Below, one piece after another: positions 1 through 64,000 of a stretch of DNA of 64,000 nucleotides. The notes beneath the pieces are model-generated. The model was not told the origin of the DNA, ran no database searches, and saw only the letters and a list, made by a program, of their open reading frames with translations. The position numbers and the translations under genes are program-made. The stretch's first letter is position 1; each line of letters opens with the position of its first letter. This stretch comes from Pseudomonas sp. RC10 (GTDB lineage Bacteria; Pseudomonadota; Gammaproteobacteria; Pseudomonadales; Pseudomonadaceae): NCBI RefSeq assembly GCF_038397775.1, contig NZ_CP151650.1, positions 3,038,001 to 3,102,000 on the forward strand. The letters run 5' to 3'.

Positions 1-431
1 TCGGAGCGCATACCACGTTTTACGAGATGATCCAGTGCCTGAAGAAACTGGCGCATCACCCACTCAGGGGTCGGAGTGTCAAACCGCTCAAGGCTGGCTG
101 GACCCGCCTGGCGTACAGGTAAGTCCAGTGCGACTTGAATCATCTTTTGTAGCAGGCCCCGGCTTTCTTTCAGGCAATCGTCTCTTAGCCTGTGCTTGGG
201 AAGTATTTCCAGGCGAGTACCGCAGGGTGTTTCGACCACCCCGACGTAGTTGTCCAGCCTGAGCGAGCGTTGGCCATTGCGCTGAACGAGCGATGCGCCA
301 TTTTTTTTGAAACTGGCGCTGAGTTCGCATAACCAGTCGAAGGCGCTGGGAGATACCTGCGCACGGTCGAGCGAGGGCGTTACGGGTTCGAGGGTGAGCA
401 GTGCATGCTCACGAACGGTAATGCCGGTCAC
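1..431 (-). CDS. mcrC: McrC-like subunit of McrBC restriction system (3' end outside window)
   Basis: This partial gene is read leftward and runs off the window after 143 codons. It starts with GTG at 431, sharing a GTGA overlap with the mcrB stop codon, so the two are translationally coupled. The visible N-terminal part contains LEILPKH, a stretch reading LLQKMIQVALDLPVRQAG, and EWVMRQFLQALDHLVKRG, which is the conserved N-terminal pattern of McrC-family proteins. In McrBC systems McrC supplies the PD-(D/E)XK nuclease in its C-terminal half and stimulates the GTPase of McrB; that half lies outside the window, so catalytic competence cannot be judged. The family call is firm because both sequence and partner agree. 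Confidence 0.88.
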   Translation of the reverse strand, partial: MTGITVREHALLTLEPVTPSLDRAQVSPSAFDWLCELSASFKKNGASLVQRNGQRSLRLDNYVGVVETPCGTRLEILPKHRLRDDCLKESRGLLQKMIQVALDLPVRQAGPASLERFDTPTPEWVMRQFLQALDHLVKRGMRS

Positions 432-2014
432 GGGTTGGGCGCTGCCGGTTCAGGCACCGACGGCAGCGGTGGAAGGCCTGCACGGATGACGCCTGTGTAC
501 GCAGAAGTTCGAGTGAACGCCTCGGGATTGGTCCGCCAAGGTCTGTTGTGATCGGACACGTCAACTTTTTCGCCGAACAATTCGCTCAGGCTGACCTTGG
601 TCTGGTAGACGAACCGGTCTGCGTGGTCTGCTTTGCGGTGATCGTTGAGCACCCATTGAATTCGCCGCCAATCCTCGAAAAAGTATTCCTGCAACAGCGG
701 CAGTACTTGATCACGAAAAATCGAGGCCAGACGCTCCAGCGTGGGATCCTCTTTAAGAGGCAGGAAATAGGCGTGGCCCAGGCAATGATCTCGACCCAGA
801 AGCACTTCGATGCGCTGGTTAATCACCGACAACAGGGCCTCGACATTGACACCTGGAACGTTAGCGCTCCGCAGCAAATCGGGTTGAGGCGGCATCTCCT
901 TGAAACTAAAACGGCGGCGTAGCGCGATATCCAACCCCGTCAATGATCGGTCGGCTGTGTTCATGGTGCCGATCAGATACACATTGGACGGGACACTGAA
1001 TTGAACCTTGGAGTAGGGAAGCTGAACGTGCAACGCCTCCTTCGCCCCGGCGCGCTTTGAGGGCTCCAGCAAGGTGATCAGCTCACCGAATATACGGGAA
1101 ATATTGCCGCGGTTGATTTCATCGATGATCAGCACGTGGGGTCGCGATGTTGTGGTTTGCACCATGGGAACGGAAGGCGCCGCTTCCAGTTTCACCCCTT
1201 CATCCTGAAGCGCCTGCTGTAGCGTCGGCCAGTTGATTCGGTCTAGCGGATAGACCGTTTTCTGTGTAAGACGGACGTCCCGATTGAGCGCCAGGATGTT
1301 GAAGTCAATGTGGGATGTCAGCCAGCGCACCGGGAGCACATGGACGAAGTCCTTGCGCACAGGCGCCTCGGTGTGAGGCTCGTAACGGTATTCGTCCGTA
1401 ACGACGCCAACCCCGCAAATCGACGTTCTGCTTTTCAGGCAAAGCAGAATGTCCCCCGGCACGATCTCACGGCCGAACATTTTCAAGGCGCTTTGTTCAT
1501 TGGTGCCTAATTCGTAGGCCGGATCGCTCAGTTTGGCCTTGCGAATGTCCCCGACCTGAGGCCAGCCGATCCGTGCCTCACCCTGATCGAAGCAATAATT
1601 GCGTGTCTCGCTGTGCCCTGCGTCGTCAATGGAGATTTTCCACACCTGCGCATGGTCACGGACGCCTACTTTATTTTCGTAGGCTTTATCTCTGACAGCA
1701 TCTTCACATAGCCTGCGAAAAATGCCGGGCTCGACGTCATAGCGCACACCGCCGGTTGAGGGATCGTCGCCTTCGAGGGGCAACGCTCGTATGCCTTCGA
1801 CAAAGTCTTCGTAACTGAAGCTTTGGTGAAAGGTCACGAAGCGTACCCGCTCTTCATTAGCCAGTTCATCAAAGCGCGCCTTCAGTTTTTCTCGATCACC
1901 TGCGGCGTTTTGAAGGGTGGCAGGATCCAGAATTTCCAACGCGGCTTCGATCGTCGCATGGGTTTTGCCGGTTCCTGGAGGGCCGAACAGGATCTGATTT
2001 AGAGGCGCGGGCAT
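428..2014 (-). CDS. mcrB: McrB-like AAA+ motor GTPase with an inserted EVE/PUA-like domain
   Basis: This is the 528-aa motor subunit of a modification-dependent (type IV-like) restriction system. Walker A GPPGTGKT is at residues 11-18, Walker B VLIIDEI at 294-300, the McrB signature MNTADRS at 351-357 and an arginine-rich RRRF at 366-369. There is no N-terminal DNA-recognition domain, since the protein begins directly at the AAA+ fold. Instead about 140 residues (roughly 120-262) sit between Walker A and Walker B, with WKIS, RIGWPQVGDI and PGDILLCL segments that resemble EVE/PUA-like modified-base readers. I infer that this insert provides target recognition. It is followed by mcrC with a 4-nt overlap. 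The AAA+/McrB identity is certain; the insert's fold is an inference from motif texture. Confidence 0.9.
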   Translation of the reverse strand: MPAPLNQILFGPPGTGKTHATIEAALEILDPATLQNAAGDREKLKARFDELANEERVRFVTFHQSFSYEDFVEGIRALPLEGDDPSTGGVRYDVEPGIFRRLCEDAVRDKAYENKVGVRDHAQVWKISIDDAGHSETRNYCFDQGEARIGWPQVGDIRKAKLSDPAYELGTNEQSALKMFGREIVPGDILLCLKSRTSICGVGVVTDEYRYEPHTEAPVRKDFVHVLPVRWLTSHIDFNILALNRDVRLTQKTVYPLDRINWPTLQQALQDEGVKLEAAPSVPMVQTTTSRPHVLIIDEINRGNISRIFGELITLLEPSKRAGAKEALHVQLPYSKVQFSVPSNVYLIGTMNTADRSLTGLDIALRRRFSFKEMPPQPDLLRSANVPGVNVEALLSVINQRIEVLLGRDHCLGHAYFLPLKEDPTLERLASIFRDQVLPLLQEYFFEDWRRIQWVLNDHRKADHADRFVYQTKVSLSELFGEKVDVSDHNRPWRTNPEAFTRTSAYTGVIRAGLPPLPSVPEPAAPNP

Positions 2015-2340
2015 GATGAGGGTCTACTCGTCGTTGAAAAGCAATGGGACGGTGGAAGCCTCGGTCACATCATAGGCTCCCGCTTATCCGGACAGCTTCG
2101 GTTGAAAGACTCCGAATTAGGGCTATCACGTGATGGCATTTTCCCATCAGGTGCGTGAGAATAACTGTTGAGTATCAAGGCGACACCTCAGCCTGCGCAA
2201 GCGGCCAGCGAGGTAGCCCAGAGCGGACAGTGATCCGCTCACTCGTCTGGCCGCACACCCAATGCAACATATCGACCGAAAGCATCAATTGCGTGACGTG
2301 ATGCAAGCACTTCATCCAACTCTACGAAAGGCGCCTCAGC
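2015..2340. other. Divergent intergenic region with a long nested hairpin (2201-2254)
   Basis: This region separates the leftward mcrBC pair from a rightward nuclease-fold gene and must hold both promoters. I see no credible ORF. Its most structured part is 2201-2254. The outer arms GCGGCCAGCGAG (2201-2212) and CTCGTCTGGCCGC (2242-2254) pair with one bulged base, and they enclose a second perfect stem, GAGCGGA (2221-2227) with TCCGCTC (2234-2240). No T-run follows, so it is not an obvious terminator. It could be a cruciform operator, a 5' leader structure or a degenerate REP element. Confidence 0.5.
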
Positions 2341-3609
2341 ATGGATGCAACCGAAGCTGTCGAACATTTACTGTGTGATCCAAAACTTTCAGACCTTTGT
2401 GAAATTTTGAAAATCGGTGATGACATCCTTGATGTCATCACCCTTAGCGAAAACCAGCATTCAGATTTTCTGGCCTGGATGTTTGACCCGCGTGAAGGGC
2501 ATGGCCAAGGGGATCAAATACTTCGGGACCTCTTGATGAGCGCGTGTGAGGTGGCCGCTGACGTCGACTGTAGACTCGATGGTCGAGGGACTACGGCCAA
2601 ATTCTTCAGCGAATGGCCACCCTCGAGAATTCGCACGGCCAGTTTTGGCAGCGTATTTACCGCTCGCGAGCTGGGTATGAAAGCATCGGAGCGGGTGGAT
2701 CTGTTTGTCATCGACCCAATGAACAAGTTTGTGCTGCTCATTGAGAACAAAGCGGGTACCACGCACAGCCAGCCGCAACTCGACGGCTATCGTGCCAGTT
2801 GGCAGGAAGCGCTCGCCAATAATCCTCACCTTAAGGAATACAGCAGCGTATTCATTGCGCTCGATCGGGAGTTCGATTTCGAGGAGGGCTCCGATCGTCC
2901 ATCGACCAGCTATTGGTTGCACCTCGGGTACGAATGGTTGAAGGCCTCGGCAGACAGAGCCTTGCTGCATGTGGAACGCGGCAACGCAGCGGCTCGCCTG
3001 GTCGTCAGCTACTGCAATCGTCAGACGGACTGGGAAAGCCCCACAAGTCAGCGCGCGATCAAACTTGCTGCTGAGCTCCATGGCGCACACGGGGTGGCCG
3101 TCAAGCATCTCCTCGAATCTTCTCCTGGGCGATTGGAGAAGCGCTGGGTGGAGAACCGGCTCTCAGATCACACACTATTCATGCTGCAAAACAAAGCGGC
3201 GCTCGGATTACTGCGTGATACGCAAGGAATGGCCGGCATCAAAGAAATCCTGATGTCTCGACTGCCAGGATTCAAACGCGACTACATCGGTCACGCGCGT
3301 GCCTGGCTGGATGCCTGTCCACCGGGATGGGAACGTTATACGGGCGATTATGGATGGCCTGTCTATTTCAAGGTCACTTACTCGGACGGCTCCAAGGCCA
3401 AGTACGATTTATCGCTGATCATGAACGCTGGGAATGCCAACACCGACGAAGAGGAAGCGTTGTTGAGGGAGCGGCTGCAACGGTTTGATGTCCGGTTCAA
3501 CAAACACCAGGGCACTGAGCGGCGCAGAGTGTCGTTGAATAAGGACCTGACGCTCCTGGAGTTGATGACTCGCCTCGGTGAGTATTCCGCCCGCTTGATC
3601 AGCGCCTAG
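2341..3609 (+). CDS. PD-(D/E)XK nuclease-superfamily protein (PDDEXK_4-like)
   Basis: This is a 422-aa protein with a recognisable restriction-nuclease fold core. An N-terminal SENQHSDFLAWMFDP block (36-50) is followed by the catalytic-type motif RVDLFVID...LLIENKAG, with D120, E135 and K137 in the expected D...ExK arrangement, and then a Gln-containing helix (SQPQLDGY). This matches the PDDEXK_4 type often found in defence islands. The C-terminal half (about 200-422) matches nothing I recognise. The gene is divergent from mcrBC and starts at ATG 2341. I infer a DNA-cleaving defence role from the fold and the neighbours; target and activation are unknown. No companion methylase is present. 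Confidence 0.8.
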   Translation: MDATEAVEHLLCDPKLSDLCEILKIGDDILDVITLSENQHSDFLAWMFDPREGHGQGDQILRDLLMSACEVAADVDCRLDGRGTTAKFFSEWPPSRIRTASFGSVFTARELGMKASERVDLFVIDPMNKFVLLIENKAGTTHSQPQLDGYRASWQEALANNPHLKEYSSVFIALDREFDFEEGSDRPSTSYWLHLGYEWLKASADRALLHVERGNAAARLVVSYCNRQTDWESPTSQRAIKLAAELHGAHGVAVKHLLESSPGRLEKRWVENRLSDHTLFMLQNKAALGLLRDTQGMAGIKEILMSRLPGFKRDYIGHARAWLDACPPGWERYTGDYGWPVYFKVTYSDGSKAKYDLSLIMNAGNANTDEEEALLRERLQRFDVRFNKHQGTERRRVSLNKDLTLLELMTRLGEYSARLISA

Positions 3610-3770
3610 CAGTATTGCGAAGGGATGTCTGTCAAACTGCGCGTCGAAGCGGCGTTCGATGCGTGGGGGCGGGAAAATGCGGATTGGCTGTGGTGTGGCG
3701 AAGATAACATAAAGTTCGGCGTACGACAGGGTACTGCGCCGTTATGGCATCCCTGCAGACCAACGTTGAG

Positions 3771-4649
3771 TTACTGCCGTTTTACGATGCTGAGCAGCAC
3801 GCTGGATTTCGATGACAGCCGTTTGGTCGCCGGGTCGAATTTCTTTCCGAGTGGCCCCCATTCGATGCGCCCCGGATCCTGAGCAACGCGCACGATGGCC
3901 AAATCGCCGCGTTCGAGATAGACAGACCGTTCGTTACCAACGATCGACTGACAGCCCAGCAACTGGGTCTCATAAGAAATGACTTTGTCGTCGCGCGCCA
4001 CGTGATTAAAGAGTGCCGTGCCGACGTTGGTTAACAATGACGAGAAGGGCGGGTTGTAGGAGATGCCTGACTCCTGCGCAGCCTTGATCATCTCCTTGGC
4101 GATGGAGGCGTACTTTTTCATGTTATCCGCATCGAATTCGATCACCTCAAGCGTCAGCTTATAGTCGCTGCCGTCATAGACGTCGCTGTAGATCGGTAGG
4201 TTTGCAGCGTTAATGTCGACGTTTTTCAGCCGGGAATCCGTCATGTAAACCAGGCGGCGTTCGATAGGAGAGATGACAGTGCCAGGTTTTGACGTGTCCG
4301 CTGTCGCCGTTCCCACCTGCGCAACCGTCGCGTTGGTACCGATCTTCGTTTTGTTCACGGTCAGGAACACACCCAGCTCATTGCCAGAGTCGCTGGTGAG
4401 TTTCTCCCAAAAACCCTCGAACTCCTGATTCATTTTCAGGCTTTGCAGACGAATATCGAATTGGTCATCCTTCACGATGCAATCAGCCGTTGAAGGGGAC
4501 CAGAACCGATCCTTGAATTTAGTCGTTTTTACGTCCCAATAGCGGGCCTCGGAAAACCCCACATACCGGGTGTCTTCCGTCCCAACGCTCGAACAACTCG
4601 AAATCAGTGCGAGAATGGGGATGTTCAGTGCTTTCATTGCTGCCTTCAT
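3771..4649 (-). CDS. Putative outer-membrane or periplasmic lipoprotein, function unknown
   Basis: This is a 292-aa protein starting at ATG 4649, which has GAGGAA seven bases upstream; an in-frame TTG two codons earlier lacks that spacing. The N-terminus is a short signal peptide ending in LALISSC, a plausible lipobox with the acylated Cys at about residue 19, so export and lipidation are likely. The mature protein is rich in beta-prone segments with no motif I can name. It stands alone: upstream lies the hairpin after the SDR gene and downstream the convergent nuclease gene. I do not recognise the family and assign no function. Confidence 0.7.
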   Translation of the reverse strand: MKAAMKALNIPILALISSCSSVGTEDTRYVGFSEARYWDVKTTKFKDRFWSPSTADCIVKDDQFDIRLQSLKMNQEFEGFWEKLTSDSGNELGVFLTVNKTKIGTNATVAQVGTATADTSKPGTVISPIERRLVYMTDSRLKNVDINAANLPIYSDVYDGSDYKLTLEVIEFDADNMKKYASIAKEMIKAAQESGISYNPPFSSLLTNVGTALFNHVARDDKVISYETQLLGCQSIVGNERSVYLERGDLAIVRVAQDPGRIEWGPLGKKFDPATKRLSSKSSVLLSIVKRQ

Positions 4650-4707
4650 GTGCAATTCCTCATGGTGCCGTCATGGCTTCTGAAGAATAGTCAGCTTTGC
4701 CCCACGC

Positions 4708-4732
4708 TGTGCCCCGTCGCCCGCGGGGCACA
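4708..4732 (-). terminator. Hairpin downstream of the SDR gene, possible terminator
   Basis: Arms TGTGCCCCG (4708-4716) and CGGGGCACA (4724-4732) form a perfect 9-bp GC-rich stem with a 7-nt loop, 34 bp past the stop of the leftward SDR gene. The T-run expected after it on that strand is poor, so termination may be weak or factor-assisted. Confidence 0.4.
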
Positions 4733-4765
4733 GAATCTTTCAGGCCGGTGAAGTCAGTCCTTGCC

Positions 4766-5653
4766 TCAACGCCCCAGACACACCCGCACATCCTCCAACA
4801 ACCCCGGCCCCTTCGGATTCCACCCCAGCCGTTCCCGTGTCTTGGTGTTCGACGCCGACATGTCCTGTCCCGCGAAGCCCGCCATCCAGCCGAAATGCGC
4901 TGCCGCCTGTTCAGGGCTCAGGGAAACGGTCGGCACGCCCAGCCCTTCGCCAATCACCTGCGCGATGTCGCGGAAGGCAATCGTCTGTTCGGCGGTGGCG
5001 TTGTAGCGGGCGCCGGGTGCGTGTTTTTCCAGGGCCAGGCGGTAGAGGTGGGCCGTGTCCGCGAGGTGCGCGGCGGACCAGCATTCGAGCCCTTCGCCGA
5101 CGTAAGCCGATACGCCTTTCTGCCGCGCAAGTTCGATGAGGTAGGTCACCAGACCCTGCTTCACCGGGTTGTGGATCTGCGACAGGCGCATGACCACCAC
5201 GTTGATACCGCGCTCGCTCAGTGCGTGGCCGGCCAGTTCCGAGGCGGTGCGTGGATGGGGGTGGGCCGAGTTGAAATGGTCCTCGTCCGCAGGCTGGCCG
5301 GGGGCGGGGCAACCCATGGCGGTGCCGGAGGTGATGATCAGTGGACGTGTCGAACCTTCCAGCGCAGTGCCCAACGCCGTGATGACGCGGCCATCCTTCT
5401 GGCAATTTTCGACGAAGTGAGTGAAATCGTGATCGAAGGCGGTGTGGATCACCGCGTCGCATTGTTCGGCGCCTTTGCGCAGGCTGTCGAGGTCTTCGAT
5501 GTCGCCTCGGTGAGCGACAGCGCCTACGGCACGCAACGCGCGTTCGCCCTGATCGGAGCGAGTCAGACCCAGAACGTCATGGCCTGCGTCGAGCAATTCC
5601 CGCGTGACTTGGGTGCCGATGAAACCTGTGGAGCCGGTGAGAAATACGCGCAT
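4766..5653 (-). CDS. Extended SDR-family NAD(P)-dependent oxidoreductase/epimerase
   Basis: This is a 295-aa protein with the Rossmann nucleotide-binding motif GSTGFIGTQ at residues 7-15, and SGTAMG followed by a downstream active-site region of extended short-chain dehydrogenases. It resembles the YwnB/Gre2-like NAD(P)H-dependent reductases that sit beside their own regulators. The substrate cannot be read from the sequence. It is divergently transcribed from an XRE-family regulator (start 5752) with about 98 bp between them, an arrangement typical of a regulator controlling its neighbour. It starts at ATG 5653. Confidence 0.85.
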   Translation of the reverse strand: MRVFLTGSTGFIGTQVTRELLDAGHDVLGLTRSDQGERALRAVGAVAHRGDIEDLDSLRKGAEQCDAVIHTAFDHDFTHFVENCQKDGRVITALGTALEGSTRPLIITSGTAMGCPAPGQPADEDHFNSAHPHPRTASELAGHALSERGINVVVMRLSQIHNPVKQGLVTYLIELARQKGVSAYVGEGLECWSAAHLADTAHLYRLALEKHAPGARYNATAEQTIAFRDIAQVIGEGLGVPTVSLSPEQAAAHFGWMAGFAGQDMSASNTKTRERLGWNPKGPGLLEDVRVCLGR

Positions 5654-5751
5654 GGGGTCACTCTCGCTTTGCTGAAAACACCAGCCTGCGCGTAGTCTGT
5701 ATCCAGTTAAAGACGTGACGTTATCAGGGTATACACACTAACAGGCTCACC

Positions 5752-6579
5752 ATGTCAGATCAGTCGGTTCAATTGCTGGGTGCGTATTTGAAGGATTGCC
5801 GGGGGCGGCTCGACCCGGCGAGTTTCGGCTTTTCCAATGCGCGCAGGCGCACGCCGGGACTGCGTCGCGAGGAAGTCGCCCAGCGCGCCAATATCAGCGC
5901 CACTTGGTACACCTGGCTGGAACAGGGCAGGGGTGGCGCGCCGTCCACCGAGGTGTTGAACCGCATCGCCCAAAGCCTGTTGATGACCGAACCCGAGCGT
6001 GAACACTTGTTCATGCTCGCGTTCGGCCACCCGCCCGAAGTGATTTACCGGGCGCCTGAAGGCGTGACGCCGCGTTTGCAGCGCCTCTTGGACACCCTTG
6101 AGTTCAGCCCCGCGATCATCAAGACGGCCACTTGGGATGTACTGGCCTGGAATCGTGCGGCGGCTGTTGTATTCACCGATTACAGCCTGCTGCCGATGAA
6201 GGAGCGCAACATTCTGCGCCTGATGTTCTGTCGGCAGGGCGTGCGCGAACGGCAGGAGGATTGGGCGAGCATGGCGCGGTTCGTGGTGGCGGCGTTTCGC
6301 GCGGATGCCATTCGTGCGGGGGCGGCGTCGGAGGTCAGCAAACTGGCAGAGGAACTGTGCGTGTTGAGCGCTGACTTTGCGCGGTTCTGGCGGGACAACG
6401 ATGTGCGGGTACACGGTGAAGGCAGCAAGCGGCTGCATCATCCGACGATGGGCTTGATCGCGCTGGAGTATTCGGGATTTGCCGTGGATGGCAGGCCGGA
6501 CCTCGGCATGGTTATTTACAACCCTGCCACTGCTGAGGATACCGACAAGATCCGGGTGTTACTGAAGGGGAATGATTGA
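5752..6579 (+). CDS. XRE-family transcriptional regulator with MmyB-like ligand-binding domain
   Basis: This is a 275-aa regulator. An N-terminal helix-turn-helix (about residues 12-85, including RTPGLRREEVAQRANISATWYTWLEQGRG) is followed by a C-terminal domain with AWNRAAAVVF and the closing LGMVIYNPA, the pattern of MmyB/PAS-like ligand pockets in this regulator class. It is divergent from the SDR gene at 4766-5653 and probably controls it in response to a small molecule. It starts at ATG 5752. Its end lies 3 bp from the convergent end of the curli cluster. Confidence 0.88.
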   Translation: MSDQSVQLLGAYLKDCRGRLDPASFGFSNARRRTPGLRREEVAQRANISATWYTWLEQGRGGAPSTEVLNRIAQSLLMTEPEREHLFMLAFGHPPEVIYRAPEGVTPRLQRLLDTLEFSPAIIKTATWDVLAWNRAAAVVFTDYSLLPMKERNILRLMFCRQGVRERQEDWASMARFVVAAFRADAIRAGAASEVSKLAEELCVLSADFARFWRDNDVRVHGEGSKRLHHPTMGLIALEYSGFAVDGRPDLGMVIYNPATAEDTDKIRVLLKGND

Positions 6580-6582
6580 GCG

Positions 6583-6888
6583 TCAGCTCGTGGTTTCGTC
6601 GCAACGCTTGTCGACGGATTTGACCAATACGCCGTCCTGGAAGAGTTCCAGGTGAATGTTGCACGCGGCTTCCGGTGGAATGCTCAGGCGCACGAGAGAG
6701 GTGCTGGCGCCGGTCTGGATATCGCCCTGCTGGCTGATGCTGGAGGTGCCCGCGGCGCTGCGTTGGCTGATCGCCATGCGGTAACGCAGGGTCAAGGGCG
6801 TCGGGTTTTCGATGTGCGGGCGAATCAGCACAGCCGCCCCTTCACGGTGGGTATCGATGGCGACGACCAATTGCGATAAGTCGATCAT
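6583..6888 (-). CDS. csgH: CsgC/CsgH-like curli chaperone
   Basis: This is a short protein (101 aa from ATG 6888; a GTG at 6897 would overlap the csgB stop as GTGA). The block SQRSAAGTSSISQQGDIQTG, followed by a beta-rich tail, resembles the CsgC/CsgH family, small immunoglobulin-like proteins that hold curlins unfolded in the periplasm and prevent early amyloid formation. It is the last gene of the curli operon, as csgC is in enterobacteria. No signal peptide is evident at either start, which is odd for a periplasmic chaperone. Two Cys are present but not as CxC. The family assignment rests on context plus moderate similarity. Confidence 0.7.
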   Translation of the reverse strand: MIDLSQLVVAIDTHREGAAVLIRPHIENPTPLTLRYRMAISQRSAAGTSSISQQGDIQTGASTSLVRLSIPPEAACNIHLELFQDGVLVKSVDKRCDETTS

Positions 6889-6893
6889 GGGTC

Positions 6894-7406
6894 TCACTTC
6901 TGCGTGACTGTAGCGTTCATGTTGCTGCCGAACTGCTGGACACTGACCACGCCACCAAACCCGCTTTGGGTGACGTTGGCCTGGTTGTTCTGGCCATACT
7001 GCCCGACGTACGCCTGATTATAGGCGCCGCTTTGCACGACGTTGGCCTGGTTGCCGGTGCCCACTTGCGCGATGGCCGCCTGGTTGTAGCGCCCGCTCTG
7101 CTCCAGGGTCATAACGTTGTTGTAACCGTTCTGCTGGGCATACGCGGCATTGTAGGCGCCGCTCTGGTTAATGGTCGCCGCGTTGGCCTGGCCCGTCTGG
7201 ATTTCCACCAGACGCTGGCGTTGGCCACTTTGATCGACCGTGGCGCGGTTGTAGGAGCCGATCTGGCTCAGGTCAACCCGGCTGCCCGACACACCAAGGC
7301 CGGAGTAGCGGGCCTCAGACACCAGGTCGGCGGCCGAACACAGCGTACTGCCAAGGGTCAGTAAGGCAGCGAAGGTCAGCAGCGCATATTTATTGTGGTT
7401 GCGCAC
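6894..7406 (-). CDS. csgB: CsgB minor curlin, surface nucleator
   Basis: This is a 170-aa curlin with a GTG start at 7406, supported by GGGAGA five bases upstream; the start overlaps the csgG end by 17 nt. A signal peptide ends at about residue 25 (STLCSAA). The mature part is five to six 22-residue curlin repeats of the Q-x4-N-x5-Q type, for example INQSGAYNAAYAQQNG. It ends ATVTQK, a basic C-terminus like the last repeat of E. coli CsgB, and its normal size also separates it from the much longer curlin at 8339-9616. In curli systems CsgB anchors to the cell surface and templates CsgA polymerisation. Confidence 0.85.
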   Translation of the reverse strand: MRNHNKYALLTFAALLTLGSTLCSAADLVSEARYSGLGVSGSRVDLSQIGSYNRATVDQSGQRQRLVEIQTGQANAATINQSGAYNAAYAQQNGYNNVMTLEQSGRYNQAAIAQVGTGNQANVVQSGAYNQAYVGQYGQNNQANVTQSGFGGVVSVQQFGSNMNATVTQK

Positions 7407-8289
7407 TTGAATCTCCCAAGAGCTTGGTCTGCTCCGCAGAGGTAATTGGCGTATTCATCGTCTGCTCGTCATACGCCTTCAGGTAGCCCGCAAGCAGGGG
7501 CTTTTTCAGGTCGTCCGGGTTTTTCAAGGACCAGCTGCCGTCGCGGGCACCTTGGGCAATCAGGTGAATCAGGCCCGCTTCGATGGCTTCACGCACGCAC
7601 TGCTGAACCGGTTCGTTGCGTGAAAGGCCGGTTTCCACTTCCAGCAGGTGACGCAGCGACACGAACTTGAAGACGCCGAAATCCAGCTGGATAGAAAACA
7701 CGGTCTTGGTGGTGGTGATGCTCTGGATCACGTCGCCGGTGCGGATGTCCACAGCCCGCAGGTTGATGGTCACCTGATCCTGGCGGTAAATGTCCGACGG
7801 GCCGATGCCCAGGTAACGCACGCCGAAACCGCCGGTGCGCACGTTGCTTTCGTAGGCGACGATGGCGCCTTCGATGATCATGTTGGCCGGACGCAGCGGA
7901 GGCAGTTGAGTCTGTGCCCGGTCCGATGGCTGCTCCAGCGCTCGAACGATCTTGCGTTCGGTCAGAAGGTCTTGCAGGTTTTCGCGTTCCACCGGTTTGA
8001 ACCAGCGCGAATCGCGTAACGCCCCGACCAGAAGCGACGCGGCGCCCTGAGTCACTGACGTGGAAAAAGAACTGTCCGGCGAAGGCTTGTACTGGCCGGT
8101 CTGGTCACGCATGCCGTACACCGCCACTGGAATCTGACCTGCTGGAAGCGGCAGATTGGCGAGGTCACGGGTGGATTGGGTGGGCGGCGAAATGGTCGCC
8201 GGAGAAATGGTGCCCGCCGGGCGCGAAGTGGCACAACCACTCAGGACTACAGCGGCGAAAATCATCAATGAAATCGTGCGGGCGCGCAT
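7390..8289 (-). CDS. csgG: CsgG outer-membrane curli secretion lipoprotein
   Basis: This 299-aa protein forms the nonameric outer-membrane channel that exports curlins. The signal peptide ends with the lipobox LSGC, giving an acylated Cys at residue 19. CsgG-typical stretches follow: IPVAVYGMRDQTGQYKP, a segment with GAASLLVGALRDSRWFKPVER, and EGAIVAYESN...GGFGVRYLGIG. Length is close to E. coli CsgG (277 aa), with a slightly longer C-terminus. The start at 8289 has GGAGC upstream, lying within the tail of the terminator that follows csgA, so its expression depends on read-through or on a start inside that interval. Confidence 0.93.
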   Translation of the reverse strand: MRARTISLMIFAAVVLSGCATSRPAGTISPATISPPTQSTRDLANLPLPAGQIPVAVYGMRDQTGQYKPSPDSSFSTSVTQGAASLLVGALRDSRWFKPVERENLQDLLTERKIVRALEQPSDRAQTQLPPLRPANMIIEGAIVAYESNVRTGGFGVRYLGIGPSDIYRQDQVTINLRAVDIRTGDVIQSITTTKTVFSIQLDFGVFKFVSLRHLLEVETGLSRNEPVQQCVREAIEAGLIHLIAQGARDGSWSLKNPDDLKKPLLAGYLKAYDEQTMNTPITSAEQTKLLGDSSAQPQ

Positions 8290-8301
8290 GATAAAGCTCC
8301 G

Positions 8302-8327
8302 AAAAAACCCGCCGGCGAACCGGCGGG
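8302..8327 (-). terminator. Strong intrinsic terminator between csgA and csgG
   Basis: On the transcribed strand this reads CCCGCCGG-TTCG-CCGGCGGG followed by TTTTTT: an 8-bp all-GC stem (8308-8315 with 8320-8327) with a stable TTCG tetraloop and a six-T run (8302-8307). It begins 12 bp after the csgA stop and ends 13 bp before the csgG start. It should release most transcripts after csgA and allow limited read-through into csgG, csgB and csgH. Confidence 0.88.
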
Positions 8328-8338
8328 TACGACCTGGA

Positions 8339-9616
8339 TTAGTGCTGATTGATCACAACGTTGTTGTTCAGGCCGCCGGTCTGGGTGACGTTGGCGGTCA
8401 GGTAGTTGCCGGACTGAGTAACGCGAGCAGTGTTGCTGAACGCCGAAGCAGTCTGGTTGAGGTCGATCGAGTTGTGGCCGCCAGCTTGCTGAGTCAGCTC
8501 AGCCAGGTTGTTGAAGCCAGCCTGGTTGCTGAGGATGCTGTTCTCGTAGCCGTCCTGCGTGGCGACCAGGCGGTTGTTAGTACCGGTCTGGTTGCTGGTG
8601 GTGGCGTTGCCGTCACCGGTCTGGGTGATTTTCGCGGACAGATCGTAACCGTTGGTTTGATTGGCTACGACGCGGTTGTACGAACCGTTTTGGGTCGCTT
8701 GGATGCTGCCGTCGAACGAGTTTTTCTGAGTCAGCGCGCCGGTGTTGTTGCTGCCAGTCTGCGACAGTGTCGCGGAGGAACCATCAGCGACGTTCTGGTA
8801 GATCGTGCCGGTGCTGTTGTTGCCGTTCTGGGTCAGCGTGGCGTGGGTGGTCCAGGTGTCGTTCTGCAGAATCGAACCGGTGTGGCCGTTGCCGTTCTGG
8901 GTCAGGTCAGCTGTCGAGTTGCGGGTATTGTTTTCCTGGTTGGTCGTGGCCTGGTTGTAGCCGCCGTCCTGACTGATGGTGGCGGTGACTTTGTAGCTGC
9001 CAGTCTGGGTCAGGTTCGACGTGTTGTTGTTGCCGCGCTGAGTGACGGTGCCGGTGGCATCCGTGTTGTTTTTCTGAGTGACGTAGGCGCGGTTGTCATT
9101 GTTGTACTGCTTGACGGTGGCGACTGCCTTGTTATTGCCTTCCTGACGGAGCTCGGCCGTATGACCGGAACCGTCCTGGTTCAAGGTGGCGCTGTTTTGT
9201 TGGCCCAGGTTGTTTTTCTGGGAGATGTAGCCGGTGTTGTAGCTACCGTCTTGGGTCAGGGTAGCAGTCTGTTTGTTGTCCGAGTTGAAGTTGGTCTTGC
9301 CAACCTGCTCGATGGCTGCGTTGTTCTGGACACCGCCACGCTGGGTAGCGTAGGCCGTGTTGTAGGCATTGCTCTGCAGGATGGTCAGGTTGCTGTCACG
9401 GGACGCCTGAAGCACCTTGCTGGCTTCGGTACCTGCAACGTTACGGTTGCCAGTCTGGTTGAGGGTAGTGGTGGAGTTGATCGCACCGCTCTGTTCAATG
9501 TTGGCGCCGTTGAAGCTACCGTCCTGGTAGCTGTTGACGGTACCGTTGCCAGCGAAAGCTGCGCCTGAGACAGAAGCCAGTACTGCGAGGGCGATAAGGG
9601 ATTTACGTGCTTGCAT
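8339..9616 (-). CDS. csgA: CsgA-type major curlin, unusually long (about 18 repeats)
   Basis: This 425-aa protein has a clear signal peptide (cleavage after AGAAFA, about residue 22) and then about 400 residues built entirely of Gln/Asn/Gly-rich curlin repeats of about 22 residues, such as LTQNGNGHTGSILQ, VTQSGNYLTANVTQ and TQTGSNNTGALTQ. It ends with NNVVINQH. E. coli CsgA is 151 aa with five repeats, so this subunit is nearly three times longer. It should form a long beta-solenoid and be the bulk component of an extracellular amyloid. AAGGAA lies six bases before ATG 9616. A 146-bp gap separates it from csgF, leaving room for its own promoter, and a strong terminator follows. Confidence 0.9.
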   Translation of the reverse strand: MQARKSLIALAVLASVSGAAFAGNGTVNSYQDGSFNGANIEQSGAINSTTTLNQTGNRNVAGTEASKVLQASRDSNLTILQSNAYNTAYATQRGGVQNNAAIEQVGKTNFNSDNKQTATLTQDGSYNTGYISQKNNLGQQNSATLNQDGSGHTAELRQEGNNKAVATVKQYNNDNRAYVTQKNNTDATGTVTQRGNNNTSNLTQTGSYKVTATISQDGGYNQATTNQENNTRNSTADLTQNGNGHTGSILQNDTWTTHATLTQNGNNSTGTIYQNVADGSSATLSQTGSNNTGALTQKNSFDGSIQATQNGSYNRVVANQTNGYDLSAKITQTGDGNATTSNQTGTNNRLVATQDGYENSILSNQAGFNNLAELTQQAGGHNSIDLNQTASAFSNTARVTQSGNYLTANVTQTGGLNNNVVINQH

Positions 9617-9762
9617 GATTAATTCCTTTATTCAATGTTTTAGTTGTTTCTGGGTTTTATGGCAGGCGAGCGACGCCCGCGAGTTATTGCACAAGGCACA
9701 ACACGTCTTACAGGAGCGTTACAGCGAAATCGTTAGTGCTGAAGCGGTACAGCGACCGTTAC

Positions 9763-10185
9763 TTATTGGTTGATCTGGAACGACGTACTTTGACCGGTGG
9801 TTTTATCAGTGGTGGTTATTTGCAATAAGCCTGGCGACAAGTTGACGATGGAAATCGTGAAGTCCGTGGTTTCAACGGTTCCTGGCGTCAACTTGCCGTC
9901 GGTGCCGACAATGCTTGATGTCACCGCCGATGAGACGCGGCTCAGAATCGCGCTTTGCAACATACTGTTGAACTGGTTCAGCGTGCTTTGCGTCGATCCT
10001 GAGGAAGACGACTTCTCGGTGAACTTGTTTTGCGCGTTCGCCTGGTTCAACAGCACGGGGCCGTTGAGCGGGTTGCCGCCGAAGGATGGGTTGACCGGGA
10101 CATACACCAGTTCACTGGCAAGGACGCTGGCGAAGGGGCCGGACAGCGAGAGCAGACTGATGAAAGCAAGAGACAAGCGGTTCAT
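9763..10185 (-). CDS. csgF: CsgF curli assembly factor
   Basis: This 140-aa secreted protein has a signal peptide ending near VLAS (about residue 24). The mature N-terminus is LVYVPVNPSFGGNPLNGPVLL, matching the CsgF N-terminal segment known to insert into the CsgG channel and form its second constriction. The rest is the typical Ser/Thr-rich region and beta C-terminus (TTDFTISIVNL). CsgF links the CsgG pore to CsgB at the surface. The gene starts 12 bp after csgE, so the two are cotranscribed. Confidence 0.93.
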   Translation of the reverse strand: MNRLSLAFISLLSLSGPFASVLASELVYVPVNPSFGGNPLNGPVLLNQANAQNKFTEKSSSSGSTQSTLNQFNSMLQSAILSRVSSAVTSSIVGTDGKLTPGTVETTDFTISIVNLSPGLLQITTTDKTTGQSTSFQINQ

Positions 10186-10197
10186 GATTAACTCCTT

Positions 10198-10641
10198 TTA
10201 GATCTCATCGCGACCCATGTCAGGGTCCCCGAAGAACTGCGCCAATTGGTAGTCAAGAATGGCCTGGAACACTTGAGCCGCCACGTCTGCACCCAGTCCG
10301 GCAATCTGGCTGCGGTTCGGTGGGAGGGCCACCTGAAGCATCCGGCGATTGCCGTAGTTGATGAAAATCTGACTGCCAAGACGTGCGGTGGGGCGCTCCG
10401 TGACTGAAACCGTAAAACGACCTTCTTCATCTTTTTCGGCCCAGGCCGAGGCAAAACTGTCGTAAAACGCATGCCCGTTCTGAGTCACTGTCTGCCCGAC
10501 GACCAGTCCGCCCACTTCAGCGCGATTGAGGGAGCGCTGAGAAGATAAAGCCGGTGTTGTGTTGACGCTTTCTTCGGCAAATGCCGTCGCGGCAAGGCAC
10601 AGGGGAAGCACCATCATTATCCTTAAAGTGGTGTGTTTCAT
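10198..10641 (-). CDS. csgE: CsgE curli secretion specificity factor
   Basis: This 147-aa protein starts at ATG 10641 (MKHTTLRIMM), which gives a clean signal peptide cleaved after TAFA; the five-residue upstream extension is unlikely. The body contains GLVVGQTVTQNGHAFYDSFASAW and ends with AILDYQLAQFFGDPDMGRDEI, the characteristic CsgE pattern. CsgE caps CsgG on the periplasmic side and delivers curlins. It is the first gene of the operon here. Confidence 0.92.
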   Translation of the reverse strand: MKHTTLRIMMVLPLCLAATAFAEESVNTTPALSSQRSLNRAEVGGLVVGQTVTQNGHAFYDSFASAWAEKDEEGRFTVSVTERPTARLGSQIFINYGNRRMLQVALPPNRSQIAGLGADVAAQVFQAILDYQLAQFFGDPDMGRDEI

Positions 10642-10656
10642 GGCAGGCACATACAA

Positions 10657-11090
10657 AGTTTGTTGGAGTTGTCACAGTGTAAATACAAATAATGGGAAAG
10701 CGCCACCACGAAACTAAAAATAATGTCATTTATTAATTGGCGTCAAAAATTAGAGTGACTAACAAGTGCGGTTAAAAAAGACTAATCGCGTCGCTAAGTT
10801 GGCGTCGGTTTTTCGTGCGGGTCCGCGTATTTTGCGGAGGCTGTCCTGCAAAGCCACAGGGAATGGCCGGTTCAGACAGCGCGCCTGAAAAAAGTATCTT
10901 CGGAGGAATAACCCACTTAAGCACGGTTATTTAAAAGCGTTGTTTTCTGTCTCTGTTCTGAGACTTTTACGGGGGTGGCGGTATAACAAAAGTTATAACT
11001 GTCAGGAGCCCCTAGGGGGCCTGAGGCGTGCGGAGCGAGGGGGGGTAGGGCATTTTTTGCCGACAAACGGCAGGGGGGGCGGCGTCTGTT
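10657..11090. promoter_or_regulatory. Curli operon upstream region with candidate promoter (10717-10746) and palindrome
   Basis: This 430-bp region upstream of csgE is AT-rich near the gene and has no ORF. On the minus strand TTGACG (10741-10746) and TATTTT (10717-10722), 18 bp apart, form the best -35/-10 pair and would give a leader of about 70 nt. At 10982-10997 TATAAC-AAAA-GTTATA is a perfect 6-bp inverted repeat inside a region containing the 10-bp palindrome AGTTATAACT; it could be an operator. There is no csgD-like regulator gene beside the cluster. Promoter assignment is by eye only. Confidence 0.4.
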
Positions 11091-12809
11091 TCACGCCGCC
11101 AGAATGCTTCTGATGCGTGCGGCAAGGTCGTCCATGGTGAACGGCTTGGTCAGCAAGTGCATGCCGGGCTCCAGTTGTTCTTCCCACAGCAGTGCGTTGT
11201 GCGCATAGCCGGTAATAAAAAGCACCTTCAAGTCCGGGCGCACGCTGCGTCCGGCGTCGGCCACCTGCCGACCATTGAGACCGCTTGGCAGACCCACGTC
11301 GGTCACCAGCAGGTCAATGCGTTGGTTCGATTGCAGCACCTGAAGACCTTGCGCACCGTCCTCCGCATCCAGGGCGGTGTAGCCCAGGTCTTCCAGCACT
11401 TCGGCGATCAACATGCGCACCGTCGGTTCATCGTCGATCACCAGCACGGTTTCCCCCAACCCGGCCAGTGCGCCGGACACAGCGGTCGGCGTCGACACGG
11501 TTGCAACGTTGAGCGTGGACCTCGGCAGGTAGAGGGTCATGGTGGTGCCCACGTCCATGCGCGATTCAATGTGAATGCTCCCACCGGACTGGCGCACGAA
11601 CCCGTAGATCATCGACAGGCCCAGCCCGGTCCCTTTGCCAGTGGGCTTGGTGGTAAAGAAGGGGTCGAAGGCATGGGCCATCACGTCACCGCTCATGCCA
11701 CTGCCGGTATCGCTGACGCTCAGCGTCAGGTATTCGCCGACGGGCAGCTCCAGGTCTGCCGCGGCCTTGGACGTCAGGTTGCGATTGCCGGTGGCGATGG
11801 TCAGCGTGCCGCCTGACACCATGGCGTCACGGGCGTTGATACAGAGGTTGAGAAGGGCGTTTTCCAGCTGGTTCGGGTCCACCTGGGTCAGCCACAGGTC
11901 AGCGGTATTCTGGATGTCGATGTGCACGGCTGGCCCGATGGTGCTGCGGATCAGCTCCAGCATGCCGTGGATCAGCGCATTGACGTCGGTGGACGTCGGC
12001 TCCAGCGTCTGACGCCGGGAGAACGCCAGCAGACGATGAGTGAGCGCGGCGGCCCGTCGCGAGGCACCCTGAGCGGCCTCGAAATAACGCTCGGTGTCAT
12101 TCAACCGGCCCTGACCGATGCGCAGCCGTAGCATTTCAAGGCTGCCCATGATCCCGGTCAGCAGGTTGTTGAAGTCGTGGGCCAGGCCGCCGGTCAACTG
12201 CCCCACGGCCTCCATTTTCTGGCTCTGTCGCAGCTGTTGTTCCAGCAGCCGTTGAGCGGTCATCTCCACACCCACACCGGTGCGGCGCACGGGGTCGCCT
12301 GCGTTGTTGAAATAGGTGTGTCCTCGGGACAGCACCCAGCGAATCGCGCCGTTCGGGTGCAGGATGCGGTATTCGAGTTCCAGGTCGCCGCTGTTGACCA
12401 GGCCGCCTGCCATGGTCTTGCGCAAGGCCACCAGATCGTCGGGGTGGACGTTGGCGAGAAAGTCCGTGCGTTTGATGCCCGCCGCCCCCTGAAACGGATC
12501 GATGCCGTAGAGCTCGCTGATGCCTTCATCGCAATAGAAGCAATCGTTGGACACTTCATAGGTCCATACCCCGACCCCGCGCACGGCCGACAGGGCCAGT
12601 CGAGTGAAGTCCATGGAGTCGTACAGTGCGGTTTCGCCCTGCGCCTCGGCCGCCACGTCGCGCCGGGCCGCGTCATTGGCCTGCATGATGCGCAGGGCGG
12701 CACGTCGAGCCTCCTCGTCGGTGGCGTAATGACCCGCGCTGACCTGAGCATCGAGCAGGGCGGAAAGCGCCAGACTCAGGGCCAAGTCCTGGGGTGCGCG
12801 GTAGGACAT
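11091..12809 (-). CDS. PAS-containing hybrid histidine kinase/response regulator
   Basis: This 572-aa cytoplasmic sensor kinase starts at ATG 12809; a GTG 17 codons upstream is possible. Order: N-terminal helical region, a PAS_3-like domain (about 75-185, with [21 protein letters not shown]), HisKA with phospho-acceptor H211 (GGLAHDFNN), HATPase with N box LCINARD and G boxes DTGSGM and GKGTGLGLS, and a C-terminal receiver with D504 (LLVTDVGLP). There are no membrane segments. From HisKA onward it is strikingly like the kinase at 20547-22685. It lies upstream of the curli promoter on the same strand, but a role in curli control is only a possibility. Confidence 0.9.
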
Positions 12810-12932
12810 GAAGGGTATTCTCTGCGTGGACAGTTGAGCGCGCGAGTAAATATCACACAACGTCGACCGGGAATAGCCTGTCGCCAGCCGTCGGGCGCTT
12901 TAACGTTCAGCGAGCGCCCGTTTCTCCCGGGT

Positions 12933-13622
12933 TTACACCGCGCGTCGCAGGCCCGACAGGAAAAACCCCTGGCGGGTTTCGAAGCCGAGCCGTTCATATA
13001 AGGAGATGGCCGAGACGTTGCTGCTCAGGACATGCAGGAACGGGATCGCGCCCCGAGAGAGAATGTCGCGGCGCAGGGCGTTCATCATGCGCCCCGCCAG
13101 TTGCCGCCCGCGATACGCCTCGTCCACGCACACGGCGCTGATTTCGGTGAAGCCATCAAGGCGCATGCGCTCACCCGCCATGGCGATCAAACGGCCATTG
13201 TCGCGAACGCCCAGATAGCGGCCCATTTCGATCGTGCGCGGACCGAACGGCCCAGGGCGGGCGCTGGCCGTGAGTTGCAGCATGTCCTGGATATCCGCCG
13301 TCCCCAGCGGTTGCAGGTCGGTGTCGTCGGAAGCCAGCGGCGCACTGGGCGCGACCATTTGCACGAGGGTGCCAATCTCGCTCGCGACGAGATTGCGCAA
13401 GGCGGGCAGCGGCGCGAGGGTTTGAATCGCCACCTGGCCGTCGTGGGGGATCAGGTCATGCAGGGTGTCGAACGCTTCGGGCGAAGGTTCGATCACCGAG
13501 GCGAAGGGCGCGACATCCGGCAAATAACGGCCACTCAGCGCGCCCCGTTCACCGAGGTGGCGCTGGAGGGTATTCAATGCATGCCAGGTGGGGTTGTCGA
13601 GCGTGGCGTAGGCGTTGTGCAT
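12933..13622 (-). CDS. GNAT-family N-acetyltransferase (FR47-like)
   Basis: This is a 229-aa protein. The acetyl-CoA binding signature VDEAYRGRQLAGRMMNALRR lies in the C-terminal GNAT fold, followed by FLHVLSSNVSAISLYERLGFE, the usual beta6-beta7 end. The N-terminal half (1-110) has the FR47-type extra domain. The acceptor substrate is unknown. It is a single gene between the hybrid kinase and a REPIN. Confidence 0.88.
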   Translation of the reverse strand: MHNAYATLDNPTWHALNTLQRHLGERGALSGRYLPDVAPFASVIEPSPEAFDTLHDLIPHDGQVAIQTLAPLPALRNLVASEIGTLVQMVAPSAPLASDDTDLQPLGTADIQDMLQLTASARPGPFGPRTIEMGRYLGVRDNGRLIAMAGERMRLDGFTEISAVCVDEAYRGRQLAGRMMNALRRDILSRGAIPFLHVLSSNVSAISLYERLGFETRQGFFLSGLRRAV

Positions 13623-13717
13623 GAGGAACGAGTCGTCAGGTCGGATGGGTGTGGGCCACTGTTTGTCTGTTATCAGCGGATTCGGGCAGTTTCACACCAT
13701 GAAATGATAAGAGCAAT

Positions 13718-13810
13718 CCTGTGGGAGCGAATTCAATCGCGAAGGGTGGTTACATCCACAGCATCTCCATCGCCTGACCTCTCTTTCGCGGATGAATTCG
13801 CTCCCACAGG
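13718..13810. repeat. REPIN, family A (GGAGCGAATTC type)
   Basis: Two inverted REP copies: CCTGTGGGAGCGAATTCAAT at the left and its inverted counterpart ending GAATTCGCTCCCACAGG at the right, about 40 bp apart. The same core recurs at 38238-38329, 40357-40449 and, as a single arm, 48563-48588. Confidence 0.85.
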
Positions 13811-13852
13811 TTTCGAGCCACGGCGCGATCAGGTGACGGCGGGGCAGCGACT

Positions 13853-14776
13853 TCACGGCCCCGCGCCAACAGGCCGCAACCCCAACTCATCCAGCAGCCA
13901 CTTCTTGAACACTTCCGCCGCTTCATGCCGCGTCCGCCGTTTCGGGTAAACGAGGTAGTGCCCGATGTATTGAATGTCGTGGGTCACGGCGCGGAGCGGG
14001 GCGACCAGGGTGCCTTTTTCCAGTTCGGTCTGGGCCAGCAGGGTCGATTCCAGCACCACGCCCATGCCGCTGGTGGCGGCTGCGATGGCCATGATGCTGC
14101 GGTCGAAGCGCAGGGCGTAATGGTGCGGGGACATGAGGTGGTTAGCCTCGAACCAGCCTTTCCATTGCAGCATTTGCACATCGCACTGAATCAGCCGGTG
14201 TTCGTACAGGTCCTGAGGCGTGCGGATGCTGTCCGCCAGTTCAGGGCTGCACAGCGGCGTCAGGTGCTCCACGGCCAGCGGGATTTTTTCGATGAGGGTG
14301 GAGCGCGGTTCGGCGTAGACGATGTCCAGGTCGAAATCATCGTTTTCGAATTGCGCGTAATCGGTGCTGGCGGAGAACCGCAGGTCAATCGACGGGTACG
14401 CCTGCACAAACCGAGACAGGCGTGGCATCAACCATTGCATGCCGAAGCTGGGCGCGGTGTGCAGGCGTAGGGGCGGCGGTTCCTCGGTCTTGGCCAGCAT
14501 GAAACCGCGCTGCATTTCGTCGAGCCCGCGCTGCACGTGTTCCATCAGCAATCGACCCTTGGGCGTCAGGTTGACTTCACGGGTGGTGCGCTCGAACAGC
14601 TGGATGTCGATGGACTCTTCCAGCTTGCGGATGGAATGACTGACCGCGCTCGGCGAAATCCCCAGCTCTTGAGCAGCCTGAATGAACGAGCCAGTGCGTC
14701 CCGCCGATTCGAAGACACGCAGGGAAGACAGGGGCACTCTGCGCAACTGCTGAATTAGTGAATTCTGTTCATTCAT
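13853..14776 (-). CDS. LysR-family regulator (GcvA-like subgroup), probable regulator of the transketolase operon
   Basis: This is a 307-aa regulator. A winged HTH (SLRVFESAGRTGSFIQAAQELGISPSAVSHSIRKLEE, given here only as residues 18-53) is followed by FERTTREVNLTPKG and a periplasmic-binding-like effector domain. It is divergent from the transketolase-like operon starting at 14927 with 150 bp between starts, the standard LysR-target layout. The effector is unknown; a sugar-derived intermediate would fit the neighbours. Confidence 0.88.
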   Translation of the reverse strand: MNEQNSLIQQLRRVPLSSLRVFESAGRTGSFIQAAQELGISPSAVSHSIRKLEESIDIQLFERTTREVNLTPKGRLLMEHVQRGLDEMQRGFMLAKTEEPPPLRLHTAPSFGMQWLMPRLSRFVQAYPSIDLRFSASTDYAQFENDDFDLDIVYAEPRSTLIEKIPLAVEHLTPLCSPELADSIRTPQDLYEHRLIQCDVQMLQWKGWFEANHLMSPHHYALRFDRSIMAIAAATSGMGVVLESTLLAQTELEKGTLVAPLRAVTHDIQYIGHYLVYPKRRTRHEAAEVFKKWLLDELGLRPVGAGP

Positions 14777-14926
14777 TGCTGTAAAAATGTCTTTTGTAGG
14801 GGCTTATTTCTCGATGTTAGCTTGATTGCAAGTCGGACGCAGGCCCTTTGATGAATTCGAAACATCAGTCGTTAGCCTGCTTCCTGCTCTGAATCGTGAA
14901 CCGATAAAAATAAGCAGGCACTCATA

Positions 14927-15811
14927 ATGACAACAACTCCTCAAGGCGCCGCCGTGGCCACGTCGCCGCTGCAGCGTGTCGCGCACCATGCGTGGCGCAT
15001 CCGTCGTTTCGCCCTGCGCATGGGCGAAGTCCAGGGTCAGGGTTATGTCGGGCAGGCGCTGGGCTGGGCCGATGTTCTCGCCACCGCTTACTGCCATGCC
15101 ATGAACGTCAAACCCGACGATCCGCTCTGGGAAGGCCGTGACCGCTTCCTGCTGTCCCACGGGCACTACGCAATCGCCCTCTACGCCGCGTTGATCGAGG
15201 CGCAAATCATTCCCGAGAGCGAGCTGGAAACCTACGGTTCTGATGACAGCCGCCTGCCGATGTCCGGCATGGCGAGCTACACGCCGGGCATGGAAATTTC
15301 CGGTGGTTCGCTGGGCCAGGGGCTGCCGATTGGTGTCGGCATGGCGCTGGGGCTGCGCATGAAAGGCAACCCGGCGTGGGTCTTCAACTCGATGTCCGAC
15401 GGCGAACTGGACGAAGGCTCGACCTGGGAAGCCGCCATGTCTGCGGCTCACCACAAGCTGGGCAATTTGATCGCGCTGGTCGACCTCAATAAGCAGCAGG
15501 CCGACGGCAACTCCCACGAGATCCTCGATTTCGAACCCCTGGTCGACAAATGGCAGGCGTTCGGCTGGCACGTGCAACGTATCGATGGCAATGACTTGGC
15601 TGCGGTCATCGCTGCCTTTGATGAAGCCATGGCGCTTAAAGAGGCGAAACCCCGCGTGATCCTGTTCGACACCCTGATGGGCAAAGGCGTGGACTTCCTT
15701 GAAGTGCGCGAAAAGAACCACTTCATTCGCGTCGAGCCTGATGAATGGCAGGCCGCGATCAAGGTTCTGGATGCCAGCTACCAGTCCCATCTGGAATCGG
15801 AGAAACGCTGA
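14927..15811 (+). CDS. Transketolase-like protein, N-terminal (TPP-binding) subunit
   Basis: This 294-aa protein equals the N-terminal third to half of a transketolase. It contains the HGHYAIALYAAL substrate/TPP segment, GGSLGQGLPIGVGMALG and the TPP/metal motif SDGELDEG (157-164), with Asp158 in place and Ser replacing the first Gly of the usual GDG. The pyrimidine-binding half is the next gene, so the enzyme is split as in many archaeal-type and catabolic transketolases. It transfers a two-carbon ketol unit; the physiological substrates are not evident. It is the first gene of a four-gene operon divergent from a LysR gene. Confidence 0.9.
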   Translation: MTTTPQGAAVATSPLQRVAHHAWRIRRFALRMGEVQGQGYVGQALGWADVLATAYCHAMNVKPDDPLWEGRDRFLLSHGHYAIALYAALIEAQIIPESELETYGSDDSRLPMSGMASYTPGMEISGGSLGQGLPIGVGMALGLRMKGNPAWVFNSMSDGELDEGSTWEAAMSAAHHKLGNLIALVDLNKQQADGNSHEILDFEPLVDKWQAFGWHVQRIDGNDLAAVIAAFDEAMALKEAKPRVILFDTLMGKGVDFLEVREKNHFIRVEPDEWQAAIKVLDASYQSHLESEKR

Positions 15812-15812
15812 A

Positions 15813-16814
15813 ATGGATACGCCAACCGCAAACAAACCACGCCTCACCACCTCGGCCATGATCGCCTCGATTGCCAGCGAAGGGCAGCGCACCGAAGCCG
15901 CACCGTTCGGTCACGCATTGGTCGCTGCCGCGCAGAAAGACTCCCGCATCGTCGGCATGACCGCCGACCTGTCGAAATACACCGACTTGCACATCTTCGG
16001 TCGTGAGTTCCCCGAGCGTCACCTGCAAATGGGCATGGCCGAACAGCTGCTGATGGCCGCAGCAGGGGGCATGGCGAAAGAGGGCATGATCCCGTTCGCC
16101 ACCACCTACGCGGTGTTCGCCACCCGTCGCGCCTATGACTTCATTCACCAGGTGATCGCCGAGGAAAACCTCAACGTCAAGATCTGCGCCGCGCTGCCGG
16201 GCCTGACCACCGGTTACGGCCCGAGCCACCAGGCGACCGACGATCTCGCCCTGATGCGCGCCGTCCCAGGGCTGACCGTCATCGACCCGTGCGACGCGCT
16301 GGACACCGCGCAAGCCGTGGCGGCCGTCGCCGAATACAACGGCCCGGTCTACATGCGTCTGTTGCGCGGCAAGGTGCCGATGGTGCTGGACCAGTACGAC
16401 TATAAATTCGAGCTGGGCAAGGCCAAATTGCTGCGCGACGGCAAGGACGTGCTGATCATCTCCAGCGGCATCATGACCATGCGCGCCCTGGAAGTCGCCG
16501 AGCTGTTGGGCGACGGCAGCGCTGATGTGGCGGTGTTGCACGTGCCGACCATCAAGCCACTGGACGAAGCCACCATCATCGAGCAGTGCCGCCGCAGCGG
16601 GCGTCTGGTGATCGTCGCGGAAAACCACAGCACCGTCGGCGGTCTGGGGGACGCCGTGGCGCTGGCCCTGTTGAAAGCGCGGGTCAGCCCGGCGTTTCAG
16701 CAGATCGCCTTGCCGGACGCCTACCTCGACGCCGGTGCGTTGCCGACGTTGCATGACCGCTACGGGATTTCCACTCAAGTCATGGCGGCCAACATCCGCC
16801 AGTGGCTGGCATGA
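15813..16814 (+). CDS. Transketolase-like protein, C-terminal (pyrimidine-binding) subunit
   Basis: This 333-aa partner of the preceding gene starts at ATG 15813, one base after its stop. The longer reading frame reaching back into the first subunit lacks family similarity. The Pyr domain carries MGMAEQLLMAAAGGMAKEG (containing the conserved catalytic Glu) and FATTYAVFATRRAYDFI, followed by the C-terminal transketolase domain with AENHSTVGGLGDAVA. Heterotetramers of such subunits act as complete transketolases or DXS-like enzymes. The tight spacing implies stoichiometric synthesis. Confidence 0.9.
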   Translation: MDTPTANKPRLTTSAMIASIASEGQRTEAAPFGHALVAAAQKDSRIVGMTADLSKYTDLHIFGREFPERHLQMGMAEQLLMAAAGGMAKEGMIPFATTYAVFATRRAYDFIHQVIAEENLNVKICAALPGLTTGYGPSHQATDDLALMRAVPGLTVIDPCDALDTAQAVAAVAEYNGPVYMRLLRGKVPMVLDQYDYKFELGKAKLLRDGKDVLIISSGIMTMRALEVAELLGDGSADVAVLHVPTIKPLDEATIIEQCRRSGRLVIVAENHSTVGGLGDAVALALLKARVSPAFQQIALPDAYLDAGALPTLHDRYGISTQVMAANIRQWLA

Positions 16815-16825
16815 GGAGCGCGCAG

Positions 16826-17671
16826 ATGAACGTTGCATTTATCGGTCTGGGCGCCATCGGCCTGCCCATGGCCCGGCAGATTCAAAAGGCGGGGCACGGC
16901 GTTGTCGGCGTCGAATTGAGCGAAGCGAACCGCGCTTTGGCGTTGACCCATGGCATTGAATCCAGTGCTGACTGGCGCGTGGCAATCGATGCCGACGTGG
17001 TGGTGGTGATGGTCGCCACCCCCGCCCAGTTGGACGCACTGGTCAGCCAGTGCACCGAACTCAAGCTCGGTCAGCATTGGGTGGTGATGAGCACGGTCGG
17101 CCCGGCCTCGGTGCGTGAGCAATCCGTGCGCTTGCTGGAAAAAGGCGTGCAGGTGGTGGACGCGCCGGTCACCGGTGGCGTGGCGCGGGCCGAAACCGGC
17201 AGTTTGCTGATTTTCGCGTCCGGCCCTCAGGCCGCTGTCGAGCGCGTCGAGCCGGTGCTGCGGAGCATGGGTGAAGTACGCGACGCGGGCACGGATGTCG
17301 GCGACGGGCAGGCGATCAAGGTCGTCAATCAGCACCTGTGTTCGGTGCACCTCGTGGCCGCCGCCGAAGCGCTCAGTCTTTCGCGTTCGCTGGGCCTGGA
17401 CCCGGCGCGGGTGCTGGATCTGGTGCAAAAAGGCGCGGGCGGCTCGTGGATGTTGTCCGACCGAGGCCCGCGCATGCTCGAAGGCACCGACACCCGAGTC
17501 ACCAGCATGGTCGACATCTTCGTCAAGGACAGCGGCTTGGTGGCCTCGGAAGCCGAGAGCTGTGGTGCTGTCGTGCCGTTGCTCGACATTGCCCATGCCC
17601 GTTTCAGCCAAGCCTCCCAGGCCGGGTTGGGCAAGCGGGACGACAGCCGGGTCATCGAGACCTGGGACTGA
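16826..17671 (+). CDS. NAD(P)-dependent beta-hydroxyacid dehydrogenase (3-hydroxyisobutyrate dehydrogenase family)
   Basis: This 281-aa protein starts at ATG 16826, with AGGAG eight bases upstream. The N-terminal Rossmann motif is GLGAIGLPMARQ, the substrate motif is DAPVTGGVARAETGSL (about 118-133), and the catalytic Lys lies in IKVVNQHL. The family includes 3-hydroxyisobutyrate, tartronate semialdehyde and L-threonate dehydrogenases; which one cannot be read. Placement after a split transketolase and before an MHS transporter suggests oxidation of a C3-C5 sugar acid or polyol product. Confidence 0.87.
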   Translation: MNVAFIGLGAIGLPMARQIQKAGHGVVGVELSEANRALALTHGIESSADWRVAIDADVVVVMVATPAQLDALVSQCTELKLGQHWVVMSTVGPASVREQSVRLLEKGVQVVDAPVTGGVARAETGSLLIFASGPQAAVERVEPVLRSMGEVRDAGTDVGDGQAIKVVNQHLCSVHLVAAAEALSLSRSLGLDPARVLDLVQKGAGGSWMLSDRGPRMLEGTDTRVTSMVDIFVKDSGLVASEAESCGAVVPLLDIAHARFSQASQAGLGKRDDSRVIETWD

Positions 17672-17759
17672 CGCCCGATACAGATGTAACGACGTTCCAA
17701 CACTCAGGGCAGGTTCGTGATCTGCCCGCTACAACAACAATAAAAGTTCGGAGTTTGCC

Positions 17760-19094
17760 ATGAGCAGATCCACAGCGGCGTCAAGCCAGACAGACAGCAA
17801 AGCCGGAAAAGTCTCCTTCGCTTCCATGGTCGGTTCGGCCGTGGAAAGTTATGACTTCTTCATCTATGGCACGGCGGCGGCCGGCTGGTTTGGCCAAGTA
17901 TTTTTCCACACTACCGAGCCCATCGTCGGCATCCTCGCGGCGTTCGCCACCATGGCCGTGGGTTTCTTCATGCGCCCGCTGGGCGGCTATCTGGCGGGGC
18001 ATTTCGGTGATCGGCTGGGCCGCAAGACGGTGTTGCTCTGGTCGTTGCTGGCCATGGGCGGCGCGACGGTGTTGATCGGTGCGTTACCGACCTATGCGCA
18101 GGCCGGGGTCATCGCTCCGATCTTGCTGATTCTGTTGCGGATGATTCAGGGCATCGGGTTCGGTGCGGAGTGGGGCGGCGCGGTGCTGATGGCCTGTGAA
18201 CATGCCCCGGCCCACCGTCGCGGTTTCTTCGGCGCGGTGCCGCAGATCGGCATCCCGCTGGGGCTGTTGATGGCCAACGGCGCGTTTCTGCTCTCGGCCG
18301 TGCTGTTCGAAGGCGACTGGGTGTGGCGCGCGCCGTTCCTGGCGTCGGTCGTGATGGTGGCCGTCGGCATGTGGATTCGTCTGAGCGTCAGTGAGTCGCC
18401 AGAGTTCGAAAAAGCCAAGGCTGAAAACACCCTGGTCAAACAGCCTGCGCTGCAAGTGATTCGCGAGGACTGGCGCAAAGTGCTGCAAATTGCGGGTCTG
18501 CGTCTGGCGGAGACCGGCGGTTATTACCTCGCGACCAGCTTCATGTTGTCGTACGTGGTCCTCTCCGGCATCGCCACCAAACAGAACGTGCTGTGGGGCA
18601 CGATGATCGGCTCGGCCATCGGCCTGGGCAGCCATCTGTTCTACGGCGCGTTGAGCGACCGGATCGGGCGTAAACCGGTGTTCCTGATCGGCTCGTTGTT
18701 CACCATCGTGTTCGGCATCCCGATGTTCATGATGATCAACACCGGGATTGTGCCGCTGATCATTGTCGCGGTGGCCATGGCGTTGATCCTCAGCCACGAT
18801 CCGATCTTCGCGGTCGAGGCCAGCTGGTTCACCGAGCAGTTCCCGGCCAACGTGCGGTCGTCCGGTATCTCGCTGGGCTACAACTGCGCGTCGCTGGTGG
18901 CCGGTACGCTGCCGTTCATTGCCACGGCGCTGTATTCGCAAGTGGGGTGGATGGGGCCTGCGATTCTGTTCAGTTTGCTGGGCGTGGTGTCGACGGCGTG
19001 CGCGGTGAAAATGCGGGAGACGGCACCGGCGGTGGCGAAGGATCTTCCGGTGGTCGAGCGAAGTGGAGCGGTAGCGGGGCAGGTGGCGCGGTAA
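17760..19094 (+). CDS. MFS transporter, metabolite:H+ symporter (MHS) type
   Basis: This 444-aa transporter has 12 predicted membrane helices. MHS hallmarks are SAVESYDFFIYG near the N-terminus, RPLGGYLAGHFGDRLGRK between TM2 and TM3, and RMIQGIGFGAEWGGAVL in TM4. The family imports organic acids, sugar acids and osmolytes with protons. As the last gene of the operon starting at 14927 it probably imports the compound broken down by the upstream enzymes. The 88-bp gap before it contains a small inverted repeat (GGGCAG 17707-17712 with CTGCCC 17722-17727). Confidence 0.9.
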   Translation: MSRSTAASSQTDSKAGKVSFASMVGSAVESYDFFIYGTAAAGWFGQVFFHTTEPIVGILAAFATMAVGFFMRPLGGYLAGHFGDRLGRKTVLLWSLLAMGGATVLIGALPTYAQAGVIAPILLILLRMIQGIGFGAEWGGAVLMACEHAPAHRRGFFGAVPQIGIPLGLLMANGAFLLSAVLFEGDWVWRAPFLASVVMVAVGMWIRLSVSESPEFEKAKAENTLVKQPALQVIREDWRKVLQIAGLRLAETGGYYLATSFMLSYVVLSGIATKQNVLWGTMIGSAIGLGSHLFYGALSDRIGRKPVFLIGSLFTIVFGIPMFMMINTGIVPLIIVAVAMALILSHDPIFAVEASWFTEQFPANVRSSGISLGYNCASLVAGTLPFIATALYSQVGWMGPAILFSLLGVVSTACAVKMRETAPAVAKDLPVVERSGAVAGQVAR

Positions 19095-19103
19095 GTGGCA
19101 AGG

Positions 19104-19136
19104 GGCCGGACCGGGAAGGGTCCGGCCTTTTGTTTT
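19104..19136 (+). terminator. Intrinsic terminator of the transketolase/MHS operon
   Basis: Arms GGCCGGACC (19104-19112) and GGTCCGGCC (19119-19127) form a perfect 9-bp stem with a 6-nt loop, followed by TTTTGTTTT. It sits 9 bp after the transporter stop. Confidence 0.88.
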
Positions 19137-19191
19137 CAAGGGAGCGGCAAACGCGTTGCCCCACCGCCAATCAGAAATGCGCCGCTTATTA

Positions 19192-19302
19192 CTGTGGGAG
19201 CAGCCGGAGGTTACGACGGCCGCGAAGGCGGGGGATCGATGACAAACCATTTGCCTGACCCACCGCCGTCGCTGCCGTCGTGCCTCCGGCGTCTCCCACA
19301 GG
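19192..19302. repeat. REPIN, family B (GGAGCAGCCGGAGGTTACGAC type)
   Basis: CTGTGGGAGCAGCCGGAGG at the left is mirrored by CCTCCGGCGTCTCCCACAGG at the right. The same core recurs at 40527 and 42322-42435. The interval 19095-19595 contains no gene apart from this and the next element. Confidence 0.8.
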
Positions 19303-19427
19303 ATTTCAGGCAACTGCAGATGCGGCGGCGGGCGCGGTTCAGAGGGAGTTCAGGCAACTCCAAATGCAGCGGCGGGCGCAGTTCACAGGGGATACAGACC
19401 ACTCAAAAACCTGCGGTAGATGCAGTT

Positions 19428-19520
19428 CTGTGGGAGCCGGCTTGCTGGCGAATACGGTGGGTCAGTGAAGGTGTAGGTGACTGACCCAACGCTTTCGCCA
19501 GCAAGCCGGTTCCCACAAGG
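19428..19520. repeat. REPIN, family C (GGAGCCGGCTTGCTGGCGAA type)
   Basis: CTGTGGGAGCCGGCTTGCTG is mirrored by CCAGCAAGCCGGTTCCCACA, with a second inner inverted repeat (GGGTCAGT and ACTGACCC) making the whole unit one long hairpin. This core was seen only once in the window. Confidence 0.8.
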
Positions 19521-19595
19521 TTTGCATCTTTCAGGGGATGTGCATCATAGCCAGGGCGCGCACATCGCGCATGCGCGCCCCTTTCAACTCACCCA

Positions 19596-19934
19596 TCACC
19601 AACGGCCATACCCGCGGCCATCGTCATGACGGTCATAACCCCGACCGTAATACCCACGCGGTGGCGGCGGGGCGAAGCGGCGGTATTCCACTCGCTGCAC
19701 TGGCACATACGCCACCGGTTGGTAAACAGGCTGGTAGCGAGGCTGTGGGCGGTAATCACGATACTCGGGACGGTGGTGGTCATGGCCGGAACCGCTGAGC
19801 ACGGTCGCCAGCACTGCACCGACTGCCGCCCCGGCGATGACGGGCACGACCACATCGCGTTCACTTGCCGACGCTGCACCCGCAGCGACCAGGCAACCGG
19901 ACAGGATCAAGGCTTTAGTCATCTTCGAAATCAT
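19596..19934 (-). CDS. Small exported Tyr/Arg/Pro-rich protein with glycine-zipper-like segment
   Basis: This 112-aa protein starts at ATG 19934 with GAGGAG five bases upstream. It has a signal peptide (cleavage near GAASA, residue 23), a short hydrophobic Gly/Ala-rich stretch (VIAGAAVGAVLATVLSG) reminiscent of glycine-zipper proteins, and a low-complexity tail of Tyr, Arg, Pro and His (YRPQPRYQPVYQP, GYYGRGYDRHDDGRGYG). It is probably periplasmic or outer-membrane associated. Such small proteins are common in Pseudomonas and mostly uncharacterised. No function is proposed. Confidence 0.72.
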   Translation of the reverse strand: MISKMTKALILSGCLVAAGAASASERDVVVPVIAGAAVGAVLATVLSGSGHDHHRPEYRDYRPQPRYQPVYQPVAYVPVQRVEYRRFAPPPPRGYYGRGYDRHDDGRGYGRW

Positions 19935-20033
19935 GGTGTCTCCTCAGGCGATGTGTTTGGGTTCGCCATGTGTGTATGAAACACCCGATCCGTGTAAACG
20001 AACGTCCAGACTCCGTAAAAATTGAGTAAAGAG

Positions 20034-20513
20034 TCAGGAATTACCGAGCGGCTTGCGCATGAACACCCGCGCGAAGCCTTGCTGCGTAGCCCGATGGGTT
20101 TCCCGGTAGCCGAGCTTGCTGTAGATCGCGAGGTTTTCAGTCATCAATTCGTGGGTGTACAGCCGAATCCCCAGGCAGCCCAGCGCACGGGCGTAATCTT
20201 CGCAATAGCTCATCAGCTGCTTGCCGATGCCCTGGCCCTTGCAGCGGTTGGCGACGGCGATGTTGACCAGCAACAGGTCGGTGTCTTCCGGTTGCACCAC
20301 CAGCACGCCGGTGATCCCGGTGTCGTCCTCGCAGACGTACACCACGGATTCCTCGATCACCTGCGCATAATCGTCGAGCATCGGCCCCGGCTTGCGGCCA
20401 ATGCGCGGGATGTAGGGCGAATAGGCCTCGTCTACCAGTGATGCAATCCCCATCGCGTCGACGGGTCGTGCCCGGCGAAGGGAAACGGAAGGTGTCGAAT
20501 CAGCAAATCCCAT
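20034..20513 (-). CDS. GNAT-family N-acetyltransferase
   Basis: This 159-aa protein has a single GNAT domain. The acetyl-CoA loop is VANRCKGQGIGKQLMSYCEDYA (about residues 87-108), with LYTHELMTENLAIYSKLGY following as beta6-beta7. The substrate is unknown. It lies 33 bp downstream of the hybrid kinase 20547-22685 on the same strand, so it may be cotranscribed with it. Confidence 0.87.
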   Translation of the reverse strand: MGFADSTPSVSLRRARPVDAMGIASLVDEAYSPYIPRIGRKPGPMLDDYAQVIEESVVYVCEDDTGITGVLVVQPEDTDLLLVNIAVANRCKGQGIGKQLMSYCEDYARALGCLGIRLYTHELMTENLAIYSKLGYRETHRATQQGFARVFMRKPLGNS

Positions 20514-20546
20514 CAGGTCATTAGCCTTTGTTTGATAAAAGCCCTG

Positions 20547-22685
20547 TCAGCTGTTCATCAGCTCGCGCACTCGCGACGTCAACGCGTCCACGGCAAACGG
20601 CTTAGTCAGCACCCACATGCCCGTTCCCAGATCACCATTGCCGAGGGCTGCGTTTTCCGCATAGCCGGTGATGAACAGGGTTTTCAGATCGGGCCGGACT
20701 TCCCGTCCCGCATCTGCCATTTGCCGGCCGTTCATGCCGCCCGGCAAGCCGACATCCGTGATGAGCAAGTCGATGTGCACATCCGAGCGCAACAGTTTCA
20801 GCCCCGCCACACTGTCAGCGGCCTCCATCACCGTGTAGCCCTGATCCGCAAGGACATCCATCAGCAACATGCGCACGGTCGGTTCATCGTCCACCACCAG
20901 CACGGTCTCGCTGGCTGCACAGGCAGGGCTTTGCGGATCACAGGCCTGGTTTTCTTCGGTCACCGCGTCACCGTTGTAACGGGGGAGGAAGATGCACAGC
21001 GTCGAGCCTTTCCCGACCTCCGAATACGCCCGGACCTGCCCGCCTGACTGCTTGGCGAAACCGTAGATCATCGACAGGCCCAGGCCGGTGCCTTGACCGA
21101 TGGGCTTGGTGGTGAAGAAGGGGTCGAACGCCTTGGACATCACCTCGGGCGACATGCCGGTGCCGGTGTCCGTGACCGACAGCGACACGTAGGGGCCGGG
21201 CGGAATGTCGTGGGCAGCGGCGACGTCGGCGTCCAGCCACTGGTTGGAGGTTTCGAGGGTAATCGTGCCGCCTTGGGGCATGGCATCCCGGGCGTTGATG
21301 CACAGGTTCAACAGGGCGTTTTCCAGCTGGCCGGCGTCCACCCGCGTGGCCCACAGTTGCGGCGCACCGACGGTTTGCAGATGGATGGCCGGGCCGACGG
21401 TCCGCTGGATCATTTCAGTGATCCCCAATACCAGCGCGTTGACGTCCGTGGGGCGCGGGTCGAGGGTCTGGCGACGAGAGAACGCCAACAGCCGATGGGT
21501 GAGGGCGGCCGCTCTCCGGGTCGCGGCCTGGGCCGCAATGATGTATTTCTCGACGTCGTTGAAGCGGCCCTGAAGAATCCGGCTGCTCATCAGTTCCAGC
21601 GACCCGGAAATCCCGGCCAGCAGGTTGTTGAAGTCGTGGGCGATCCCGCCGGTGAGTTGGCCGACCGCCTCCATTTTCTGCGACTGCCGCAATTTTTCTT
21701 CGGCCTGCATGAGGTCGGCGGTGCGTTCGACAACCCGCTGCTCCAGTGTGTCGTTCAGCGCCCGCAATGCGGCCGTGGCTTTGTCGCGCTCGCTCTCCAT
21801 CGAGCGACGCTCCTCGACGTCGATCAGCACACCGGGGAAACGCAGCGGCGTGCCGTCTTCCGCCAGCTCGACGCGGCCGTTGGCTTCAAGCCAGTAATAG
21901 ACGCCGTCGGCGCGGCGCACGCGGTACTGGTGAGCGTAGGCCCCGCCCCGGGCAATCGCGGCGGTGATGGCGACCTTCAAGCCTTCCCGGTCTTCGGGGT
22001 GAACGGTGGCGATGACTTGTTCAAGGCTCAGGCCTTCCCGGCCCAGCGTGGGGTCGAGGCCGAATGCCCGGGCGAAGGCTTCGTCCACGGCAAAACGATC
22101 AGTGGGCAAGTGCCAGTGCCAGGTGCCGATGATGGCCCCGGCGGCCAACGCCAACTGCACGCGCTCGACGTTTTCCCGGGCGATGGCCTCGCTGATCGAC
22201 AGGCGCTCTTGGGCACGGCGCCGCTCGGTGACGTCGCTGAAGAAGATTGCGATCTGACGTTCCGCCGGGTCCCCGACCCGAATCGCCCGCACGTCGAACC
22301 AGCGCTCGAACGCCTCGGCGTAACTCTCGAAATTGGCAGGCTCGCCCGTCTTGGCCACGTGGCCGTAGGTCTCGAACCAGAAGCGTTCGAGGTTCGGCGC
22401 GAATTCGGTGACCCATTTGCCTCGCAGGTTGACCCCTGCCTGCTGCTCGAACGCCGGGTTGGCCTCGACGAACCGGTAATCCACGGGAAGGTCGTCGGCG
22501 TCGAACTTGACCTCGACAATGGCGAAAGCGGCTTCAATGGTTTCAAGGATCGTGCTGGAGCGTTCGGCGTTCTGCCGCAACGCAGCCTCGGCGCCGCGCG
22601 CCCGCGCCAGTTCACTGCGCAGTCGTGTGACTTCAGCGGCCAACTCTTCCCGAGTCTGGTCGTTCAACGCGGCCTCCCATGACAC
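20547..22685 (-). CDS. PAS-PAS hybrid histidine kinase/response regulator divergent from kaiC
   Basis: This 712-aa soluble kinase contains an N-terminal coiled coil (about 10-45), PAS1 (45-155), PAS2 of PAS_3 type (178-292, WHWHLPTDRF), a linking helix, HisKA with H350 (GGIAHDFNN), HATPase with LCINARD and GQGTGLGLS, and a receiver with D644 (LLITDVGLP). It is divergent from the kaiC-kaiB operon with 292 bp between starts. Its HisKA-to-receiver part is much closer to the kinase at 11091-12809 than to the one inside the Kai operon. Genomic proximity suggests, but does not prove, that it takes part in Kai signalling. Confidence 0.9.
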   Translation of the reverse strand: MSWEAALNDQTREELAAEVTRLRSELARARGAEAALRQNAERSSTILETIEAAFAIVEVKFDADDLPVDYRFVEANPAFEQQAGVNLRGKWVTEFAPNLERFWFETYGHVAKTGEPANFESYAEAFERWFDVRAIRVGDPAERQIAIFFSDVTERRRAQERLSISEAIARENVERVQLALAAGAIIGTWHWHLPTDRFAVDEAFARAFGLDPTLGREGLSLEQVIATVHPEDREGLKVAITAAIARGGAYAHQYRVRRADGVYYWLEANGRVELAEDGTPLRFPGVLIDVEERRSMESERDKATAALRALNDTLEQRVVERTADLMQAEEKLRQSQKMEAVGQLTGGIAHDFNNLLAGISGSLELMSSRILQGRFNDVEKYIIAAQAATRRAAALTHRLLAFSRRQTLDPRPTDVNALVLGITEMIQRTVGPAIHLQTVGAPQLWATRVDAGQLENALLNLCINARDAMPQGGTITLETSNQWLDADVAAAHDIPPGPYVSLSVTDTGTGMSPEVMSKAFDPFFTTKPIGQGTGLGLSMIYGFAKQSGGQVRAYSEVGKGSTLCIFLPRYNGDAVTEENQACDPQSPACAASETVLVVDDEPTVRMLLMDVLADQGYTVMEAADSVAGLKLLRSDVHIDLLITDVGLPGGMNGRQMADAGREVRPDLKTLFITGYAENAALGNGDLGTGMWVLTKPFAVDALTSRVRELMNS

Positions 22686-22977
22686 ATGGCGATTTTCCTG
22701 TGGTGATCAGTGACAGCGCACCCCGAGGCGCCATCAGATCAGAAACGGCGATAACTTGCACTAGCGCCGGGCCCCGCAGACCGTGGCCTGCGTCGATGTT
22801 TTTGGAGCGGGACGGCGGCCAGGGGTTCCTTGAAAATCTGCCATCGATCGGGCGTCAGCGATGGCGTCGTCCCCCCGAATTCCTGTACAACGTAGTCTTT
22901 ATGTACAAACCACCCAAAGGCACCGAACTCCTCGCTGCTTCCGGTGCCAAACCGTCAAGCATTCCGAGTAGCAGCGA
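22686..22977. promoter_or_regulatory. Divergent promoter region between hybrid kinase and kaiC
   Basis: This holds no ORF. Two TGTACA palindromes (22884-22889 and 22902-22907), 18 bp apart and about 75-95 bp before kaiC, are the only paired motif I notice and could be an operator. An in-frame TAG at 22969-22971 limits how far upstream kaiC can start. I could not identify a confident -35/-10 pair. Confidence 0.35.
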
Positions 22978-24693
22978 TTGAATACATCCTTTAAGCCTGA
23001 AGCGTCGAACCCTTCCTCCTCGAACCCGCAGCTGGCAAAAGCCGCCACGGGCATCGAGGGGCTGGACGACATTTTATTAGGCGGCATTCCCCAAGGCCGA
23101 CCGACGCTGGTGTGCGGTGCTGCGGGGTGCGGCAAGACGCTCTTCGGCATGACGTTCCTCGTGAAAGGCGTGACCGACCACGGCGAAAACGGCGTGTTCA
23201 TGAGCTTCGAAGAGCGCGCCGGTGACTTGGTGCAGAACGTCGATTCCCTGGGCTTCGACCTGCAAACCCTGGTCGATGACAAGAAAATCGCCATCGACCA
23301 TATCTATGTCGATCGCAGCGAAATCGAAGAAACCGGCGACTATGACCTCGAAGGCCTGTTCCTGCGCCTCGGTTACGCCATCGACAGCATCGGCGCCAAA
23401 CGCGTGGTGCTCGACACCATCGAGGCGCTGTTCTCCAGTTTCAAGGACACCGCAATCCTGCGCTCTGAACTGCGCCGCCTGTTTTACTGGCTGAAGGAGC
23501 GGGGCGTCACCACCATCATCACCGGTGAACGCGGCGACGGTCAGTTGACCCGCTACGGCATTGAAGAATACGTCTCGGACTGCGTGATCTTGCTCGACAA
23601 CCGCGTGGTCGACCAAATCACCACCCGGCGTCTGCGCGTCGTGAAATACCGCGGTTCGGCCCACGGCACTAACGAATACCCGTTCTTCATCGACGAGCAT
23701 GGCTTCACGGTCCTGCCGATTACCGCTGCCGGTTTGAATCATCAAGCCCCTCAGGACATCGTTGCCACCGGCATTCGTGGCCTCGATTCAATGATGTCTC
23801 GCGGCGGTTATTACAAAGGCGCCAGCGTGTTGGTGTCCGGTCTGGCGGGCACCGGCAAGACCACGTTTGCCGCCAGTTTCGTCGATGCCTGCTGCGCCCG
23901 TGGCGAGCGATGCCTGTATTTTTCCTTTGAAGAATCCGCTAACCAGTTGCTGCGCAACATGCAGTCGGTGGGCGTCGATCTGGGCGGTTATCAAGACAGC
24001 GGTCTGTTGAAGATCGAATCGGCGCGGCCAAGCCTGTACGGGCTCGAAGTGCACTTGGCGCGCATGCACCGCGAGATCAAGACCTTTCAGCCTCACGCCG
24101 TTGTCATCGATCCGATTTCGGCGTTCCGTGGGCCGGAGTCCGAGGTGCACGCGACGTTGCTGCGACTGGTCGATCTGCTCAAATCCCGCGGCATCACCGC
24201 TATCTTTTGCAGCCTCGCCGATGTCGCAGTGCGCTCTCCGGGCCTTGAGCGCGAGATTTCCTCGCTGATGGACACCTGGATTTCCTTGACCAACATCGAA
24301 GCCGATGGCGAGCACAACCGCTTGCTGTTCGTGTTGAAGTCCCGGGGCATGGGCCACTCGAATCAGGTACGCGAATACCAGATCGGTCATGACGGGATCA
24401 ACCTGTTGCAGCCTTATATCGGGCCGAACGGCGTGTTGACCGGCACGGCGCGGTTGCGTCAGGAAGCGTTCGAACAGCGTGCGGAAGACGCCCGGATCGA
24501 AGCGGTCGAACGGCGCAAGCGGGAGGTCATCAAAAAACGGGCTGAGCTGGAACGGCAGATCGCCGCGATGCAGGCTCAGTTGGAGACCCAGGACCTGGAC
24601 GAAGCCTTCCTCGCCAGCGATGAGGCCAATCAGGCCAGCGCCGAGGACAGGACCCGCAGGACGCTGGCGTCCGTTCGGGGGTTCACCGAGTGA
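22978..24693 (+). CDS. kaiC: KaiC-like double RecA ATPase/autokinase
   Basis: This 571-aa protein has a TTG start at 22978 forced by an in-frame stop nine bases upstream. Two KaiC domains follow each other. CI has Walker A GAAGCGKT (47-54) and catalytic SFEERAG (E78/E79); CII has GLAGTGKT (288-295) and SFEES (E318/E319). S428 and S429 in REISSLMDT align with the S431/T432 phosphosites of cyanobacterial KaiC. After CII comes a charged helix of about 55 residues (about 493-548, [20 protein letters not shown]) predicted to form a coiled coil, a tail like that of non-cyanobacterial KaiC proteins such as that of Rhodobacter. It overlaps kaiB1 by GTGA. No KaiA is present. Confidence 0.93.
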
Positions 24694-25022
24694 GTAACGA
24701 CCCGCAAGCCATCGACCCCGAACAACCCGGCGACACCGGTCACTACGCGCTGCGCCTGTACGTTGCAGGTCAGACGCCGAAATCCATGATCGCGCTGAAC
24801 AATCTGAAGAGGATCTGCGAAACCTACCTTGCCGGGATCTACAGCATCGAGGTCATCGATTTGCGAGAGCATCCGCAACTGGCGGCCGGTGATCAGATCC
24901 TCGCGCTGCCGACCCTCGTGCGGCATCTGCCGACGCCGCTGGTGAAAATCATCGGCGATTTGTCCAACACGGAAAAGGTACTGGTCGGACTCGATATCCG
25001 TCCTCGGCAGAACCTCGCGTGA
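24690..25022 (+). CDS. kaiB: KaiB-like protein 1
   Basis: This 110-aa KaiB-fold protein has a GTG start at 24690 overlapping the kaiC stop. After about 18 non-conserved residues it shows [35 protein letters not shown] and ILALPTLVR followed by [13 protein letters not shown], the KaiB pattern with the conserved cis-Pro region ALPT. KaiB binds the CI ring of KaiC after a fold switch and promotes dephosphorylation. It differs clearly from the second KaiB downstream, so the two are not a recent duplication. Confidence 0.92.
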
Positions 25023-25054
25023 ACGGCGCACCCACGGAGGAGGAGGGGCATCTC

Positions 25055-25351
25055 ATGCAGACGCCCGTCCAACACCTCAAGCTGTATATCTCGGGCAATA
25101 CGTCCCGGTCCTCCTTTGCCGTGCATCAGCTCAAGGCCGTGTGTGAGAAGTACCTGGCAGGGCGCTATGTGCTCGAAGTCATCGACATTTATCAGGACAG
25201 CGGCGCGGCCCGGGACGACCGCATCGTCGCGGTGCCGACACTGATGAAACTCGACCCTGATTTCAGCCGTCGGTTGATCGGTGACCTGTCGGACGTGGAA
25301 AAACTGAAGCTGTTCCTGGGGATTGCCCCGGGCACTGAGAGCGCGTCTTGA
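25055..25351 (+). CDS. kaiB: KaiB-like protein 2
   Basis: This 98-aa KaiB paralogue is placed at ATG 25055, because a very strong GGAGGAGGAGG lies about ten bases upstream; a GTG at 25019 would instead overlap the kaiB1 stop. Conserved segments are LKLYISGNTSRSSFAVHQL, YVLEVIDIYQDSG and IVAVPTLMK with RRLIGDLSDVEKLKLFLG. It ends in a TTGA overlap with the following hybrid kinase, tying the kinase to Kai output. Its ribosome binding site is the strongest in the operon, so it may be the more abundant KaiB. Confidence 0.9.
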   Translation: MQTPVQHLKLYISGNTSRSSFAVHQLKAVCEKYLAGRYVLEVIDIYQDSGAARDDRIVAVPTLMKLDPDFSRRLIGDLSDVEKLKLFLGIAPGTESAS

Positions 25352-26979
25352 TCGCCCGGCCCGTCGGCATGACGGACGCCCAGTACATCGAACTCCTGAG
25401 CCGTCGCTTGCAGGAGGCCGACGATGTGCTGGAGGCGATCAGGACCGGCAGCGTCGATGCATTGTTCATTCAGGGCGAACAGGGCGAGACCGTCTACACC
25501 CTCGACAACGCTGACAAGCCCTACCGCCTGCTCGTCGAACAGATGCAGGAGGGCGCCGTGTCTATTTCCGCTGACGGCACGATCCTTTATGCCAACCAGC
25601 GCTTCAGCGAGATCATTGGCGCGCCCCTCGAACAGATCTTCGGGCATGCGTTTCAGGATTACCTGACCCGTGCCGATGCCGATCATTTCAGCGTGTACCT
25701 GTCCACGGACAGCGATAAGGCCATTCGCCGCGCCGCTTCATTCAATCGCCCCGATCAAACGGTGTTTCCCGGTCATCTGTCGTTCAGCAAACTGCCGGAC
25801 GACTTCTCCGGGGAAGCGATCTTCTGCGGGGTGATCACCGACCTGACCGATCAAAAGCTGATGGAGGCCCGCCTGCATCAGTCGCAAAAAATGGAAGCAC
25901 TGGGGCAGTTGACCGGTGGCCTCGCTCACGACTTCAACAACCTGTTGCAAGCCATTCAAGGCAGTTTCGACCTGATCATCCGTCGTCCGGATTCGGAGAA
26001 AGTCACGCGCTGGGCGGAAAGCGGCTTGAGGGTGGCAGACCGGGGCGCCAAGCTGACGTCGCAACTGCTGGCGTTCTCTCGCTCGCAGAAACTGGAATTG
26101 AAAGTCTGCTCGGTCAATGCCGTGATTCACGGCATGTCGGACCTGCTCATCACGACCTTGGGACAGGGCATCAAGCTGGTGTTCGAACTCGACGTGACCG
26201 ACAGCCACGTCCTCACCGACCCGGTGCAGCTCGAACTGGCGATCCTCAATCTGGCGATCAATGGCCGGGATGCCATGGGCGGCTCGGGCCAATTGCTGAT
26301 CGGCACGCGTCATCTGCAACGCCATGAATTCCTGTCGTCTGCATCCGGTTTTCTGGAAGTGCGCGTCGTCGATACCGGCGCGGGCATGAGCGAGCAGACG
26401 CGCCTCAACGCCTTCAACCCGTTCTTCACCACCAAGGACGTAGGGCAGGGCACAGGGCTGGGTCTGGCGCAGGTCGAGAGCATCGTGCAACAGTCCAGCG
26501 GTGCGGTCAGCATTGAATCGGAGCTGGGCAACGGCACGAGCATTTGCCTGGCCTTTCCGTGCGTGGACGACGCGAGGGTGCCTGAGGAGCACCTGCCATC
26601 GGCATTGGCCGACGCGGCAGGTGACCTGAAGATTCTGGTGGTCGATGACGATGACGAGGTGCGCCGGACCCTGGTGGACATGCTTGACATGTTGGGCCAT
26701 GAGGTGGTTGAAGCCGCCAGCGGTCCCGCCGGGCTCGACGCCATCGGGCAACAGGCGTTTGACTTGGTGATTCTCGATTTCGCCATGCCTGGCATGAATG
26801 GCGCCCAAGTCGCACTGGAAATCCACCGCTTGGACGCCCTCAAGCCTATTGTGTTTGTCAGCGGCTATTCCGACACCGACCAGCTCCGGCCTGTGATGAA
26901 CACCAACACCGCGCTCCTGCGCAAGCCGTTCACCCTCGACGGGTTGAAGGCCACGCTGCAGGCGATGGTGCAGCACTAA
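25348..26979 (+). CDS. PAS hybrid histidine kinase/response regulator of the Kai operon
   Basis: This 543-aa soluble kinase starts at TTG 25348, overlapping the kaiB2 stop (an ATG at 25369 is the alternative). It has an N-terminal helical segment (IELLSRRLQEADDVLEAIRTG) typical of Kai-linked kinases, PAS (57-168), HisKA with H194 (GGLAHDFNN), HATPase with LAINGRD and GQGTGLGLA, and a receiver with D477 (LVILDFAMPG). Being the last gene of an operon with stop-start overlaps throughout, it is the most likely output or input kinase of the KaiBC pair. Its stop overlaps the convergent aroQ stop by 4 bp. Confidence 0.92.
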   Translation: MIARPVGMTDAQYIELLSRRLQEADDVLEAIRTGSVDALFIQGEQGETVYTLDNADKPYRLLVEQMQEGAVSISADGTILYANQRFSEIIGAPLEQIFGHAFQDYLTRADADHFSVYLSTDSDKAIRRAASFNRPDQTVFPGHLSFSKLPDDFSGEAIFCGVITDLTDQKLMEARLHQSQKMEALGQLTGGLAHDFNNLLQAIQGSFDLIIRRPDSEKVTRWAESGLRVADRGAKLTSQLLAFSRSQKLELKVCSVNAVIHGMSDLLITTLGQGIKLVFELDVTDSHVLTDPVQLELAILNLAINGRDAMGGSGQLLIGTRHLQRHEFLSSASGFLEVRVVDTGAGMSEQTRLNAFNPFFTTKDVGQGTGLGLAQVESIVQQSSGAVSIESELGNGTSICLAFPCVDDARVPEEHLPSALADAAGDLKILVVDDDDEVRRTLVDMLDMLGHEVVEAASGPAGLDAIGQQAFDLVILDFAMPGMNGAQVALEIHRLDALKPIVFVSGYSDTDQLRPVMNTNTALLRKPFTLDGLKATLQAMVQH

Positions 26980-27431
26980 ACACGTTTCGCTTTGCCTTCC
27001 AGCAACTCCGCCACCGCCGTCAACGCCATCCGGTAACCCAGCGCGCCCAGCCCGGCGATCACGCCGGTGGCGGCCTTCGACACGTACGAGTGATGCCGAA
27101 AGCTTTCGCGCTTCCAGATGTTGCTCATGTGCGCCTCGATGATCGGGCCGTCGAACGCGAGCAGGGCGTCCAGAATGGGAATCGAGCTGTAGGTCAGCCC
27201 CGCCGCGTTGATGATCACCGCGTCGGCGCGCAGACGGGCTTCCTGAATCCAGTCCACCAGCACGCCCTCGTGATTGCTCTGGCGAAACGCCAGGGTCAGG
27301 CCCAGCGCGTCGGCGTGTTTCTGGCAGCCTGCTTCGATGCTGGCGAAGCTTTCCGTGCCGTAGGTGCCGGACGTGTCCAATCCATACAGGTTGGCGTTGG
27401 GGCCGTTCAGGAAAAATACGGTGTAGGGCAT
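26976..27431 (-). CDS. aroQ: Type II 3-dehydroquinate dehydratase-like protein
   Basis: This 151-aa protein has the type II dehydroquinase signature NGPNANLYG (9-17), a Tyr in GTYGTESF, SNHEG, INAAGLTYSS, EAHMSN and FRHHSYVS. It interconverts 3-dehydroquinate and 3-dehydroshikimate, in either biosynthesis or quinate catabolism. Its substitutions (NANLYG rather than NLNLLG) suggest a secondary copy, not the housekeeping aroQ usually paired with accB. It is last in a leftward run with a GST and a quinone oxidoreductase, 15 bp after the GST stop. Confidence 0.88.
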   Translation of the reverse strand: MPYTVFFLNGPNANLYGLDTSGTYGTESFASIEAGCQKHADALGLTLAFRQSNHEGVLVDWIQEARLRADAVIINAAGLTYSSIPILDALLAFDGPIIEAHMSNIWKRESFRHHSYVSKAATGVIAGLGALGYRMALTAVAELLEGKAKRV

Positions 27432-27446
27432 GGTGGCTCCGAGGCG

Positions 27447-28061
27447 TTATTCAAAAGGGCGGGTGGCGCGCATGGCCGGGTGTTGGTCGAACGCGGCGAA
27501 CCAGTCAGCGGTCGCAGGGTGCGCCGCTCGCCAGTCCAGGTGCGGGAAACGGAAATCCAGATAGCCGAGGCCGCAGCCCAGGGTGATCAGTCCGATGTCA
27601 TCGGGGGTGCGGCTGAACTGCGCGGCGTGGGTTTCAACGTCCGCGAGGACGGCGCGGACTTTGGTCAGTTGGCCGTCGAGCCAGCGGTCCCATTGCTTGT
27701 CCGGTGGCCGTGCGATGGTCTCGTAGCGGGCGAGCAGGGTGGCGTCCAGCAAACCATCGCCCAATGCGTGTCGGGTCAGGCTGACCCAACGCCGCTGGCC
27801 GTGTTGGGGAAACAAAGTGCCCCCGGCGTGATCGTTCAGGTATTCGCAGATCACCCGGCTGTCATAGAGCGACAGGCCGTCAGCGGTTTGCAGGGCGGGT
27901 ACTTTCGCCAGCGGGTTGAACACGGCGATGCGCTCATCACGATTGACCGGGTGCGCCGTCGAATCGAGGCGTTCGATCTGCCCGTCCAGCCCCAGGCAAT
28001 GAGCGACCACCATCACCTTGCGCACGTAGGGCGAGGTCGAGGCGTAATACAGTTTGAACAT
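27447..28061 (-). CDS. Glutathione S-transferase family protein
   Basis: This 204-aa protein starts at ATG 28061 (MFKLYYASTSPYVRK) with GAGG upstream; an ATG at 28079 that overlaps the previous stop as ATGA would add six residues. The N-terminal thioredoxin fold has SPYVRKVMV (catalytic Ser) and the glutathione-binding KVPALQTADGLSLYDSRVICEYL. The C-terminal half is the helical GST domain. The substrate is unknown. It lies in an apparent operon with an NADPH:quinone oxidoreductase-type enzyme upstream. Confidence 0.88.
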   Translation of the reverse strand: MFKLYYASTSPYVRKVMVVAHCLGLDGQIERLDSTAHPVNRDERIAVFNPLAKVPALQTADGLSLYDSRVICEYLNDHAGGTLFPQHGQRRWVSLTRHALGDGLLDATLLARYETIARPPDKQWDRWLDGQLTKVRAVLADVETHAAQFSRTPDDIGLITLGCGLGYLDFRFPHLDWRAAHPATADWFAAFDQHPAMRATRPFE

Positions 28062-28075
28062 CGGAGCCTCTCGGG

Positions 28076-29083
28076 TCATGACAGTGCGTCGATGATCAAC
28101 AACACCTTGCCCAGATTAGCGTTGCTCTCCAGCAGCCGATGGGCCTCGGCCGCCTGATCGAGGGGCAGGCGCGCATGGATCTGCGGCCTGACCTGCCCGG
28201 ACGCGAGCCAGGGCAAGACGTGCTCACGAATGCACGCGGCCAGCCGGGCTTTTTCCTCGGGGCTCTTGGGGCGCAACGTGGACGAGGTCAGGCTCAAGCC
28301 CTTGCGCATCACCGTTTGCAAGTCCACTTCCACTTTCGCGCCTTGCAGGAACGACAGGCTGACGTGGCGACCGCCCATGGCCATCGCCTGAAGATTGCGC
28401 GCCACGTAAGACCCGCCGACGTTATCGAGGACCACGTCGACGCCACGGCCCTCGGTGCAGGCTTCGATCACCGCGGCGAAATCCTCGGTGTGGCGATCCA
28501 CCGCTCGCCAGACGCCCAAGGCCTCCAGCATCGCGATCTTTTGCGCGCCGCCCGCCGTGGCAATGACCCGCGCACCGGCGGCCCGGGCGCATTGCACCGC
28601 AAAACTGCCGACGCCACTGGCGGCGCCATGGATCAATACCGTGTCGCCTGCCTGCAACCGGCCCAATTCGAACAGGTTGTGCCACACCGTAAACGCGGCT
28701 TCAGGCACGCCAGCGGCATCGATCAGCGACAACTCGGCAGGAACGGGCAGGCACTGATCCGCCCGTGCGACGCACAATTCCGCGTAGCCACCGCCGTTCA
28801 ACAGCGCCATGAGCCGATCCCCCACGGCCACCCCGACCACGTCACTGCCGAGCGCGACGACGGTGCCCGACACCTCCAGCCCCAGCACGTCCGTGATGCC
28901 TGGCGGGATGGGTATGCCGCTGCGTTGCATCAGGTCGGGGCGGTTCACGCCAGCGGCGGCTACTCGTATCAGCACCTCGCCAGCGCCGGGTCGAGTTAGC
29001 GGGCGCTCGATCAAGGTCAGCACCTCAGGGCCACCCGGCTCGCGGGCGATCACGGCCCGGAGCGTGTCGGGCAAGGCGTTCAT
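28076..29083 (-). CDS. Zinc-free MDR: NADPH:quinone oxidoreductase-like
   Basis: This 335-aa protein has VNRPDLMQRSGIPIPPG, the nucleotide loop GAASGVGSFAVQCARAAGARV and GVDVVLDNVGG, typical of quinone oxidoreductase/PIG3-like medium-chain reductases. There are no zinc-ligand cysteines. It likely reduces quinones or enones with NADPH. It starts at ATG 29083 and its stop overlaps the longer GST start. Confidence 0.87.
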   Translation of the reverse strand: MNALPDTLRAVIAREPGGPEVLTLIERPLTRPGAGEVLIRVAAAGVNRPDLMQRSGIPIPPGITDVLGLEVSGTVVALGSDVVGVAVGDRLMALLNGGGYAELCVARADQCLPVPAELSLIDAAGVPEAAFTVWHNLFELGRLQAGDTVLIHGAASGVGSFAVQCARAAGARVIATAGGAQKIAMLEALGVWRAVDRHTEDFAAVIEACTEGRGVDVVLDNVGGSYVARNLQAMAMGGRHVSLSFLQGAKVEVDLQTVMRKGLSLTSSTLRPKSPEEKARLAACIREHVLPWLASGQVRPQIHARLPLDQAAEAHRLLESNANLGKVLLIIDALS

Positions 29084-29149
29084 GAGCGACGCTCCGTAGG
29101 ACGAACGCGATGAGCGATGCAGGCAAAGGTTGTCATGGAAAATCCGAAA

Positions 29150-29584
29150 TCAAAGAGAAGAGGGGAGTTCAGCGGCCAACGCCGTGAGCCCCTGAACGTC
29201 AAAACTCAACCCGGCCGCTGCGCCCACGGGCCAACGGCTCAGGGCGTCGTGACCCGAATGGCGCACGAACAGATTTGACCCCAGTGCTGGAACGTCCAGC
29301 TGGATATCGACATGGTCGCCGTAGACCGCATGGGCGATGACGGTAGCGCTGAGCAGGGTGTCTGGCCCCAGCGCGTCGAGGCGAATGCTCTCGGGGCGCA
29401 GAGAGATCATCAGGCGTTCGCCGACCTCGGCCTGCACCCGCTCAAATGGCACCCGCAGCAACGCACCGCCGAATGCCAGCACGGCCCCGTCGTCACGGCT
29501 TTGGTAACGCCCGGAGAGCCGGTTGATGCCATCGGCGGCAGGGTGCGTCGATGTTGCAAATGGCGTGTTGTGTGGGCTGGCCAT
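29150..29584 (-). CDS. Orphan TOBE-domain protein, remnant of an ABC transporter ATPase
   Basis: This 144-aa frame reads as only the C-terminal TOBE part of a PotA/FbpC-type import ATPase: NRLSGRY, LRPESIRLD, LSATVIAHAVYGDHVDIQLDVP and a closing LSFDVQG. The roughly 240-residue ATPase part with Walker A, signature and Walker B is missing, and no such sequence lies upstream before the RidA gene 31 bp away. It is either a decayed gene that kept an open frame or a stand-alone oxyanion- or effector-binding domain. The ATG at 29584 with GGAG nearby permits translation. Confidence 0.7.
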   Translation of the reverse strand: MASPHNTPFATSTHPAADGINRLSGRYQSRDDGAVLAFGGALLRVPFERVQAEVGERLMISLRPESIRLDALGPDTLLSATVIAHAVYGDHVDIQLDVPALGSNLFVRHSGHDALSRWPVGAAAGLSFDVQGLTALAAELPSSL

Positions 29585-29615
29585 GGGAGGCTCCGGTGGC
29601 GAGGAAACGCAGGAA

Positions 29616-30041
29616 TCAGGCGGCGGTCCAGTCGTCCGGGATCACGGCGATGACGTCGATTTCCATCAGCCATTCCGGCTGGCCCAACCCGGAAATCACC
29701 AGGCCGGTGGAGATCGGGAACACGCCCTTGAGCCACTTGCCGACTTCGCGGTACACCGGCTCGCGGTAGCGCGGGTCGATCAGGTAGGTGGTGGTCTTGA
29801 CGATGTGCGAGAGGTCCGAACCGGCCTCTTCCAGCAGTTGCTTGACGTTTTTCATCGCCTGTTCGGCCTGTGCCCGTGGGTCGCCCAGACCCACGAGATT
29901 GCCAGCAAAGTCGGTGCCGATCTGGCCCCGGACGTACACCGTGTTGCCAGCGCGCACGGCCTGGCACAGGTCGTTGTCCAGCGACTGATTGGGGTAGGTC
30001 TCTTTGGTGTTGAACATGCGGATGCGAGTGTGGGTAGGCAT
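29616..30041 (-). CDS. RidA family protein (enamine/imine deaminase or related)
   Basis: This 141-aa protein starts at ATG 30041 (MPTHTRIRMFNT). The longer frame upstream has no family similarity. It shows NDLCQAVRAGNTVYVRGQIG, DPRAQAEQAMKNVKQLLEEAG, VKTTTYLIDPRYREPVY and MEIDVIAVI. The Arg that binds carboxylate substrates in true RidA is not clearly in its usual position, so it may belong to a Rid subgroup linked to catabolic pathways. It lies downstream of the flavin monooxygenase on the same strand. Confidence 0.87.
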   Translation of the reverse strand: MPTHTRIRMFNTKETYPNQSLDNDLCQAVRAGNTVYVRGQIGTDFAGNLVGLGDPRAQAEQAMKNVKQLLEEAGSDLSHIVKTTTYLIDPRYREPVYREVGKWLKGVFPISTGLVISGLGQPEWLMEIDVIAVIPDDWTAA

Positions 30042-30248
30042 GGCGTAGCTCTCGTTGAAATAGCGCTCGTTGAAATAGATCGCGTGAAAACAGGTCGCGG
30101 GACAACCGTGAATGGCCCCAGCTTCACACTGCCCCCAACAGGGCGAAACCAGCATTTGCGTGGGGCAGTGATTAGGAAAAACCGAAGGGCCTGTAAACCC
30201 TTATCCGGCGCGACGTTTCGTGGGTCAGCGCCGGCCAGCCATTCAGTC

Positions 30249-31499
30249 TCAGGAGCGCTCGTAGGTCATGTAGCCGTTCTGCAGCACGATGTGGTCGGCG
30301 ATGTATTTCGCGTCGTGCCACACGCCGTAGATGAACGAGGACGCGCGGTTCACCAGGTTCGGCAGGCCGAGGAAATAAATCCCGCTTTCCGCGCAGATGC
30401 CGCGCTTGTGGAAGGGTTCGCCCTTGTCATCGAAGGCGTTGACCTGCAACCAGCTGAAGTCGAATTTGAAACCGGTGGCCCAGAGAATCGTGGTGATGCC
30501 TGCGGCTTCCAGATCGAGGCTGAGGATCGGGTTGATCAGGCAGTCCGGGTCGGGCAGCAATTCCCAGGCGTCGGGCTCCGGCGGGAACGGCAGGCCGTTC
30601 TGTTCGATGTACGCATCGGCATCGCGCAGCACGTCGAAGTACGCGCGGTCGCCTTCGGCCACGTTGGCGGCCAGGCCTGGTTCGAAGCTCATCACGCCGT
30701 TATCAAAGGCCTTCGTCAGCCCCACCAGATTGATCCCTTGGTGCGCCAGACGACGGAAGTCCACGGTTTTGCCGCCTTCATAACCGCTGACCGCAAACGC
30801 CACGTGCTTCTTCTTCGGCGTGATCCGCACTTCGTCCCACAGGCCCAGCGCGCCCAGCCACCAGCAGTAATCGCGGCCACGGTAAGCGCGGGGAGGGCGG
30901 TAGTGTTCACCCACCGAGAGGTAGACGGTCTTGCCGGCCTTTTGCAGTTCTTCGGCGATCTGCGAGCCGGAAGCACCGGCACCCACCACCAGCACGGCAC
31001 CCTCGGCCAACTGGCCCGGGTTTTTGTAGCTGGAGGAATGCAACTGCTGAACCTTGGCGGTCTCGGGCACGATGTTCGGTACGGCAGGGCGCTGGAACGG
31101 GCCGGTCGCGGCCACCACGTTGTTGGCTTCGATCACGCCTTGGGAGGTGGTCACCTTGAAGCCGGGGCGGCCGACGTGGCGCTCGACTTTCAGCACCTCG
31201 ACGCCGGTGCGCACCGGGGCCTTGAGCATGGCAACGTAGTCTTCGAAATAGTCGGCCATGCGCTCTTTCGGCGGGAAGGCTTCCGGCGACACGTCGCTGA
31301 ATTTCAGGCTCGGAAAACGATCGTGCCAGGCCGGGCCGTTGGCGACCAGCGAGTCCCAGCGCTCGGAGCGCCAGCGTTCAGCGATGCGGTTGCGCTCCAG
31401 GACGATGTGCGGCACTTCCATCAACGAGAGATGCTCGCTCATGGCGACACCCGCCTGGCCTGCGCCGACCACCAAGGTGTTGATTTTTTCGACTGACAT
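30249..31499 (-). CDS. Flavin-containing monooxygenase-like FAD/NAD(P) oxidoreductase
   Basis: This 416-aa protein has FAD motif VVGAGQAGVAMSE (residues 10-22), WRSERWDSLVANGP, second dinucleotide motif VVGAGASGSQIAEEL and ATGFKFDFSWL near the C-terminus. This is the arrangement of class B flavoprotein monooxygenases of the FMO/YUCCA-like type. These oxidise N- or S-containing small molecules. It starts at ATG 31499, divergent from a LysR gene at 31818, and a RidA gene follows, together suggesting catabolism of an amine or amino-acid derivative. Confidence 0.88.
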   Translation of the reverse strand: MSVEKINTLVVGAGQAGVAMSEHLSLMEVPHIVLERNRIAERWRSERWDSLVANGPAWHDRFPSLKFSDVSPEAFPPKERMADYFEDYVAMLKAPVRTGVEVLKVERHVGRPGFKVTTSQGVIEANNVVAATGPFQRPAVPNIVPETAKVQQLHSSSYKNPGQLAEGAVLVVGAGASGSQIAEELQKAGKTVYLSVGEHYRPPRAYRGRDYCWWLGALGLWDEVRITPKKKHVAFAVSGYEGGKTVDFRRLAHQGINLVGLTKAFDNGVMSFEPGLAANVAEGDRAYFDVLRDADAYIEQNGLPFPPEPDAWELLPDPDCLINPILSLDLEAAGITTILWATGFKFDFSWLQVNAFDDKGEPFHKRGICAESGIYFLGLPNLVNRASSFIYGVWHDAKYIADHIVLQNGYMTYERS

Positions 31500-31817
31500 G
31501 TGAACTTCCTAAAGAGAGCGACCTTGATCGGTTGGGCCGATGCCTGGGCACCGACAGCGTGTCGAGAAGGCACAGGCGCCTAGCAGACGTCGTCCATCTG
31601 CGAGGGCAGTGTGATCAAGGGGCTGTCGTATAGGAATTCTGCTTTTTGAACGTAGAGCTTAGGAAAAACCGAACCCTGCTTCGGCACCCCGCACTGGATG
31701 ATGGCACTTCGTCGCATGCTGCCAGGGTCACCAATGACCCGGCATGAAGCGTGCAAATGCAGTCAGTCGAGGGGCCGCGCAATCCTGCGCCCTGTCGTCA
31801 ACATCGCGGAGGGCGTG
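31500..31817. promoter_or_regulatory. Divergent control region between monooxygenase and LysR gene
   Basis: This region of about 320 bp contains no supported ORF; the open frame running into the LysR gene from 31698 has no protein similarity. It is the natural place for the LysR operator and two promoters. I see no clear palindrome. Confidence 0.4.
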
Positions 31818-32792
31818 ATGCTCAGTCGTATTACTCAGCGTCAGTTGGAGTACTTTGTCGCATCCGGGGAAGCGGGCAGTATCAGCGCCGCGTCGGAGCG
31901 CATTCACGTGTCGTCGCCGTCCATTTCGGCCGCCATCACCCACATGGAATCCGAGCTGGGCATTCAGTTGTTCGTCCGGCATCACGCCCAAGGCATCTCG
32001 CTGACGGCCGTGGGGCGGCAGGTGATGCAAGAGGCCAAACTCATCCTTGAACAGATGAGCAACCTTTATACGATCGCGTCGGAATCCTTGAACACCGTGC
32101 GCGGGCCATTGCGCGTCGGCTGCATGCATTCGCTGGCACCGATGATCACCCCCGAGCTGGTGTTCGGCTTTGGTCGGGCGTTTCCGGGCGTGCGCATCAG
32201 CCAGGTTGAAGGCGACCATGAACAACTGCTGGACAAGCTGCGCAGCTCTGAAATCGACATCGCGTTGACCTACGATTTGATCGCCAGTGAGGGCATCGAT
32301 TTTCAACCGCTGGCGAAGCTGCCGCCGTACGTGATGGTCGGCGAACACCACCCCTTGGCCAACGTCTCAGCGGTGGGGATTCAGGACCTCGAACCCTATC
32401 CCATGGTGCTGCTGGACATTCCGTGGAGCCGGGAATATTTCCTCAGCCTGTTCATTCCCGCCGGCGTCACGCCCAACATCGTGATGCGCTCCAGCAACCT
32501 CGAAACCGTGCGCGCTTTGGTCGGCAACGGCATCGGCTACAGCATTGCAAACGCCCGGCCCAAGGGCAACATTTCCCAGGACGGCAAGCGCCTGATCCGC
32601 ATCCGTCTGGCCGGTGAACAGCACGCCTTGCAGCTGGGTTACGCCACCGCCAGCAACGCTCAGCCGTCCCGCGTGGTGTCCGCCTTCATCGAGCGCTGCC
32701 GGATGTTCGTGTCGGACCAGTACATCCCCGGCATGGCCGCGCCAAGCTTCTTCGATCCCCACGCCGTGCGGGCCGCCGCCGACGCCGAGTGA
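31818..32792 (+). CDS. LysR-family transcriptional regulator
   Basis: This 324-aa regulator starts at ATG 31818 (MLSRITQRQLEYF); 40 further in-frame codons upstream are not LysR-like. The HTH spans about 8-65 with SISAASERIHVSSPSISAAITHMESELG interrupted only by normal substitutions, then LTAVGRQVMQEA and an effector domain with LRVGCMHSLAPMITPEL. It sits between the leftward monooxygenase run and the rightward ABC transporter operon, and may control both. Confidence 0.88.
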   Translation: MLSRITQRQLEYFVASGEAGSISAASERIHVSSPSISAAITHMESELGIQLFVRHHAQGISLTAVGRQVMQEAKLILEQMSNLYTIASESLNTVRGPLRVGCMHSLAPMITPELVFGFGRAFPGVRISQVEGDHEQLLDKLRSSEIDIALTYDLIASEGIDFQPLAKLPPYVMVGEHHPLANVSAVGIQDLEPYPMVLLDIPWSREYFLSLFIPAGVTPNIVMRSSNLETVRALVGNGIGYSIANARPKGNISQDGKRLIRIRLAGEQHALQLGYATASNAQPSRVVSAFIERCRMFVSDQYIPGMAAPSFFDPHAVRAAADAE

Positions 32793-33207
32793 TCGACCGC
32801 GCACCACGGTCGATCATCCCGCGCCGCCTTCGTTGCTTCGGATTTTCTCGCCCCACTTCCAAGCCAGAAACGAATTTAACCGACGCCACCGTGCCTGCAG
32901 ACTGCAGTCACAGGATGAGCCCAAGGACGATCACGGACACGCCGCACTGAAATGTGGCGCCCGCCGGAGCGCGGCCTGAGTGATGCTCCATTGCGGGGCG
33001 TTTCCGGTGCACGCTGATCGAGTGCGTTCCATCGCACATTTTTTGATCGCACGGCTGCATCGGATCTGCCTACTCACTGGTCCGGTTAATCCTAATTGAC
33101 CGTTAGCGCGTCTCTCCCCGAATCTCGTTTCAACGGTGCAGCCGTGAGACGGGGTCGAGTGAGACGCCCGGTTGGACTTTCTGATTTTTTGGTAGAGCGC
33201 GGCGACG
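32793..33207. promoter_or_regulatory. Intergenic region upstream of the fused ABC transporter operon
   Basis: 415 bp without a convincing gene. Short overlapping frames here have no protein similarity. It must contain the promoter of the operon starting at 33208, but I could not pick a reliable -35/-10 or sigma-54 motif. Confidence 0.4.
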
Positions 33208-34731
33208 ATGACATTCGACTGGAATTACATGTTTGGTTTGCTTTTCGATGCCGAGTTCTGGCGTGCGACGTGGACCGTCATCAAGCTGAGTTTCGTGACT
33301 TGGCTCGTCAGTATCGGCCTCGGATTTTTCGTGGCGCTGGCCAAGCAGTCCAAACGCCCGTTGCTCAGTGCCCCGGCCCGCGCCTACATCTGGCTGTTCC
33401 GCAGTGTGCCGCTGCTGGTGCTGCTGATCTTCGTCTACAACATCCCGCAGGCCTTTCCCGCGGCGTCAGTGGTCCTGGGCGACCCGTTCTGGGCCGGCTT
33501 GCTGGCGATGGTGATGTGTGAAACGGCATACGTGGCGGAGATTCATCGCGGCGGGTTGCTCTCGATTCACAAGGGTCAGACCGAAGCCGCACGGGCCCTC
33601 GGGCTGCGCTTTCTCGGCACCCAATGGCGGGTGGTGATTCCACAGGCATTGCGGGTCGCGTTGCCGTCGCTGGCCAATGAATACATCTCCATCGTCAAGC
33701 TCAGCTCGCTGGTGTCGGTGATCTCGTTGACCGAAATACTCATGGTCGGTCAGCGCCTGTATTCGCAGAATTTTCTGGTGATGGAAACCATGGCGGCGGT
33801 GGCGTTCTATTACGTGCTGATCGTCACCGTGTTCGACTTCCTGCTCAAGCGGCTGGAGACATACCTCGACGTCAACCAGCGCAACGTGTCCCGCGTCCCC
33901 GATGCCGCCGTGCTGGCACTCGCCACGCAGCAACGTGAAGCCGTGCAGCGACCGATCACCACGGGTTTGCAAGCTCCGGCGTTGCAGGCCAACCGGTTGC
34001 ACAAGGCCTACAACAACGTCGAAGTGCTGGGGGCGGTCAGCCTGAAGATTCAGCCCGGGGAAGTGGTGTCGGTGATCGGCCCGTCCGGTTCCGGCAAGAC
34101 CACGCTGATTCGCCTGCTCAATGGCCTCGAGCAGATCGACAACGGCGACATCCAGATCAACGGCCAGCCGTTCATTCACCTGAACAAACAGGGCGCGCAA
34201 AAGCCGCAATACGTGGAGCACGCCGAGCACCGGTTGAACATCGGCATGGTGTTCCAGAGCTTCAACCTGTTCCCGCACCTGACCGTGCTCGACAACCTGC
34301 TCATGGCGCCGCGTTACCACCGCCTGGGTCGTCTCGATGACCTCAAGCAGCAGGCCTATGCCTTGCTGCACAAAGTCGGGATGCTCGACCACGCCTGGAA
34401 ATACCCGAGCCAGTTGTCGGGCGGTCAGCAGCAACGCGTGGCGATAGCCCGGGCCTTGATGATGCGCCCGCAAATCATGCTGTTCGACGAGCCGACCTCC
34501 GCGCTCGACCCGGAAAAAGTCAACGAGGTGCTACAGGTCATCGAAGCCCTCGCCCAGGAAGGCATCACCATGGTGATTGTCACCCATGAAATGAACTTCG
34601 CCTTCAAGGTGTCCGACCGGATCGTCTTCATGGAGAAGGGCCGCGTGGTGTGCGACGACGAGCCCCAGGTGCTGCGCAACGGCCATAACCCACGTGTCGA
34701 CGCATTCCTCAAGGATGTCTCGCTGGCGTGA
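33208..34731 (+). CDS. Fused polar amino-acid ABC transporter: permease plus ATPase in one chain
   Basis: This 507-aa protein joins two normally separate subunits. Residues 1-222 are a HisM/GlnP-type permease with four to five membrane helices and the EAA loop EAARALGLRFLGTQWRVVIP (126-145). After a linker (about 223-257) comes a complete HisP/GlnQ-type ATPase: Walker A GPSGSGKT (291-298), signature LSGGQQQR (403-410) and Walker B LFDEP (425-429). The frame is continuous. A binding protein encoded at 35668-36501 supplies the substrate. A dimer of the fusion would provide a whole transporter core. Confidence 0.93.
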   Translation: MTFDWNYMFGLLFDAEFWRATWTVIKLSFVTWLVSIGLGFFVALAKQSKRPLLSAPARAYIWLFRSVPLLVLLIFVYNIPQAFPAASVVLGDPFWAGLLAMVMCETAYVAEIHRGGLLSIHKGQTEAARALGLRFLGTQWRVVIPQALRVALPSLANEYISIVKLSSLVSVISLTEILMVGQRLYSQNFLVMETMAAVAFYYVLIVTVFDFLLKRLETYLDVNQRNVSRVPDAAVLALATQQREAVQRPITTGLQAPALQANRLHKAYNNVEVLGAVSLKIQPGEVVSVIGPSGSGKTTLIRLLNGLEQIDNGDIQINGQPFIHLNKQGAQKPQYVEHAEHRLNIGMVFQSFNLFPHLTVLDNLLMAPRYHRLGRLDDLKQQAYALLHKVGMLDHAWKYPSQLSGGQQQRVAIARALMMRPQIMLFDEPTSALDPEKVNEVLQVIEALAQEGITMVIVTHEMNFAFKVSDRIVFMEKGRVVCDDEPQVLRNGHNPRVDAFLKDVSLA

Positions 34732-34767
34732 TCCCCCCATCGTCCAAATTTGAAGAAAGGTAAGCAG

Positions 34768-35640
34768 ATGATCGAGCAAGCGCAGATTGAGCAGTTCCAC
34801 CGCGACGGCGTTCTGGTGGTGGAAGGGGTCCTCTCGGCGGAGGAAGTGGCGGCGTTGCAGCACGACTTCGACCAGTGGGTGGAGGAGAGCCGCAGCCACG
34901 AGCAGGGCTGGGGCGAAACCATCGACGGCCGGGCGCGTTTCGACCTCGAAGGCGACCACCGTGCGGATCACCCGTCGCTGCGTCGGGTCAGTTCGCCCAC
35001 GGAAATTTCAGCCGCCTATTTCCAGGTCGCGCTGCAATCGCGGATGGCGCAAATCGCTGCGCAATTGATCGGTGGCAACGGCACGCGCTTTCACCACAGC
35101 AAGATCAATTCGAAGCTGCCCCACACCGCGACTCAGGTGAAGTGGCACCAGGACTTTTTGTTCACGCCCCACAGCAACGACGACATCGTCACCGCGCTGT
35201 TGATGGTCAGCGAAGTGACCCCGGAAAACGGTCCGTTGAATGTCATCCCCGGCAGCCACAAGGGGCCGCTGTGGTCCCACTGGCATGACCAGCGTTTCAC
35301 GGGTGCCGTGGACGACGAGGTCGTCGATGAGCACTGCCAGACGCCCGTGGCCTGCTTCGGCCCGGCGGGTTCCGTCTGCTTCATGCACACCCGTTTGCTG
35401 CACGCTTCAAGCCCTAACGAGACCGAACTGCCGCGCACCCTGTTCATCGGTGTTTACGCCGCTGAAGACGCGCTGCCATTCGGCGAAAACCCTCTGCCCA
35501 GTGAGCACGCCGGCCTGATGGTGGCCGGTCAGGAAAGTGGCCTCGTGCGCTCCACGGCCAACCACATGCGGTTGCCGCAGAAACCCCGTGGCGCTTCTTT
35601 TTTCGTGCAACAGGCCGGGCAAGACCGAGCCACTGCCTAA
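34768..35640 (+). CDS. Phytanoyl-CoA dioxygenase (PhyH) family Fe(II)/2-oxoglutarate oxygenase
   Basis: This 290-aa protein starts at ATG 34768 with GAAAGG upstream. The iron ligands are visible as H127 and D129 (KWHQDF) and H212 (LLHASSPN), with R223 as the likely 2-oxoglutarate ligand; NGPLNVIPGSHKGP is the usual PhyH core. Bacterial members hydroxylate amino acids, ectoine or small metabolites. Sitting between an amino-acid ABC transporter and its binding protein, it probably acts on the imported compound or a close derivative. Confidence 0.9.
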   Translation: MIEQAQIEQFHRDGVLVVEGVLSAEEVAALQHDFDQWVEESRSHEQGWGETIDGRARFDLEGDHRADHPSLRRVSSPTEISAAYFQVALQSRMAQIAAQLIGGNGTRFHHSKINSKLPHTATQVKWHQDFLFTPHSNDDIVTALLMVSEVTPENGPLNVIPGSHKGPLWSHWHDQRFTGAVDDEVVDEHCQTPVACFGPAGSVCFMHTRLLHASSPNETELPRTLFIGVYAAEDALPFGENPLPSEHAGLMVAGQESGLVRSTANHMRLPQKPRGASFFVQQAGQDRATA

Positions 35641-35667
35641 CTTCTCTTAACCTTGCGGGGATTCACC

Positions 35668-36501
35668 ATGACAGCGTTGCACCAGATTGTTCGCCCTATT
35701 GCCCTGAGCCTGGTTGGCGCAGCGGTTGCGATGACCTCGTTGGCGGCCTCGGCCTTCCAGCAGGATGGCAAGATCATTGCCGGTTCCGATGTGACATTTT
35801 TCCCGTATGAGTACATGGACAACAACCGTCCTGCCGGCTTCGACATCGAGCTGATGGATGGCTTGGGCAAGGTCATGGGGCGCAAGGTGGAAACCCTCGA
35901 CACGCGCTTCCCGAACCTGATCACGGGTCTCCAGGGCGGTCGTTTCGACGTTACCAACTCGTCGATGTACATCACCGGCGAGCGGGTGAAAGTCATCGAC
36001 ATGATCCCTTACCTGAAAAGCGGCGAGTCGATCCTGGCAGTCAAAGGCAGCGCCTATCAGCCCAAGCGTCCGGAAGACTTCTGCGGCCACAAGATCGGCT
36101 CCATGGCCGCCACCTCGTGGTTGCAGCAGATGCACAAACTCTCCGACGAGTACTGCGTGAAAAACGGCCTGCAGCCGATCGCGATCAGCGAATACGCCAC
36201 CGACCCGCAGACCACTCAAGCGATGCTCGCCCACGCCGTCGAAGCGCAAATCACCGACGCCGCCGTGGCCCGTGGCGTGGTCGACAAGCTCGGCACCCGC
36301 GTGGTGATTTCCTCCGACACCCTGATCTACCCGGTGCTCAACGGCTTCGGCGTGAAGAAGGGCAACGACCAGATCAAGACGGCGTTGGTGGATGCACTGG
36401 CCAAGTACCGCGCGACCCCGGAATACGCGGCGTTGCTGAAGAAGTACAACTTCGAAGCCCCGACCGACGAAGACATCGCGGCACTGATGCCGAAACCCTG
36501 A
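35668..36501 (+). CDS. Amino-acid ABC transporter substrate-binding protein
   Basis: This 277-aa periplasmic binding protein starts at ATG 35668 and has a signal peptide cleaved near LAASA. SBP_bac_3 features are DVTFFPYEYMDNNRPAGFDIELMDGLGKVMG, LITGLQGGRFDVTNSSMYIT and a closing YNFEAPTDEDI. It is 27 bp after the dioxygenase and serves the fused transporter at 33208-34731. Substrate specificity is not readable; polar amino acids or their derivatives are usual for this family. Confidence 0.9.
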   Translation: MTALHQIVRPIALSLVGAAVAMTSLAASAFQQDGKIIAGSDVTFFPYEYMDNNRPAGFDIELMDGLGKVMGRKVETLDTRFPNLITGLQGGRFDVTNSSMYITGERVKVIDMIPYLKSGESILAVKGSAYQPKRPEDFCGHKIGSMAATSWLQQMHKLSDEYCVKNGLQPIAISEYATDPQTTQAMLAHAVEAQITDAAVARGVVDKLGTRVVISSDTLIYPVLNGFGVKKGNDQIKTALVDALAKYRATPEYAALLKKYNFEAPTDEDIAALMPKP

Positions 36502-36562
36502 CACGAGCCTGTCGCGTGAGCCGCATCCCACGGTGCGGCCACGCCCTGTGGAGACCTGATTC

Positions 36563-37294
36563 ATGGCGTTATCACTCGAAGAGCAGGCGCGCATCGACCT
36601 GGCCGCGACCTTTCGCATCGTCGCCCACTTGGGTATGCACGAAGCGGTTGCCAACCATTTCAGCGCCGCCGTTTCGGCCGATGGCAAGCAATTCCTGATC
36701 AACCCGAAGTGGAAACACTTCTCCCGCATTCGCGCCAGCGACCTGTTGCTGCTGAACGCCGATGACCCCGCCAGCGCCGAGCATCCCGACGTCGATTCGA
36801 CCGCGTGGTCGATCCACGGACAGATTCACCAGCGCCTGCCGGAAGCCCGCGCCGTGCTGCATCTGCACCCGGTCTACACCACCGCCGTGGCTTGCCTCGC
36901 CAAGCCCCAAGTGCTGCCGATCGACCAGAACACCGCCCGCTATTTCAACCGCATCGCCGTGGACGACATGTACGGCGGCATGGCCGACACCGAAGCCGAA
37001 GGCGCACGCCTCGCCGGGCTACTCGACGGCAAACGCCGCCTGCTAATGGGCAACCACGGCGTCATGGTCATCGCCCCGAACATCGGAGAAGCATTCGACG
37101 ACATCTGGACCCTGGAACGCGCCTGCCAGATCTACGTGACAGCCCTGTCCACCGGCCAGCCGCTGCGGGTACTGTCAGATGACGTGGCGGAAAAGACGGC
37201 GAAAGGCTGGGAGAAGATTACTGATTTTTCTCGGCGGCATTTTGAAGAGATGAAAGAGCTGATGATTGAGCAGGACCGCTCGTTGTTGGATTGA
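36563..37294 (+). CDS. Class II aldolase/adducin family protein
   Basis: This 243-aa protein has ANHFSAAV, the metal-binding HLHPVYTTAV segment, QNTARYFNRIAV and GNHGVMVIAPNIGEAFDDIWTLERA, the class II aldolase/adducin fold with zinc-ligand histidines. Members cleave or decarboxylate sugar phosphates and beta-hydroxy acids; the bacterial group with this C-terminus is mostly uncharacterised. It closes the operon begun at 33208, so it may act after hydroxylation of the imported compound. Confidence 0.87.
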   Translation: MALSLEEQARIDLAATFRIVAHLGMHEAVANHFSAAVSADGKQFLINPKWKHFSRIRASDLLLLNADDPASAEHPDVDSTAWSIHGQIHQRLPEARAVLHLHPVYTTAVACLAKPQVLPIDQNTARYFNRIAVDDMYGGMADTEAEGARLAGLLDGKRRLLMGNHGVMVIAPNIGEAFDDIWTLERACQIYVTALSTGQPLRVLSDDVAEKTAKGWEKITDFSRRHFEEMKELMIEQDRSLLD

Positions 37295-37347
37295 ATCCGT
37301 GAGTGGGCGCCGGTTGCTCTTACACGGTGAACGGCGCCCAGGCGGGT

Positions 37348-37776
37348 TCAGGTGCTTGCCCCAGTGCGTTCGAAGTCTGCGTTCTCTTGCACCCGCCAGC
37401 CCTGAGCAATCCCGAACGCCACCTCAAACACAGTAAAGCCCAGCAGCAAAAAGCTCGCCCCATGGGCCACGGCATAGAGTTGCCACACGGCGAACAACCC
37501 GCGGGCCAGCGCATCGTAGAGGCCAACGATTCGGCTGGCATGTCTCAAGCGCCACAGGGACCAGACCACCACCACACTGCCGAGCAGATTGGCGAGCAGC
37601 ATGGCCGTGACGTCCAGCGTCGGTATTGGGCGATCCAGCCCCAGCGTGTCGGACATTTTCGCAAACCCCTCGAACACCCACGTCGCCGTCCAGGGCGTCA
37701 TGAAGCCTGCCGTCACCACCAAGTCATATCCGGCGCTGGCCCGGACGATCTGTTTATTGCGCTTTACGCTGACCAT
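37348..37776 (-). CDS. Four-helix inner-membrane protein, function unknown
   Basis: This 142-aa protein is started at the second ATG (37776), which has GAGG at good spacing. Four hydrophobic segments are visible (about residues 15-35, 55-78, 85-105 and 108-125). It is divergent from a MerR-type regulator at 37852 and is the likely target of it. I do not recognise a named family. Confidence 0.72.
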   Translation of the reverse strand: MVSVKRNKQIVRASAGYDLVVTAGFMTPWTATWVFEGFAKMSDTLGLDRPIPTLDVTAMLLANLLGSVVVVWSLWRLRHASRIVGLYDALARGLFAVWQLYAVAHGASFLLLGFTVFEVAFGIAQGWRVQENADFERTGAST

Positions 37777-37851
37777 CGTCATCCCTCACAGTTTGAGCCC
37801 GCAGGCTAAAGCCTGGTCCTAAGTCCAGAGTCAATACGGGCGTCGAGCATC

Positions 37852-38211
37852 ATGAGAATTGGCGAAGTGGCAGCGCTCACCGGGGTCTCGGTGGATGCGT
37901 TGCGGTTTTACGAAGAGAAGCAGTTGATCAAGCCACAACGGACGGCCAACGGTTATCGGCTGTACCCCGAGCAGACCGTGCAGTTGGTGGGGTATATCAA
38001 GCTGGCGCAGCAGTTGGGGTTTTCACTGGCAGAGATTGGTGAAAATTTGCCGCTCTTGTGGAACAGCGAGGCGGTGTCGGCGCAGGTGCTGGCGCAGCTG
38101 TTCGCCGAAAAGATCGCAGTGCTGGACGCTAGGATCGCGCAGATGAGCGTGTTGCGCGGGTTGTTGGTGGAACGGGCAGGGCAGGTGTGTCCGTTGTTGG
38201 CGTCGAACTGA
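37852..38211 (+). CDS. MerR-family transcriptional regulator
   Basis: This 119-aa protein begins MRIGEVAALTGVSVDALRFYEEKQLI, the MerR winged helix, then YRLYPEQTVQLVGYIKLAQQLGFSLAEIGE and a dimerisation helix. There is one Cys near the end (RAGQVCPLL), so no full metal-binding pattern. It is divergent from the membrane protein gene with 75 bp between starts, where a MerR operator would be expected. Confidence 0.9.
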   Translation: MRIGEVAALTGVSVDALRFYEEKQLIKPQRTANGYRLYPEQTVQLVGYIKLAQQLGFSLAEIGENLPLLWNSEAVSAQVLAQLFAEKIAVLDARIAQMSVLRGLLVERAGQVCPLLASN

Positions 38212-38237
38212 GAGGGTTCTTCGGCACGCCGCGAATC

Positions 38238-38329
38238 CCTGTAGAAGCGAATTCATTCGCGAAAGGATTTGGCAAGCGACACATCTGCGTCGGATGTACG
38301 GCCTTCGCGAATGAATTCGCTCCCACAGG
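38238..38329. repeat. REPIN, family A
   Basis: The left arm CCTGTAGAAGCGAATTCATT carries one change in the core (GAAGCG for GGAGCG) and the right arm is intact, ending GAATTCGCTCCCACAGG. It belongs to the same family as 13718-13810. Confidence 0.85.
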
Positions 38330-38370
38330 GTTATGTGGATCGTCAGGATTTTGTGAACGACGCCATGCCT

Positions 38371-38430
38371 CTGTAGCGGCACGGCTTGCCGGCGGTGGCG
38401 CACTCACGATCGCTGCCGCCGGCAAACAGG
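38371..38430. repeat. REP-like palindrome (GGCACGGCTTGCCGGCGG type)
   Basis: TTGCCGGCGG (38386-38395) and CCGCCGGCAA (38416-38425) form a perfect 10-bp inverted repeat flanked by CTGTAGCGGCACGG and AACAGG. It lies directly after the stop of the leftward dipeptidase gene, so it may also stabilise that mRNA's 3' end. A diverged relative is at 42487-42527. Confidence 0.6.
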
Positions 38431-38442
38431 ACGTTTACGGAA

Positions 38443-40182
38443 TCACAACTTCGGCAATTGCCCGATCCGTCCAAACATCTCGGTCACGATCTGCAAGTCC
38501 AACAAAAACTGCTCGGTGGTCTTGAACTCGCTGTCGGTGTGGCCGGTGTATTTGACGTCGGGGCGGGCCAGGCCGAATTGCACGCCGTTGGGCAGTTCGT
38601 GGACCGAGGTCGCGCCCGCCGAAGTGCCAAACGTGTGCGGCATGTTCAGGTTTTCACTGGCCACGGTCAGCAGCGCCTTGACCCATTCGCCTTCCGGATT
38701 GCGGTACATCGGCTCGGCAATCGACACGTCGAACGCCGGAGTGATGCGCGCTTTCTCGGTCCAGGCGTCGAGTTTTTTACCGATCTCGGCCTTGAGGCTT
38801 TCCGGCGACTTGCCCTTCGGCACGCGCAGGTTGACCGCCAGTTTGAACGCTTTGTCGTCCTGCGCCACGTAGGTCAGCGAAGCCGTCAGCGGGCCCATGA
38901 ACGCATCCGAGAAACCAACGCCCAATTTTTCGCCGAGATAATCCAGCCCCCAGTTGTCCGTCGCATAACGGGCCGCGTCGGTGATCGCGTTGTGTTTGAG
39001 CGCGACTTTGCCGTCGAGGCTGTTGAGGAAACCCAGCATCCGCGCCACCGGATTCACACCCGATTCTGGCTCCGATGAGTGCGCCGACACGCCGGTCACG
39101 GTCAGGCTGACACCCTTGCCCTCGACCTTGGTATTGATGTCGAAATTGCCGCCGTTGCGCTGCACGTAATCGACCCCGGCTCTTTGCAGCTCGGCTGCCA
39201 GCGCTTCGGGTGTGTCGGTGACGAAGGTGGCCACCGAGCGCGACGGAATCTGGTTCGTCGCCATGCCGCCGGTCATCGACGTCACCTCGGCGCCTTGACC
39301 TTCAGCGGCACGGCGAGGAAAGGTCGCCATGACCGTCCCGTAACCTTTCTCGGCGATCACCACCGGGTAGCTGCCGTCCAGCGCGAGGTTGTATTCCGGC
39401 ACCGGGTTGCGCTCGAAATAATAGGGAATCGCGTCGCCTGCGGTTTCTTCCGTGGTGTCCACCAGCAGCTTGAACGTACGGGCCAGCGGCAGCTTTTCTT
39501 CCTTGATGATCTTCATCGCGTACAGCGCCACGACGATGCCGTTCTTGTCATCCTCGGTGCCGCGGCCATACATGCGGTCGCCGATCAGCGTGACCTTGAA
39601 CGGGTCGAGGTGCGTGCCGTCTTCCAGCACCCAGTTCTCCGGGGTGACCGGCACCACGTCGGCGTGGGCGTGAATCCCGACCACGTCCTTGCCCGCACCT
39701 TCGAGGGAAATCTCGTAGACCCGGTTGTCGATGTTGCGGAAATTCAGGTGGAAGGATTCGGCGAGGCTTTTGATCTTCGCCGCGATCTCGATGAACGCGG
39801 GGTTCTCGTGCTGTGGCACGCCGTCCTGGCGAACGGTGGGGATCGCCACCAGCTCACGCAACGTCTCAGTGGCCGCCGCGCCGTATTTAACGCGGGCATA
39901 CAGGCCGAGCAAACGGTGGATCTCGTTCTGCTGTTCAGCAGTCAGGGGCTTGTTGGCGAGGAACCCAGTGATGGCGGGCGTGAGTGTGTCGGTTTTTGCG
40001 AGGTCGCTCTTGCCGACACGGTCGAGGAACTGCCTGAAATCCTTGACCGATGCATCGTTGAACGAAGAGAGAATCGCGGTGCCCTGTTGGGGAGTAAGGT
40101 TGGCGAACGCGGCAGGGCTGAACGACGAAAAACTCGCCAGCACTAGCGTGGCCGCAGCCAGGTGCTTGAGGGAAACATTCAT
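38443..40182 (-). CDS. Exported M20-family metallo-dipeptidase
   Basis: This 579-aa protein starts at ATG 40182 (MNVSLKHL), giving a signal peptide cleaved after PAAFA. Metal-site motifs of M20 peptidases are present: IHAHADVVP, GRGTEDDKNG and DTTEETAGDA, with a dimerisation insert in the middle. This is the Sapep/PepV-like dipeptidase group, longer than most cytosolic members and predicted periplasmic. It probably cleaves dipeptides for nutrition. It is monocistronic, bounded by repeats on both sides. Confidence 0.88.
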   Translation of the reverse strand: MNVSLKHLAAATLVLASFSSFSPAAFANLTPQQGTAILSSFNDASVKDFRQFLDRVGKSDLAKTDTLTPAITGFLANKPLTAEQQNEIHRLLGLYARVKYGAAATETLRELVAIPTVRQDGVPQHENPAFIEIAAKIKSLAESFHLNFRNIDNRVYEISLEGAGKDVVGIHAHADVVPVTPENWVLEDGTHLDPFKVTLIGDRMYGRGTEDDKNGIVVALYAMKIIKEEKLPLARTFKLLVDTTEETAGDAIPYYFERNPVPEYNLALDGSYPVVIAEKGYGTVMATFPRRAAEGQGAEVTSMTGGMATNQIPSRSVATFVTDTPEALAAELQRAGVDYVQRNGGNFDINTKVEGKGVSLTVTGVSAHSSEPESGVNPVARMLGFLNSLDGKVALKHNAITDAARYATDNWGLDYLGEKLGVGFSDAFMGPLTASLTYVAQDDKAFKLAVNLRVPKGKSPESLKAEIGKKLDAWTEKARITPAFDVSIAEPMYRNPEGEWVKALLTVASENLNMPHTFGTSAGATSVHELPNGVQFGLARPDVKYTGHTDSEFKTTEQFLLDLQIVTEMFGRIGQLPKL

Positions 40183-40356
40183 TGCGTAGGGCATTCCTTT
40201 GCAGGCGTTTTTGAGGGATTTCTGATCGCTTGATCAGAATGATCTGCACGCTAACAGCGCAGGGGAGGAGGGGAAACCTTTGTCAGCTGATGTGTCGCGA
40301 TGATGAGAGGAAGTGGCGCAGATTTGAAAAAAAGCACGCTATTGGTTGGGCTGCCT

Positions 40357-40449
40357 CTGTAGGAGCGAATTCATTCGCGAGGGGCCGGTACGGCCGATAC
40401 ACAAATATCGCCTGTGCTGCCGTCTCGCGAATGAATTCGCTCCTACAGG
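40357..40449. repeat. REPIN, family A
   Basis: CTGTAGGAGCGAATTCATTC and its inverted copy GAATGAATTCGCTCCTACAG flank a 50-bp centre that itself contains GGCCGGTACGGCC. It sits in the 429-bp gap 40183-40611, which otherwise holds no gene. Confidence 0.85.
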
Positions 40450-40526
40450 GAGTCCGTGTATTCAAGGGCGTGCCGGGAATAAGCGATTTCCCTGTAGCAG
40501 TCCCACCGCTGTGCGATGCGATCAAT

Positions 40527-40602
40527 CCTGTAGGAGCAGCCGGAGGTTACGACGGCCGCGAAGGCGGTGTATCAGATAGCCTGAAGCGCGCTGATACACC
40601 GC
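40527..40602. repeat. REP family B arm plus hairpin at the 3' end of proP
   Basis: A single family B arm (CCTGTAGGAGCAGCCGGAGG) runs into a perfect 12-bp inverted repeat, GCGGTGTATCAG (40564-40575) and CTGATACACCGC (40591-40602). The hairpin lies 9 bp beyond the stop of the leftward proP gene and has no T-run, so it may protect the mRNA end instead of terminating it. Confidence 0.65.
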
Positions 40603-40611
40603 AGATCTCCT

Positions 40612-42117
40612 TTACTCGTTGATCCGCGGATGCTGCTGCACCAGCTCTTTACGCTTGGCTTCCAGCTCCGCGATCTGCTGATCGAGGTCTTCGATCTTCT
40701 GTTCGATGTTGTCGTGGTAGTCCTCCAGCAGCTCCTTGGCTTCTTCAAGGTTGGAGGCTGCCGGGGCTGCGCCGCGCAGGGGTTTATTGGCGGTTTCTTT
40801 CATGGTCAGGCCGGTCACCAGACCGATGACCGCGACCACCATCAGGTAGTACGCCGGCATGTACAGGTTATTGGTGGTTTCCACCAGCCAGGCGGCGAGG
40901 GTGGGGGTGACGCCCGCGATCAGCACCGAGACGTTGAAAGCACTGGCCAGCGCGCTGTAACGGATGTGCGTGGGAAACATCGCGGGGAGGGTGGACGCCA
41001 TCACACCGATGAAGAAGTTGAGCACCACGGCGAGGATCAGCAGCCCGGCGAAAATCAGGCCGATCTTGCCGCTGATGATCAACATGAACGCTGGAATCGC
41101 CAGGATGAACAGCGCGATGCTGCCGACGATGATGAAGGGTTTGCGGCCGATCTTGTCGCTGATGAAACCGATCAGGGGCTGCACGAACAGCATGCCGACC
41201 ATGATCGCAATGATGATCAGCACACCACGGTTTTCGCTGTAGTGCAGGTTGTGGGACAGATAGCTCGGCATGTACGTCAGTAGCATGTAGTACGTAACAT
41301 TGGTCGCGACCACGATGCCGATGCAGGTCAACAGGCTACGCCAGTGCTGGACGGCGACTTCCTTGAACGAGACTTTCGGGCCGTGGGACAGGCCCTCGCG
41401 GTCACCCTGTTCGAGCTTCTCCACGTGCTGCTGGAACGCCGGGGTTTCTTCGAGGGCGTTTCGCAGGTACAGGCCGAGCATGCCCAGCGGCAGGGCGAGG
41501 AAGAACGGCAGGCGCCAGCCCCATTCCTGGAATTTGTCTTCGCCGATGACGGCGGAAATCATCACCACGATGCCCGCGCCCAGCACGAAACCGGCGATGG
41601 AACCGAAGTCCAGCCAACTGCCGAGGAAGCCGCGTTTGCGGTCGGGGGCGTACTCGGCGACGAAGATCGACGCGCCGGTGTACTCACCACCCACCGAAAA
41701 GCCTTGGGCCATTTTCGCCAGCAACAGCAGGATCGGCGCCCAGATGCCGATGGAGGCGTAAGAGGGGATCAGGCCGATGGCCGTGGTGCTGAGCGACATG
41801 ATGACGATGGTCGCGGCGAGGACTTTCTGTCGGCCGTATTTGTCACCCAGTGCGCCAAAAAACAGGCCACCCAGTGGGCGAATCAGGAAGGGCACCGAGA
41901 AGGTCGCCAGCGCGGCAACCATTTGCACGCCAGGCGAGGCGCCGGGGAAAAACACTTTGCCGAGCACGTAGGCGACGAAGCCGTACACGCCGAAGTCGAA
42001 CCATTCCATGGCGTTACCGAGGGCGGCTGCGGTGATCGCCTTACGCATCTTCGCGTCATCGACAATCGTGATGTCCTGCAGCCCAATCGGTTTGACTTTT
42101 TTCTTGCCTAATTTCAT
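40612..42117 (-). CDS. proP: ProP-type osmosensing proline/betaine:H+ symporter
   Basis: This 501-aa MHS-family transporter starts at ATG 42117 (a GTG three codons upstream is also open). It has 12 membrane helices, ALGNAMEWFDFGVYGFVAYVLG, RPLGGLFFGALGDKYGRQ and AKMAQGFSVGGEYTGA. Its long C-terminal tail NLEEAKELLEDYHDNIEQKIEDLDQQIAELEAK (about 455-490) is a heptad-rich coiled coil. Length and coiled coil match E. coli ProP (500 aa), in which the coiled coil tunes the osmotic activation threshold. It is monocistronic. Confidence 0.9.
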   Translation of the reverse strand: MKLGKKKVKPIGLQDITIVDDAKMRKAITAAALGNAMEWFDFGVYGFVAYVLGKVFFPGASPGVQMVAALATFSVPFLIRPLGGLFFGALGDKYGRQKVLAATIVIMSLSTTAIGLIPSYASIGIWAPILLLLAKMAQGFSVGGEYTGASIFVAEYAPDRKRGFLGSWLDFGSIAGFVLGAGIVVMISAVIGEDKFQEWGWRLPFFLALPLGMLGLYLRNALEETPAFQQHVEKLEQGDREGLSHGPKVSFKEVAVQHWRSLLTCIGIVVATNVTYYMLLTYMPSYLSHNLHYSENRGVLIIIAIMVGMLFVQPLIGFISDKIGRKPFIIVGSIALFILAIPAFMLIISGKIGLIFAGLLILAVVLNFFIGVMASTLPAMFPTHIRYSALASAFNVSVLIAGVTPTLAAWLVETTNNLYMPAYYLMVVAVIGLVTGLTMKETANKPLRGAAPAASNLEEAKELLEDYHDNIEQKIEDLDQQIAELEAKRKELVQQHPRINE

Positions 42118-42321
42118 ACGGGTCACTCAGTTGCGGAATCGGTCTAGCCTGCAGATGCCATCGTAGTGGTGGCACCGCTCTACCCGATCAGATACATGAG
42201 GACACGAAATAATTCAGCGAGGGGGGGGGATTTTTCGGAAAGCCGGTGGCAGGCGCCAACTCCTGTACCTGTGCTGCTACAGCGAGCCATGTTGTTCGAA
42301 ACCTTCCTCTACACCGCGCAC

Positions 42322-42435
42322 CCTGTGGGAGACGCCGGAGGTTACGACGGCAGCGATGGCGTCGGGACAGGGTTGAATGCATCCCCTGACACACCGCCTT
42401 CGCGGCCGTCGCACAGCTCCGGCTGCTCCCACGGG
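42322..42435. repeat. REPIN, family B
   Basis: CCTGTGGGAGACGCCGGAGG at the left and CCGGCTGCTCCCACGGG at the right, with inner TTACGACGG matching the other family B elements. It lies in the interval 42118-42558 between proP and the binding-protein gene, which contains no gene. Confidence 0.75.
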
Positions 42436-42486
42436 TTCGGTGTCGGCCGCAAACCGTTAGCCACTCCGCTTCCTGGAGCAGCACGG

Positions 42487-42527
42487 CTTGTCGACGGTTG
42501 CGTGTATGAAATCGCACCGTCGACAAG
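42487..42527. repeat. Inverted repeat downstream of the binding-protein gene
   Basis: CTTGTCGACGGTTGCG (42487-42502) pairs with CGCACCGTCGACAAG (42513-42527), a near-perfect 15-bp stem with one extra base, preceded by GGAGCAGCACGG. It ends about 30 bp after the leftward binding-protein stop, so it may act as a transcript-end hairpin, or be a REP derived from the type at 38371. Confidence 0.6.
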
Positions 42528-42558
42528 CGGCGCTGCGACACGACGCCCGCTCAACGCA

Positions 42559-43416
42559 TCAAGGACGAATGTCAGCCTTGAACCATTTCTCGGACAGACG
42601 TTTCACGGTGCCGTCTGCGAGGGCTTCTTTCAGGGCCCCGTCGAATTTCTCGCGCAGGTCGTTATCCGCCTTGCGGAAGCCCAACGCTTCGCCCGGGCCC
42701 CAGATGTCACCACCGATTTTCGGGCCGATCATTTTCACGGCGGCGTTATCCGGGGTTTCAAGGGCGGAGGTGAAGAAGGTCACGTCGTCGAACGCGAAGT
42801 CGATGCGACCGGCGTTCAGATCAAGCAGGTGCTCAGCGGACTTGGCGTAGGTGCGAATGTCCGCCACGCCGGTGAAGTTGTCCTCGACGAATTTGGTGTA
42901 CGCCGTGCCGGTCTGGATACCGAGGGTTTTGCCCTTGAGCATCACTTTCATTTTGTCGATGGCGGCTTTGTCTTTCGTCGGATCGCCGCTCAGTTTGAGC
43001 ACTTCGTTGCTCGGCATGCTGGCGATGATCTTGGGATCGGCGCTGACGAACACGGCCTGGGTGTTGGCGTAAGGGATGGAGAACGCGATCTCGTTCTGAC
43101 GCTCGGGGGTGATGACGATGGCGTCCATCAGCACGTCGAATTTGCCCGCGTTAAGGCCGGCGATCATGCCGTCCCAGTTTTGCGCTTGCAGCTTGCATTC
43201 GAGCTTGATGCGGGCGCAGACGTCTTTCAGCAACTCAGGCTCGAAACCGGAAATCTCACCGCTGGGCAGGGTGATGTTCCAAGGCTCATAGGCGCCCTCG
43301 GTCGCAACGCGAACCGAAGTCCATTCCTTGGCGGAAGCCGCTCCGCCGAAAACCAGGCTGCCGCCCAGTGCTGCACACGCGAGGATTTTTTTAGTGACGT
43401 TATAGGTGTGGCCCAT
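42559..43416 (-). CDS. Amino-acid ABC transporter substrate-binding protein (basic amino-acid/opine-like group)
   Basis: This 285-aa protein starts at ATG 43416 with GGGGAAA upstream and has a signal peptide ending in FGGAASA. Mature features are VRVATEGAYEPWN, GEISGFEPELLKDVCARIKLECK, NWDGMIAGLNAGKFDVLMDAIVIT and GIQTGTAYTKFVED, the SBP_bac_3 pattern of the lysine/arginine/ornithine and octopine group. It follows the HalD/BesD-like gene on the same strand. Its probable membrane partners are the permeases and ATPase at 45651-47930. Confidence 0.9.
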   Translation of the reverse strand: MGHTYNVTKKILACAALGGSLVFGGAASAKEWTSVRVATEGAYEPWNITLPSGEISGFEPELLKDVCARIKLECKLQAQNWDGMIAGLNAGKFDVLMDAIVITPERQNEIAFSIPYANTQAVFVSADPKIIASMPSNEVLKLSGDPTKDKAAIDKMKVMLKGKTLGIQTGTAYTKFVEDNFTGVADIRTYAKSAEHLLDLNAGRIDFAFDDVTFFTSALETPDNAAVKMIGPKIGGDIWGPGEALGFRKADNDLREKFDGALKEALADGTVKRLSEKWFKADIRP

Positions 43417-43487
43417 GTGTTTCCCCATCTGGTTGAAAGGACTGGCAGGGTCAAGCTAGATCAAAAGCCGCGAATCGTCTGTTTTTA

Positions 43488-44303
43488 TTATGCTGCTGTG
43501 TTTTCGGTATTTGGCTGGGCCGCACGCCCATAAAAACCGATCTGCTCTTCGGCGCTGAAGATCACGCCAGGCTTTTCGTAGTACGAGAACACCGCGACCA
43601 TCCGTTCGCGTTGACCCTGTACCGGCGTCACCCGGTGCGCGGTATTTTTCCCACGAAACACATTGAGAGTGCCAGCGCTCAGACGCAGTTTCTGCACCTT
43701 GGGGTCGTTTCCACGCAACAAGTCGGCCACGCCGTCGTAATTGGGATCGTCCGCCGTGCGCAGGTCGGTGCGGTATTCGAACTCACCTCCGGCTTCCGGC
43801 GCCTGGAGCATCAAGGTGGTGGTGAACTCCGAACGGTCGAAGTGCCAGTTCAGGGTTTCGCCTTCGCGGTAGCTCATCACATTGACCCGCGCCAGAGGGT
43901 CGGCCATGACGTACAGCGCCGGTTTTTCCATCACCGCGCTGAGGAATGCCACCAGCGGCGGGTATTCGTAAACCTCGGTGACGACCGTGCTGGCAAGCTG
44001 ATCGCCGCACAGGGTGTGGCTGACCGTCTCGACCTTTTTCAAGGCCGGGTGATCGGCGGGCAATTCCGGGATCTCCGGTTTGAAATAGATGTTGTGCGAG
44101 CGTTTGTGCGTGTGGGATTCGGCGTCCATGGTCGGTTGAATCTGCCGAGCAGCCAGTCCGACGTGTTCGTCCTGAATGAAGCCTTCAAGGCTGAACATGC
44201 CGTTGCGGGCCAGTTCGTCGCGGGCCTTGTCGACCAGCGCGGTCCATTCCTCGCTGCCGACGCGGTCGAGCGGGTAGCGCTGAAGATTGATGACGGTGTT
44301 CAT
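43488..44303 (-). CDS. HalD/BesD-family Fe(II)/2-oxoglutarate enzyme, predicted amino-acid hydroxylase
   Basis: This 271-aa protein resembles the family of free-amino-acid radical halogenases (BesD, HalD): EVYEYPPLVAFLSAVM, ADPLARVNVMSYREGE, NWHFDRSEFTTTLMLQ, GKNTAHRVTPVQGQRERMVAVFSYYEKPGV. The iron triad is H153, D155 and H223. True halogenases of this family replace the Asp by Gly to make room for chloride; here the Asp is present, so hydroxylation is predicted. R233 is the likely 2-oxoglutarate ligand. It is transcribed with an amino-acid binding protein and lies opposite a LysR gene. Confidence 0.87.
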   Translation of the reverse strand: MNTVINLQRYPLDRVGSEEWTALVDKARDELARNGMFSLEGFIQDEHVGLAARQIQPTMDAESHTHKRSHNIYFKPEIPELPADHPALKKVETVSHTLCGDQLASTVVTEVYEYPPLVAFLSAVMEKPALYVMADPLARVNVMSYREGETLNWHFDRSEFTTTLMLQAPEAGGEFEYRTDLRTADDPNYDGVADLLRGNDPKVQKLRLSAGTLNVFRGKNTAHRVTPVQGQRERMVAVFSYYEKPGVIFSAEEQIGFYGRAAQPNTENTAA

Positions 44304-44438
44304 GTCGGCACTCCTTGTTGAAGGGCGGCCTGTTTATGCGAGGCCGCTGAGGTATGGCCTAAAGCTAACGTGGGGAAATCTTCGCAACAACGGCAAAAAT
44401 TGTTAGCCTCCCCCTAGAAAAACTTGGGGAAGACGCTC

Positions 44439-45335
44439 ATGAAACGATTGCCACCCTTGAACGCCGTGCGCACCTTCGAAGTGGCGGCGCGATTGGCGAG
44501 CTTCGTCGCGGCCGGGAAGGAGCTCGGGGTTTCCGCCGCAGCGGTGAGCCAACAGGTGCGCCATCTGGAGGAATACTTCGGCAAGAAGCTCTTCGTGCGC
44601 AGCGGTAATCGCCTGTCGTTAACCGACGCCGGGCTGGCCATTTTTCCGCAGACCTCACGGGCGCTGGACGACATCGCTGCCATGACCGTTCGCCTCCTTG
44701 AAGGGGAAATGCGCACACGATTGATCGTCAGCGTGCCGTTCTCCCTGGCGGAGGTGTGGCTGGCGCCGAAGCTTGCGGCCTTGCTCGAAGGCTATCCGCA
44801 GTTGTCGGTGGACGTGCGGGTCGAAGACGATCCCGTGGACCTGGCCCGGCACGACGTCGATATCCGTGTCAGCTATGGCGACTATCACTACCCTGGCCTT
44901 GAAGCGATTCCCTTGGTGCACGATCACGTCGTGCCGCTGTGTGCACCGGAATGGTGGTATCGCCACGGCAACAGCGAATTCGACCTCACGCGCATTCACG
45001 AAAGCCTGTTCATTCACACGCAATGGGGGCCGAATTACGCGTCCCATCCGACGTGGAGCGACTGGTACGCCAGTGAGATCGGGCAGCCGTCGCCGGACCC
45101 GGCACTGGGCCGACGCTCCGGGCTGTCGAGCCTGTCGATCACCTTGGCAAAGCTCGGGTGCGGGATTGCGCTGGGGCAAAAGCTCATCGCCCAGCCTGAT
45201 CTGGCGGCGGGGCGGTTGATCGTGTTGTCTGCGCGTTCTCTGCCGCTGGGGCACCCGTACTGCGCGTTTGTGCCGACCGAGAAACGCAAGCGAGCGAATG
45301 TGCAGAGTTTTCTGGGGCTCTTGTCTGACGCATGA
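44439..45335 (+). CDS. LysR-family regulator (GcvA-like)
   Basis: This 298-aa regulator starts at ATG 44439 (MKRLPPLNAVRTFEVAARL). The HTH is followed by VSAAAVSQQVRHLEEYFGKKLFVR and a substrate domain with DVRVEDDPVDLARHDVDIRVSYGDY. It is divergent from the HalD-like gene; GCTAAC (44364-44369) and GTTAGC (44402-44407) lie inverted in the 135-bp gap and may be its operator halves. It probably controls the dioxygenase and binding protein. Confidence 0.88.
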   Translation: MKRLPPLNAVRTFEVAARLASFVAAGKELGVSAAAVSQQVRHLEEYFGKKLFVRSGNRLSLTDAGLAIFPQTSRALDDIAAMTVRLLEGEMRTRLIVSVPFSLAEVWLAPKLAALLEGYPQLSVDVRVEDDPVDLARHDVDIRVSYGDYHYPGLEAIPLVHDHVVPLCAPEWWYRHGNSEFDLTRIHESLFIHTQWGPNYASHPTWSDWYASEIGQPSPDPALGRRSGLSSLSITLAKLGCGIALGQKLIAQPDLAAGRLIVLSARSLPLGHPYCAFVPTEKRKRANVQSFLGLLSDA

Positions 45336-45650
45336 GGTGATATCGAGACAACCCCGCAGGGCATCGCTTTGGCGATCCTACGTGTTACACCCTGACGCAC
45401 TCCAATGGCGCCAGATGTTTCCCACCGCCCCAAACCGATGCGTCCTACGCAGCCTGAACAAAATACCCACATACCCCATTACGGAACCTTATCCCCCTTC
45501 AAACGCCTGAACAGAGGGGTTGCAACCCGATCGGCGACGATCCCAAACGATCTGGCAATCAAATTGCATATGCTTGTAAAGACAAGTATGTATGAGTTGG
45601 GGGTGTCGTCAGACACCGGACCTTGAACTGTTTGCGGCGGGAATGACGCT
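45336..45650 (+). promoter_or_regulatory. Sigma-54 promoter with HutC-like operator upstream of amino-acid ABC operon
   Basis: TGGCAATCAAATTGCA (45553-45568) fits the sigma-54 -24/-12 consensus, with GG at 45554-45555 and GC at 45566-45567 exactly ten bases apart. Starting four bases further on, the perfect inverted repeat CTTGTAAAGACAAG (45573-45586) overlaps the expected transcription start near 45579 and resembles operators of GntR/HutC-type repressors. A TGTTAC (45383-45388) further up could be half of an activator site. No regulator gene for it is in the window apart from the LysR. Confidence 0.7.
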
Positions 45651-46370
45651 ATGGATCTCTTACAGCTGCTCAGCTTCGGTAACGGCGGGTGGGGCGCGGC
45701 CTTGCTCAAGGCCGCAGGCATGACGGTGGTGCTGACATTGGCGGCGTTGCTGGTGGGGGCGGTGGCCGGGAGTGCCGTTGCGGCGGCCAAGCTCTCGCGC
45801 CGTCGCTCGTTGCGTTACCTCGGCGACGCTTATTCGATCCTGTTTCGCGGGATTCCCGAATTGCTGGTCATCTACCTGTTCTACTTCGGCGGCGCCACCG
45901 TGATGGGGGCCGTCAACCATTGGTTCGGCGGCGAAGGGTTCGTCGACACGCCACCGTTTCTGGTCGGCGCGCTGGCGGTCGGGCTGATCTCCGGCTCCTA
46001 TCAGGCGGAAGTCTACCGGGGCGCCTACCTCGCCATTGTGAAGGGCGAACTTGAAGCCGCGCTGGCTATCGGCATGACCAAGGGCATGCGCATCCGTCGC
46101 GTGCTGATCCCGCAAGTGTGGCGTTACGCGCTGCCGGGGCTGGGCAACGTCTGGCAGATGACCCTCAAGGATTCGGCACTGATTTCGGTGATCGGCCTCG
46201 TCGAACTGATGCGCGCCAGTCAGGTGGCAGCCGGTTCCACGCGCCAATACTTCACGTTCTACATCGTCGGCGGCGCGTGTTACCTGATCCTCACCGGGCT
46301 GTCAGGACGCCTGTTCAACATTGCCGAAAACCGCGTGCAGCGCACCCAGCGCCGCAACCCGAACGCCTGA
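45651..46370 (+). CDS. Amino-acid ABC transporter permease (HisQ-like)
   Basis: This 239-aa protein has five predicted membrane helices and the EAA loop LEAALAIGMTKGMRIRRVLIPQ, typical of HisQ/ArtQ/OccQ permeases. It contains ILFRGIPELLVIYLFYFGG. It is the first gene of a permease-permease-ATPase operon behind a sigma-54 promoter and forms the heteromeric membrane pore with the next gene. It starts at ATG 45651. Confidence 0.92.
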   Translation: MDLLQLLSFGNGGWGAALLKAAGMTVVLTLAALLVGAVAGSAVAAAKLSRRRSLRYLGDAYSILFRGIPELLVIYLFYFGGATVMGAVNHWFGGEGFVDTPPFLVGALAVGLISGSYQAEVYRGAYLAIVKGELEAALAIGMTKGMRIRRVLIPQVWRYALPGLGNVWQMTLKDSALISVIGLVELMRASQVAAGSTRQYFTFYIVGGACYLILTGLSGRLFNIAENRVQRTQRRNPNA

Positions 46371-46383
46371 GAGGGGAACCACG

Positions 46384-47121
46384 ATGATCGATTTTGCCTT
46401 TCTCAGTGACACGATGCTCAAGCTGCTGGCGGCGTTGCCCACCACCCTGAGCCTGTTCTTCGCCAGCCTGTCCATCGGCCTGTTGCTCGCCGTGGGCGTG
46501 GTCTCGTTGCGCGTCAGCCGCTGGCCATTTCTGAGCTACCCGGCACGCTTTTACATCTGGCTGTTTCGCGGCACGCCGCTGCTGATCCAGATGTTCCTCA
46601 TCTATTACGGCCTGGGCCAGTTCTCGGCCATCCGCAGCAGCTTCATGTGGGAAATCCTGCGCTCGCCCTATGGTTGCGCGGTGGTCTCGCTGGCGATGTG
46701 CACGGCGGGTTACACCGCTGAAATCCTGCGCGGCGGACTGCTCGCCGTGCCTCAGGGCCAGATCGAAGCGGGCAAGGCCGTGGGCATGAGCCGCTGGACC
46801 TTGCTGTACCGGGTGATTGGTCCGGTCACCTTGCGTCAGGCCTTGCCGGCCTATTCGACCGAAGCGGTGTTGATGGTCAAATCCACGGCCATTGCCAGCC
46901 TGGTGACGGTGTGGGACGTGACCGGCGTCGCGCAGCAGATCATTCAGCGCACCTACCGCACGATGGAAGTGTTCCTCTGCGCGGCGGTGATTTATCTGGT
47001 GCTGAACTTCCTCATCGTTCGCTTCATGTCGTGGATCGAGTACCAACTCTCGCCGCACCTGCGCGAACGCCCTGTACAGCCGGTGGCCACCCCGGCCGCT
47101 GAAACGCCTCCATCCCTTTGA
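46384..47121 (+). CDS. Amino-acid ABC transporter permease (HisM-like)
   Basis: This 245-aa permease starts at ATG 46384, 13 bp after the first permease, with GAGAGGGGA upstream. It has [22 protein letters not shown] and the EAA loop [22 protein letters not shown]. It resembles HisM/OccM, the usual partner of HisQ-type subunits. Together with the ATPase 17 bp downstream it completes the transporter core. Confidence 0.92.
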
Positions 47122-47138
47122 ACACTGCGGAGCCCGTC

Positions 47139-47930
47139 ATGAATTCAACCATCGAGACCGCGCTGTCGGTCACCAACATCTGCAAATCGTTCGGCTCGGT
47201 TCAGGTGCTCAAGGGGATTTCGCTGGACGCCCATCGCGGCGACGTGATTTCCATTCTGGGGGCCAGCGGCTCGGGCAAGAGCACTTTCCTGCGCTGCATC
47301 AACCTGCTGGAATCTCCTGACGAAGGCCGGATCGTGCTGGGCGGTGAAGTCATCGAGATGAAGCAGAACGGCAGCGGGCGACTGATGCCCAGCAACACCA
47401 AGCAGGTCGAGGCGATGCGCAGCAAACTGGGCATGGTCTTTCAGAGCTTCAACCTGTGGTCGCACATGACCGTGATGCAGAACATCATCGAAGGCCCGAT
47501 GCGCGTGCTCAAACGCTCCCGCGCCGAGTGCGTCGAAGAAGCCGAACAACTGCTGCACAAGGTTGGCCTGTACGATCGCCGCGATTATTACCCGGCGCAC
47601 CTGTCGGGCGGTCAGCAGCAACGGGTGGCGATCGCCCGCGCGCTGGCGATGAACCCGCAAGTGATGCTGTTTGACGAGCCGACTTCGGCGCTGGATCCTG
47701 AACTGGTGGGCGAGGTGTTACGGGTCATGCGCTCGCTGGCGGAGGAGGGCCGCACGATGCTGGTGGTGACCCATGAGATGGGCTTCGCTCGGCATGTGTC
47801 GAATCGTGTGGTGTTCATGGCCCAGGGCCTGATTGATGCCCAGGGCACGCCGGATGAATTGTTCGAAGGCTTGCCGACCGAGCGTTTCCGCCAGTTCGTC
47901 GCCAGCCACAACCAGCGCGCCGCCGAGTGA
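47139..47930 (+). CDS. Amino-acid ABC transporter ATP-binding protein (HisP-like)
   Basis: This 263-aa ATPase starts at ATG 47139 with CGGAG upstream; a TTG at 47118 that overlaps the previous stop is open but less likely. Walker A is GASGSGKS, signature LSGGQQQR, Walker [14 protein letters not shown]-loop VVTHEM. The insertion [19 protein letters not shown] is typical of HisP/OccP, favouring basic amino acids or opines as substrates. Confidence 0.93.
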
Positions 47931-47937
47931 TCGCTGC

Positions 47938-47968
47938 CTGGCGCCCCGCGCATTTGCTGGGGCGCCAG
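47938..47968 (+). terminator. Hairpin after the ABC transporter operon
   Basis: CTGGCGCCCC (47938-47947) and GGGGCGCCAG (47959-47968) form a perfect 10-bp stem 8 bp past the ATPase stop. There is no T-run, so it may act as a pause or an mRNA 3'-end stabiliser rather than a classical terminator. Confidence 0.5.
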
Positions 47969-48009
47969 GAGCGCCGTAAGCTAGCGCCTTTCCCACGCGA
48001 GGCCCGGCC

Positions 48010-48489
48010 ATGGCGACGAACATCATTACCAGAGAAGGCCACACTGCCTTGAAGGCGGAGTTGGACCATCTGTGGCGGGTGTATCGCCCGGAAATCACGC
48101 AGAAAGTGGCCTGGGCGGCGTCCCTCGGCGACCGCAGTGAAAACGCCGATTACCAATACAACAAAAAGCTGCTGCGCGAGATCGACCGCCGCGTGCGCTA
48201 CCTGCGCAAGCGGCTGGAAGACGTCAAGGTCGTGGACTATTCGCCGGAACAGGAAGGGCGGGTGTTCTTCGGCGCGTGGGTCGAGATCGAGAACGACGAC
48301 GGCGAAGCCAAACGCTTTCGCATCGTCGGGCATGACGAGATCTACGGGCGCCTGGATTACATCTCCATCGACGCGCCCATGGCCCGCGCGTTGTTGAAAA
48401 AGGAAGAGGGCGATGAGGTCACGGTTCAGACGCCGAGTGGCGAGGCGATCTGGTATGTGAGTGGGATCAAGTACGGCGCGGAGGGATAA
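48010..48489 (+). CDS. greB: Transcription elongation factor GreB
   Basis: This 159-aa protein has an N-terminal coiled coil with the acidic tip GDRSENADYQYNKK (about 40-53) that inserts into the RNA polymerase secondary channel and stimulates cleavage of backtracked RNA. The C-terminal FKBP-like domain ends SPSGEAIWYVSGIKY-like (VQTPSGEAIWYVSGIKYG). Length and the Tyr/Arg-rich coiled coil (REIDRRVRYLRKRLEDVKVVDYSP) distinguish GreB from GreA. Confidence 0.95.
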   Translation: MATNIITREGHTALKAELDHLWRVYRPEITQKVAWAASLGDRSENADYQYNKKLLREIDRRVRYLRKRLEDVKVVDYSPEQEGRVFFGAWVEIENDDGEAKRFRIVGHDEIYGRLDYISIDAPMARALLKKEEGDEVTVQTPSGEAIWYVSGIKYGAEG

Positions 48490-48562
48490 AGCTGCGAACC
48501 CTTCTGACCGACTGCAGCTCGCTAACGGGTGCGGCCGCTGGCTCTTCATCGCCTGACCCACC

Positions 48563-48588
48563 TTCGCGAATGAATTCGCTCCCACAGG
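48563..48588. repeat. Single REP arm, family A
   Basis: TTCGCGAATGAATTCGCTCC followed by CACAGG matches the right arm of the family A REPINs. The opposite arm is missing or degraded, leaving a solitary REP. Confidence 0.75.
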
Positions 48589-48642
48589 AGGTAGTGTCGC
48601 CAGGCAGTTCTGGGCCTAGCTCCTACAGATTCAATCTCGGGG

Positions 48643-49566
48643 CTAAGCCTGCAAAACCTCCCGCCGATACTGCCCCGGCGATTTCCCATGCACTCGCCGA
48701 AACGCCACCCCGAATGCCGCGTCGGAAAGGTAACCCAAGGACGCCGCAACGGTGGCGACACTTCCGGTGCCAGTGGCCAATCGTGCAGCGGCCACGCGCA
48801 TGCGCCAGCGGGTGGCATATTCCACGGGCGGCTGGCCGACCCGGGCCTTGAACAGGGCCGCGAAGCTCGAACGCGAAAGGCAGGCGATGTCGGCCATCTC
48901 GGCCAGTTTCCAGGACTTTTCCGGGGCGTTGTGGATCGCGCGCATGACGTTGGCAATGGCCGGTTCCCGCAACCCCGCCAGCCAGGCGAGATCAGCGACG
49001 TTGGCGGTGCTGATGTGATGGCGCAGCGTGTGAACGAAGATCAGCCGCAGCAGGTCGTTGCACATCGTGTACGCCCCGGCTAGCGCCGATTGCCACTCCC
49101 GGTCCAGTTCATCCAGCAGCCAGGCGAAGGAAGATGCTCCTCCGGACTCGGCGCGGATGATGATCGCCGGTGGCAACAGCGCCAGCAAATCGCTCGCGCC
49201 GGGGCTGACCAGCGAGACGCTGCCACCCAACAGCTCCACCTCATCCCCGACGCCAAAACTCGCCGACGCACCCGACGGCCCGAAAACCTCGGACGCATTC
49301 ACGGCTTCAAGTTCGGGGGCGCTCGCCAGCACGAACGGCGTGCGGGACACCACAAAACAATCCCCCGCCTGCAAGCGGCGGGGCGGCTGATCCGGCAGGC
49401 ACAGCCAGCATTCGCCCCGACGCACCACGTTGAATTTCAGCTCGATGGGCCGGAAGCGCAACGCCCATTCGCCACCGGCTTGCAGCCGCACGGAACACGC
49501 CGCGCGCAGGCCCGCCAGGGAAAGGATGTCGGAGAGAGGATCGGACACGGGGCTTTGGATGATCAC
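48643..49566 (-). CDS. AraC-family regulator with cupin domain
   Basis: About 307 aa if started at GTG 49566, which avoids overlap with the divergent SDR gene; an ATG at 49653 would cover that gene's start and is unlikely. The N-terminal AraC_binding_2/Cupin_6-type domain contains RRGECWLCLPDQPPRRLQAGDCFVV. The C-terminal double HTH is MADIACLSRSSFAALFKARVGQPPVEYATRWRM and ends SVATVAASLGYLSDAAFGVAFRRVHGKSPGQYRR. It lies divergent to the SDR at 49652, its probable target. Confidence 0.85.
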   Translation of the reverse strand: MIIQSPVSDPLSDILSLAGLRAACSVRLQAGGEWALRFRPIELKFNVVRRGECWLCLPDQPPRRLQAGDCFVVSRTPFVLASAPELEAVNASEVFGPSGASASFGVGDEVELLGGSVSLVSPGASDLLALLPPAIIIRAESGGASSFAWLLDELDREWQSALAGAYTMCNDLLRLIFVHTLRHHISTANVADLAWLAGLREPAIANVMRAIHNAPEKSWKLAEMADIACLSRSSFAALFKARVGQPPVEYATRWRMRVAAARLATGTGSVATVAASLGYLSDAAFGVAFRRVHGKSPGQYRREVLQA

Positions 49567-49651
49567 GACAGAAAACCGGATGATATGAACTGGTTCGTCC
49601 CGGCAGCTTAAAGAAGAATCGAGCGCTCCGATACCCACCGAGGACATACCC

Positions 49652-50617
49652 ATGACGACCCTTCAACAACCGCTTCCTTCACCGTTCAACGCCGCGAGCA
49701 CTGCCGACGACGTGATGACAGGCATCAACCTGAGCGGGCGCCTTGCCATCGTTACCGGCGGGTATTCCGGCCTGGGCTTGATCACCACGAGAAGTCTCGT
49801 AAACGCCGGGGCGCAAGTCATCGTGCCTGCCAGAGACGTCGAACGTGCCCAGGCTGCATTGGCGGGCATCAAGGGTGTCAGCGTTCAGCCCATGGACCTG
49901 ATGGCCCCGGCGTCCATCCGGACCTTTTGCGAGCGCATCGTCCAGCAGGGCCAACCGCTTTCTCTGCTGATCAACTGCGCGGGCGTCATGGCATCGCCCC
50001 TTGTCCGGGACGCCGACGGCCATGAAAGCCAGTTCGCCACCAATCACCTCGGCCATTTCAGCCTGACCTGCGGCCTGTGGCCGGTGTTGAAGGCAGCAGG
50101 TTCAGCGCGGGTAGTGTCCGTTTCATCCCGAGGCCATCAGATCGCGGGCATCGATTTCGACGACATCGATTTCAACCGTCGCCCGTATGACAAGTGGGTT
50201 GCCTACGGCCAGTCAAAAACCGCTAACGCGCTGTTCGCCCTGGCGCTGGACGCTCGCAGTCGTGACCTTGGCATTCGCGCGTTTTCGCTGCACCCGGGCC
50301 AGATTCTGACCGACCTCGGGCGCCATTTGAGCCGCGCCGAGATCGACGCATTTGACGTATTCGATGAAAACGGTCAGCAGAAAATCGCCCCTGAACTCGG
50401 CCTCAAAACCCTTGAACAGGGCGCGGCGACCGGCCTGTGGTGCGCGACCAGTTCGCTGCTGGACGGCAAGGGCGGTGTGTATTGCGAAGACTGCAACATC
50501 GCGCCGGTGAACGATCCCGCGTCAGGCCGCAAAGGCGTTGCACAATGGGCGGCCGATCCCGAACTCGCTGAGCGCTTGTGGCGCGTGTCGGAGCAGTGGA
50601 CAGGTGTGACGCTCTGA
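49652..50617 (+). CDS. Short-chain dehydrogenase/reductase
   Basis: This 321-aa protein has the classical SDR motif TGGYSGLG at residues 35-42, NCAGVM in the NNAG position (Asn-Cys-Ala-Gly), catalytic Ser in VSVSSRGH and YGQSKTANALFAL (YxxxK). It resembles the retinol dehydrogenase/WWOX-like oxidoreductases common in Pseudomonas. It lies between two AraC-family regulators, which probably respond to its substrate. Confidence 0.9.
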   Translation: MTTLQQPLPSPFNAASTADDVMTGINLSGRLAIVTGGYSGLGLITTRSLVNAGAQVIVPARDVERAQAALAGIKGVSVQPMDLMAPASIRTFCERIVQQGQPLSLLINCAGVMASPLVRDADGHESQFATNHLGHFSLTCGLWPVLKAAGSARVVSVSSRGHQIAGIDFDDIDFNRRPYDKWVAYGQSKTANALFALALDARSRDLGIRAFSLHPGQILTDLGRHLSRAEIDAFDVFDENGQQKIAPELGLKTLEQGAATGLWCATSSLLDGKGGVYCEDCNIAPVNDPASGRKGVAQWAADPELAERLWRVSEQWTGVTL

Positions 50618-50634
50618 CGCCCGACACGCGCACC

Positions 50635-51534
50635 TCAACGCGATTCCGGTGCCCCTCGGCCACTGTCATCCCGAGGCGTGCGGCCGAAAAACGCCTTGTA
50701 CGCCCGGCTGAACGCGGCTTCGGATTCGTAGCCGATGGTGAAGCCGATTTCCCCGATGCGACTGTCGTGCCGGGCCAGCATGGTCTTGGCCAGTGTCAGC
50801 CGCCATTCGTTCTGGTAACGCAGCGGTGAGCGGCCTACCAGCGCGGTGAAGCGGTCGCAGAAACTGGAGCGCGACATACCGGCCACATCGGCGAGCGCGT
50901 CGATGCGCCACTGTTGACCGGGTTTTTCGTGAATCGCGCGAAGGGCGCGGGCGATGCGTTCATCCGACAATCCGCCGAGCCAGCCCGACGCCAGGCCTTG
51001 TTGAACCCACGTGCGCAGGATGCGAATGACCACCAGGTCGATCAGGCGCGAGATCATCAAGGCGCCGCCCGGCTGGGTGTCGTTGGCCTCCAGCAGCATG
51101 AAATACAGAATGCCTTCCGACCACGGCGCGGCGTCGGCGTGGCGGATGTGAATCAGCCACGGCATGGCGAACAGCATCGCCTGAAAGCTGCCCGCATCGA
51201 ACCAGAACCGGCAAATGACCAGCGTCGCGGGGCCATCGGTGGCCGTGATGGTCAACTGCGATGGATCATGGGGCAGCAGTAGAATGTCGCCCTGTTCGAC
51301 GACGATGGCCTGTCGATCCGTCCCCTCGATGCGCAACTGCCCGGTTTGCAGCACGCAGACGTGGGCACTTTTTTCATCCAGATTCAGACGTTCCCCCTGC
51401 GCCACGCTGGACGAATAGACCCGATCCCCGGTGAGGCGAATCTGCGCCAATACCTGAGACAGCAAGTCACCTGCCGCCAACCCCTCCAGTTGCATTTCCG
51501 GAAGAATGATCAAATTTTCCAGTAAATCCGTCAT
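50635..51534 (-). CDS. AraC-family regulator with cupin domain
   Basis: This 299-aa protein has an N-terminal Cupin_6 domain (LNLDEKSAHVCVLQTGQLRIEG, VVEQGDILLLPHDP) and a C-terminal AraC HTH pair (LADVAGMSRSSFCDRFTALVG, IGEIGFTIGYESEAAFSRAYKAFFGRTP). It is convergent with the SDR gene, ending 17 bp from its stop, and is distinct in sequence from the AraC regulator at 48643. Confidence 0.9.
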   Translation of the reverse strand: MTDLLENLIILPEMQLEGLAAGDLLSQVLAQIRLTGDRVYSSSVAQGERLNLDEKSAHVCVLQTGQLRIEGTDRQAIVVEQGDILLLPHDPSQLTITATDGPATLVICRFWFDAGSFQAMLFAMPWLIHIRHADAAPWSEGILYFMLLEANDTQPGGALMISRLIDLVVIRILRTWVQQGLASGWLGGLSDERIARALRAIHEKPGQQWRIDALADVAGMSRSSFCDRFTALVGRSPLRYQNEWRLTLAKTMLARHDSRIGEIGFTIGYESEAAFSRAYKAFFGRTPRDDSGRGAPESR

Positions 51535-51667
51535 GTCCGTTCGACCGCGCCTTCAATAACCTGAACGCCGGAATCATAACGCTTCAGCGCCGACAAACCG
51601 AAACGCTCTCGTCGTTTTTCGGTGTCGAGCCGTTGTGCACATCATCCAACAAAACAGGACGCACCCC

Positions 51668-52195
51668 ATGTTCGGCATTTCTCCCCTCGGCTGGGTACAC
51701 ACCCTCGGCAGCCTGCCCGCCATTCCGCTGGCGGCGTACATGTTCATCAAGCACGGGCGCATCGTGCCGAGGTCAGGACCGGGCCTGGCGTACTTCCTCT
51801 TCATGCTGCTCGGCGGCAGCACGGTGTTCCTCGTGGCGAAACAACCCATCAGCCCGGTGATTGGCGCAATCACGCTGGTGTTGCTGTTCGCGGGGTACGG
51901 CGTCGGCTTCGTCAGCGCACTGGGCCGGGCGCGGGTGTACCTGGAAACGGTCCTGCTGAGCCTGACGGCGTTTTTCCTCATGGTCCCCAGCGTCTCCGAG
52001 ACCCTGCGCCGTGTGCCGGACGGCCATCCCATCGTCACCGACCCTGAGTCGCCGCTGCTGAAAGGCGCGCTGGGGTTCATCGCCCTTGCGTTGGTGGTGG
52101 GCGTCGTCGGGCAGATGATTCATCTGCGCCGGGAAGGCAAGCGAAACGCCCGCAGTGGCACGTCGGAGGCGAGCGGGGCGACGAAGATGTCGTGA
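51668..52195 (+). CDS. Inner-membrane protein, function unknown
   Basis: This 175-aa protein starts at ATG 51668 (MFGISPLGWVHTLGSL) after ACAGGACG. Four to five hydrophobic segments are visible (about 8-25, 38-55, 60-82, 90-108, 138-158). I recognise no named domain. It is divergent from the AraC regulator at 50635-51534, which may control it. Confidence 0.75.
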   Translation: MFGISPLGWVHTLGSLPAIPLAAYMFIKHGRIVPRSGPGLAYFLFMLLGGSTVFLVAKQPISPVIGAITLVLLFAGYGVGFVSALGRARVYLETVLLSLTAFFLMVPSVSETLRRVPDGHPIVTDPESPLLKGALGFIALALVVGVVGQMIHLRREGKRNARSGTSEASGATKMS

Positions 52196-52246
52196 CGGGA
52201 GGTTAAGGCAGAAGCGGCGGGGCGACGTCACGCCCCGCTTGACTTA

Positions 52247-54760
52247 TTACCCTTCGCGCAACACCGTCAACGGGCTGGCATTCAGCGCACGCCGGGTGCC
52301 GAACACGCCCGCGCCGCCGACCAGCAGGGCGCCAATCAGCGGCAACAGCAGCAGCCACGGATGCGGCGACCACTCAAGGCTGAACGCGTAGCGGTACAGG
52401 ACGAAACTCACCAGCTCGCACCCCAGCGCCGCCAACACCCCGCTGACCGCACCCAACAGTCCGAACTCGATGCGCCGCGCCTTGATCAGCAACGCACGAT
52501 TGGCCCCCAGCGCCCTCAGCAGCGCGCCCTGACGAATGCGCTCGTCCAGCGTGGCCTGCAACCCCGAGAACAGCACCGACAAACCCGCCGCCAACACGAA
52601 CAGCAACACGTACTGCACCGCCAGCGTGACCTGATCGAGGATGCTGCGCAGCTGCTCCAGCAGCGCTTCCACTTGCAGGATCGTCACCGCCGGAAAGGCG
52701 CGGGACAGCTCGACAATCTGCTGATCGTGGCCGGGGGCGAGGTAGAAACTGGTCAGGTAGGTGGTCGGTACATCCTCCAGCGTGCCGGGCTGGAAGATCA
52801 CGAAGAAGTTCGGCTGAAAAGTGTCCCAGTTGATGTCGCGCAGGCTCGTGACCTTCACCTCGTGAGTGGCGCCGCCGATGACGAAACTCAGGGTGTCGCC
52901 GAGTTTCATGTTCAGGCTCTTGGCGAGTTTGGCCTCCACCGACACGCCGGGAACGACGTCGGCAGCGGGCGGCTGATCGCCCCACCACTGGCCTTCGGTG
53001 ACGCTGTTCCCTTCCGGGAGATTGGCAGACCACGTCAGGTTAAGGTCGCGCTGGGTGGCGTTCTCGCCGCGGGAGTCCTTGGTCACGAACTTGCTCACTG
53101 GCTCGCCGTTGATGCTCATCAGGCGCCCCGGAATCATCGGGTACAGCGGCGCGCTGTGGGTTGACAGCTGGCTCATGCGCTGGGCGAAGTTGTCGCGCTC
53201 GGTGGGCAGGATGTTCAGCGCGAAATAGTTCGGCGCGTCCTTGGGCAATTGGTTTTGCCACGTGTCGAGCAATTCGCCGCGCAGCAGCGCGATCAGTCCC
53301 ATCGACAGCAGAATCAGACCGAACGCGAGGGATTGACCGGCCGCCGCCATCGGGTGACGCAGCAACTGGCCCAATCCCAGCCGCCACGGCAGCGAGGCAT
53401 TGGCCAGCAAGCGACGCAGGCTTTGCAGCGCCAGCAACAGCACACCGCCGAGGATCGCCGCAGCGATCAGCCCACCGCCGAGCAGGGCGAAGGTCAGCAC
53501 GAGATCGAGGCTCAGGCGCCACATGATCAGGCCCAGCGCCAGCAGCGCGGCGCCGTAGACCAGCCAGGTGCTCGCGGGGATCGGCAGCATGTCGCGGCGC
53601 AATACCCGCAATGGTGGCACGCGACCCAGCGCCGCCAACGGCGGCAGGGCGAAACCGGCCAGCGCGATCAACCCGGTGCTGATCCCCGCCAACGCCGGTA
53701 GCCAGCCGCCGGGTGGAACTTGCGCGGGCAGCAGGTTCTCCAGCAGGTAGAACAGGCCGAGTTGGGCGAACCAGCCGAGGAGGGCGCCCGTCACGCTGGC
53801 CACGATCCCCAGCATCGCCAATTGCAGGCTGAACAGCACCAGCGCCTCATTGCGCGAAAGACCCAGGCAGCGCAGCAAGGCACTGGCGTCGAAGCGCCGA
53901 ACCGCAAAGCGCGCCGCCGACAGCGCCACCGCGACCCCGGCCAGCAACACGGCGACCAGGCTCGCCATGTTCAGGTAACGTTCGGCCTTGCCCAGCGCGC
54001 CGCCGATCTGCTGATTGCCGTCACGGGCATCGTCGATTTTCTGGTTCGGTGCCAGGTCAGGCTCGATGGACTTGCGGTACGCCGCCAGATTCTCGGGCGT
54101 GCCGCGCCACAGGTCACGGAAATTGACCCGGCTGCCCGGCTGCACGACTTTGGTGGCTTCCAGGTCGGCCATGTTGATCAGAACCCGAGGCGTCAGGCTG
54201 TAGAAATTCCCGGCGCGGTCCGGTTCGTAGGTCAGCACGCGGGTGAGTTTCAGTGTCGTGGAGCCGACATCGATGCTGTCGCCAACCTTGAGGTTCAGCG
54301 CCGCCAGGATCCGCGATTCTGCCCAGGCTTCGCCTTGCTGCGGTTCGCCGCCACTGACTTCAGGCTGATAGGGCGCTTCGGCGCTTTTCAGCTCGCCGCG
54401 CAACGGGTAGGCCGCGTCCACCGCCTTGACGCTGGCCAACTGGATGCCGTTGTCGGTGGCGACCACGCTGGAGAAGATCACGATCTGCGAATGATCCAGC
54501 TTGAGGGCAGTGCCCGCTTCGATCTGTTCGGGTTTGGCGGGGGTCGAGCCGCTGAGAATCAAGTCCGCGCCCAGGAATTCGGTGGCCCGCAACAGCATCG
54601 CGCTGTTCAGCCGTGAGCCGAAGTAACCAATGGCGGTGCTGGCGGCAACCGCAATCACCAGGGCGAAAAACAGCACCCGCAACTCCCCGGCGCGGGCGTC
54701 GCGCATCAGTTGGCGGGCCGCGAGGCTCAGCAAACGGGCAAACGGCAAGCGTGCCATCAA
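52247..54760 (-). CDS. ybbP: FtsX-like ABC transporter permease (YbbP type)
   Basis: This 837-aa permease begins with one membrane helix after LMRDARAGELRVLFFALVIAVA, then a long periplasmic region (about 50-260) and two FtsX-like blocks of membrane helices separated by a second periplasmic domain, about ten helices in all. This is the MacB/LolCE-related YbbP architecture. It pairs with the ATPase encoded upstream (ATGA overlap at 54757-54760). The biological cargo of YbbAP complexes is still poorly defined; links to lipids and to TesA-like hydrolases have been proposed from context. Confidence 0.88.
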   Translation of the reverse strand: MMARLPFARLLSLAARQLMRDARAGELRVLFFALVIAVAASTAIGYFGSRLNSAMLLRATEFLGADLILSGSTPAKPEQIEAGTALKLDHSQIVIFSSVVATDNGIQLASVKAVDAAYPLRGELKSAEAPYQPEVSGGEPQQGEAWAESRILAALNLKVGDSIDVGSTTLKLTRVLTYEPDRAGNFYSLTPRVLINMADLEATKVVQPGSRVNFRDLWRGTPENLAAYRKSIEPDLAPNQKIDDARDGNQQIGGALGKAERYLNMASLVAVLLAGVAVALSAARFAVRRFDASALLRCLGLSRNEALVLFSLQLAMLGIVASVTGALLGWFAQLGLFYLLENLLPAQVPPGGWLPALAGISTGLIALAGFALPPLAALGRVPPLRVLRRDMLPIPASTWLVYGAALLALGLIMWRLSLDLVLTFALLGGGLIAAAILGGVLLLALQSLRRLLANASLPWRLGLGQLLRHPMAAAGQSLAFGLILLSMGLIALLRGELLDTWQNQLPKDAPNYFALNILPTERDNFAQRMSQLSTHSAPLYPMIPGRLMSINGEPVSKFVTKDSRGENATQRDLNLTWSANLPEGNSVTEGQWWGDQPPAADVVPGVSVEAKLAKSLNMKLGDTLSFVIGGATHEVKVTSLRDINWDTFQPNFFVIFQPGTLEDVPTTYLTSFYLAPGHDQQIVELSRAFPAVTILQVEALLEQLRSILDQVTLAVQYVLLFVLAAGLSVLFSGLQATLDERIRQGALLRALGANRALLIKARRIEFGLLGAVSGVLAALGCELVSFVLYRYAFSLEWSPHPWLLLLPLIGALLVGGAGVFGTRRALNASPLTVLREG

Positions 54761-55440
54761 GGCTCCATGGGGGTGACCAGTCGGCCACCTTCAAGACGGA
54801 TCAGGCGCCGGCAACGATGGGCCAGGCGTTCATCGTGGGTCACGAGCACCAGCGTGGTATTGCGTTCCTGGTTCAGTTCGAACAGCAGGTCGCTGATGCG
54901 CTCGCCAGTGTGGCTGTCGAGGTTGCCGGTGGGTTCGTCTGCGAACAGCACGTCGGGGTCGGCGGCAAAGGCGCGGGCGATGGCCACGCGTTGCTGTTCA
55001 CCGCCGGACAGCTGTTTCGGGGTGTGGGTCAGGCGCTGGCCGAGACCGACCCGCTCCAGCAGGTGCCGCGCGCGTTCGCGAGCGTCTTTGCGGCCTTCCA
55101 GCTCCATCGGCAGCATGACGTTTTCCAGGGCGTTGAGGCTGTCCAGCAATTGAAAGGACTGAAACACGAACCCGACGTGCTCGGCGCGGACGCGGGCGCG
55201 CTGGTCTTCATCCAGTTCGCTGAGGTTGCGCCCGGACAGCGTCACGGCACCTGCACTGGGCAGGTCGAGACCGGCGAGCAGGCCGAGCAGGGTGGATTTG
55301 CCGGAACCGGACGCGCCAACGATGGCCAGGGTGTCGCCCTTGTTCAGTTCCAGAGAAAGTTCGTGCAGGATGGTCAAGTCACCTTCGGTGCTTGGGACCA
55401 CTTTGCTGAGGTTCCGAGCACTGAGAATACTTTCGCTCAT
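54757..55440 (-). CDS. ybbA: LolD/MacB-type ABC ATPase (YbbA)
   Basis: This 227-aa ATPase has Walker [23 protein letters not shown], Walker B LFADEPTGNLD and VTHDERLAHRC. It serves the permease in the overlapping downstream gene. It starts at ATG 55440, only 10 bp from the divergent tesA start, the same ybbAP/tesA layout as in E. coli. Confidence 0.92.
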   Translation of the reverse strand: MSESILSARNLSKVVPSTEGDLTILHELSLELNKGDTLAIVGASGSGKSTLLGLLAGLDLPSAGAVTLSGRNLSELDEDQRARVRAEHVGFVFQSFQLLDSLNALENVMLPMELEGRKDARERARHLLERVGLGQRLTHTPKQLSGGEQQRVAIARAFAADPDVLFADEPTGNLDSHTGERISDLLFELNQERNTTLVLVTHDERLAHRCRRLIRLEGGRLVTPMEP

Positions 55441-55450
55441 GGAGAATCCG

Positions 55451-56056
55451 ATGCGTGCGTGGTTTTTAAGTGCTGGCCTGGGGTTGCTGCTGTTGTCTCA
55501 AGGAGCGATGGCAGGCACGGTGCTGATCGTGGGGGATAGTATCAGCGCGGCTTTCGGCCTGGATACCCGTGTGGGTTGGGTCAGCCTGCTGGAAAAGCGC
55601 CTGGCAGAGCAGGGCTACACAGATAAGGTGGTGAACGCGTCGGTCAGCGGCGACACCAGCGCCGGGGGCCAGGCGCGGCTGCCGGCGCTGCTTGCGCAGC
55701 ACAAACCTGACCTGGTGATTCTCGAACTGGGCGGCAACGACGGCCTGCGCGGGCAGCCACCGGCGCAATTGCAACAGAATCTTTCGTCAATGATCGACAG
55801 TTCCCGGGCTGCCGGGGCGAAAGTGCTGCTGTTGGGTATGCAGATTCCGCCGAATTACGGGGCGCGTTACACCGAAGCGTTCAAGGCGGTGTACGGCAAT
55901 CTCGCGACCGAGAAGAAAGTGGCGCTGGTGCCGTTCATGCTGGAAGGCGTGGGCGGAGTGCCGGAGTTTACTCAGGCCGATGGGCTGCACCCGGCGGCGA
56001 ATGCGCAGCCGCGGTTGCTGGACAACGTCTGGGCAGAGTTGAAGCCGCTTTTGTAG
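55451..56056 (+). CDS. tesA: TesA-like SGNH esterase/thioesterase/lysophospholipase
   Basis: This 201-aa protein starts at ATG 55451, with GGAG at 55441, and has a signal peptide cleaved after QGAMA. SGNH blocks are GDSISAAFG (catalytic Ser at about residue 30), VSGDTSAGG, GGNDGLRG and DGLHP with the catalytic Asp and His. It hydrolyses acyl esters or thioesters in the periplasm. Confidence 0.93.
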   Translation: MRAWFLSAGLGLLLLSQGAMAGTVLIVGDSISAAFGLDTRVGWVSLLEKRLAEQGYTDKVVNASVSGDTSAGGQARLPALLAQHKPDLVILELGGNDGLRGQPPAQLQQNLSSMIDSSRAAGAKVLLLGMQIPPNYGARYTEAFKAVYGNLATEKKVALVPFMLEGVGGVPEFTQADGLHPAANAQPRLLDNVWAELKPLL

Positions 56057-56170
56057 TGGGCTCAGGCCCACCTCGAAAATCAACCCGCATCCGCCAAAAT
56101 TAAAGGCCTCCAGCCCTTTTCCGGACGAGGCCTTTCGGCTAATGTGGCGCCCCCGATTCGGAGCCCCCCG

Positions 56171-56464
56171 ATGCGCCGCCCTGCCTGGTCCCTGTTTGCC
56201 TATCAACTGATCGAACCCGATGAGCAACTCGACCTGTTCGCGTGCCAGGAAGTGCGTGTGCACCTGGTCGCCCGGCAACTGGAGCTGGCCGGTTCCGCCG
56301 ACCGTACCCTCTGCGGCACTTTGCTCCCGGCGCAGCCGCGCTGGTCCGACGTCCAGCAGGGCATCTACCAGGACGAACGTCTATGCCCCCTGTGCCGGGC
56401 GATCATCGACGCCCAACGCCGGGGCTGGCACCCGATCTGGCCCGAGCTGGACCAGACACTCTAA
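56171..56464 (+). CDS. Conserved hypothetical protein with CxxC motif
   Basis: This 97-aa protein starts at ATG 56171 (MRRPAWSLFAYQL). It contains RTLCGTLLP and ERLCPLCRAIIDAQRRGWHP, four cysteines of which two form CPLC, so a small zinc site is possible. No signal peptide. I recognise it only as a Pseudomonas-type hypothetical. It lies between tesA and the L,D-transpeptidase on the same strand. Confidence 0.65.
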   Translation: MRRPAWSLFAYQLIEPDEQLDLFACQEVRVHLVARQLELAGSADRTLCGTLLPAQPRWSDVQQGIYQDERLCPLCRAIIDAQRRGWHPIWPELDQTL

Positions 56465-56567
56465 ATTTCGCTTCATGTTGCACACCGTCGCGCCTACTCC
56501 CGAAGGCCGTGGGGTGGGTGTACAATCGCGGCCATTCAAGCCTCCCGTTTATCCAAGGACTTCCCGG

Positions 56568-57536
56568 ATGTTGTCGCGCATTCCAGCTTTCGCCCGCTGT
56601 CTGTCGCTTGCTGCACTGTGTGCGGCCGGCCCTGTCTCCGCTCTGGAGTTTCCGTTGCCGCCGCCCGGTGAAGACATCATCGGCCAGGTGCAAACCGTCA
56701 CCGCCAAGTACGAAGACACCTTCGCCGACCTCGGCACGAAGTACGATCTGGGCTATCTGGAAATGATCGCCGCCAACCCTGGCGTCGATGCGTGGCTGCC
56801 GGGCGCGGGCACTCAGGTGATCCTGCCGACCCGCTTCATCCTGCCGCCCGGCCCGCGTGAAGGCATCGTCATCAACCTGGCCGAGTACCGTTTGTACTAC
56901 TACCCGAAAGGCCGGAACGTCGTGTACACCTTCCCGCTGGGTATTGGCCGCGAGGGCTGGGGCTCGCCGGTGTCGACCACCAAAGTCACCGCCAAAACCC
57001 CGAACCCGACCTGGACCCCACCGGCGTCGGTCAAGGCCGAACACGCCGCCGACGGCGACATCCTGCCCAACGTCGTGCCGGCCGGCCCGGACAACCCGCT
57101 GGGGCCGTTCAAGTTCGGTCTGGGCTTGCCGGGTTACCTGATCCACGGGTCGAACAAGAAGTTCGGCATCGGCATGCGCACCAGCCACGGCTGCTTCCGT
57201 ATGTACAACAACAACGTGCTGGAGATGGCGGACATGGTGCCGGTCGGGACCACCGTGCGCATCATGAACGAGCCGTACAAGTTCGGCATCAGCGGTGGCA
57301 AGGTCTATCTGGAAGCGCACACGCCGCTGGATGAGAGCGGTAATCCGTCGGTGGTCGACAAGCACACGGCCGTGATCAATGCCTTGCTCAAGCGCGAAGA
57401 CCTGGCCAACAACCTGCGGATTCAGTGGGATTCGGTGCGTGACGTGGTGGCGGCAGAAGATGGCATGCCGGTCGAGATCGCGGTGCCGGGCGTAGCAACC
57501 CCTGCGGTGAGCCCTGCGCCGGTGACCATGCAGTAA
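56568..57536 (+). CDS. L,D-transpeptidase (YkuD family), exported
   Basis: This 322-aa protein starts at ATG 56568, with a signal peptide cleaved after PVSA. A LysM-like segment (about 45-90, YDLGYLEMIAANPGVDAWLPGAGTQVILP) precedes the YkuD catalytic domain, whose active-site motif is HGSNKKFGIGMRTSHGCFRM with the catalytic Cys. It links Lpp-like lipoproteins to peptidoglycan or makes 3-3 crosslinks. The neighbouring convergent gene is the OprI lipoprotein, a classical substrate type for such enzymes. Confidence 0.93.
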   Translation: MLSRIPAFARCLSLAALCAAGPVSALEFPLPPPGEDIIGQVQTVTAKYEDTFADLGTKYDLGYLEMIAANPGVDAWLPGAGTQVILPTRFILPPGPREGIVINLAEYRLYYYPKGRNVVYTFPLGIGREGWGSPVSTTKVTAKTPNPTWTPPASVKAEHAADGDILPNVVPAGPDNPLGPFKFGLGLPGYLIHGSNKKFGIGMRTSHGCFRMYNNNVLEMADMVPVGTTVRIMNEPYKFGISGGKVYLEAHTPLDESGNPSVVDKHTAVINALLKREDLANNLRIQWDSVRDVVAAEDGMPVEIAVPGVATPAVSPAPVTMQ

Positions 57537-57555
57537 ACCGGAGCGGTCTCTGATA

Positions 57556-57597
57556 CCCGTTCACCGGGCCTCGCGAGGCAGGGTGAACGGGTTTTTT
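57556..57597 (+). terminator. Intrinsic terminator of the L,D-transpeptidase gene
   Basis: CCCGTTCACC (57556-57565) and GGTGAACGGG (57582-57591) form a perfect 10-bp stem with a 16-nt loop, followed directly by TTTTTT. Confidence 0.92.
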
Positions 57598-57646
57598 ATT
57601 GCCTGAAACATCGCCGGTGAGGGCGCCTCAAGGGACGTCAGGCAAC

Positions 57647-57676
57647 AAAAAAGCCGATCCGAAACCGGACCGGCTT
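57647..57676 (-). terminator. Intrinsic terminator of oprI
   Basis: Read on the minus strand, AAGCCGGTCC pairs with GGATCGGCTT (57667-57676 with 57651-57660, one G-U pair), and a T-run follows at 57652-57647. It lies about 20 bp past the oprI stop. Confidence 0.88.
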
Positions 57677-57697
57677 ATCAATAATCCCGAGGGACTA

Positions 57698-57949
57698 TTA
57701 CTTGCGGCTTGCCTTGTCGAGCATGCGCAGAGCGCGCTCGTTGGCTTCGTCAGCAGTTTGCTGAGCTTTTTGAGCAGCAGCCAGAGCTTCATCAGCCTTG
57801 CGGTAGGCTTCGTCAGCACGGGCTTGGGAGCGAGCGGCTGCGTCTTCAGTTGCAGTCAGACGAGCTTCAGTTTCTTTGGATGCGCTGCTGCAACCGGTAG
57901 CCAGAACTGCGGCCAGGGCCAGAGCAGAGAATTTCAGAACGTTGTTCAT
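57698..57949 (-). CDS. oprI: Major outer-membrane lipoprotein OprI (Lpp-like)
   Basis: This 83-aa protein has a signal peptide with lipobox LATGC (acylated Cys at residue 20), [11 protein letters not shown], then alternating Ala-rich heptads ([32 protein letters not shown]) forming a trimeric coiled coil, and a C-terminal Lys for peptidoglycan linkage (ASRK). AAGGGGA precedes the ATG. It is among the most abundant proteins of Pseudomonas and anchors the outer membrane to peptidoglycan. Confidence 0.96.
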
Positions 57950-58017
57950 CGTGTTCCCCTTAAAGGACTTCTATCAAAATTAGTCATCTCTCGAAAATGA
58001 GAAAATGACCGGCGTAC

Positions 58018-58045
58018 ATACTACCCATTGTTTGTAGTAAGTAAA
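58018..58045 (-). promoter_or_regulatory. Candidate oprI promoter
   Basis: On the minus strand TTTACT (58040-58045) and TAGTAT (58018-58023) are spaced by 16 bp and lie about 70 bp upstream of the oprI start, giving a short leader with a good ribosome site. Confidence 0.45.
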
Positions 58046-58736
58046 CGGACTATGCGCAAGAACCGCATAAAATTCTTTGGTTTGAACGTGTTCCGTGCAA
58101 CTCCTCACGCTTTTTATACGCAAAAAATCCTTCACCGTCAGACGATTACGGTCGTGGGTGAGACCGGTTAAAACCCTCGAATCGGCGTACGTTCATGCGC
58201 GTCAAACAGGGCTGGTTACCCTGGAACAACATGACGCCCGTTCGGAATCCCGCGCCTCTCAGCCTTTTTTGTATAGACGATGATTGGCAAGAGTGCTTGT
58301 TCTGACGTGCTTTAAGTGACTCAAGCGCACCGTTAGCGTCTCAATGGACATTCGTCGGCGGCGTCAGGTTCAACCCGAGTGGTGTCAGATGTGCGGCAGT
58401 GCATATTCTCCCCATTTCCTTGAGCGGATTCAGCAATCGAGCCTACTATCTGGGGGTGCTCATTTGTTTGAGAAGCCAAAGCCTTCTCGGTGTCCAAATC
58501 AGGCACGGGGTGGCGGATCAGGCGGTTTGAAACCGTAGCGAGCGAAGACAAGACAAGGCAAAAAACGGCGGGAAACGGCCGGGGTCGCGACCGACTCTAG
58601 GTTCTAAATGAGCATTTCCCGCCGTTTTTTAACGCCGTATTGTTGAGCGCAGTAGGTTTCACCCGCCTGATAGTTCCTTCGCCGGACAAACATGGGTAAG
58701 GTAGGGGTCAAATTTTAAGACCCGCGAGGAGTAGTG
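58046..58736. other. Gene-free interval containing a 16-bp perfect inverted repeat
   Basis: No ORF here shows protein-like composition. The notable element is AAAAAACGGCGGGAAA (58560-58575) and its exact inverse TTTCCCGCCGTTTTTT (58615-58630), 39 bp apart. The A/T-run ends would make it a terminator in both directions. The flanking text (CCGTAGCGAGCGAAGACAAG before it, AACGCCGTATTGTTGAGCG after it) has the feel of a dispersed Pseudomonas repeat, but I cannot confirm copy number from one window. Confidence 0.55.
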
Positions 58737-59018
58737 ATGAGCGAGGCGTTGTCCATACACCATGACAAGACCGGTCACCAGTTCGAAATCAACATCGACG
58801 GTCACCGCGCTTATCTGACGTACATGGATCTGGGGAAACAGACCCTGGACATTTATCGTACGTTCGTGCCGAACGCATTGCGGGGGCGGGGTATCGCTGC
58901 GGCGTTGACCGAAGTCGCGCTCGATTATGCCGAGAGCAACGGTTACACCGTCATTCCATCGTGCTCTTATGTCGAGCGCTATATGGAACGCAACCAGCGT
59001 CAGGCCGCGAAGATCTGA
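58737..59018 (+). CDS. Small GNAT-type N-acetyltransferase (YjdJ-like)
   Basis: This 93-aa protein starts at ATG 58737 with GAGGAG upstream (an adjacent GTG at 58734 is in frame). It is a minimal acyl-CoA-binding fold: HRAYLTYMDLGKQTLDIYRTFVPNALRGRGIAAALTEVALDYA, then GYTVIPSCSYVERYMER. This is the NATD1/YjdJ family of very short GNAT proteins. The substrate is unknown. Confidence 0.87.
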   Translation: MSEALSIHHDKTGHQFEINIDGHRAYLTYMDLGKQTLDIYRTFVPNALRGRGIAAALTEVALDYAESNGYTVIPSCSYVERYMERNQRQAAKI

Positions 59019-59045
59019 CCGGTCTAAAAAACACAGCTGCAATAG

Positions 59046-59069
59046 AAAACGCCGAGCAAATGCTCGGCG
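59046..59069 (-). terminator. Intrinsic terminator of aroG, possibly bidirectional
   Basis: CGCCGAGCA (59050-59058) and TGCTCGGCG (59061-59069) form a perfect 9-bp stem. On the minus strand it is followed by TTTTCTATT, and on the plus strand by TTGTCGTTTT, so it can serve both the leftward DAHP synthase gene and the rightward GNAT gene. Confidence 0.85.
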
Positions 59070-59090
59070 TTGTCGTTTTCGGCCTTCGGA

Positions 59091-60167
59091 TCAGCCGCGC
59101 TTACGGTTCGGCAACACGTCCTTGAGCTTGGCATGCATGCTGCGCAGGGTCTTCTCGGTGGTTTCCCAGTCGATACACGCGTCGGTGATCGACACGCCGT
59201 ATTCCAGGTCCGCGAGGTCTTTTGGAATCGACTGCGCGCCCCATTTCAAGTGGCTTTCCACCATCAGGCCGATGATCGACTCGTTGCCTTCCAGAATCTG
59301 GTTGGCGACGTTTTCCATGACCAGCGGTTGCAGCGCCGGGTCTTTGTTGGAGTTGGCGTGGCTGGCATCGACCATGATGTTCGGCTTGATCTTCGCCTTG
59401 TTCAGCGCTTGTTCACACAGCGCGACGCTGACCGAGTCATAGTTCGGCTTGCCGTTGCCGCCGCGCAATACCACGTGGCCGTAGGCGTTGCCTTTGGTGG
59501 TGACGATGGACACGCCACCTTCCTGGTTGATGCCCAGGAAACGGTGCGGGCTGGAGACCGACTGCAGCGCGTTGATCGCCACGGTCAGGCCGCCGTCGGT
59601 GCCGTTCTTGAAGCCCACAGCCGAGGACAGGCCCGAGGCCATTTCGCGGTGCGTCTGGGATTCGGTGGTGCGGGCGCCGATGGCCGACCAGCTGATCAGG
59701 TCCTGCAGGTATTGCGGGGAGATCGGGTCCAGCGCTTCGGTTGCGGTCGGCAGGCCTTTCTCGGCCAGGTCCAGCAACAGCTGACGGCCGATGTGCAGAC
59801 CGTCCTGAATCTTGAAGGAGTCGTCCAGGTACGGGTCGTTGATCAGGCCTTTCCAGCCGACGGTGGTGCGCGGCTTTTCGAAATACACGCGCATCACCAG
59901 ATACAGGGTGTCGGACAGCTCGGCCGACAGAGCCTTCAGGCGCTCGGCGTATTCGTGAGCCGCCTTGATGTCATGGATCGAGCACGGCCCGATCACGATG
60001 AACAGGCGGTGGTCCTTGCCATCGAGAATGTTGCGGATAACTTCGCGGCCCTTGCTCACGGTCGCCTGCGCAGCAGGGGTGAGGGGAATTTCGCGTTTGA
60101 GCTGATCCGGAGTGATCAGTGTCTCGTTGGAGGCAACGTTGAGGTCGTCAATCGGTAAATCAGCCAT
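59091..60167 (-). CDS. aroG: Class I 3-deoxy-7-phosphoheptulonate (DAHP) synthase
   Basis: This 358-aa protein is started at ATG 60167 (MADLPIDDLN); ATG 60179 is also possible. It has GPCSIHD, MRVYFEKPRTTVGWKG, the metal-site VDASHANSNKD and EPIS-like segment EALDPISPQYL. It condenses phosphoenolpyruvate and erythrose 4-phosphate, the first step of aromatic amino-acid synthesis. Type I-alpha length; which aromatic amino acid inhibits it (Phe, Tyr or Trp) cannot be decided, so the symbol is generic. Confidence 0.94.
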   Translation of the reverse strand: MADLPIDDLNVASNETLITPDQLKREIPLTPAAQATVSKGREVIRNILDGKDHRLFIVIGPCSIHDIKAAHEYAERLKALSAELSDTLYLVMRVYFEKPRTTVGWKGLINDPYLDDSFKIQDGLHIGRQLLLDLAEKGLPTATEALDPISPQYLQDLISWSAIGARTTESQTHREMASGLSSAVGFKNGTDGGLTVAINALQSVSSPHRFLGINQEGGVSIVTTKGNAYGHVVLRGGNGKPNYDSVSVALCEQALNKAKIKPNIMVDASHANSNKDPALQPLVMENVANQILEGNESIIGLMVESHLKWGAQSIPKDLADLEYGVSITDACIDWETTEKTLRSMHAKLKDVLPNRKRG

Positions 60168-60380
60168 CGTGTTACTCATCAGGGTCACGGTGCCAGGCGC
60201 CAAGTGTGGCGGGCCCGGCAGTATTGAGGGCAGGGGGAGCGGAACCTTAGCGCGTTAACCCGTACTTCGACAATGGGTAAACGAGGCTTTTGTCCAACGG
60301 TTCCGGGATTGTGGGCCGGAAGTTTGGAAAGGGGCACGCGGGTGCGGATATAGTGTGCGGCAGACCTGGGGGACATCGGC

Positions 60381-60716
60381 GTGGATCAACTGCAACTGAC
60401 GGATTTTGACGTCGATCAGCAACTGCTGGCATTGCCCGGCGTCTCTTTATTGATCTTCACCAGCATCGGCTGCTCCAGCTGCCGCTGGGCGCGGCATCAC
60501 CTACCTGAACTGTCACTGCCCATCGACCGGCTGTGCTGGATCGACGCGGAAGAAAACGGTGGGGCCGTGCAGCGTTACGGCGTTTTTCATCTGCCGACGC
60601 TGTTCGTCATCCGCGACGGCGAGTTTTACGGGACGTTGCGTGTCACGTTGTCCCTGGACGCCATCGTTGCCGGTCTCGAACAGGCGCTGGCGCAGGCACC
60701 GGGCGATCTGCCCTGA
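60381..60716 (+). CDS. Thioredoxin-like protein
   Basis: This 111-aa protein has a GTG start at 60381. It has FTSIGCSSCRWARHHL, a CSSC redox motif in the thioredoxin active-site position, and the cis-Pro loop GVFHLPTLFVIRDGEFYGTLR. It is probably a cytoplasmic disulfide oxidoreductase; the active-site sequence is not WCGPC, so the partner is likely specialised. The next gene, a PanE-like reductase, starts 52 bp downstream. Confidence 0.87.
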   Translation: MDQLQLTDFDVDQQLLALPGVSLLIFTSIGCSSCRWARHHLPELSLPIDRLCWIDAEENGGAVQRYGVFHLPTLFVIRDGEFYGTLRVTLSLDAIVAGLEQALAQAPGDLP

Positions 60717-60768
60717 GTGAGTCACGGACAGAAGCAGTCATGAACATGTAGCCATCGACGAGGAAAGC

Positions 60769-61725
60769 ATGAGCGAAACCACACAAAAGCCCCGCATCGG
60801 GATCATCGGCACCGGCGCCATCGGCGGTTTCTACGGCGTGATGCTGGCCCGCGCCGGTTTCGATGTGCATTTTTTACTGCGCAGCGAATTCAGCGCGGTG
60901 TCAGCAAACGGCCTGCGCATAGACAGCCAAGTGCACGGCCACCTGACGCTGGACAACGTTCAAGCCTATTCCTCGGCCGCCGACATGCCGCCTTGCGACT
61001 GGCTTCTGGTGGGCGCAAAGAGCACCGGCACTCACGGCGTTGCACCGGCGATTATCGAGGCGGCGGCACCTGGCGCCAAGGTGCTGATGCTGCAAAACGG
61101 CCTTGGGGTTGAAGAAGACTTACGGGCCGCGCTCCCGGACAGTCTGCACCTGCTAGGCGGCCTGTGTTTCATCTGCGTTCATCGCACGGCACCGGGCCAG
61201 ATCGCTCACCAGGCGTTCGGCGCCGTCAACATCGGCTATCACAGCGGTCCAGCGCCCGACGCTAAAGCCAGCCTCGCTATCGTGCAAGACGGCGCAGCGC
61301 TGTTTCACGCTGCCGGGATCGAGTCGGTGCCCATGGACAATCTGCACAAGGCCCGCTGGCAGAAACTGGTCTGGAACGTGCCGTACAACGGGTTGTCGGT
61401 CTTGCTCAACGCAAGCACCACCCCATTGATGGCCGATCCCGACAGCCGCGTGCTGATTCAGGGGCTGATGGACGAGGTGGTCGAGGGGGCTCGGGCCTGT
61501 GGTCATGTGTTGCCGGAAGGTTACGCGCAGCAGTTGTTCAACGTGACAGGCGGGATGCCGGATTATCGCCCGAGCATGTACCACGATTTCATCGAGAAAC
61601 GCCCGCTGGAGCTGGACGCGATCTACGCCAACCCGCTGGCTGCGGCGTTGGCGGCAGGGTGCGACATGCCGAAGATTCGGGCGCTGTATCACGCGCTAGG
61701 CTTCATTGACCGCGCCAACCGATAG
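60769..61725 (+). CDS. 2-dehydropantoate 2-reductase (PanE) family protein
   Basis: This 318-aa protein starts at ATG 60769 with GAGGAAAG upstream. It has IGIIGTGAIGGFYGVMLARAG (Rossmann), KSTGT, LQNGLGVEEDLRA and KARWQKLVWNVPYNGLS with the catalytic Lys, and a C-terminal ApbA_C domain with SMYHDFIEKRPLELDAIYANPL. The fold is that of ketopantoate reductase; as Pseudomonas carry several such paralogues, a role in pantothenate synthesis is possible but not certain. Confidence 0.88.
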   Translation: MSETTQKPRIGIIGTGAIGGFYGVMLARAGFDVHFLLRSEFSAVSANGLRIDSQVHGHLTLDNVQAYSSAADMPPCDWLLVGAKSTGTHGVAPAIIEAAAPGAKVLMLQNGLGVEEDLRAALPDSLHLLGGLCFICVHRTAPGQIAHQAFGAVNIGYHSGPAPDAKASLAIVQDGAALFHAAGIESVPMDNLHKARWQKLVWNVPYNGLSVLLNASTTPLMADPDSRVLIQGLMDEVVEGARACGHVLPEGYAQQLFNVTGGMPDYRPSMYHDFIEKRPLELDAIYANPLAAALAAGCDMPKIRALYHALGFIDRANR

Positions 61726-61791
61726 GCCATTTTTGCCTGGTTTCGATCAGGCTAAACACTGGGTAACCTTCGATCACGCTTGGGGAACACG

Positions 61792-62712
61792 ATGACCACC
61801 GATCTGACGCTGAAAAACGCGGGCAACAAGCTGGTCCTGGCGATTTCTTCGCGGGCGCTGTTCGACCTTCGGGAAAGCCATGCGATCTACATGACCGACG
61901 GGGTCGCCGCGTATCGCAAGTACCAGATCGATCACGAAGACGAAGTGCTGGAGCCTGGCGATGCCTTCCGGCTCGTCGAGAAACTCCTGAGCCTCAATAC
62001 CCGCCTGACGCAATCCCGGGTCGAGGTGGTGCTGGTGTCGCGTAACAGTGCCGACACCGGCTTGCGCGTCTTCAACTCCATTCAGCATTACGGGCTGGAC
62101 ATCTCGCGGGCCGCGTTTGTCGGCGGTCGCAGCCCGTTTCCCTATCTGGCGGCCTTTGGCAGCCACCTGTTTCTTTCGACCCACGCCGAGGACGTGCGCA
62201 GCGCACTCGACGCGGGATTTGCCGCTGCAACCATTCTGTCCGGCGGTGCCCGACGCGCTGCCAGTGCCGAACTGCGGATCGCGTTCGACGGCGATGCCGT
62301 GCTGTTTTCCGACGAGTCCGAGCGCATTTATCAGTCGGGTGGGCTGCAAGCGTTTCAGGCCAGCGAGCGCGAGGCGGCGCGTTTGCCGCTGCCTGGCGGT
62401 CCCTTCAAGCCCTTTCTGGCCGCCTTGAATCTGTTGCAGCGGGAATTTCCCGAAGAGTCCTGCCCGATTCGCACGGCACTGGTCACGGCCCGGTCGGCCC
62501 CCGCCCATGAGCGGGTCATCCGCACCCTTCGCGAGTGGGACATCCGCCTGGACGAATCACTGTTTCTGGGCGGGCTGGAAAAAGCGGCCTTTCTGGAAGC
62601 CTTCGCCGCCGATGTGTTCTTCGACGACCAGCCGGGCCATTGCGAGAAGGCGAGGGAGGTGGTCGCCACTGGCCACGTGCCTCACGGCATCAGCAATGAG
62701 CTAAAACCGTGA
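61792..62712 (+). CDS. Cytosolic 5'-nucleotidase (NT5C1-like)
   Basis: This 306-aa protein starts at ATG 61792 (four codons upstream also open). It has KLVLAISSRALFDLRESHAIY at the N-terminus, VVLVSRNSADTGLRVFNSI, RAAFVGGRSPFPYLAAFGSHLFLST and IAFDGDAVLFSDESERIYQSGGL, the haloacid-dehalogenase-like NT5 pattern with DGD. It dephosphorylates nucleoside monophosphates. Monocistronic. Confidence 0.9.
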   Translation: MTTDLTLKNAGNKLVLAISSRALFDLRESHAIYMTDGVAAYRKYQIDHEDEVLEPGDAFRLVEKLLSLNTRLTQSRVEVVLVSRNSADTGLRVFNSIQHYGLDISRAAFVGGRSPFPYLAAFGSHLFLSTHAEDVRSALDAGFAAATILSGGARRAASAELRIAFDGDAVLFSDESERIYQSGGLQAFQASEREAARLPLPGGPFKPFLAALNLLQREFPEESCPIRTALVTARSAPAHERVIRTLREWDIRLDESLFLGGLEKAAFLEAFAADVFFDDQPGHCEKAREVVATGHVPHGISNELKP

Positions 62713-62808
62713 ACCTTTAGACCGGAAAGCTGTATAGAACCGGTCGAATTTCTCATGCGCTGCTACGCTGAATCATGTCTCCACCTGTCATGGTCGCCTG
62801 GAGGTCAC

Positions 62809-63303
62809 ATGATTCGCTCGATGCTGTATGCCACGGATCTCGGTCTTTACGCGCCCTACGTCCTGCAACACGCCTTGTCCCTGGCGCGAACGTTTGAGGC
62901 TGAGTTGCACGTGATTCACGTCGTTGAGCCCATGGGGCTGTTCGCCGAGTCCGTTCTGCAAAGCTACCTCGCTGAGGACGTGCTCCGGGAATTGCACAGC
63001 GAAGGCGTCAACTCTGTGATCGAGGGCATCGAGCTACGGGTGCTGGCCGGGTTTCGTGACGAACTGGGGGAAGATAATCAGGACCTGGCGTTGATTCACA
63101 GTGTGCGGGTGGTGCAAGGCGATCCGTCCAACGTCATCCTCGAACAGGCACAGCGCCTGGAAGTCGATCTGCTGGTGGTGGGCAGCCATAGCCACGGGGC
63201 TGAGGGGGACACACCGATCGGGCGCACGGCGGCGCGGGTGCTGCAACTGTCCGAAGTGCCGGTGTACATGGTGCCCATGCTGCAAAACCGCTCGGGGAGA
63301 TGA
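62809..63303 (+). CDS. Universal stress protein (UspA) family
   Basis: This 164-aa protein starts at ATG 62809 with GGAGGT nine bases upstream. It has MIRSMLYATDLGLYAPYVLQHALSLA and LLVVGSHSHGAEGDTPIGRTAARVLQLSEVPVYMVP, which includes the ATP-binding G-x2-G-x9-G(S/T)-like tail. Typically induced in stationary phase; the exact role is unknown. Confidence 0.9.
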   Translation: MIRSMLYATDLGLYAPYVLQHALSLARTFEAELHVIHVVEPMGLFAESVLQSYLAEDVLRELHSEGVNSVIEGIELRVLAGFRDELGEDNQDLALIHSVRVVQGDPSNVILEQAQRLEVDLLVVGSHSHGAEGDTPIGRTAARVLQLSEVPVYMVPMLQNRSGR

Positions 63304-63445
63304 GTGCGGCGTGAAATTCGTCGCGCCAATGCAAAAGCAGCGTGCCATTACTGAATAAAAGTGATAAAAAGTTCTAGCTTTGCCTTTGGGACCATTAATC
63401 CAGTTATATACCGTCGCTGATGCCCGTGGCGTCTTCCGGCTTTGA

Positions 63446-64000
<555 letters not shown>

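Follow-up and report, generated by a model that had tools for sequence, protein, structure and literature searches.

The kai locus of Pseudomonas sp. RC10 was analysed within a window of 64,000 nucleotides (the whole stretch, NZ_CP151650.1, positions 3,038,001 to 3,102,000), in which kaiC, two kaiB paralogues (kaiB1 and kaiB2) and a PAS-HisKA-HATPase-REC hybrid kinase form a four-gene operon at 22978-26979 on the plus strand, each junction consisting of a 4-nt overlap (Table 1). This stop-to-start series had been described in the original prediction, together with a divergent PAS-PAS hybrid kinase beside it and the absence of KaiA, and all three observations were confirmed. No KaiA match was found across the 6.71-Mb single-contig genome, and the identical search was positive in Synechococcus elongatus. 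A scan of 22500-27100 returned no promoter of the types it covers, with shuffled sequences giving 0.9.

Table 1. Features of the kai operon and of the adjacent divergent kinase, in window coordinates.
Feature	Position	Strand	Basis
Divergent hybrid kinase (PAS, PAS, HisKA, HATPase, REC)	20547-22685	minus	Pfam
kaiC, 571 aa, TTG start, KaiC2 type with predicted C-terminal extension	22978..24693	+	NCBIfam NF006799
Codons of KaiC S428, S429 (adjacent serines)	24259..24264	+	Alignment to R. sphaeroides KaiC S413/S414
Predicted C-terminal extension of KaiC	24475..24690 (left edge approximate)	+	Aligned to 8dba, R. sphaeroides coiled-coil region
kaiB1, 110 aa	24690..25022	+	PF07689, 85.5 bits; best PDB match R. 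sphaeroides KaiB 8fwj_M
kaiB2, 110 aa	25019..25351	+	PF07689, 67.1 bits
Operon kinase, 543 aa (module, PAS, HisKA, HATPase, REC)	25348..26979	+	Pfam; kinase and receiver motifs
N-terminal module of operon kinase	25375..25578	+	Model A1 positions 1-68; end overlaps PAS start
PAS of operon kinase	25534..25854	+	PF08448, residues 63-169
HisKA and HATPase of operon kinase	25900..26559	+	PF00512, PF02518; His194 in AHDFNN
Receiver of operon kinase	26632..26958	+	PF00072, 71.9 bits; Asp477

The kaiC product scored 382 bits against the Pfam KaiC family and 718 bits against NCBIfam NF006799 (cut-off 408), and it was 56.1% identical over 558 residues to KaiC of Cereibacter (Rhodobacter) sphaeroides; the alignment with PDB entries 8dba/8fwi covers residues 19-553. 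Walker A motifs and catalytic glutamates are present in both RecA-like domains (GAAGCGKT at 47 and FEE at 77; GLAGTGKT at 288 and FEE at 317). In CII, the two adjacent serines, whose numbering was counted from the alignment map (offset 4) plus the bases, align with those of R. sphaeroides and are candidate phosphorylatable residues, and the extension at the C-terminus aligns as the putative counterpart of the one that forms dodecamers in KaiC2 timers. Both kaiB products, which are 42% identical to each other, exceeded the Pfam KaiB cut-off of 27 bits and scored below the stricter NCBIfam circadian KaiB cut-offs; they are the only two kaiB matches in the whole genome.

The fourth gene encodes a hybrid histidine kinase in which the HisKA, HATPase and REC domains, with the catalytic His, the N and G boxes and the Asp, were all found. 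The LOV flavin motif carries its Cys in the sequence NCRFLQ, and no such motif was seen by eye in the PAS sequence of this kinase. Its N-terminus consists of a module of ~60 residues with no match among Pfam, NCBIfam or PDB families. Positions invariant among the aligned modules include L17, L21, E23, R32, G34, D37, A38, Y59 and R60 of the operon kinase. This module was considered as a KaiB or SasA-type domain and rejected as such, with no Pfam match to KaiB in the kinase and a probability of 0.4% against the KaiB2 profile; it was likewise rejected as KaiC-like (0.2% in profile comparison). An AlphaFold2 model built from 12 rows was poor (block means of pLDDT 44-71), and the 50 Foldseek matches listed for it were all PAS or LOV proteins.

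The order kaiC-kaiB-kaiB-kinase is shared by all 11 related loci (by title, 8 Pseudomonas, 1 Gammaproteobacteria, 1 Flavobacterium MAG and 1 Acidobacteria MAG), which argues that it is not due to chance, these loci being the nearer relatives of the Pseudomonas KaiC since they were found by similarity to it. The operon had been proposed to be a self-contained Kai two-component module. This description proved too strong: none of the six neighbouring genes scanned matched an HPt domain or a response regulator, so that the receiver of the operon kinase needs an outlet elsewhere. The whole genome holds 11 Hpt domain matches.

The RC10 genome contains one copy of the module. A phylum survey of 398 genomes placed 10 of 10 copies directly behind kaiB, as were 9 of 9 strong copies in a class survey of 369 genomes, in which the kaiB of G362 has an in-frame stop, and 3 of 3 strong copies in a survey of 152 genomes from the class of G969. 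When each copy from these three overlapping surveys is counted once, all 20 strong modules, from 19 genomes, stand behind kaiB (one of them broken), and 9 of the 20 were not among the sequences used for building the module model. Weak copies may be missed because only a subset of the candidates from the first look was scored in the surveys (e.g., 15/46), and so may remote forms away from kai genes because the profile came from kai loci. Among plasmids, the 13 records with the module were the same 13 with a KaiC2-type kaiC; a kaiB between the two was read in 6, and by coordinates the module of the other 7 lies at most 600 nt from the kaiC match. The kinase behind kaiC-kaiB in R. sphaeroides KD131 and 2.4.1 also bears the module (64 bits). 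Going by record titles, the module accompanies kai loci in Pseudomonadota, Flavobacterium (MAG) and Acidobacteria (MAG). A partial look-alike, covering a 28-residue half of the module, occurs in a kinase from Novosphingobium; the 12 kb of sequence examined there contain no kai match, and this half, used as sole query, found only itself. The outputs fused to the module differ among loci, comprising HisKA-REC, HisKA alone, HWE kinases and, in three proteins, GGDEF-EAL. Since it is found almost only beside kai genes, the module is a candidate for the timer-reading part of the kinase.

Identities per segment were calculated for 6 pseudomonad and 7 distant rows of 17 aligned kinases, the groups being fixed before the values. 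In the distant set, the module was 58.8% identical, which is close to KaiC (59.1%) and KaiB1 (64.5%), values resting on 6 rows each (5 rows for KaiB2), whereas the remainder of the same protein reached 31.4% (PAS), 36.7% (HisKA), 37.2% (HATPase) and 31.7% (REC). Within pseudomonads, HisKA (86.2%) was more conserved than the module (73.2%), which counts against the interpretation favoured below. The distances of the module correlated with those of KaiC at r 0.83 versus 0.59 for the adjoining PAS, whose correlation is lowered because it is near saturation; this comparison omits L162, L011, L103, L093, L119 and the loci without a usable KaiC.

The KaiC tree excluded KaiC ORFs below 420 aa, such as L109 and L126. 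All 29 module-linked rows in it fell on one side of one branch, corresponding to 1 change versus 20.4 in shuffles; L029 and L030 come from contigs already represented by L017 and L015, and the KaiC of L161 and L162 are identical. The exceptions to this clade rule came from genome G626, with two module copies behind kaiB: L099, where the nearby kaiC belongs to the other clade, lies 2.7 kb away and was scored as without a module under the 1,500-nt limit, and L172, on a contig without kaiC. The module-linked KaiC of L101, at 475 aa, lacks the length to include the C-terminal extension. Further module copies, from G640, G362, G1065, G1087 and contig C105 of G626, were examined only after the tree. 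The first four have an upstream kaiC scoring 493, 545, 639 and 717 bits, respectively, that of G1065 being two overlapping ORFs, and C105 has no high-scoring kaiC upstream.

Operons of the kaiC-kaiB-kinase kind have already been published (De Luca 2011, PMC3164672; Ma 2016, PMC4794148). De Luca 2011 reported that, in almost all kaiC-kaiB clusters outside cyanobacteria, kaiC or kaiB is immediately followed by a gene for a histidine kinase or a GGDEF/EAL protein; the RtaNt N-terminal domain of that paper belongs to a kaiB-less group and was likened to SasA/KaiB. The R. sphaeroides and R. palustris kaiC-kaiB-PAS/HK operons of Ma 2016 share the gene order with the PAS kinase last, but the passages on them name one kaiB and no shared module. 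The KaiBC hourglass of R. sphaeroides (Pitsawong 2023, PMC10076222), with a KaiC 56% identical and endowed with the same two serines and, by alignment, the C-terminal extension, likewise has, downstream of kaiC-kaiB, a PAS kinase that starts with this module; it differs from the Pseudomonas locus in having one kaiB beside kaiC instead of two, and an HWE kinase in the place of the HisKA hybrid kinase. The term "histidine kinase" is absent from the main text of Pitsawong 2023. A search of the open-access literature found no description of the module, which is no proof of absence; what is new here is the module of the operon kinase and its tie to kaiB loci.

We favour the interpretation that the module is a Kai-docking input carried by swappable output enzymes, SasA-like in role and not in structure. 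Cyanobacterial SasA is a histidine kinase that reads KaiC, which is the role proposed for the operon kinase, although SasA does so with a KaiB-like thioredoxin N-domain that the latter lacks by Pfam. The title of PDB entry 6x61 places this domain on KaiC CI. In the proposed mechanism, the KaiA-less KaiC2/KaiB pair would work as a timer or energy gauge provided with its own reader enzyme, in which KaiC, by analogy with R. sphaeroides, would autophosphorylate on two serines and be reset together with KaiB by ATP/ADP. The module, modelled as a helix, a hairpin and a helix before PAS, would sense the state of the assembled KaiC/KaiB, probably by docking, in a signal that may depend on KaiC phosphorylation, and would pass this state on to whichever output enzyme comes next. 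In Pseudomonas, this output would be the HisKA kinase with its own receiver, presumably acting on an HPt elsewhere, and in relatives an HWE kinase or a GGDEF-EAL protein would take the place of HisKA-REC. On this view, the four genes are probably a single operon that travels as a unit.

What was observed directly is the order of the genes, the distribution of the module, its fusion to several kinds of output, and conservation; tight linkage within an operon of common descent could produce the co-occurrence with no contact involved. The module and the kinase might have been co-inherited with the operon while PAS senses something else, with no physical contact to Kai proteins. In favour of this, contact is not proven by gene order alone, and two changes on the KaiC tree suffice for the output class. 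We nevertheless regard it as unlikely, given that among the distant relatives the module matches the Kai proteins in conservation and the remaining domains of the kinase fall below them, that it is retained where the output domain belongs to another family, and that, G626 excepted, the surveyed genomes yielded no additional strong copy. Similarly improbable is the opposite flow, from kinase to clock, in which the PAS kinase would sense redox, ligand or energy state and reset KaiC, with the module as its docking arm. CikA is an example of a kinase acting on the clock; KaiC, however, is not known to be a His-Asp phosphoacceptor, and the three GGDEF-EAL carriers are easier to see as outputs. For R. 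sphaeroides, Min 2005, as cited in Schmelling 2017, suggested the operon kinase as a redox transducer to KaiBC, the direction opposite to the one favoured here.

Compatible with the docking interpretation, but doubtful in itself, is an arrangement in which the functions of SasA are split, KaiB2 binding KaiC and bringing the HisKA kinase along. The model of kaiB2, the only KaiB modelled, has the fold-switched, thioredoxin-like order, a state that AlphaFold2 may favour, and it matches fold-switched KaiB, Lpp1115 and, lower down, the SasA N-domain. Moreover, 16 of the 19 loci whose carrier is of HisKA type have two kaiB, versus 0 of 8 with HWE or GGDEF-EAL carriers, counts that omit L164, L093, L113, L119 and L099 and include HisKA domains below the Pfam cut-off in L103 and L111. 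This pattern is inseparable from descent (one or two independent pairs, in a check that assigned the split effector of L164 to HWE from its neighbours and not by Pfam), and the second kaiB was therefore rejected as an established partner of the HisKA kinase; three HisKA-type loci have one kaiB, and HWE loci manage without a second. The original prediction went further and joined the operon kinase and the divergent kinase in one phosphorelay via both receivers, as their adjacent, divergent position and hybrid architecture might suggest. This chain is highly improbable: the divergent kinase accompanies the operon in 2 of 11 relatives, the nearest two and the only ones sharing the flanks of the window, is absent beside it in the other 9, and belongs to a set of about a dozen similar hybrid kinases encoded by the genome, its closest paralogues lying elsewhere, so that it was ruled out as a member of the unit. 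The part of the prediction that passed the Kai state to the operon's own kinase gained indirect support, in that this kinase is the constant fourth gene (11/11) and its module goes with kai loci.

Returning to the module as a Kai-docking input, its generalisation is evenly balanced in our judgement, namely that it is an undescribed Kai-reader domain, the shared input of non-cyanobacterial KaiC2-type KaiBC timers, which docks on KaiC itself and whose outputs were exchanged between lineages. KaiA-less KaiBC timers have been rebuilt in the test tube, and the module provides a named candidate for how cells read them, being present in the very operon of R. sphaeroides whose KaiC and KaiB structures are solved. 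If the module fails to bind, many kaiBC-kinase operons would lose their assumed output. If the interpretation is true, the module would supply the output link still missing for the R. sphaeroides hourglass, and the same timer is predicted to be able to drive either a phosphorelay or cyclic-di-GMP turnover.

Both the open reading frames and the domain scan bore out the gene arrangement and domain calls of the original prediction: the plus strand carries kaiC, kaiB1, kaiB2 and the gene of a hybrid kinase in succession, neighbouring genes overlapping by 4 nt throughout, and a second hybrid kinase gene runs divergently from kaiC. The host genome, a single contig of 6.71 Mb, contained two kaiB matches, both in this operon, and no KaiA was detected when it was searched. 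KaiB is rare in the host's family: of 298 genomes, 3 (the host among them) have a match above the cut-off, and there is a fourth, weak match. The flanking genes were of ordinary kinds in the neighbour domain scan (MFS transporter and GNAT acetyltransferase at one end of the unit; type II dehydroquinase, GST and zinc dehydrogenase at the opposite end), and none of the six neighbour genes scanned encoded a response regulator or HPt domain.

With the window KaiC as query, the kaiC-kaiB-kaiB-kinase order was found to be kept in all 11 related loci, which range from Pseudomonas to MAGs of Flavobacterium and Acidobacteria (one each), and it also occurs on the conjugative plasmid p3 of Pararhizobium qamdonense, a possible route of its spread. 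The window flanks or the divergent kinase were common only to the two closest of these loci (both Pseudomonas, KaiC identities of 99 and 93%). Thus, the four-gene operon appears to move as a single piece, with the divergent kinase as a neighbour. It had been proposed that KaiBC state is passed to a phosphorelay through the operon's own kinase and that the receivers of both kinases could form a chain; this interpretation is supported in part, the divergent kinase being ruled out as an operon member. The nearest paralogues of the latter lie elsewhere in the host genome (67 and 62% identity over the kinase part).

Coordinates of the features discussed
Feature	Sequence	Position	Strand
Operon (kaiC, kaiB1, kaiB2, kinase)	Window	22978-26979	+
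Module of the operon kinase	Window	25375-25578	+
Divergent hybrid kinase	Window	20547-22685	-
Four-gene kai locus, P. qamdonense (L160)	Plasmid p3	284750-296944	
Half-module, Novosphingobium resinovorum (L166)	Plasmid pSA1	1171277-1171357	-
Locus with a KaiC-like gene of 494 aa (L027)	G000:C1	3163000-3175000	
Locus with a KaiC-like gene of 473 aa (L028)	G000:C1	3780000-3792000	
kai locus of genome G362		near 2571648	
Module gene of genome G626 (L099)	Contig C11		
Second module gene of G626 (L172)	Contig C105		

According to the accessible text of De Luca 2011 (PMC3164672), almost all non-cyanobacterial kaiC-kaiB clusters are followed immediately by a gene for a kinase or a GGDEF/EAL protein, and that of Ma 2016 (PMC4794148) names a kaiC-B-PAS/HK operon in Rhodobacter sphaeroides and R. 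palustris; in light of these reports, the window operon belongs to an already described kind of cluster. KaiC-like proteins are linked to the Pseudomonas stress response in a portion of PMC11372060, citing Terrettaz 2023. The window KaiC shares 56.1% identity with that of Cereibacter (Rhodobacter) sphaeroides and aligned to its structure (PDB 8dba) over 19-553, both having two serines, a tryptophan after them and a C-terminal extension. The C. sphaeroides protein is described, in the part of PMC10076222 available, as a dodecamer whose self-phosphorylation needs no KaiA and which ATP/ADP drives together with KaiB, and the window KaiC may, by similarity only, behave likewise. KaiB2 is 42% identical to KaiB1, which is the more conserved of the two across loci. 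The KaiB2 model had the fold-switched secondary-structure order (both orders are described in the accessible part of PMC10808063), and it most resembled fold-switched KaiB and the Lpp1115 protein of Legionella, the N-domain of SasA coming lower in the list; since KaiB2 alone was modelled, this says little about how the two paralogues differ. Of 31 module loci, 16 had a second kaiB (17 of 32 when the window is counted); it was absent from all eight loci whose effector was identified by scan or annotation as HWE or GGDEF-EAL, a pattern not separable from descent.

The operon kinase begins with a module of ~60 residues that is not covered by Pfam, NCBIfam, PHROGs or PDB sequences (stray matches reached E-values of 0.005 to 0.04 at best). 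A profile of 17 segments, run as whole-genome surveys, found one copy in the host genome; 10 copies in 10 genomes of a phylum sample, all at 41 bits or more (398 genomes, E up to 1e-5); nine copies of at least 50 bits in eight genomes of a class sample, with 12 partial matches of at most 22 bits (369 genomes, E up to 0.01); and, in the class of genome G969, three copies of at least 97 bits and three under 20 bits (152 genomes). Between 50.7 and 21.9 bits, neither of the surveys with an E limit of 0.01 gave any match. After deduplication of the three overlapping samples, all 20 strong copies, from 19 genomes, lay directly behind kaiB or, in G362, a kaiB with an in-frame stop; nine of them were outside the profile-building set. 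None of the 15 weak matches had kaiB within the ~1.5 kb read on each side.

Plasmids gave a similar picture. When single module segments were searched against 72,556 records, those of the window, locus L113 and R. sphaeroides matched 12, 13 and 14, respectively, and 13 of the 14 coincided with the full set of 13 records that carry a KaiC2-type kaiC (57-62% identity); nine are from Cereibacter, so about five lineages are represented. Annotation of six of the 13 gave kaiC, one or two kaiB and then the module gene, and the other seven, all Cereibacter, were judged by the spacing between kaiC and module matches alone. The 14th, Novosphingobium resinovorum pSA1, carries a 28-residue helical half-module on a 251-aa kinase, with no kai match within the 12 kb examined; it is the sole look-alike met off kai genes. 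This kinase adjoins a large hybrid kinase.

The module is also associated with one kind of KaiC. A KaiC tree of 61 rows had a single branch (SH-aLRT 97) that separated the 29 rows in which a module gene follows kaiC within 1,500 nt from the 32 lacking one, module presence requiring one change versus 20.4 in shuffles, and output class at least two. KaiC scores separated likewise (at least 503 bits with the module, at most 392 without), and four further copies examined after the tree (493 to 717 bits) agreed. The exception is G626, which has at least two kaiC, of the other clade, and four kaiB, two of them each followed by a weaker module (50-53 bits) on a long protein: for one of these module genes (L099) the nearest kaiC, of the other clade, is 2.7 kb away, and the second (L172) is on a short contig without kaiC. 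Broken or overlapping kaiC frames, a kaiB in-frame stop or an effector in two ORFs were seen at L109, L126, L175, L164 and the G362 locus, which are possibly decaying or misassembled. Outside the window, two further double-domain KaiC-like genes (L027 and L028) each adjoin a same-strand hybrid kinase, with a 122-aa receiver between in L028; both kinases lack the module.

Within a set of seven distant HisKA-type kinases, pairwise identity averaged 58.8% for the module and 31.4, 36.7, 37.2 and 31.7% for PAS, HisKA, HATPase and REC (KaiC 59.1, KaiB1 64.5 and KaiB2 44.7% in the usable rows of these loci); in pseudomonads, HisKA (86.2) exceeded the module (73.2), so the contrast is limited to the distant set. 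Over 24 loci, module distances correlated with those of KaiC (r 0.83), KaiB1 (0.68) and the adjoining PAS (0.59), and KaiC with KaiB1 at 0.84; because the PAS distances approach saturation and KaiC is a long protein, this gives no more than a hint that the module might contact KaiC.

The attached outputs are diverse. In a domain scan of 20 proteins, all 17 module carriers had PAS domains, followed by HisKA-HATPase-REC in L160, L126, L021, L092 and L090, as in the window kinase (and in L103 and L111, with HisKA below the cut-off), HisKA-HATPase alone in L020, an HWE kinase in L161, L104, L163 and L165, and GGDEF-EAL in L109, L116 and L101; L113 and L099 had PAS or GAF only. The kinase of R. sphaeroides 2.4.1 and KD131, with the module at 64 bits, is of the HWE kind, whereas that of the window is HisKA-HATPase-REC.

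These observations fit a reader, tied to the Kai proteins and constant while the output enzymes vary, with Kai contact, signal direction and timing as inferences. The module would read the Kai proteins, and the signal would pass to the attached enzyme. Schmelling 2017 (PMC5520375), in the passage available and citing Min 2005, treats the kinase as a possible input; the GGDEF-EAL outputs favour the direction from Kai to enzyme. In the window kinase, the His, N, G and receiver motifs are all intact, and the host genome has 11 HPt domain matches, of which one lies on a frame of 135 aa; because no partner gene adjoins the kinase, its receiver likely feeds one of these HPt proteins. No mention of the module was found in the accessible portions of the open-access literature searched, and the RtaNt domain of De Luca 2011 is assigned in the available text to a kaiB-less group. 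The useful result is the module itself, a small candidate, open to testing, for the link between KaiBC timers and their output.
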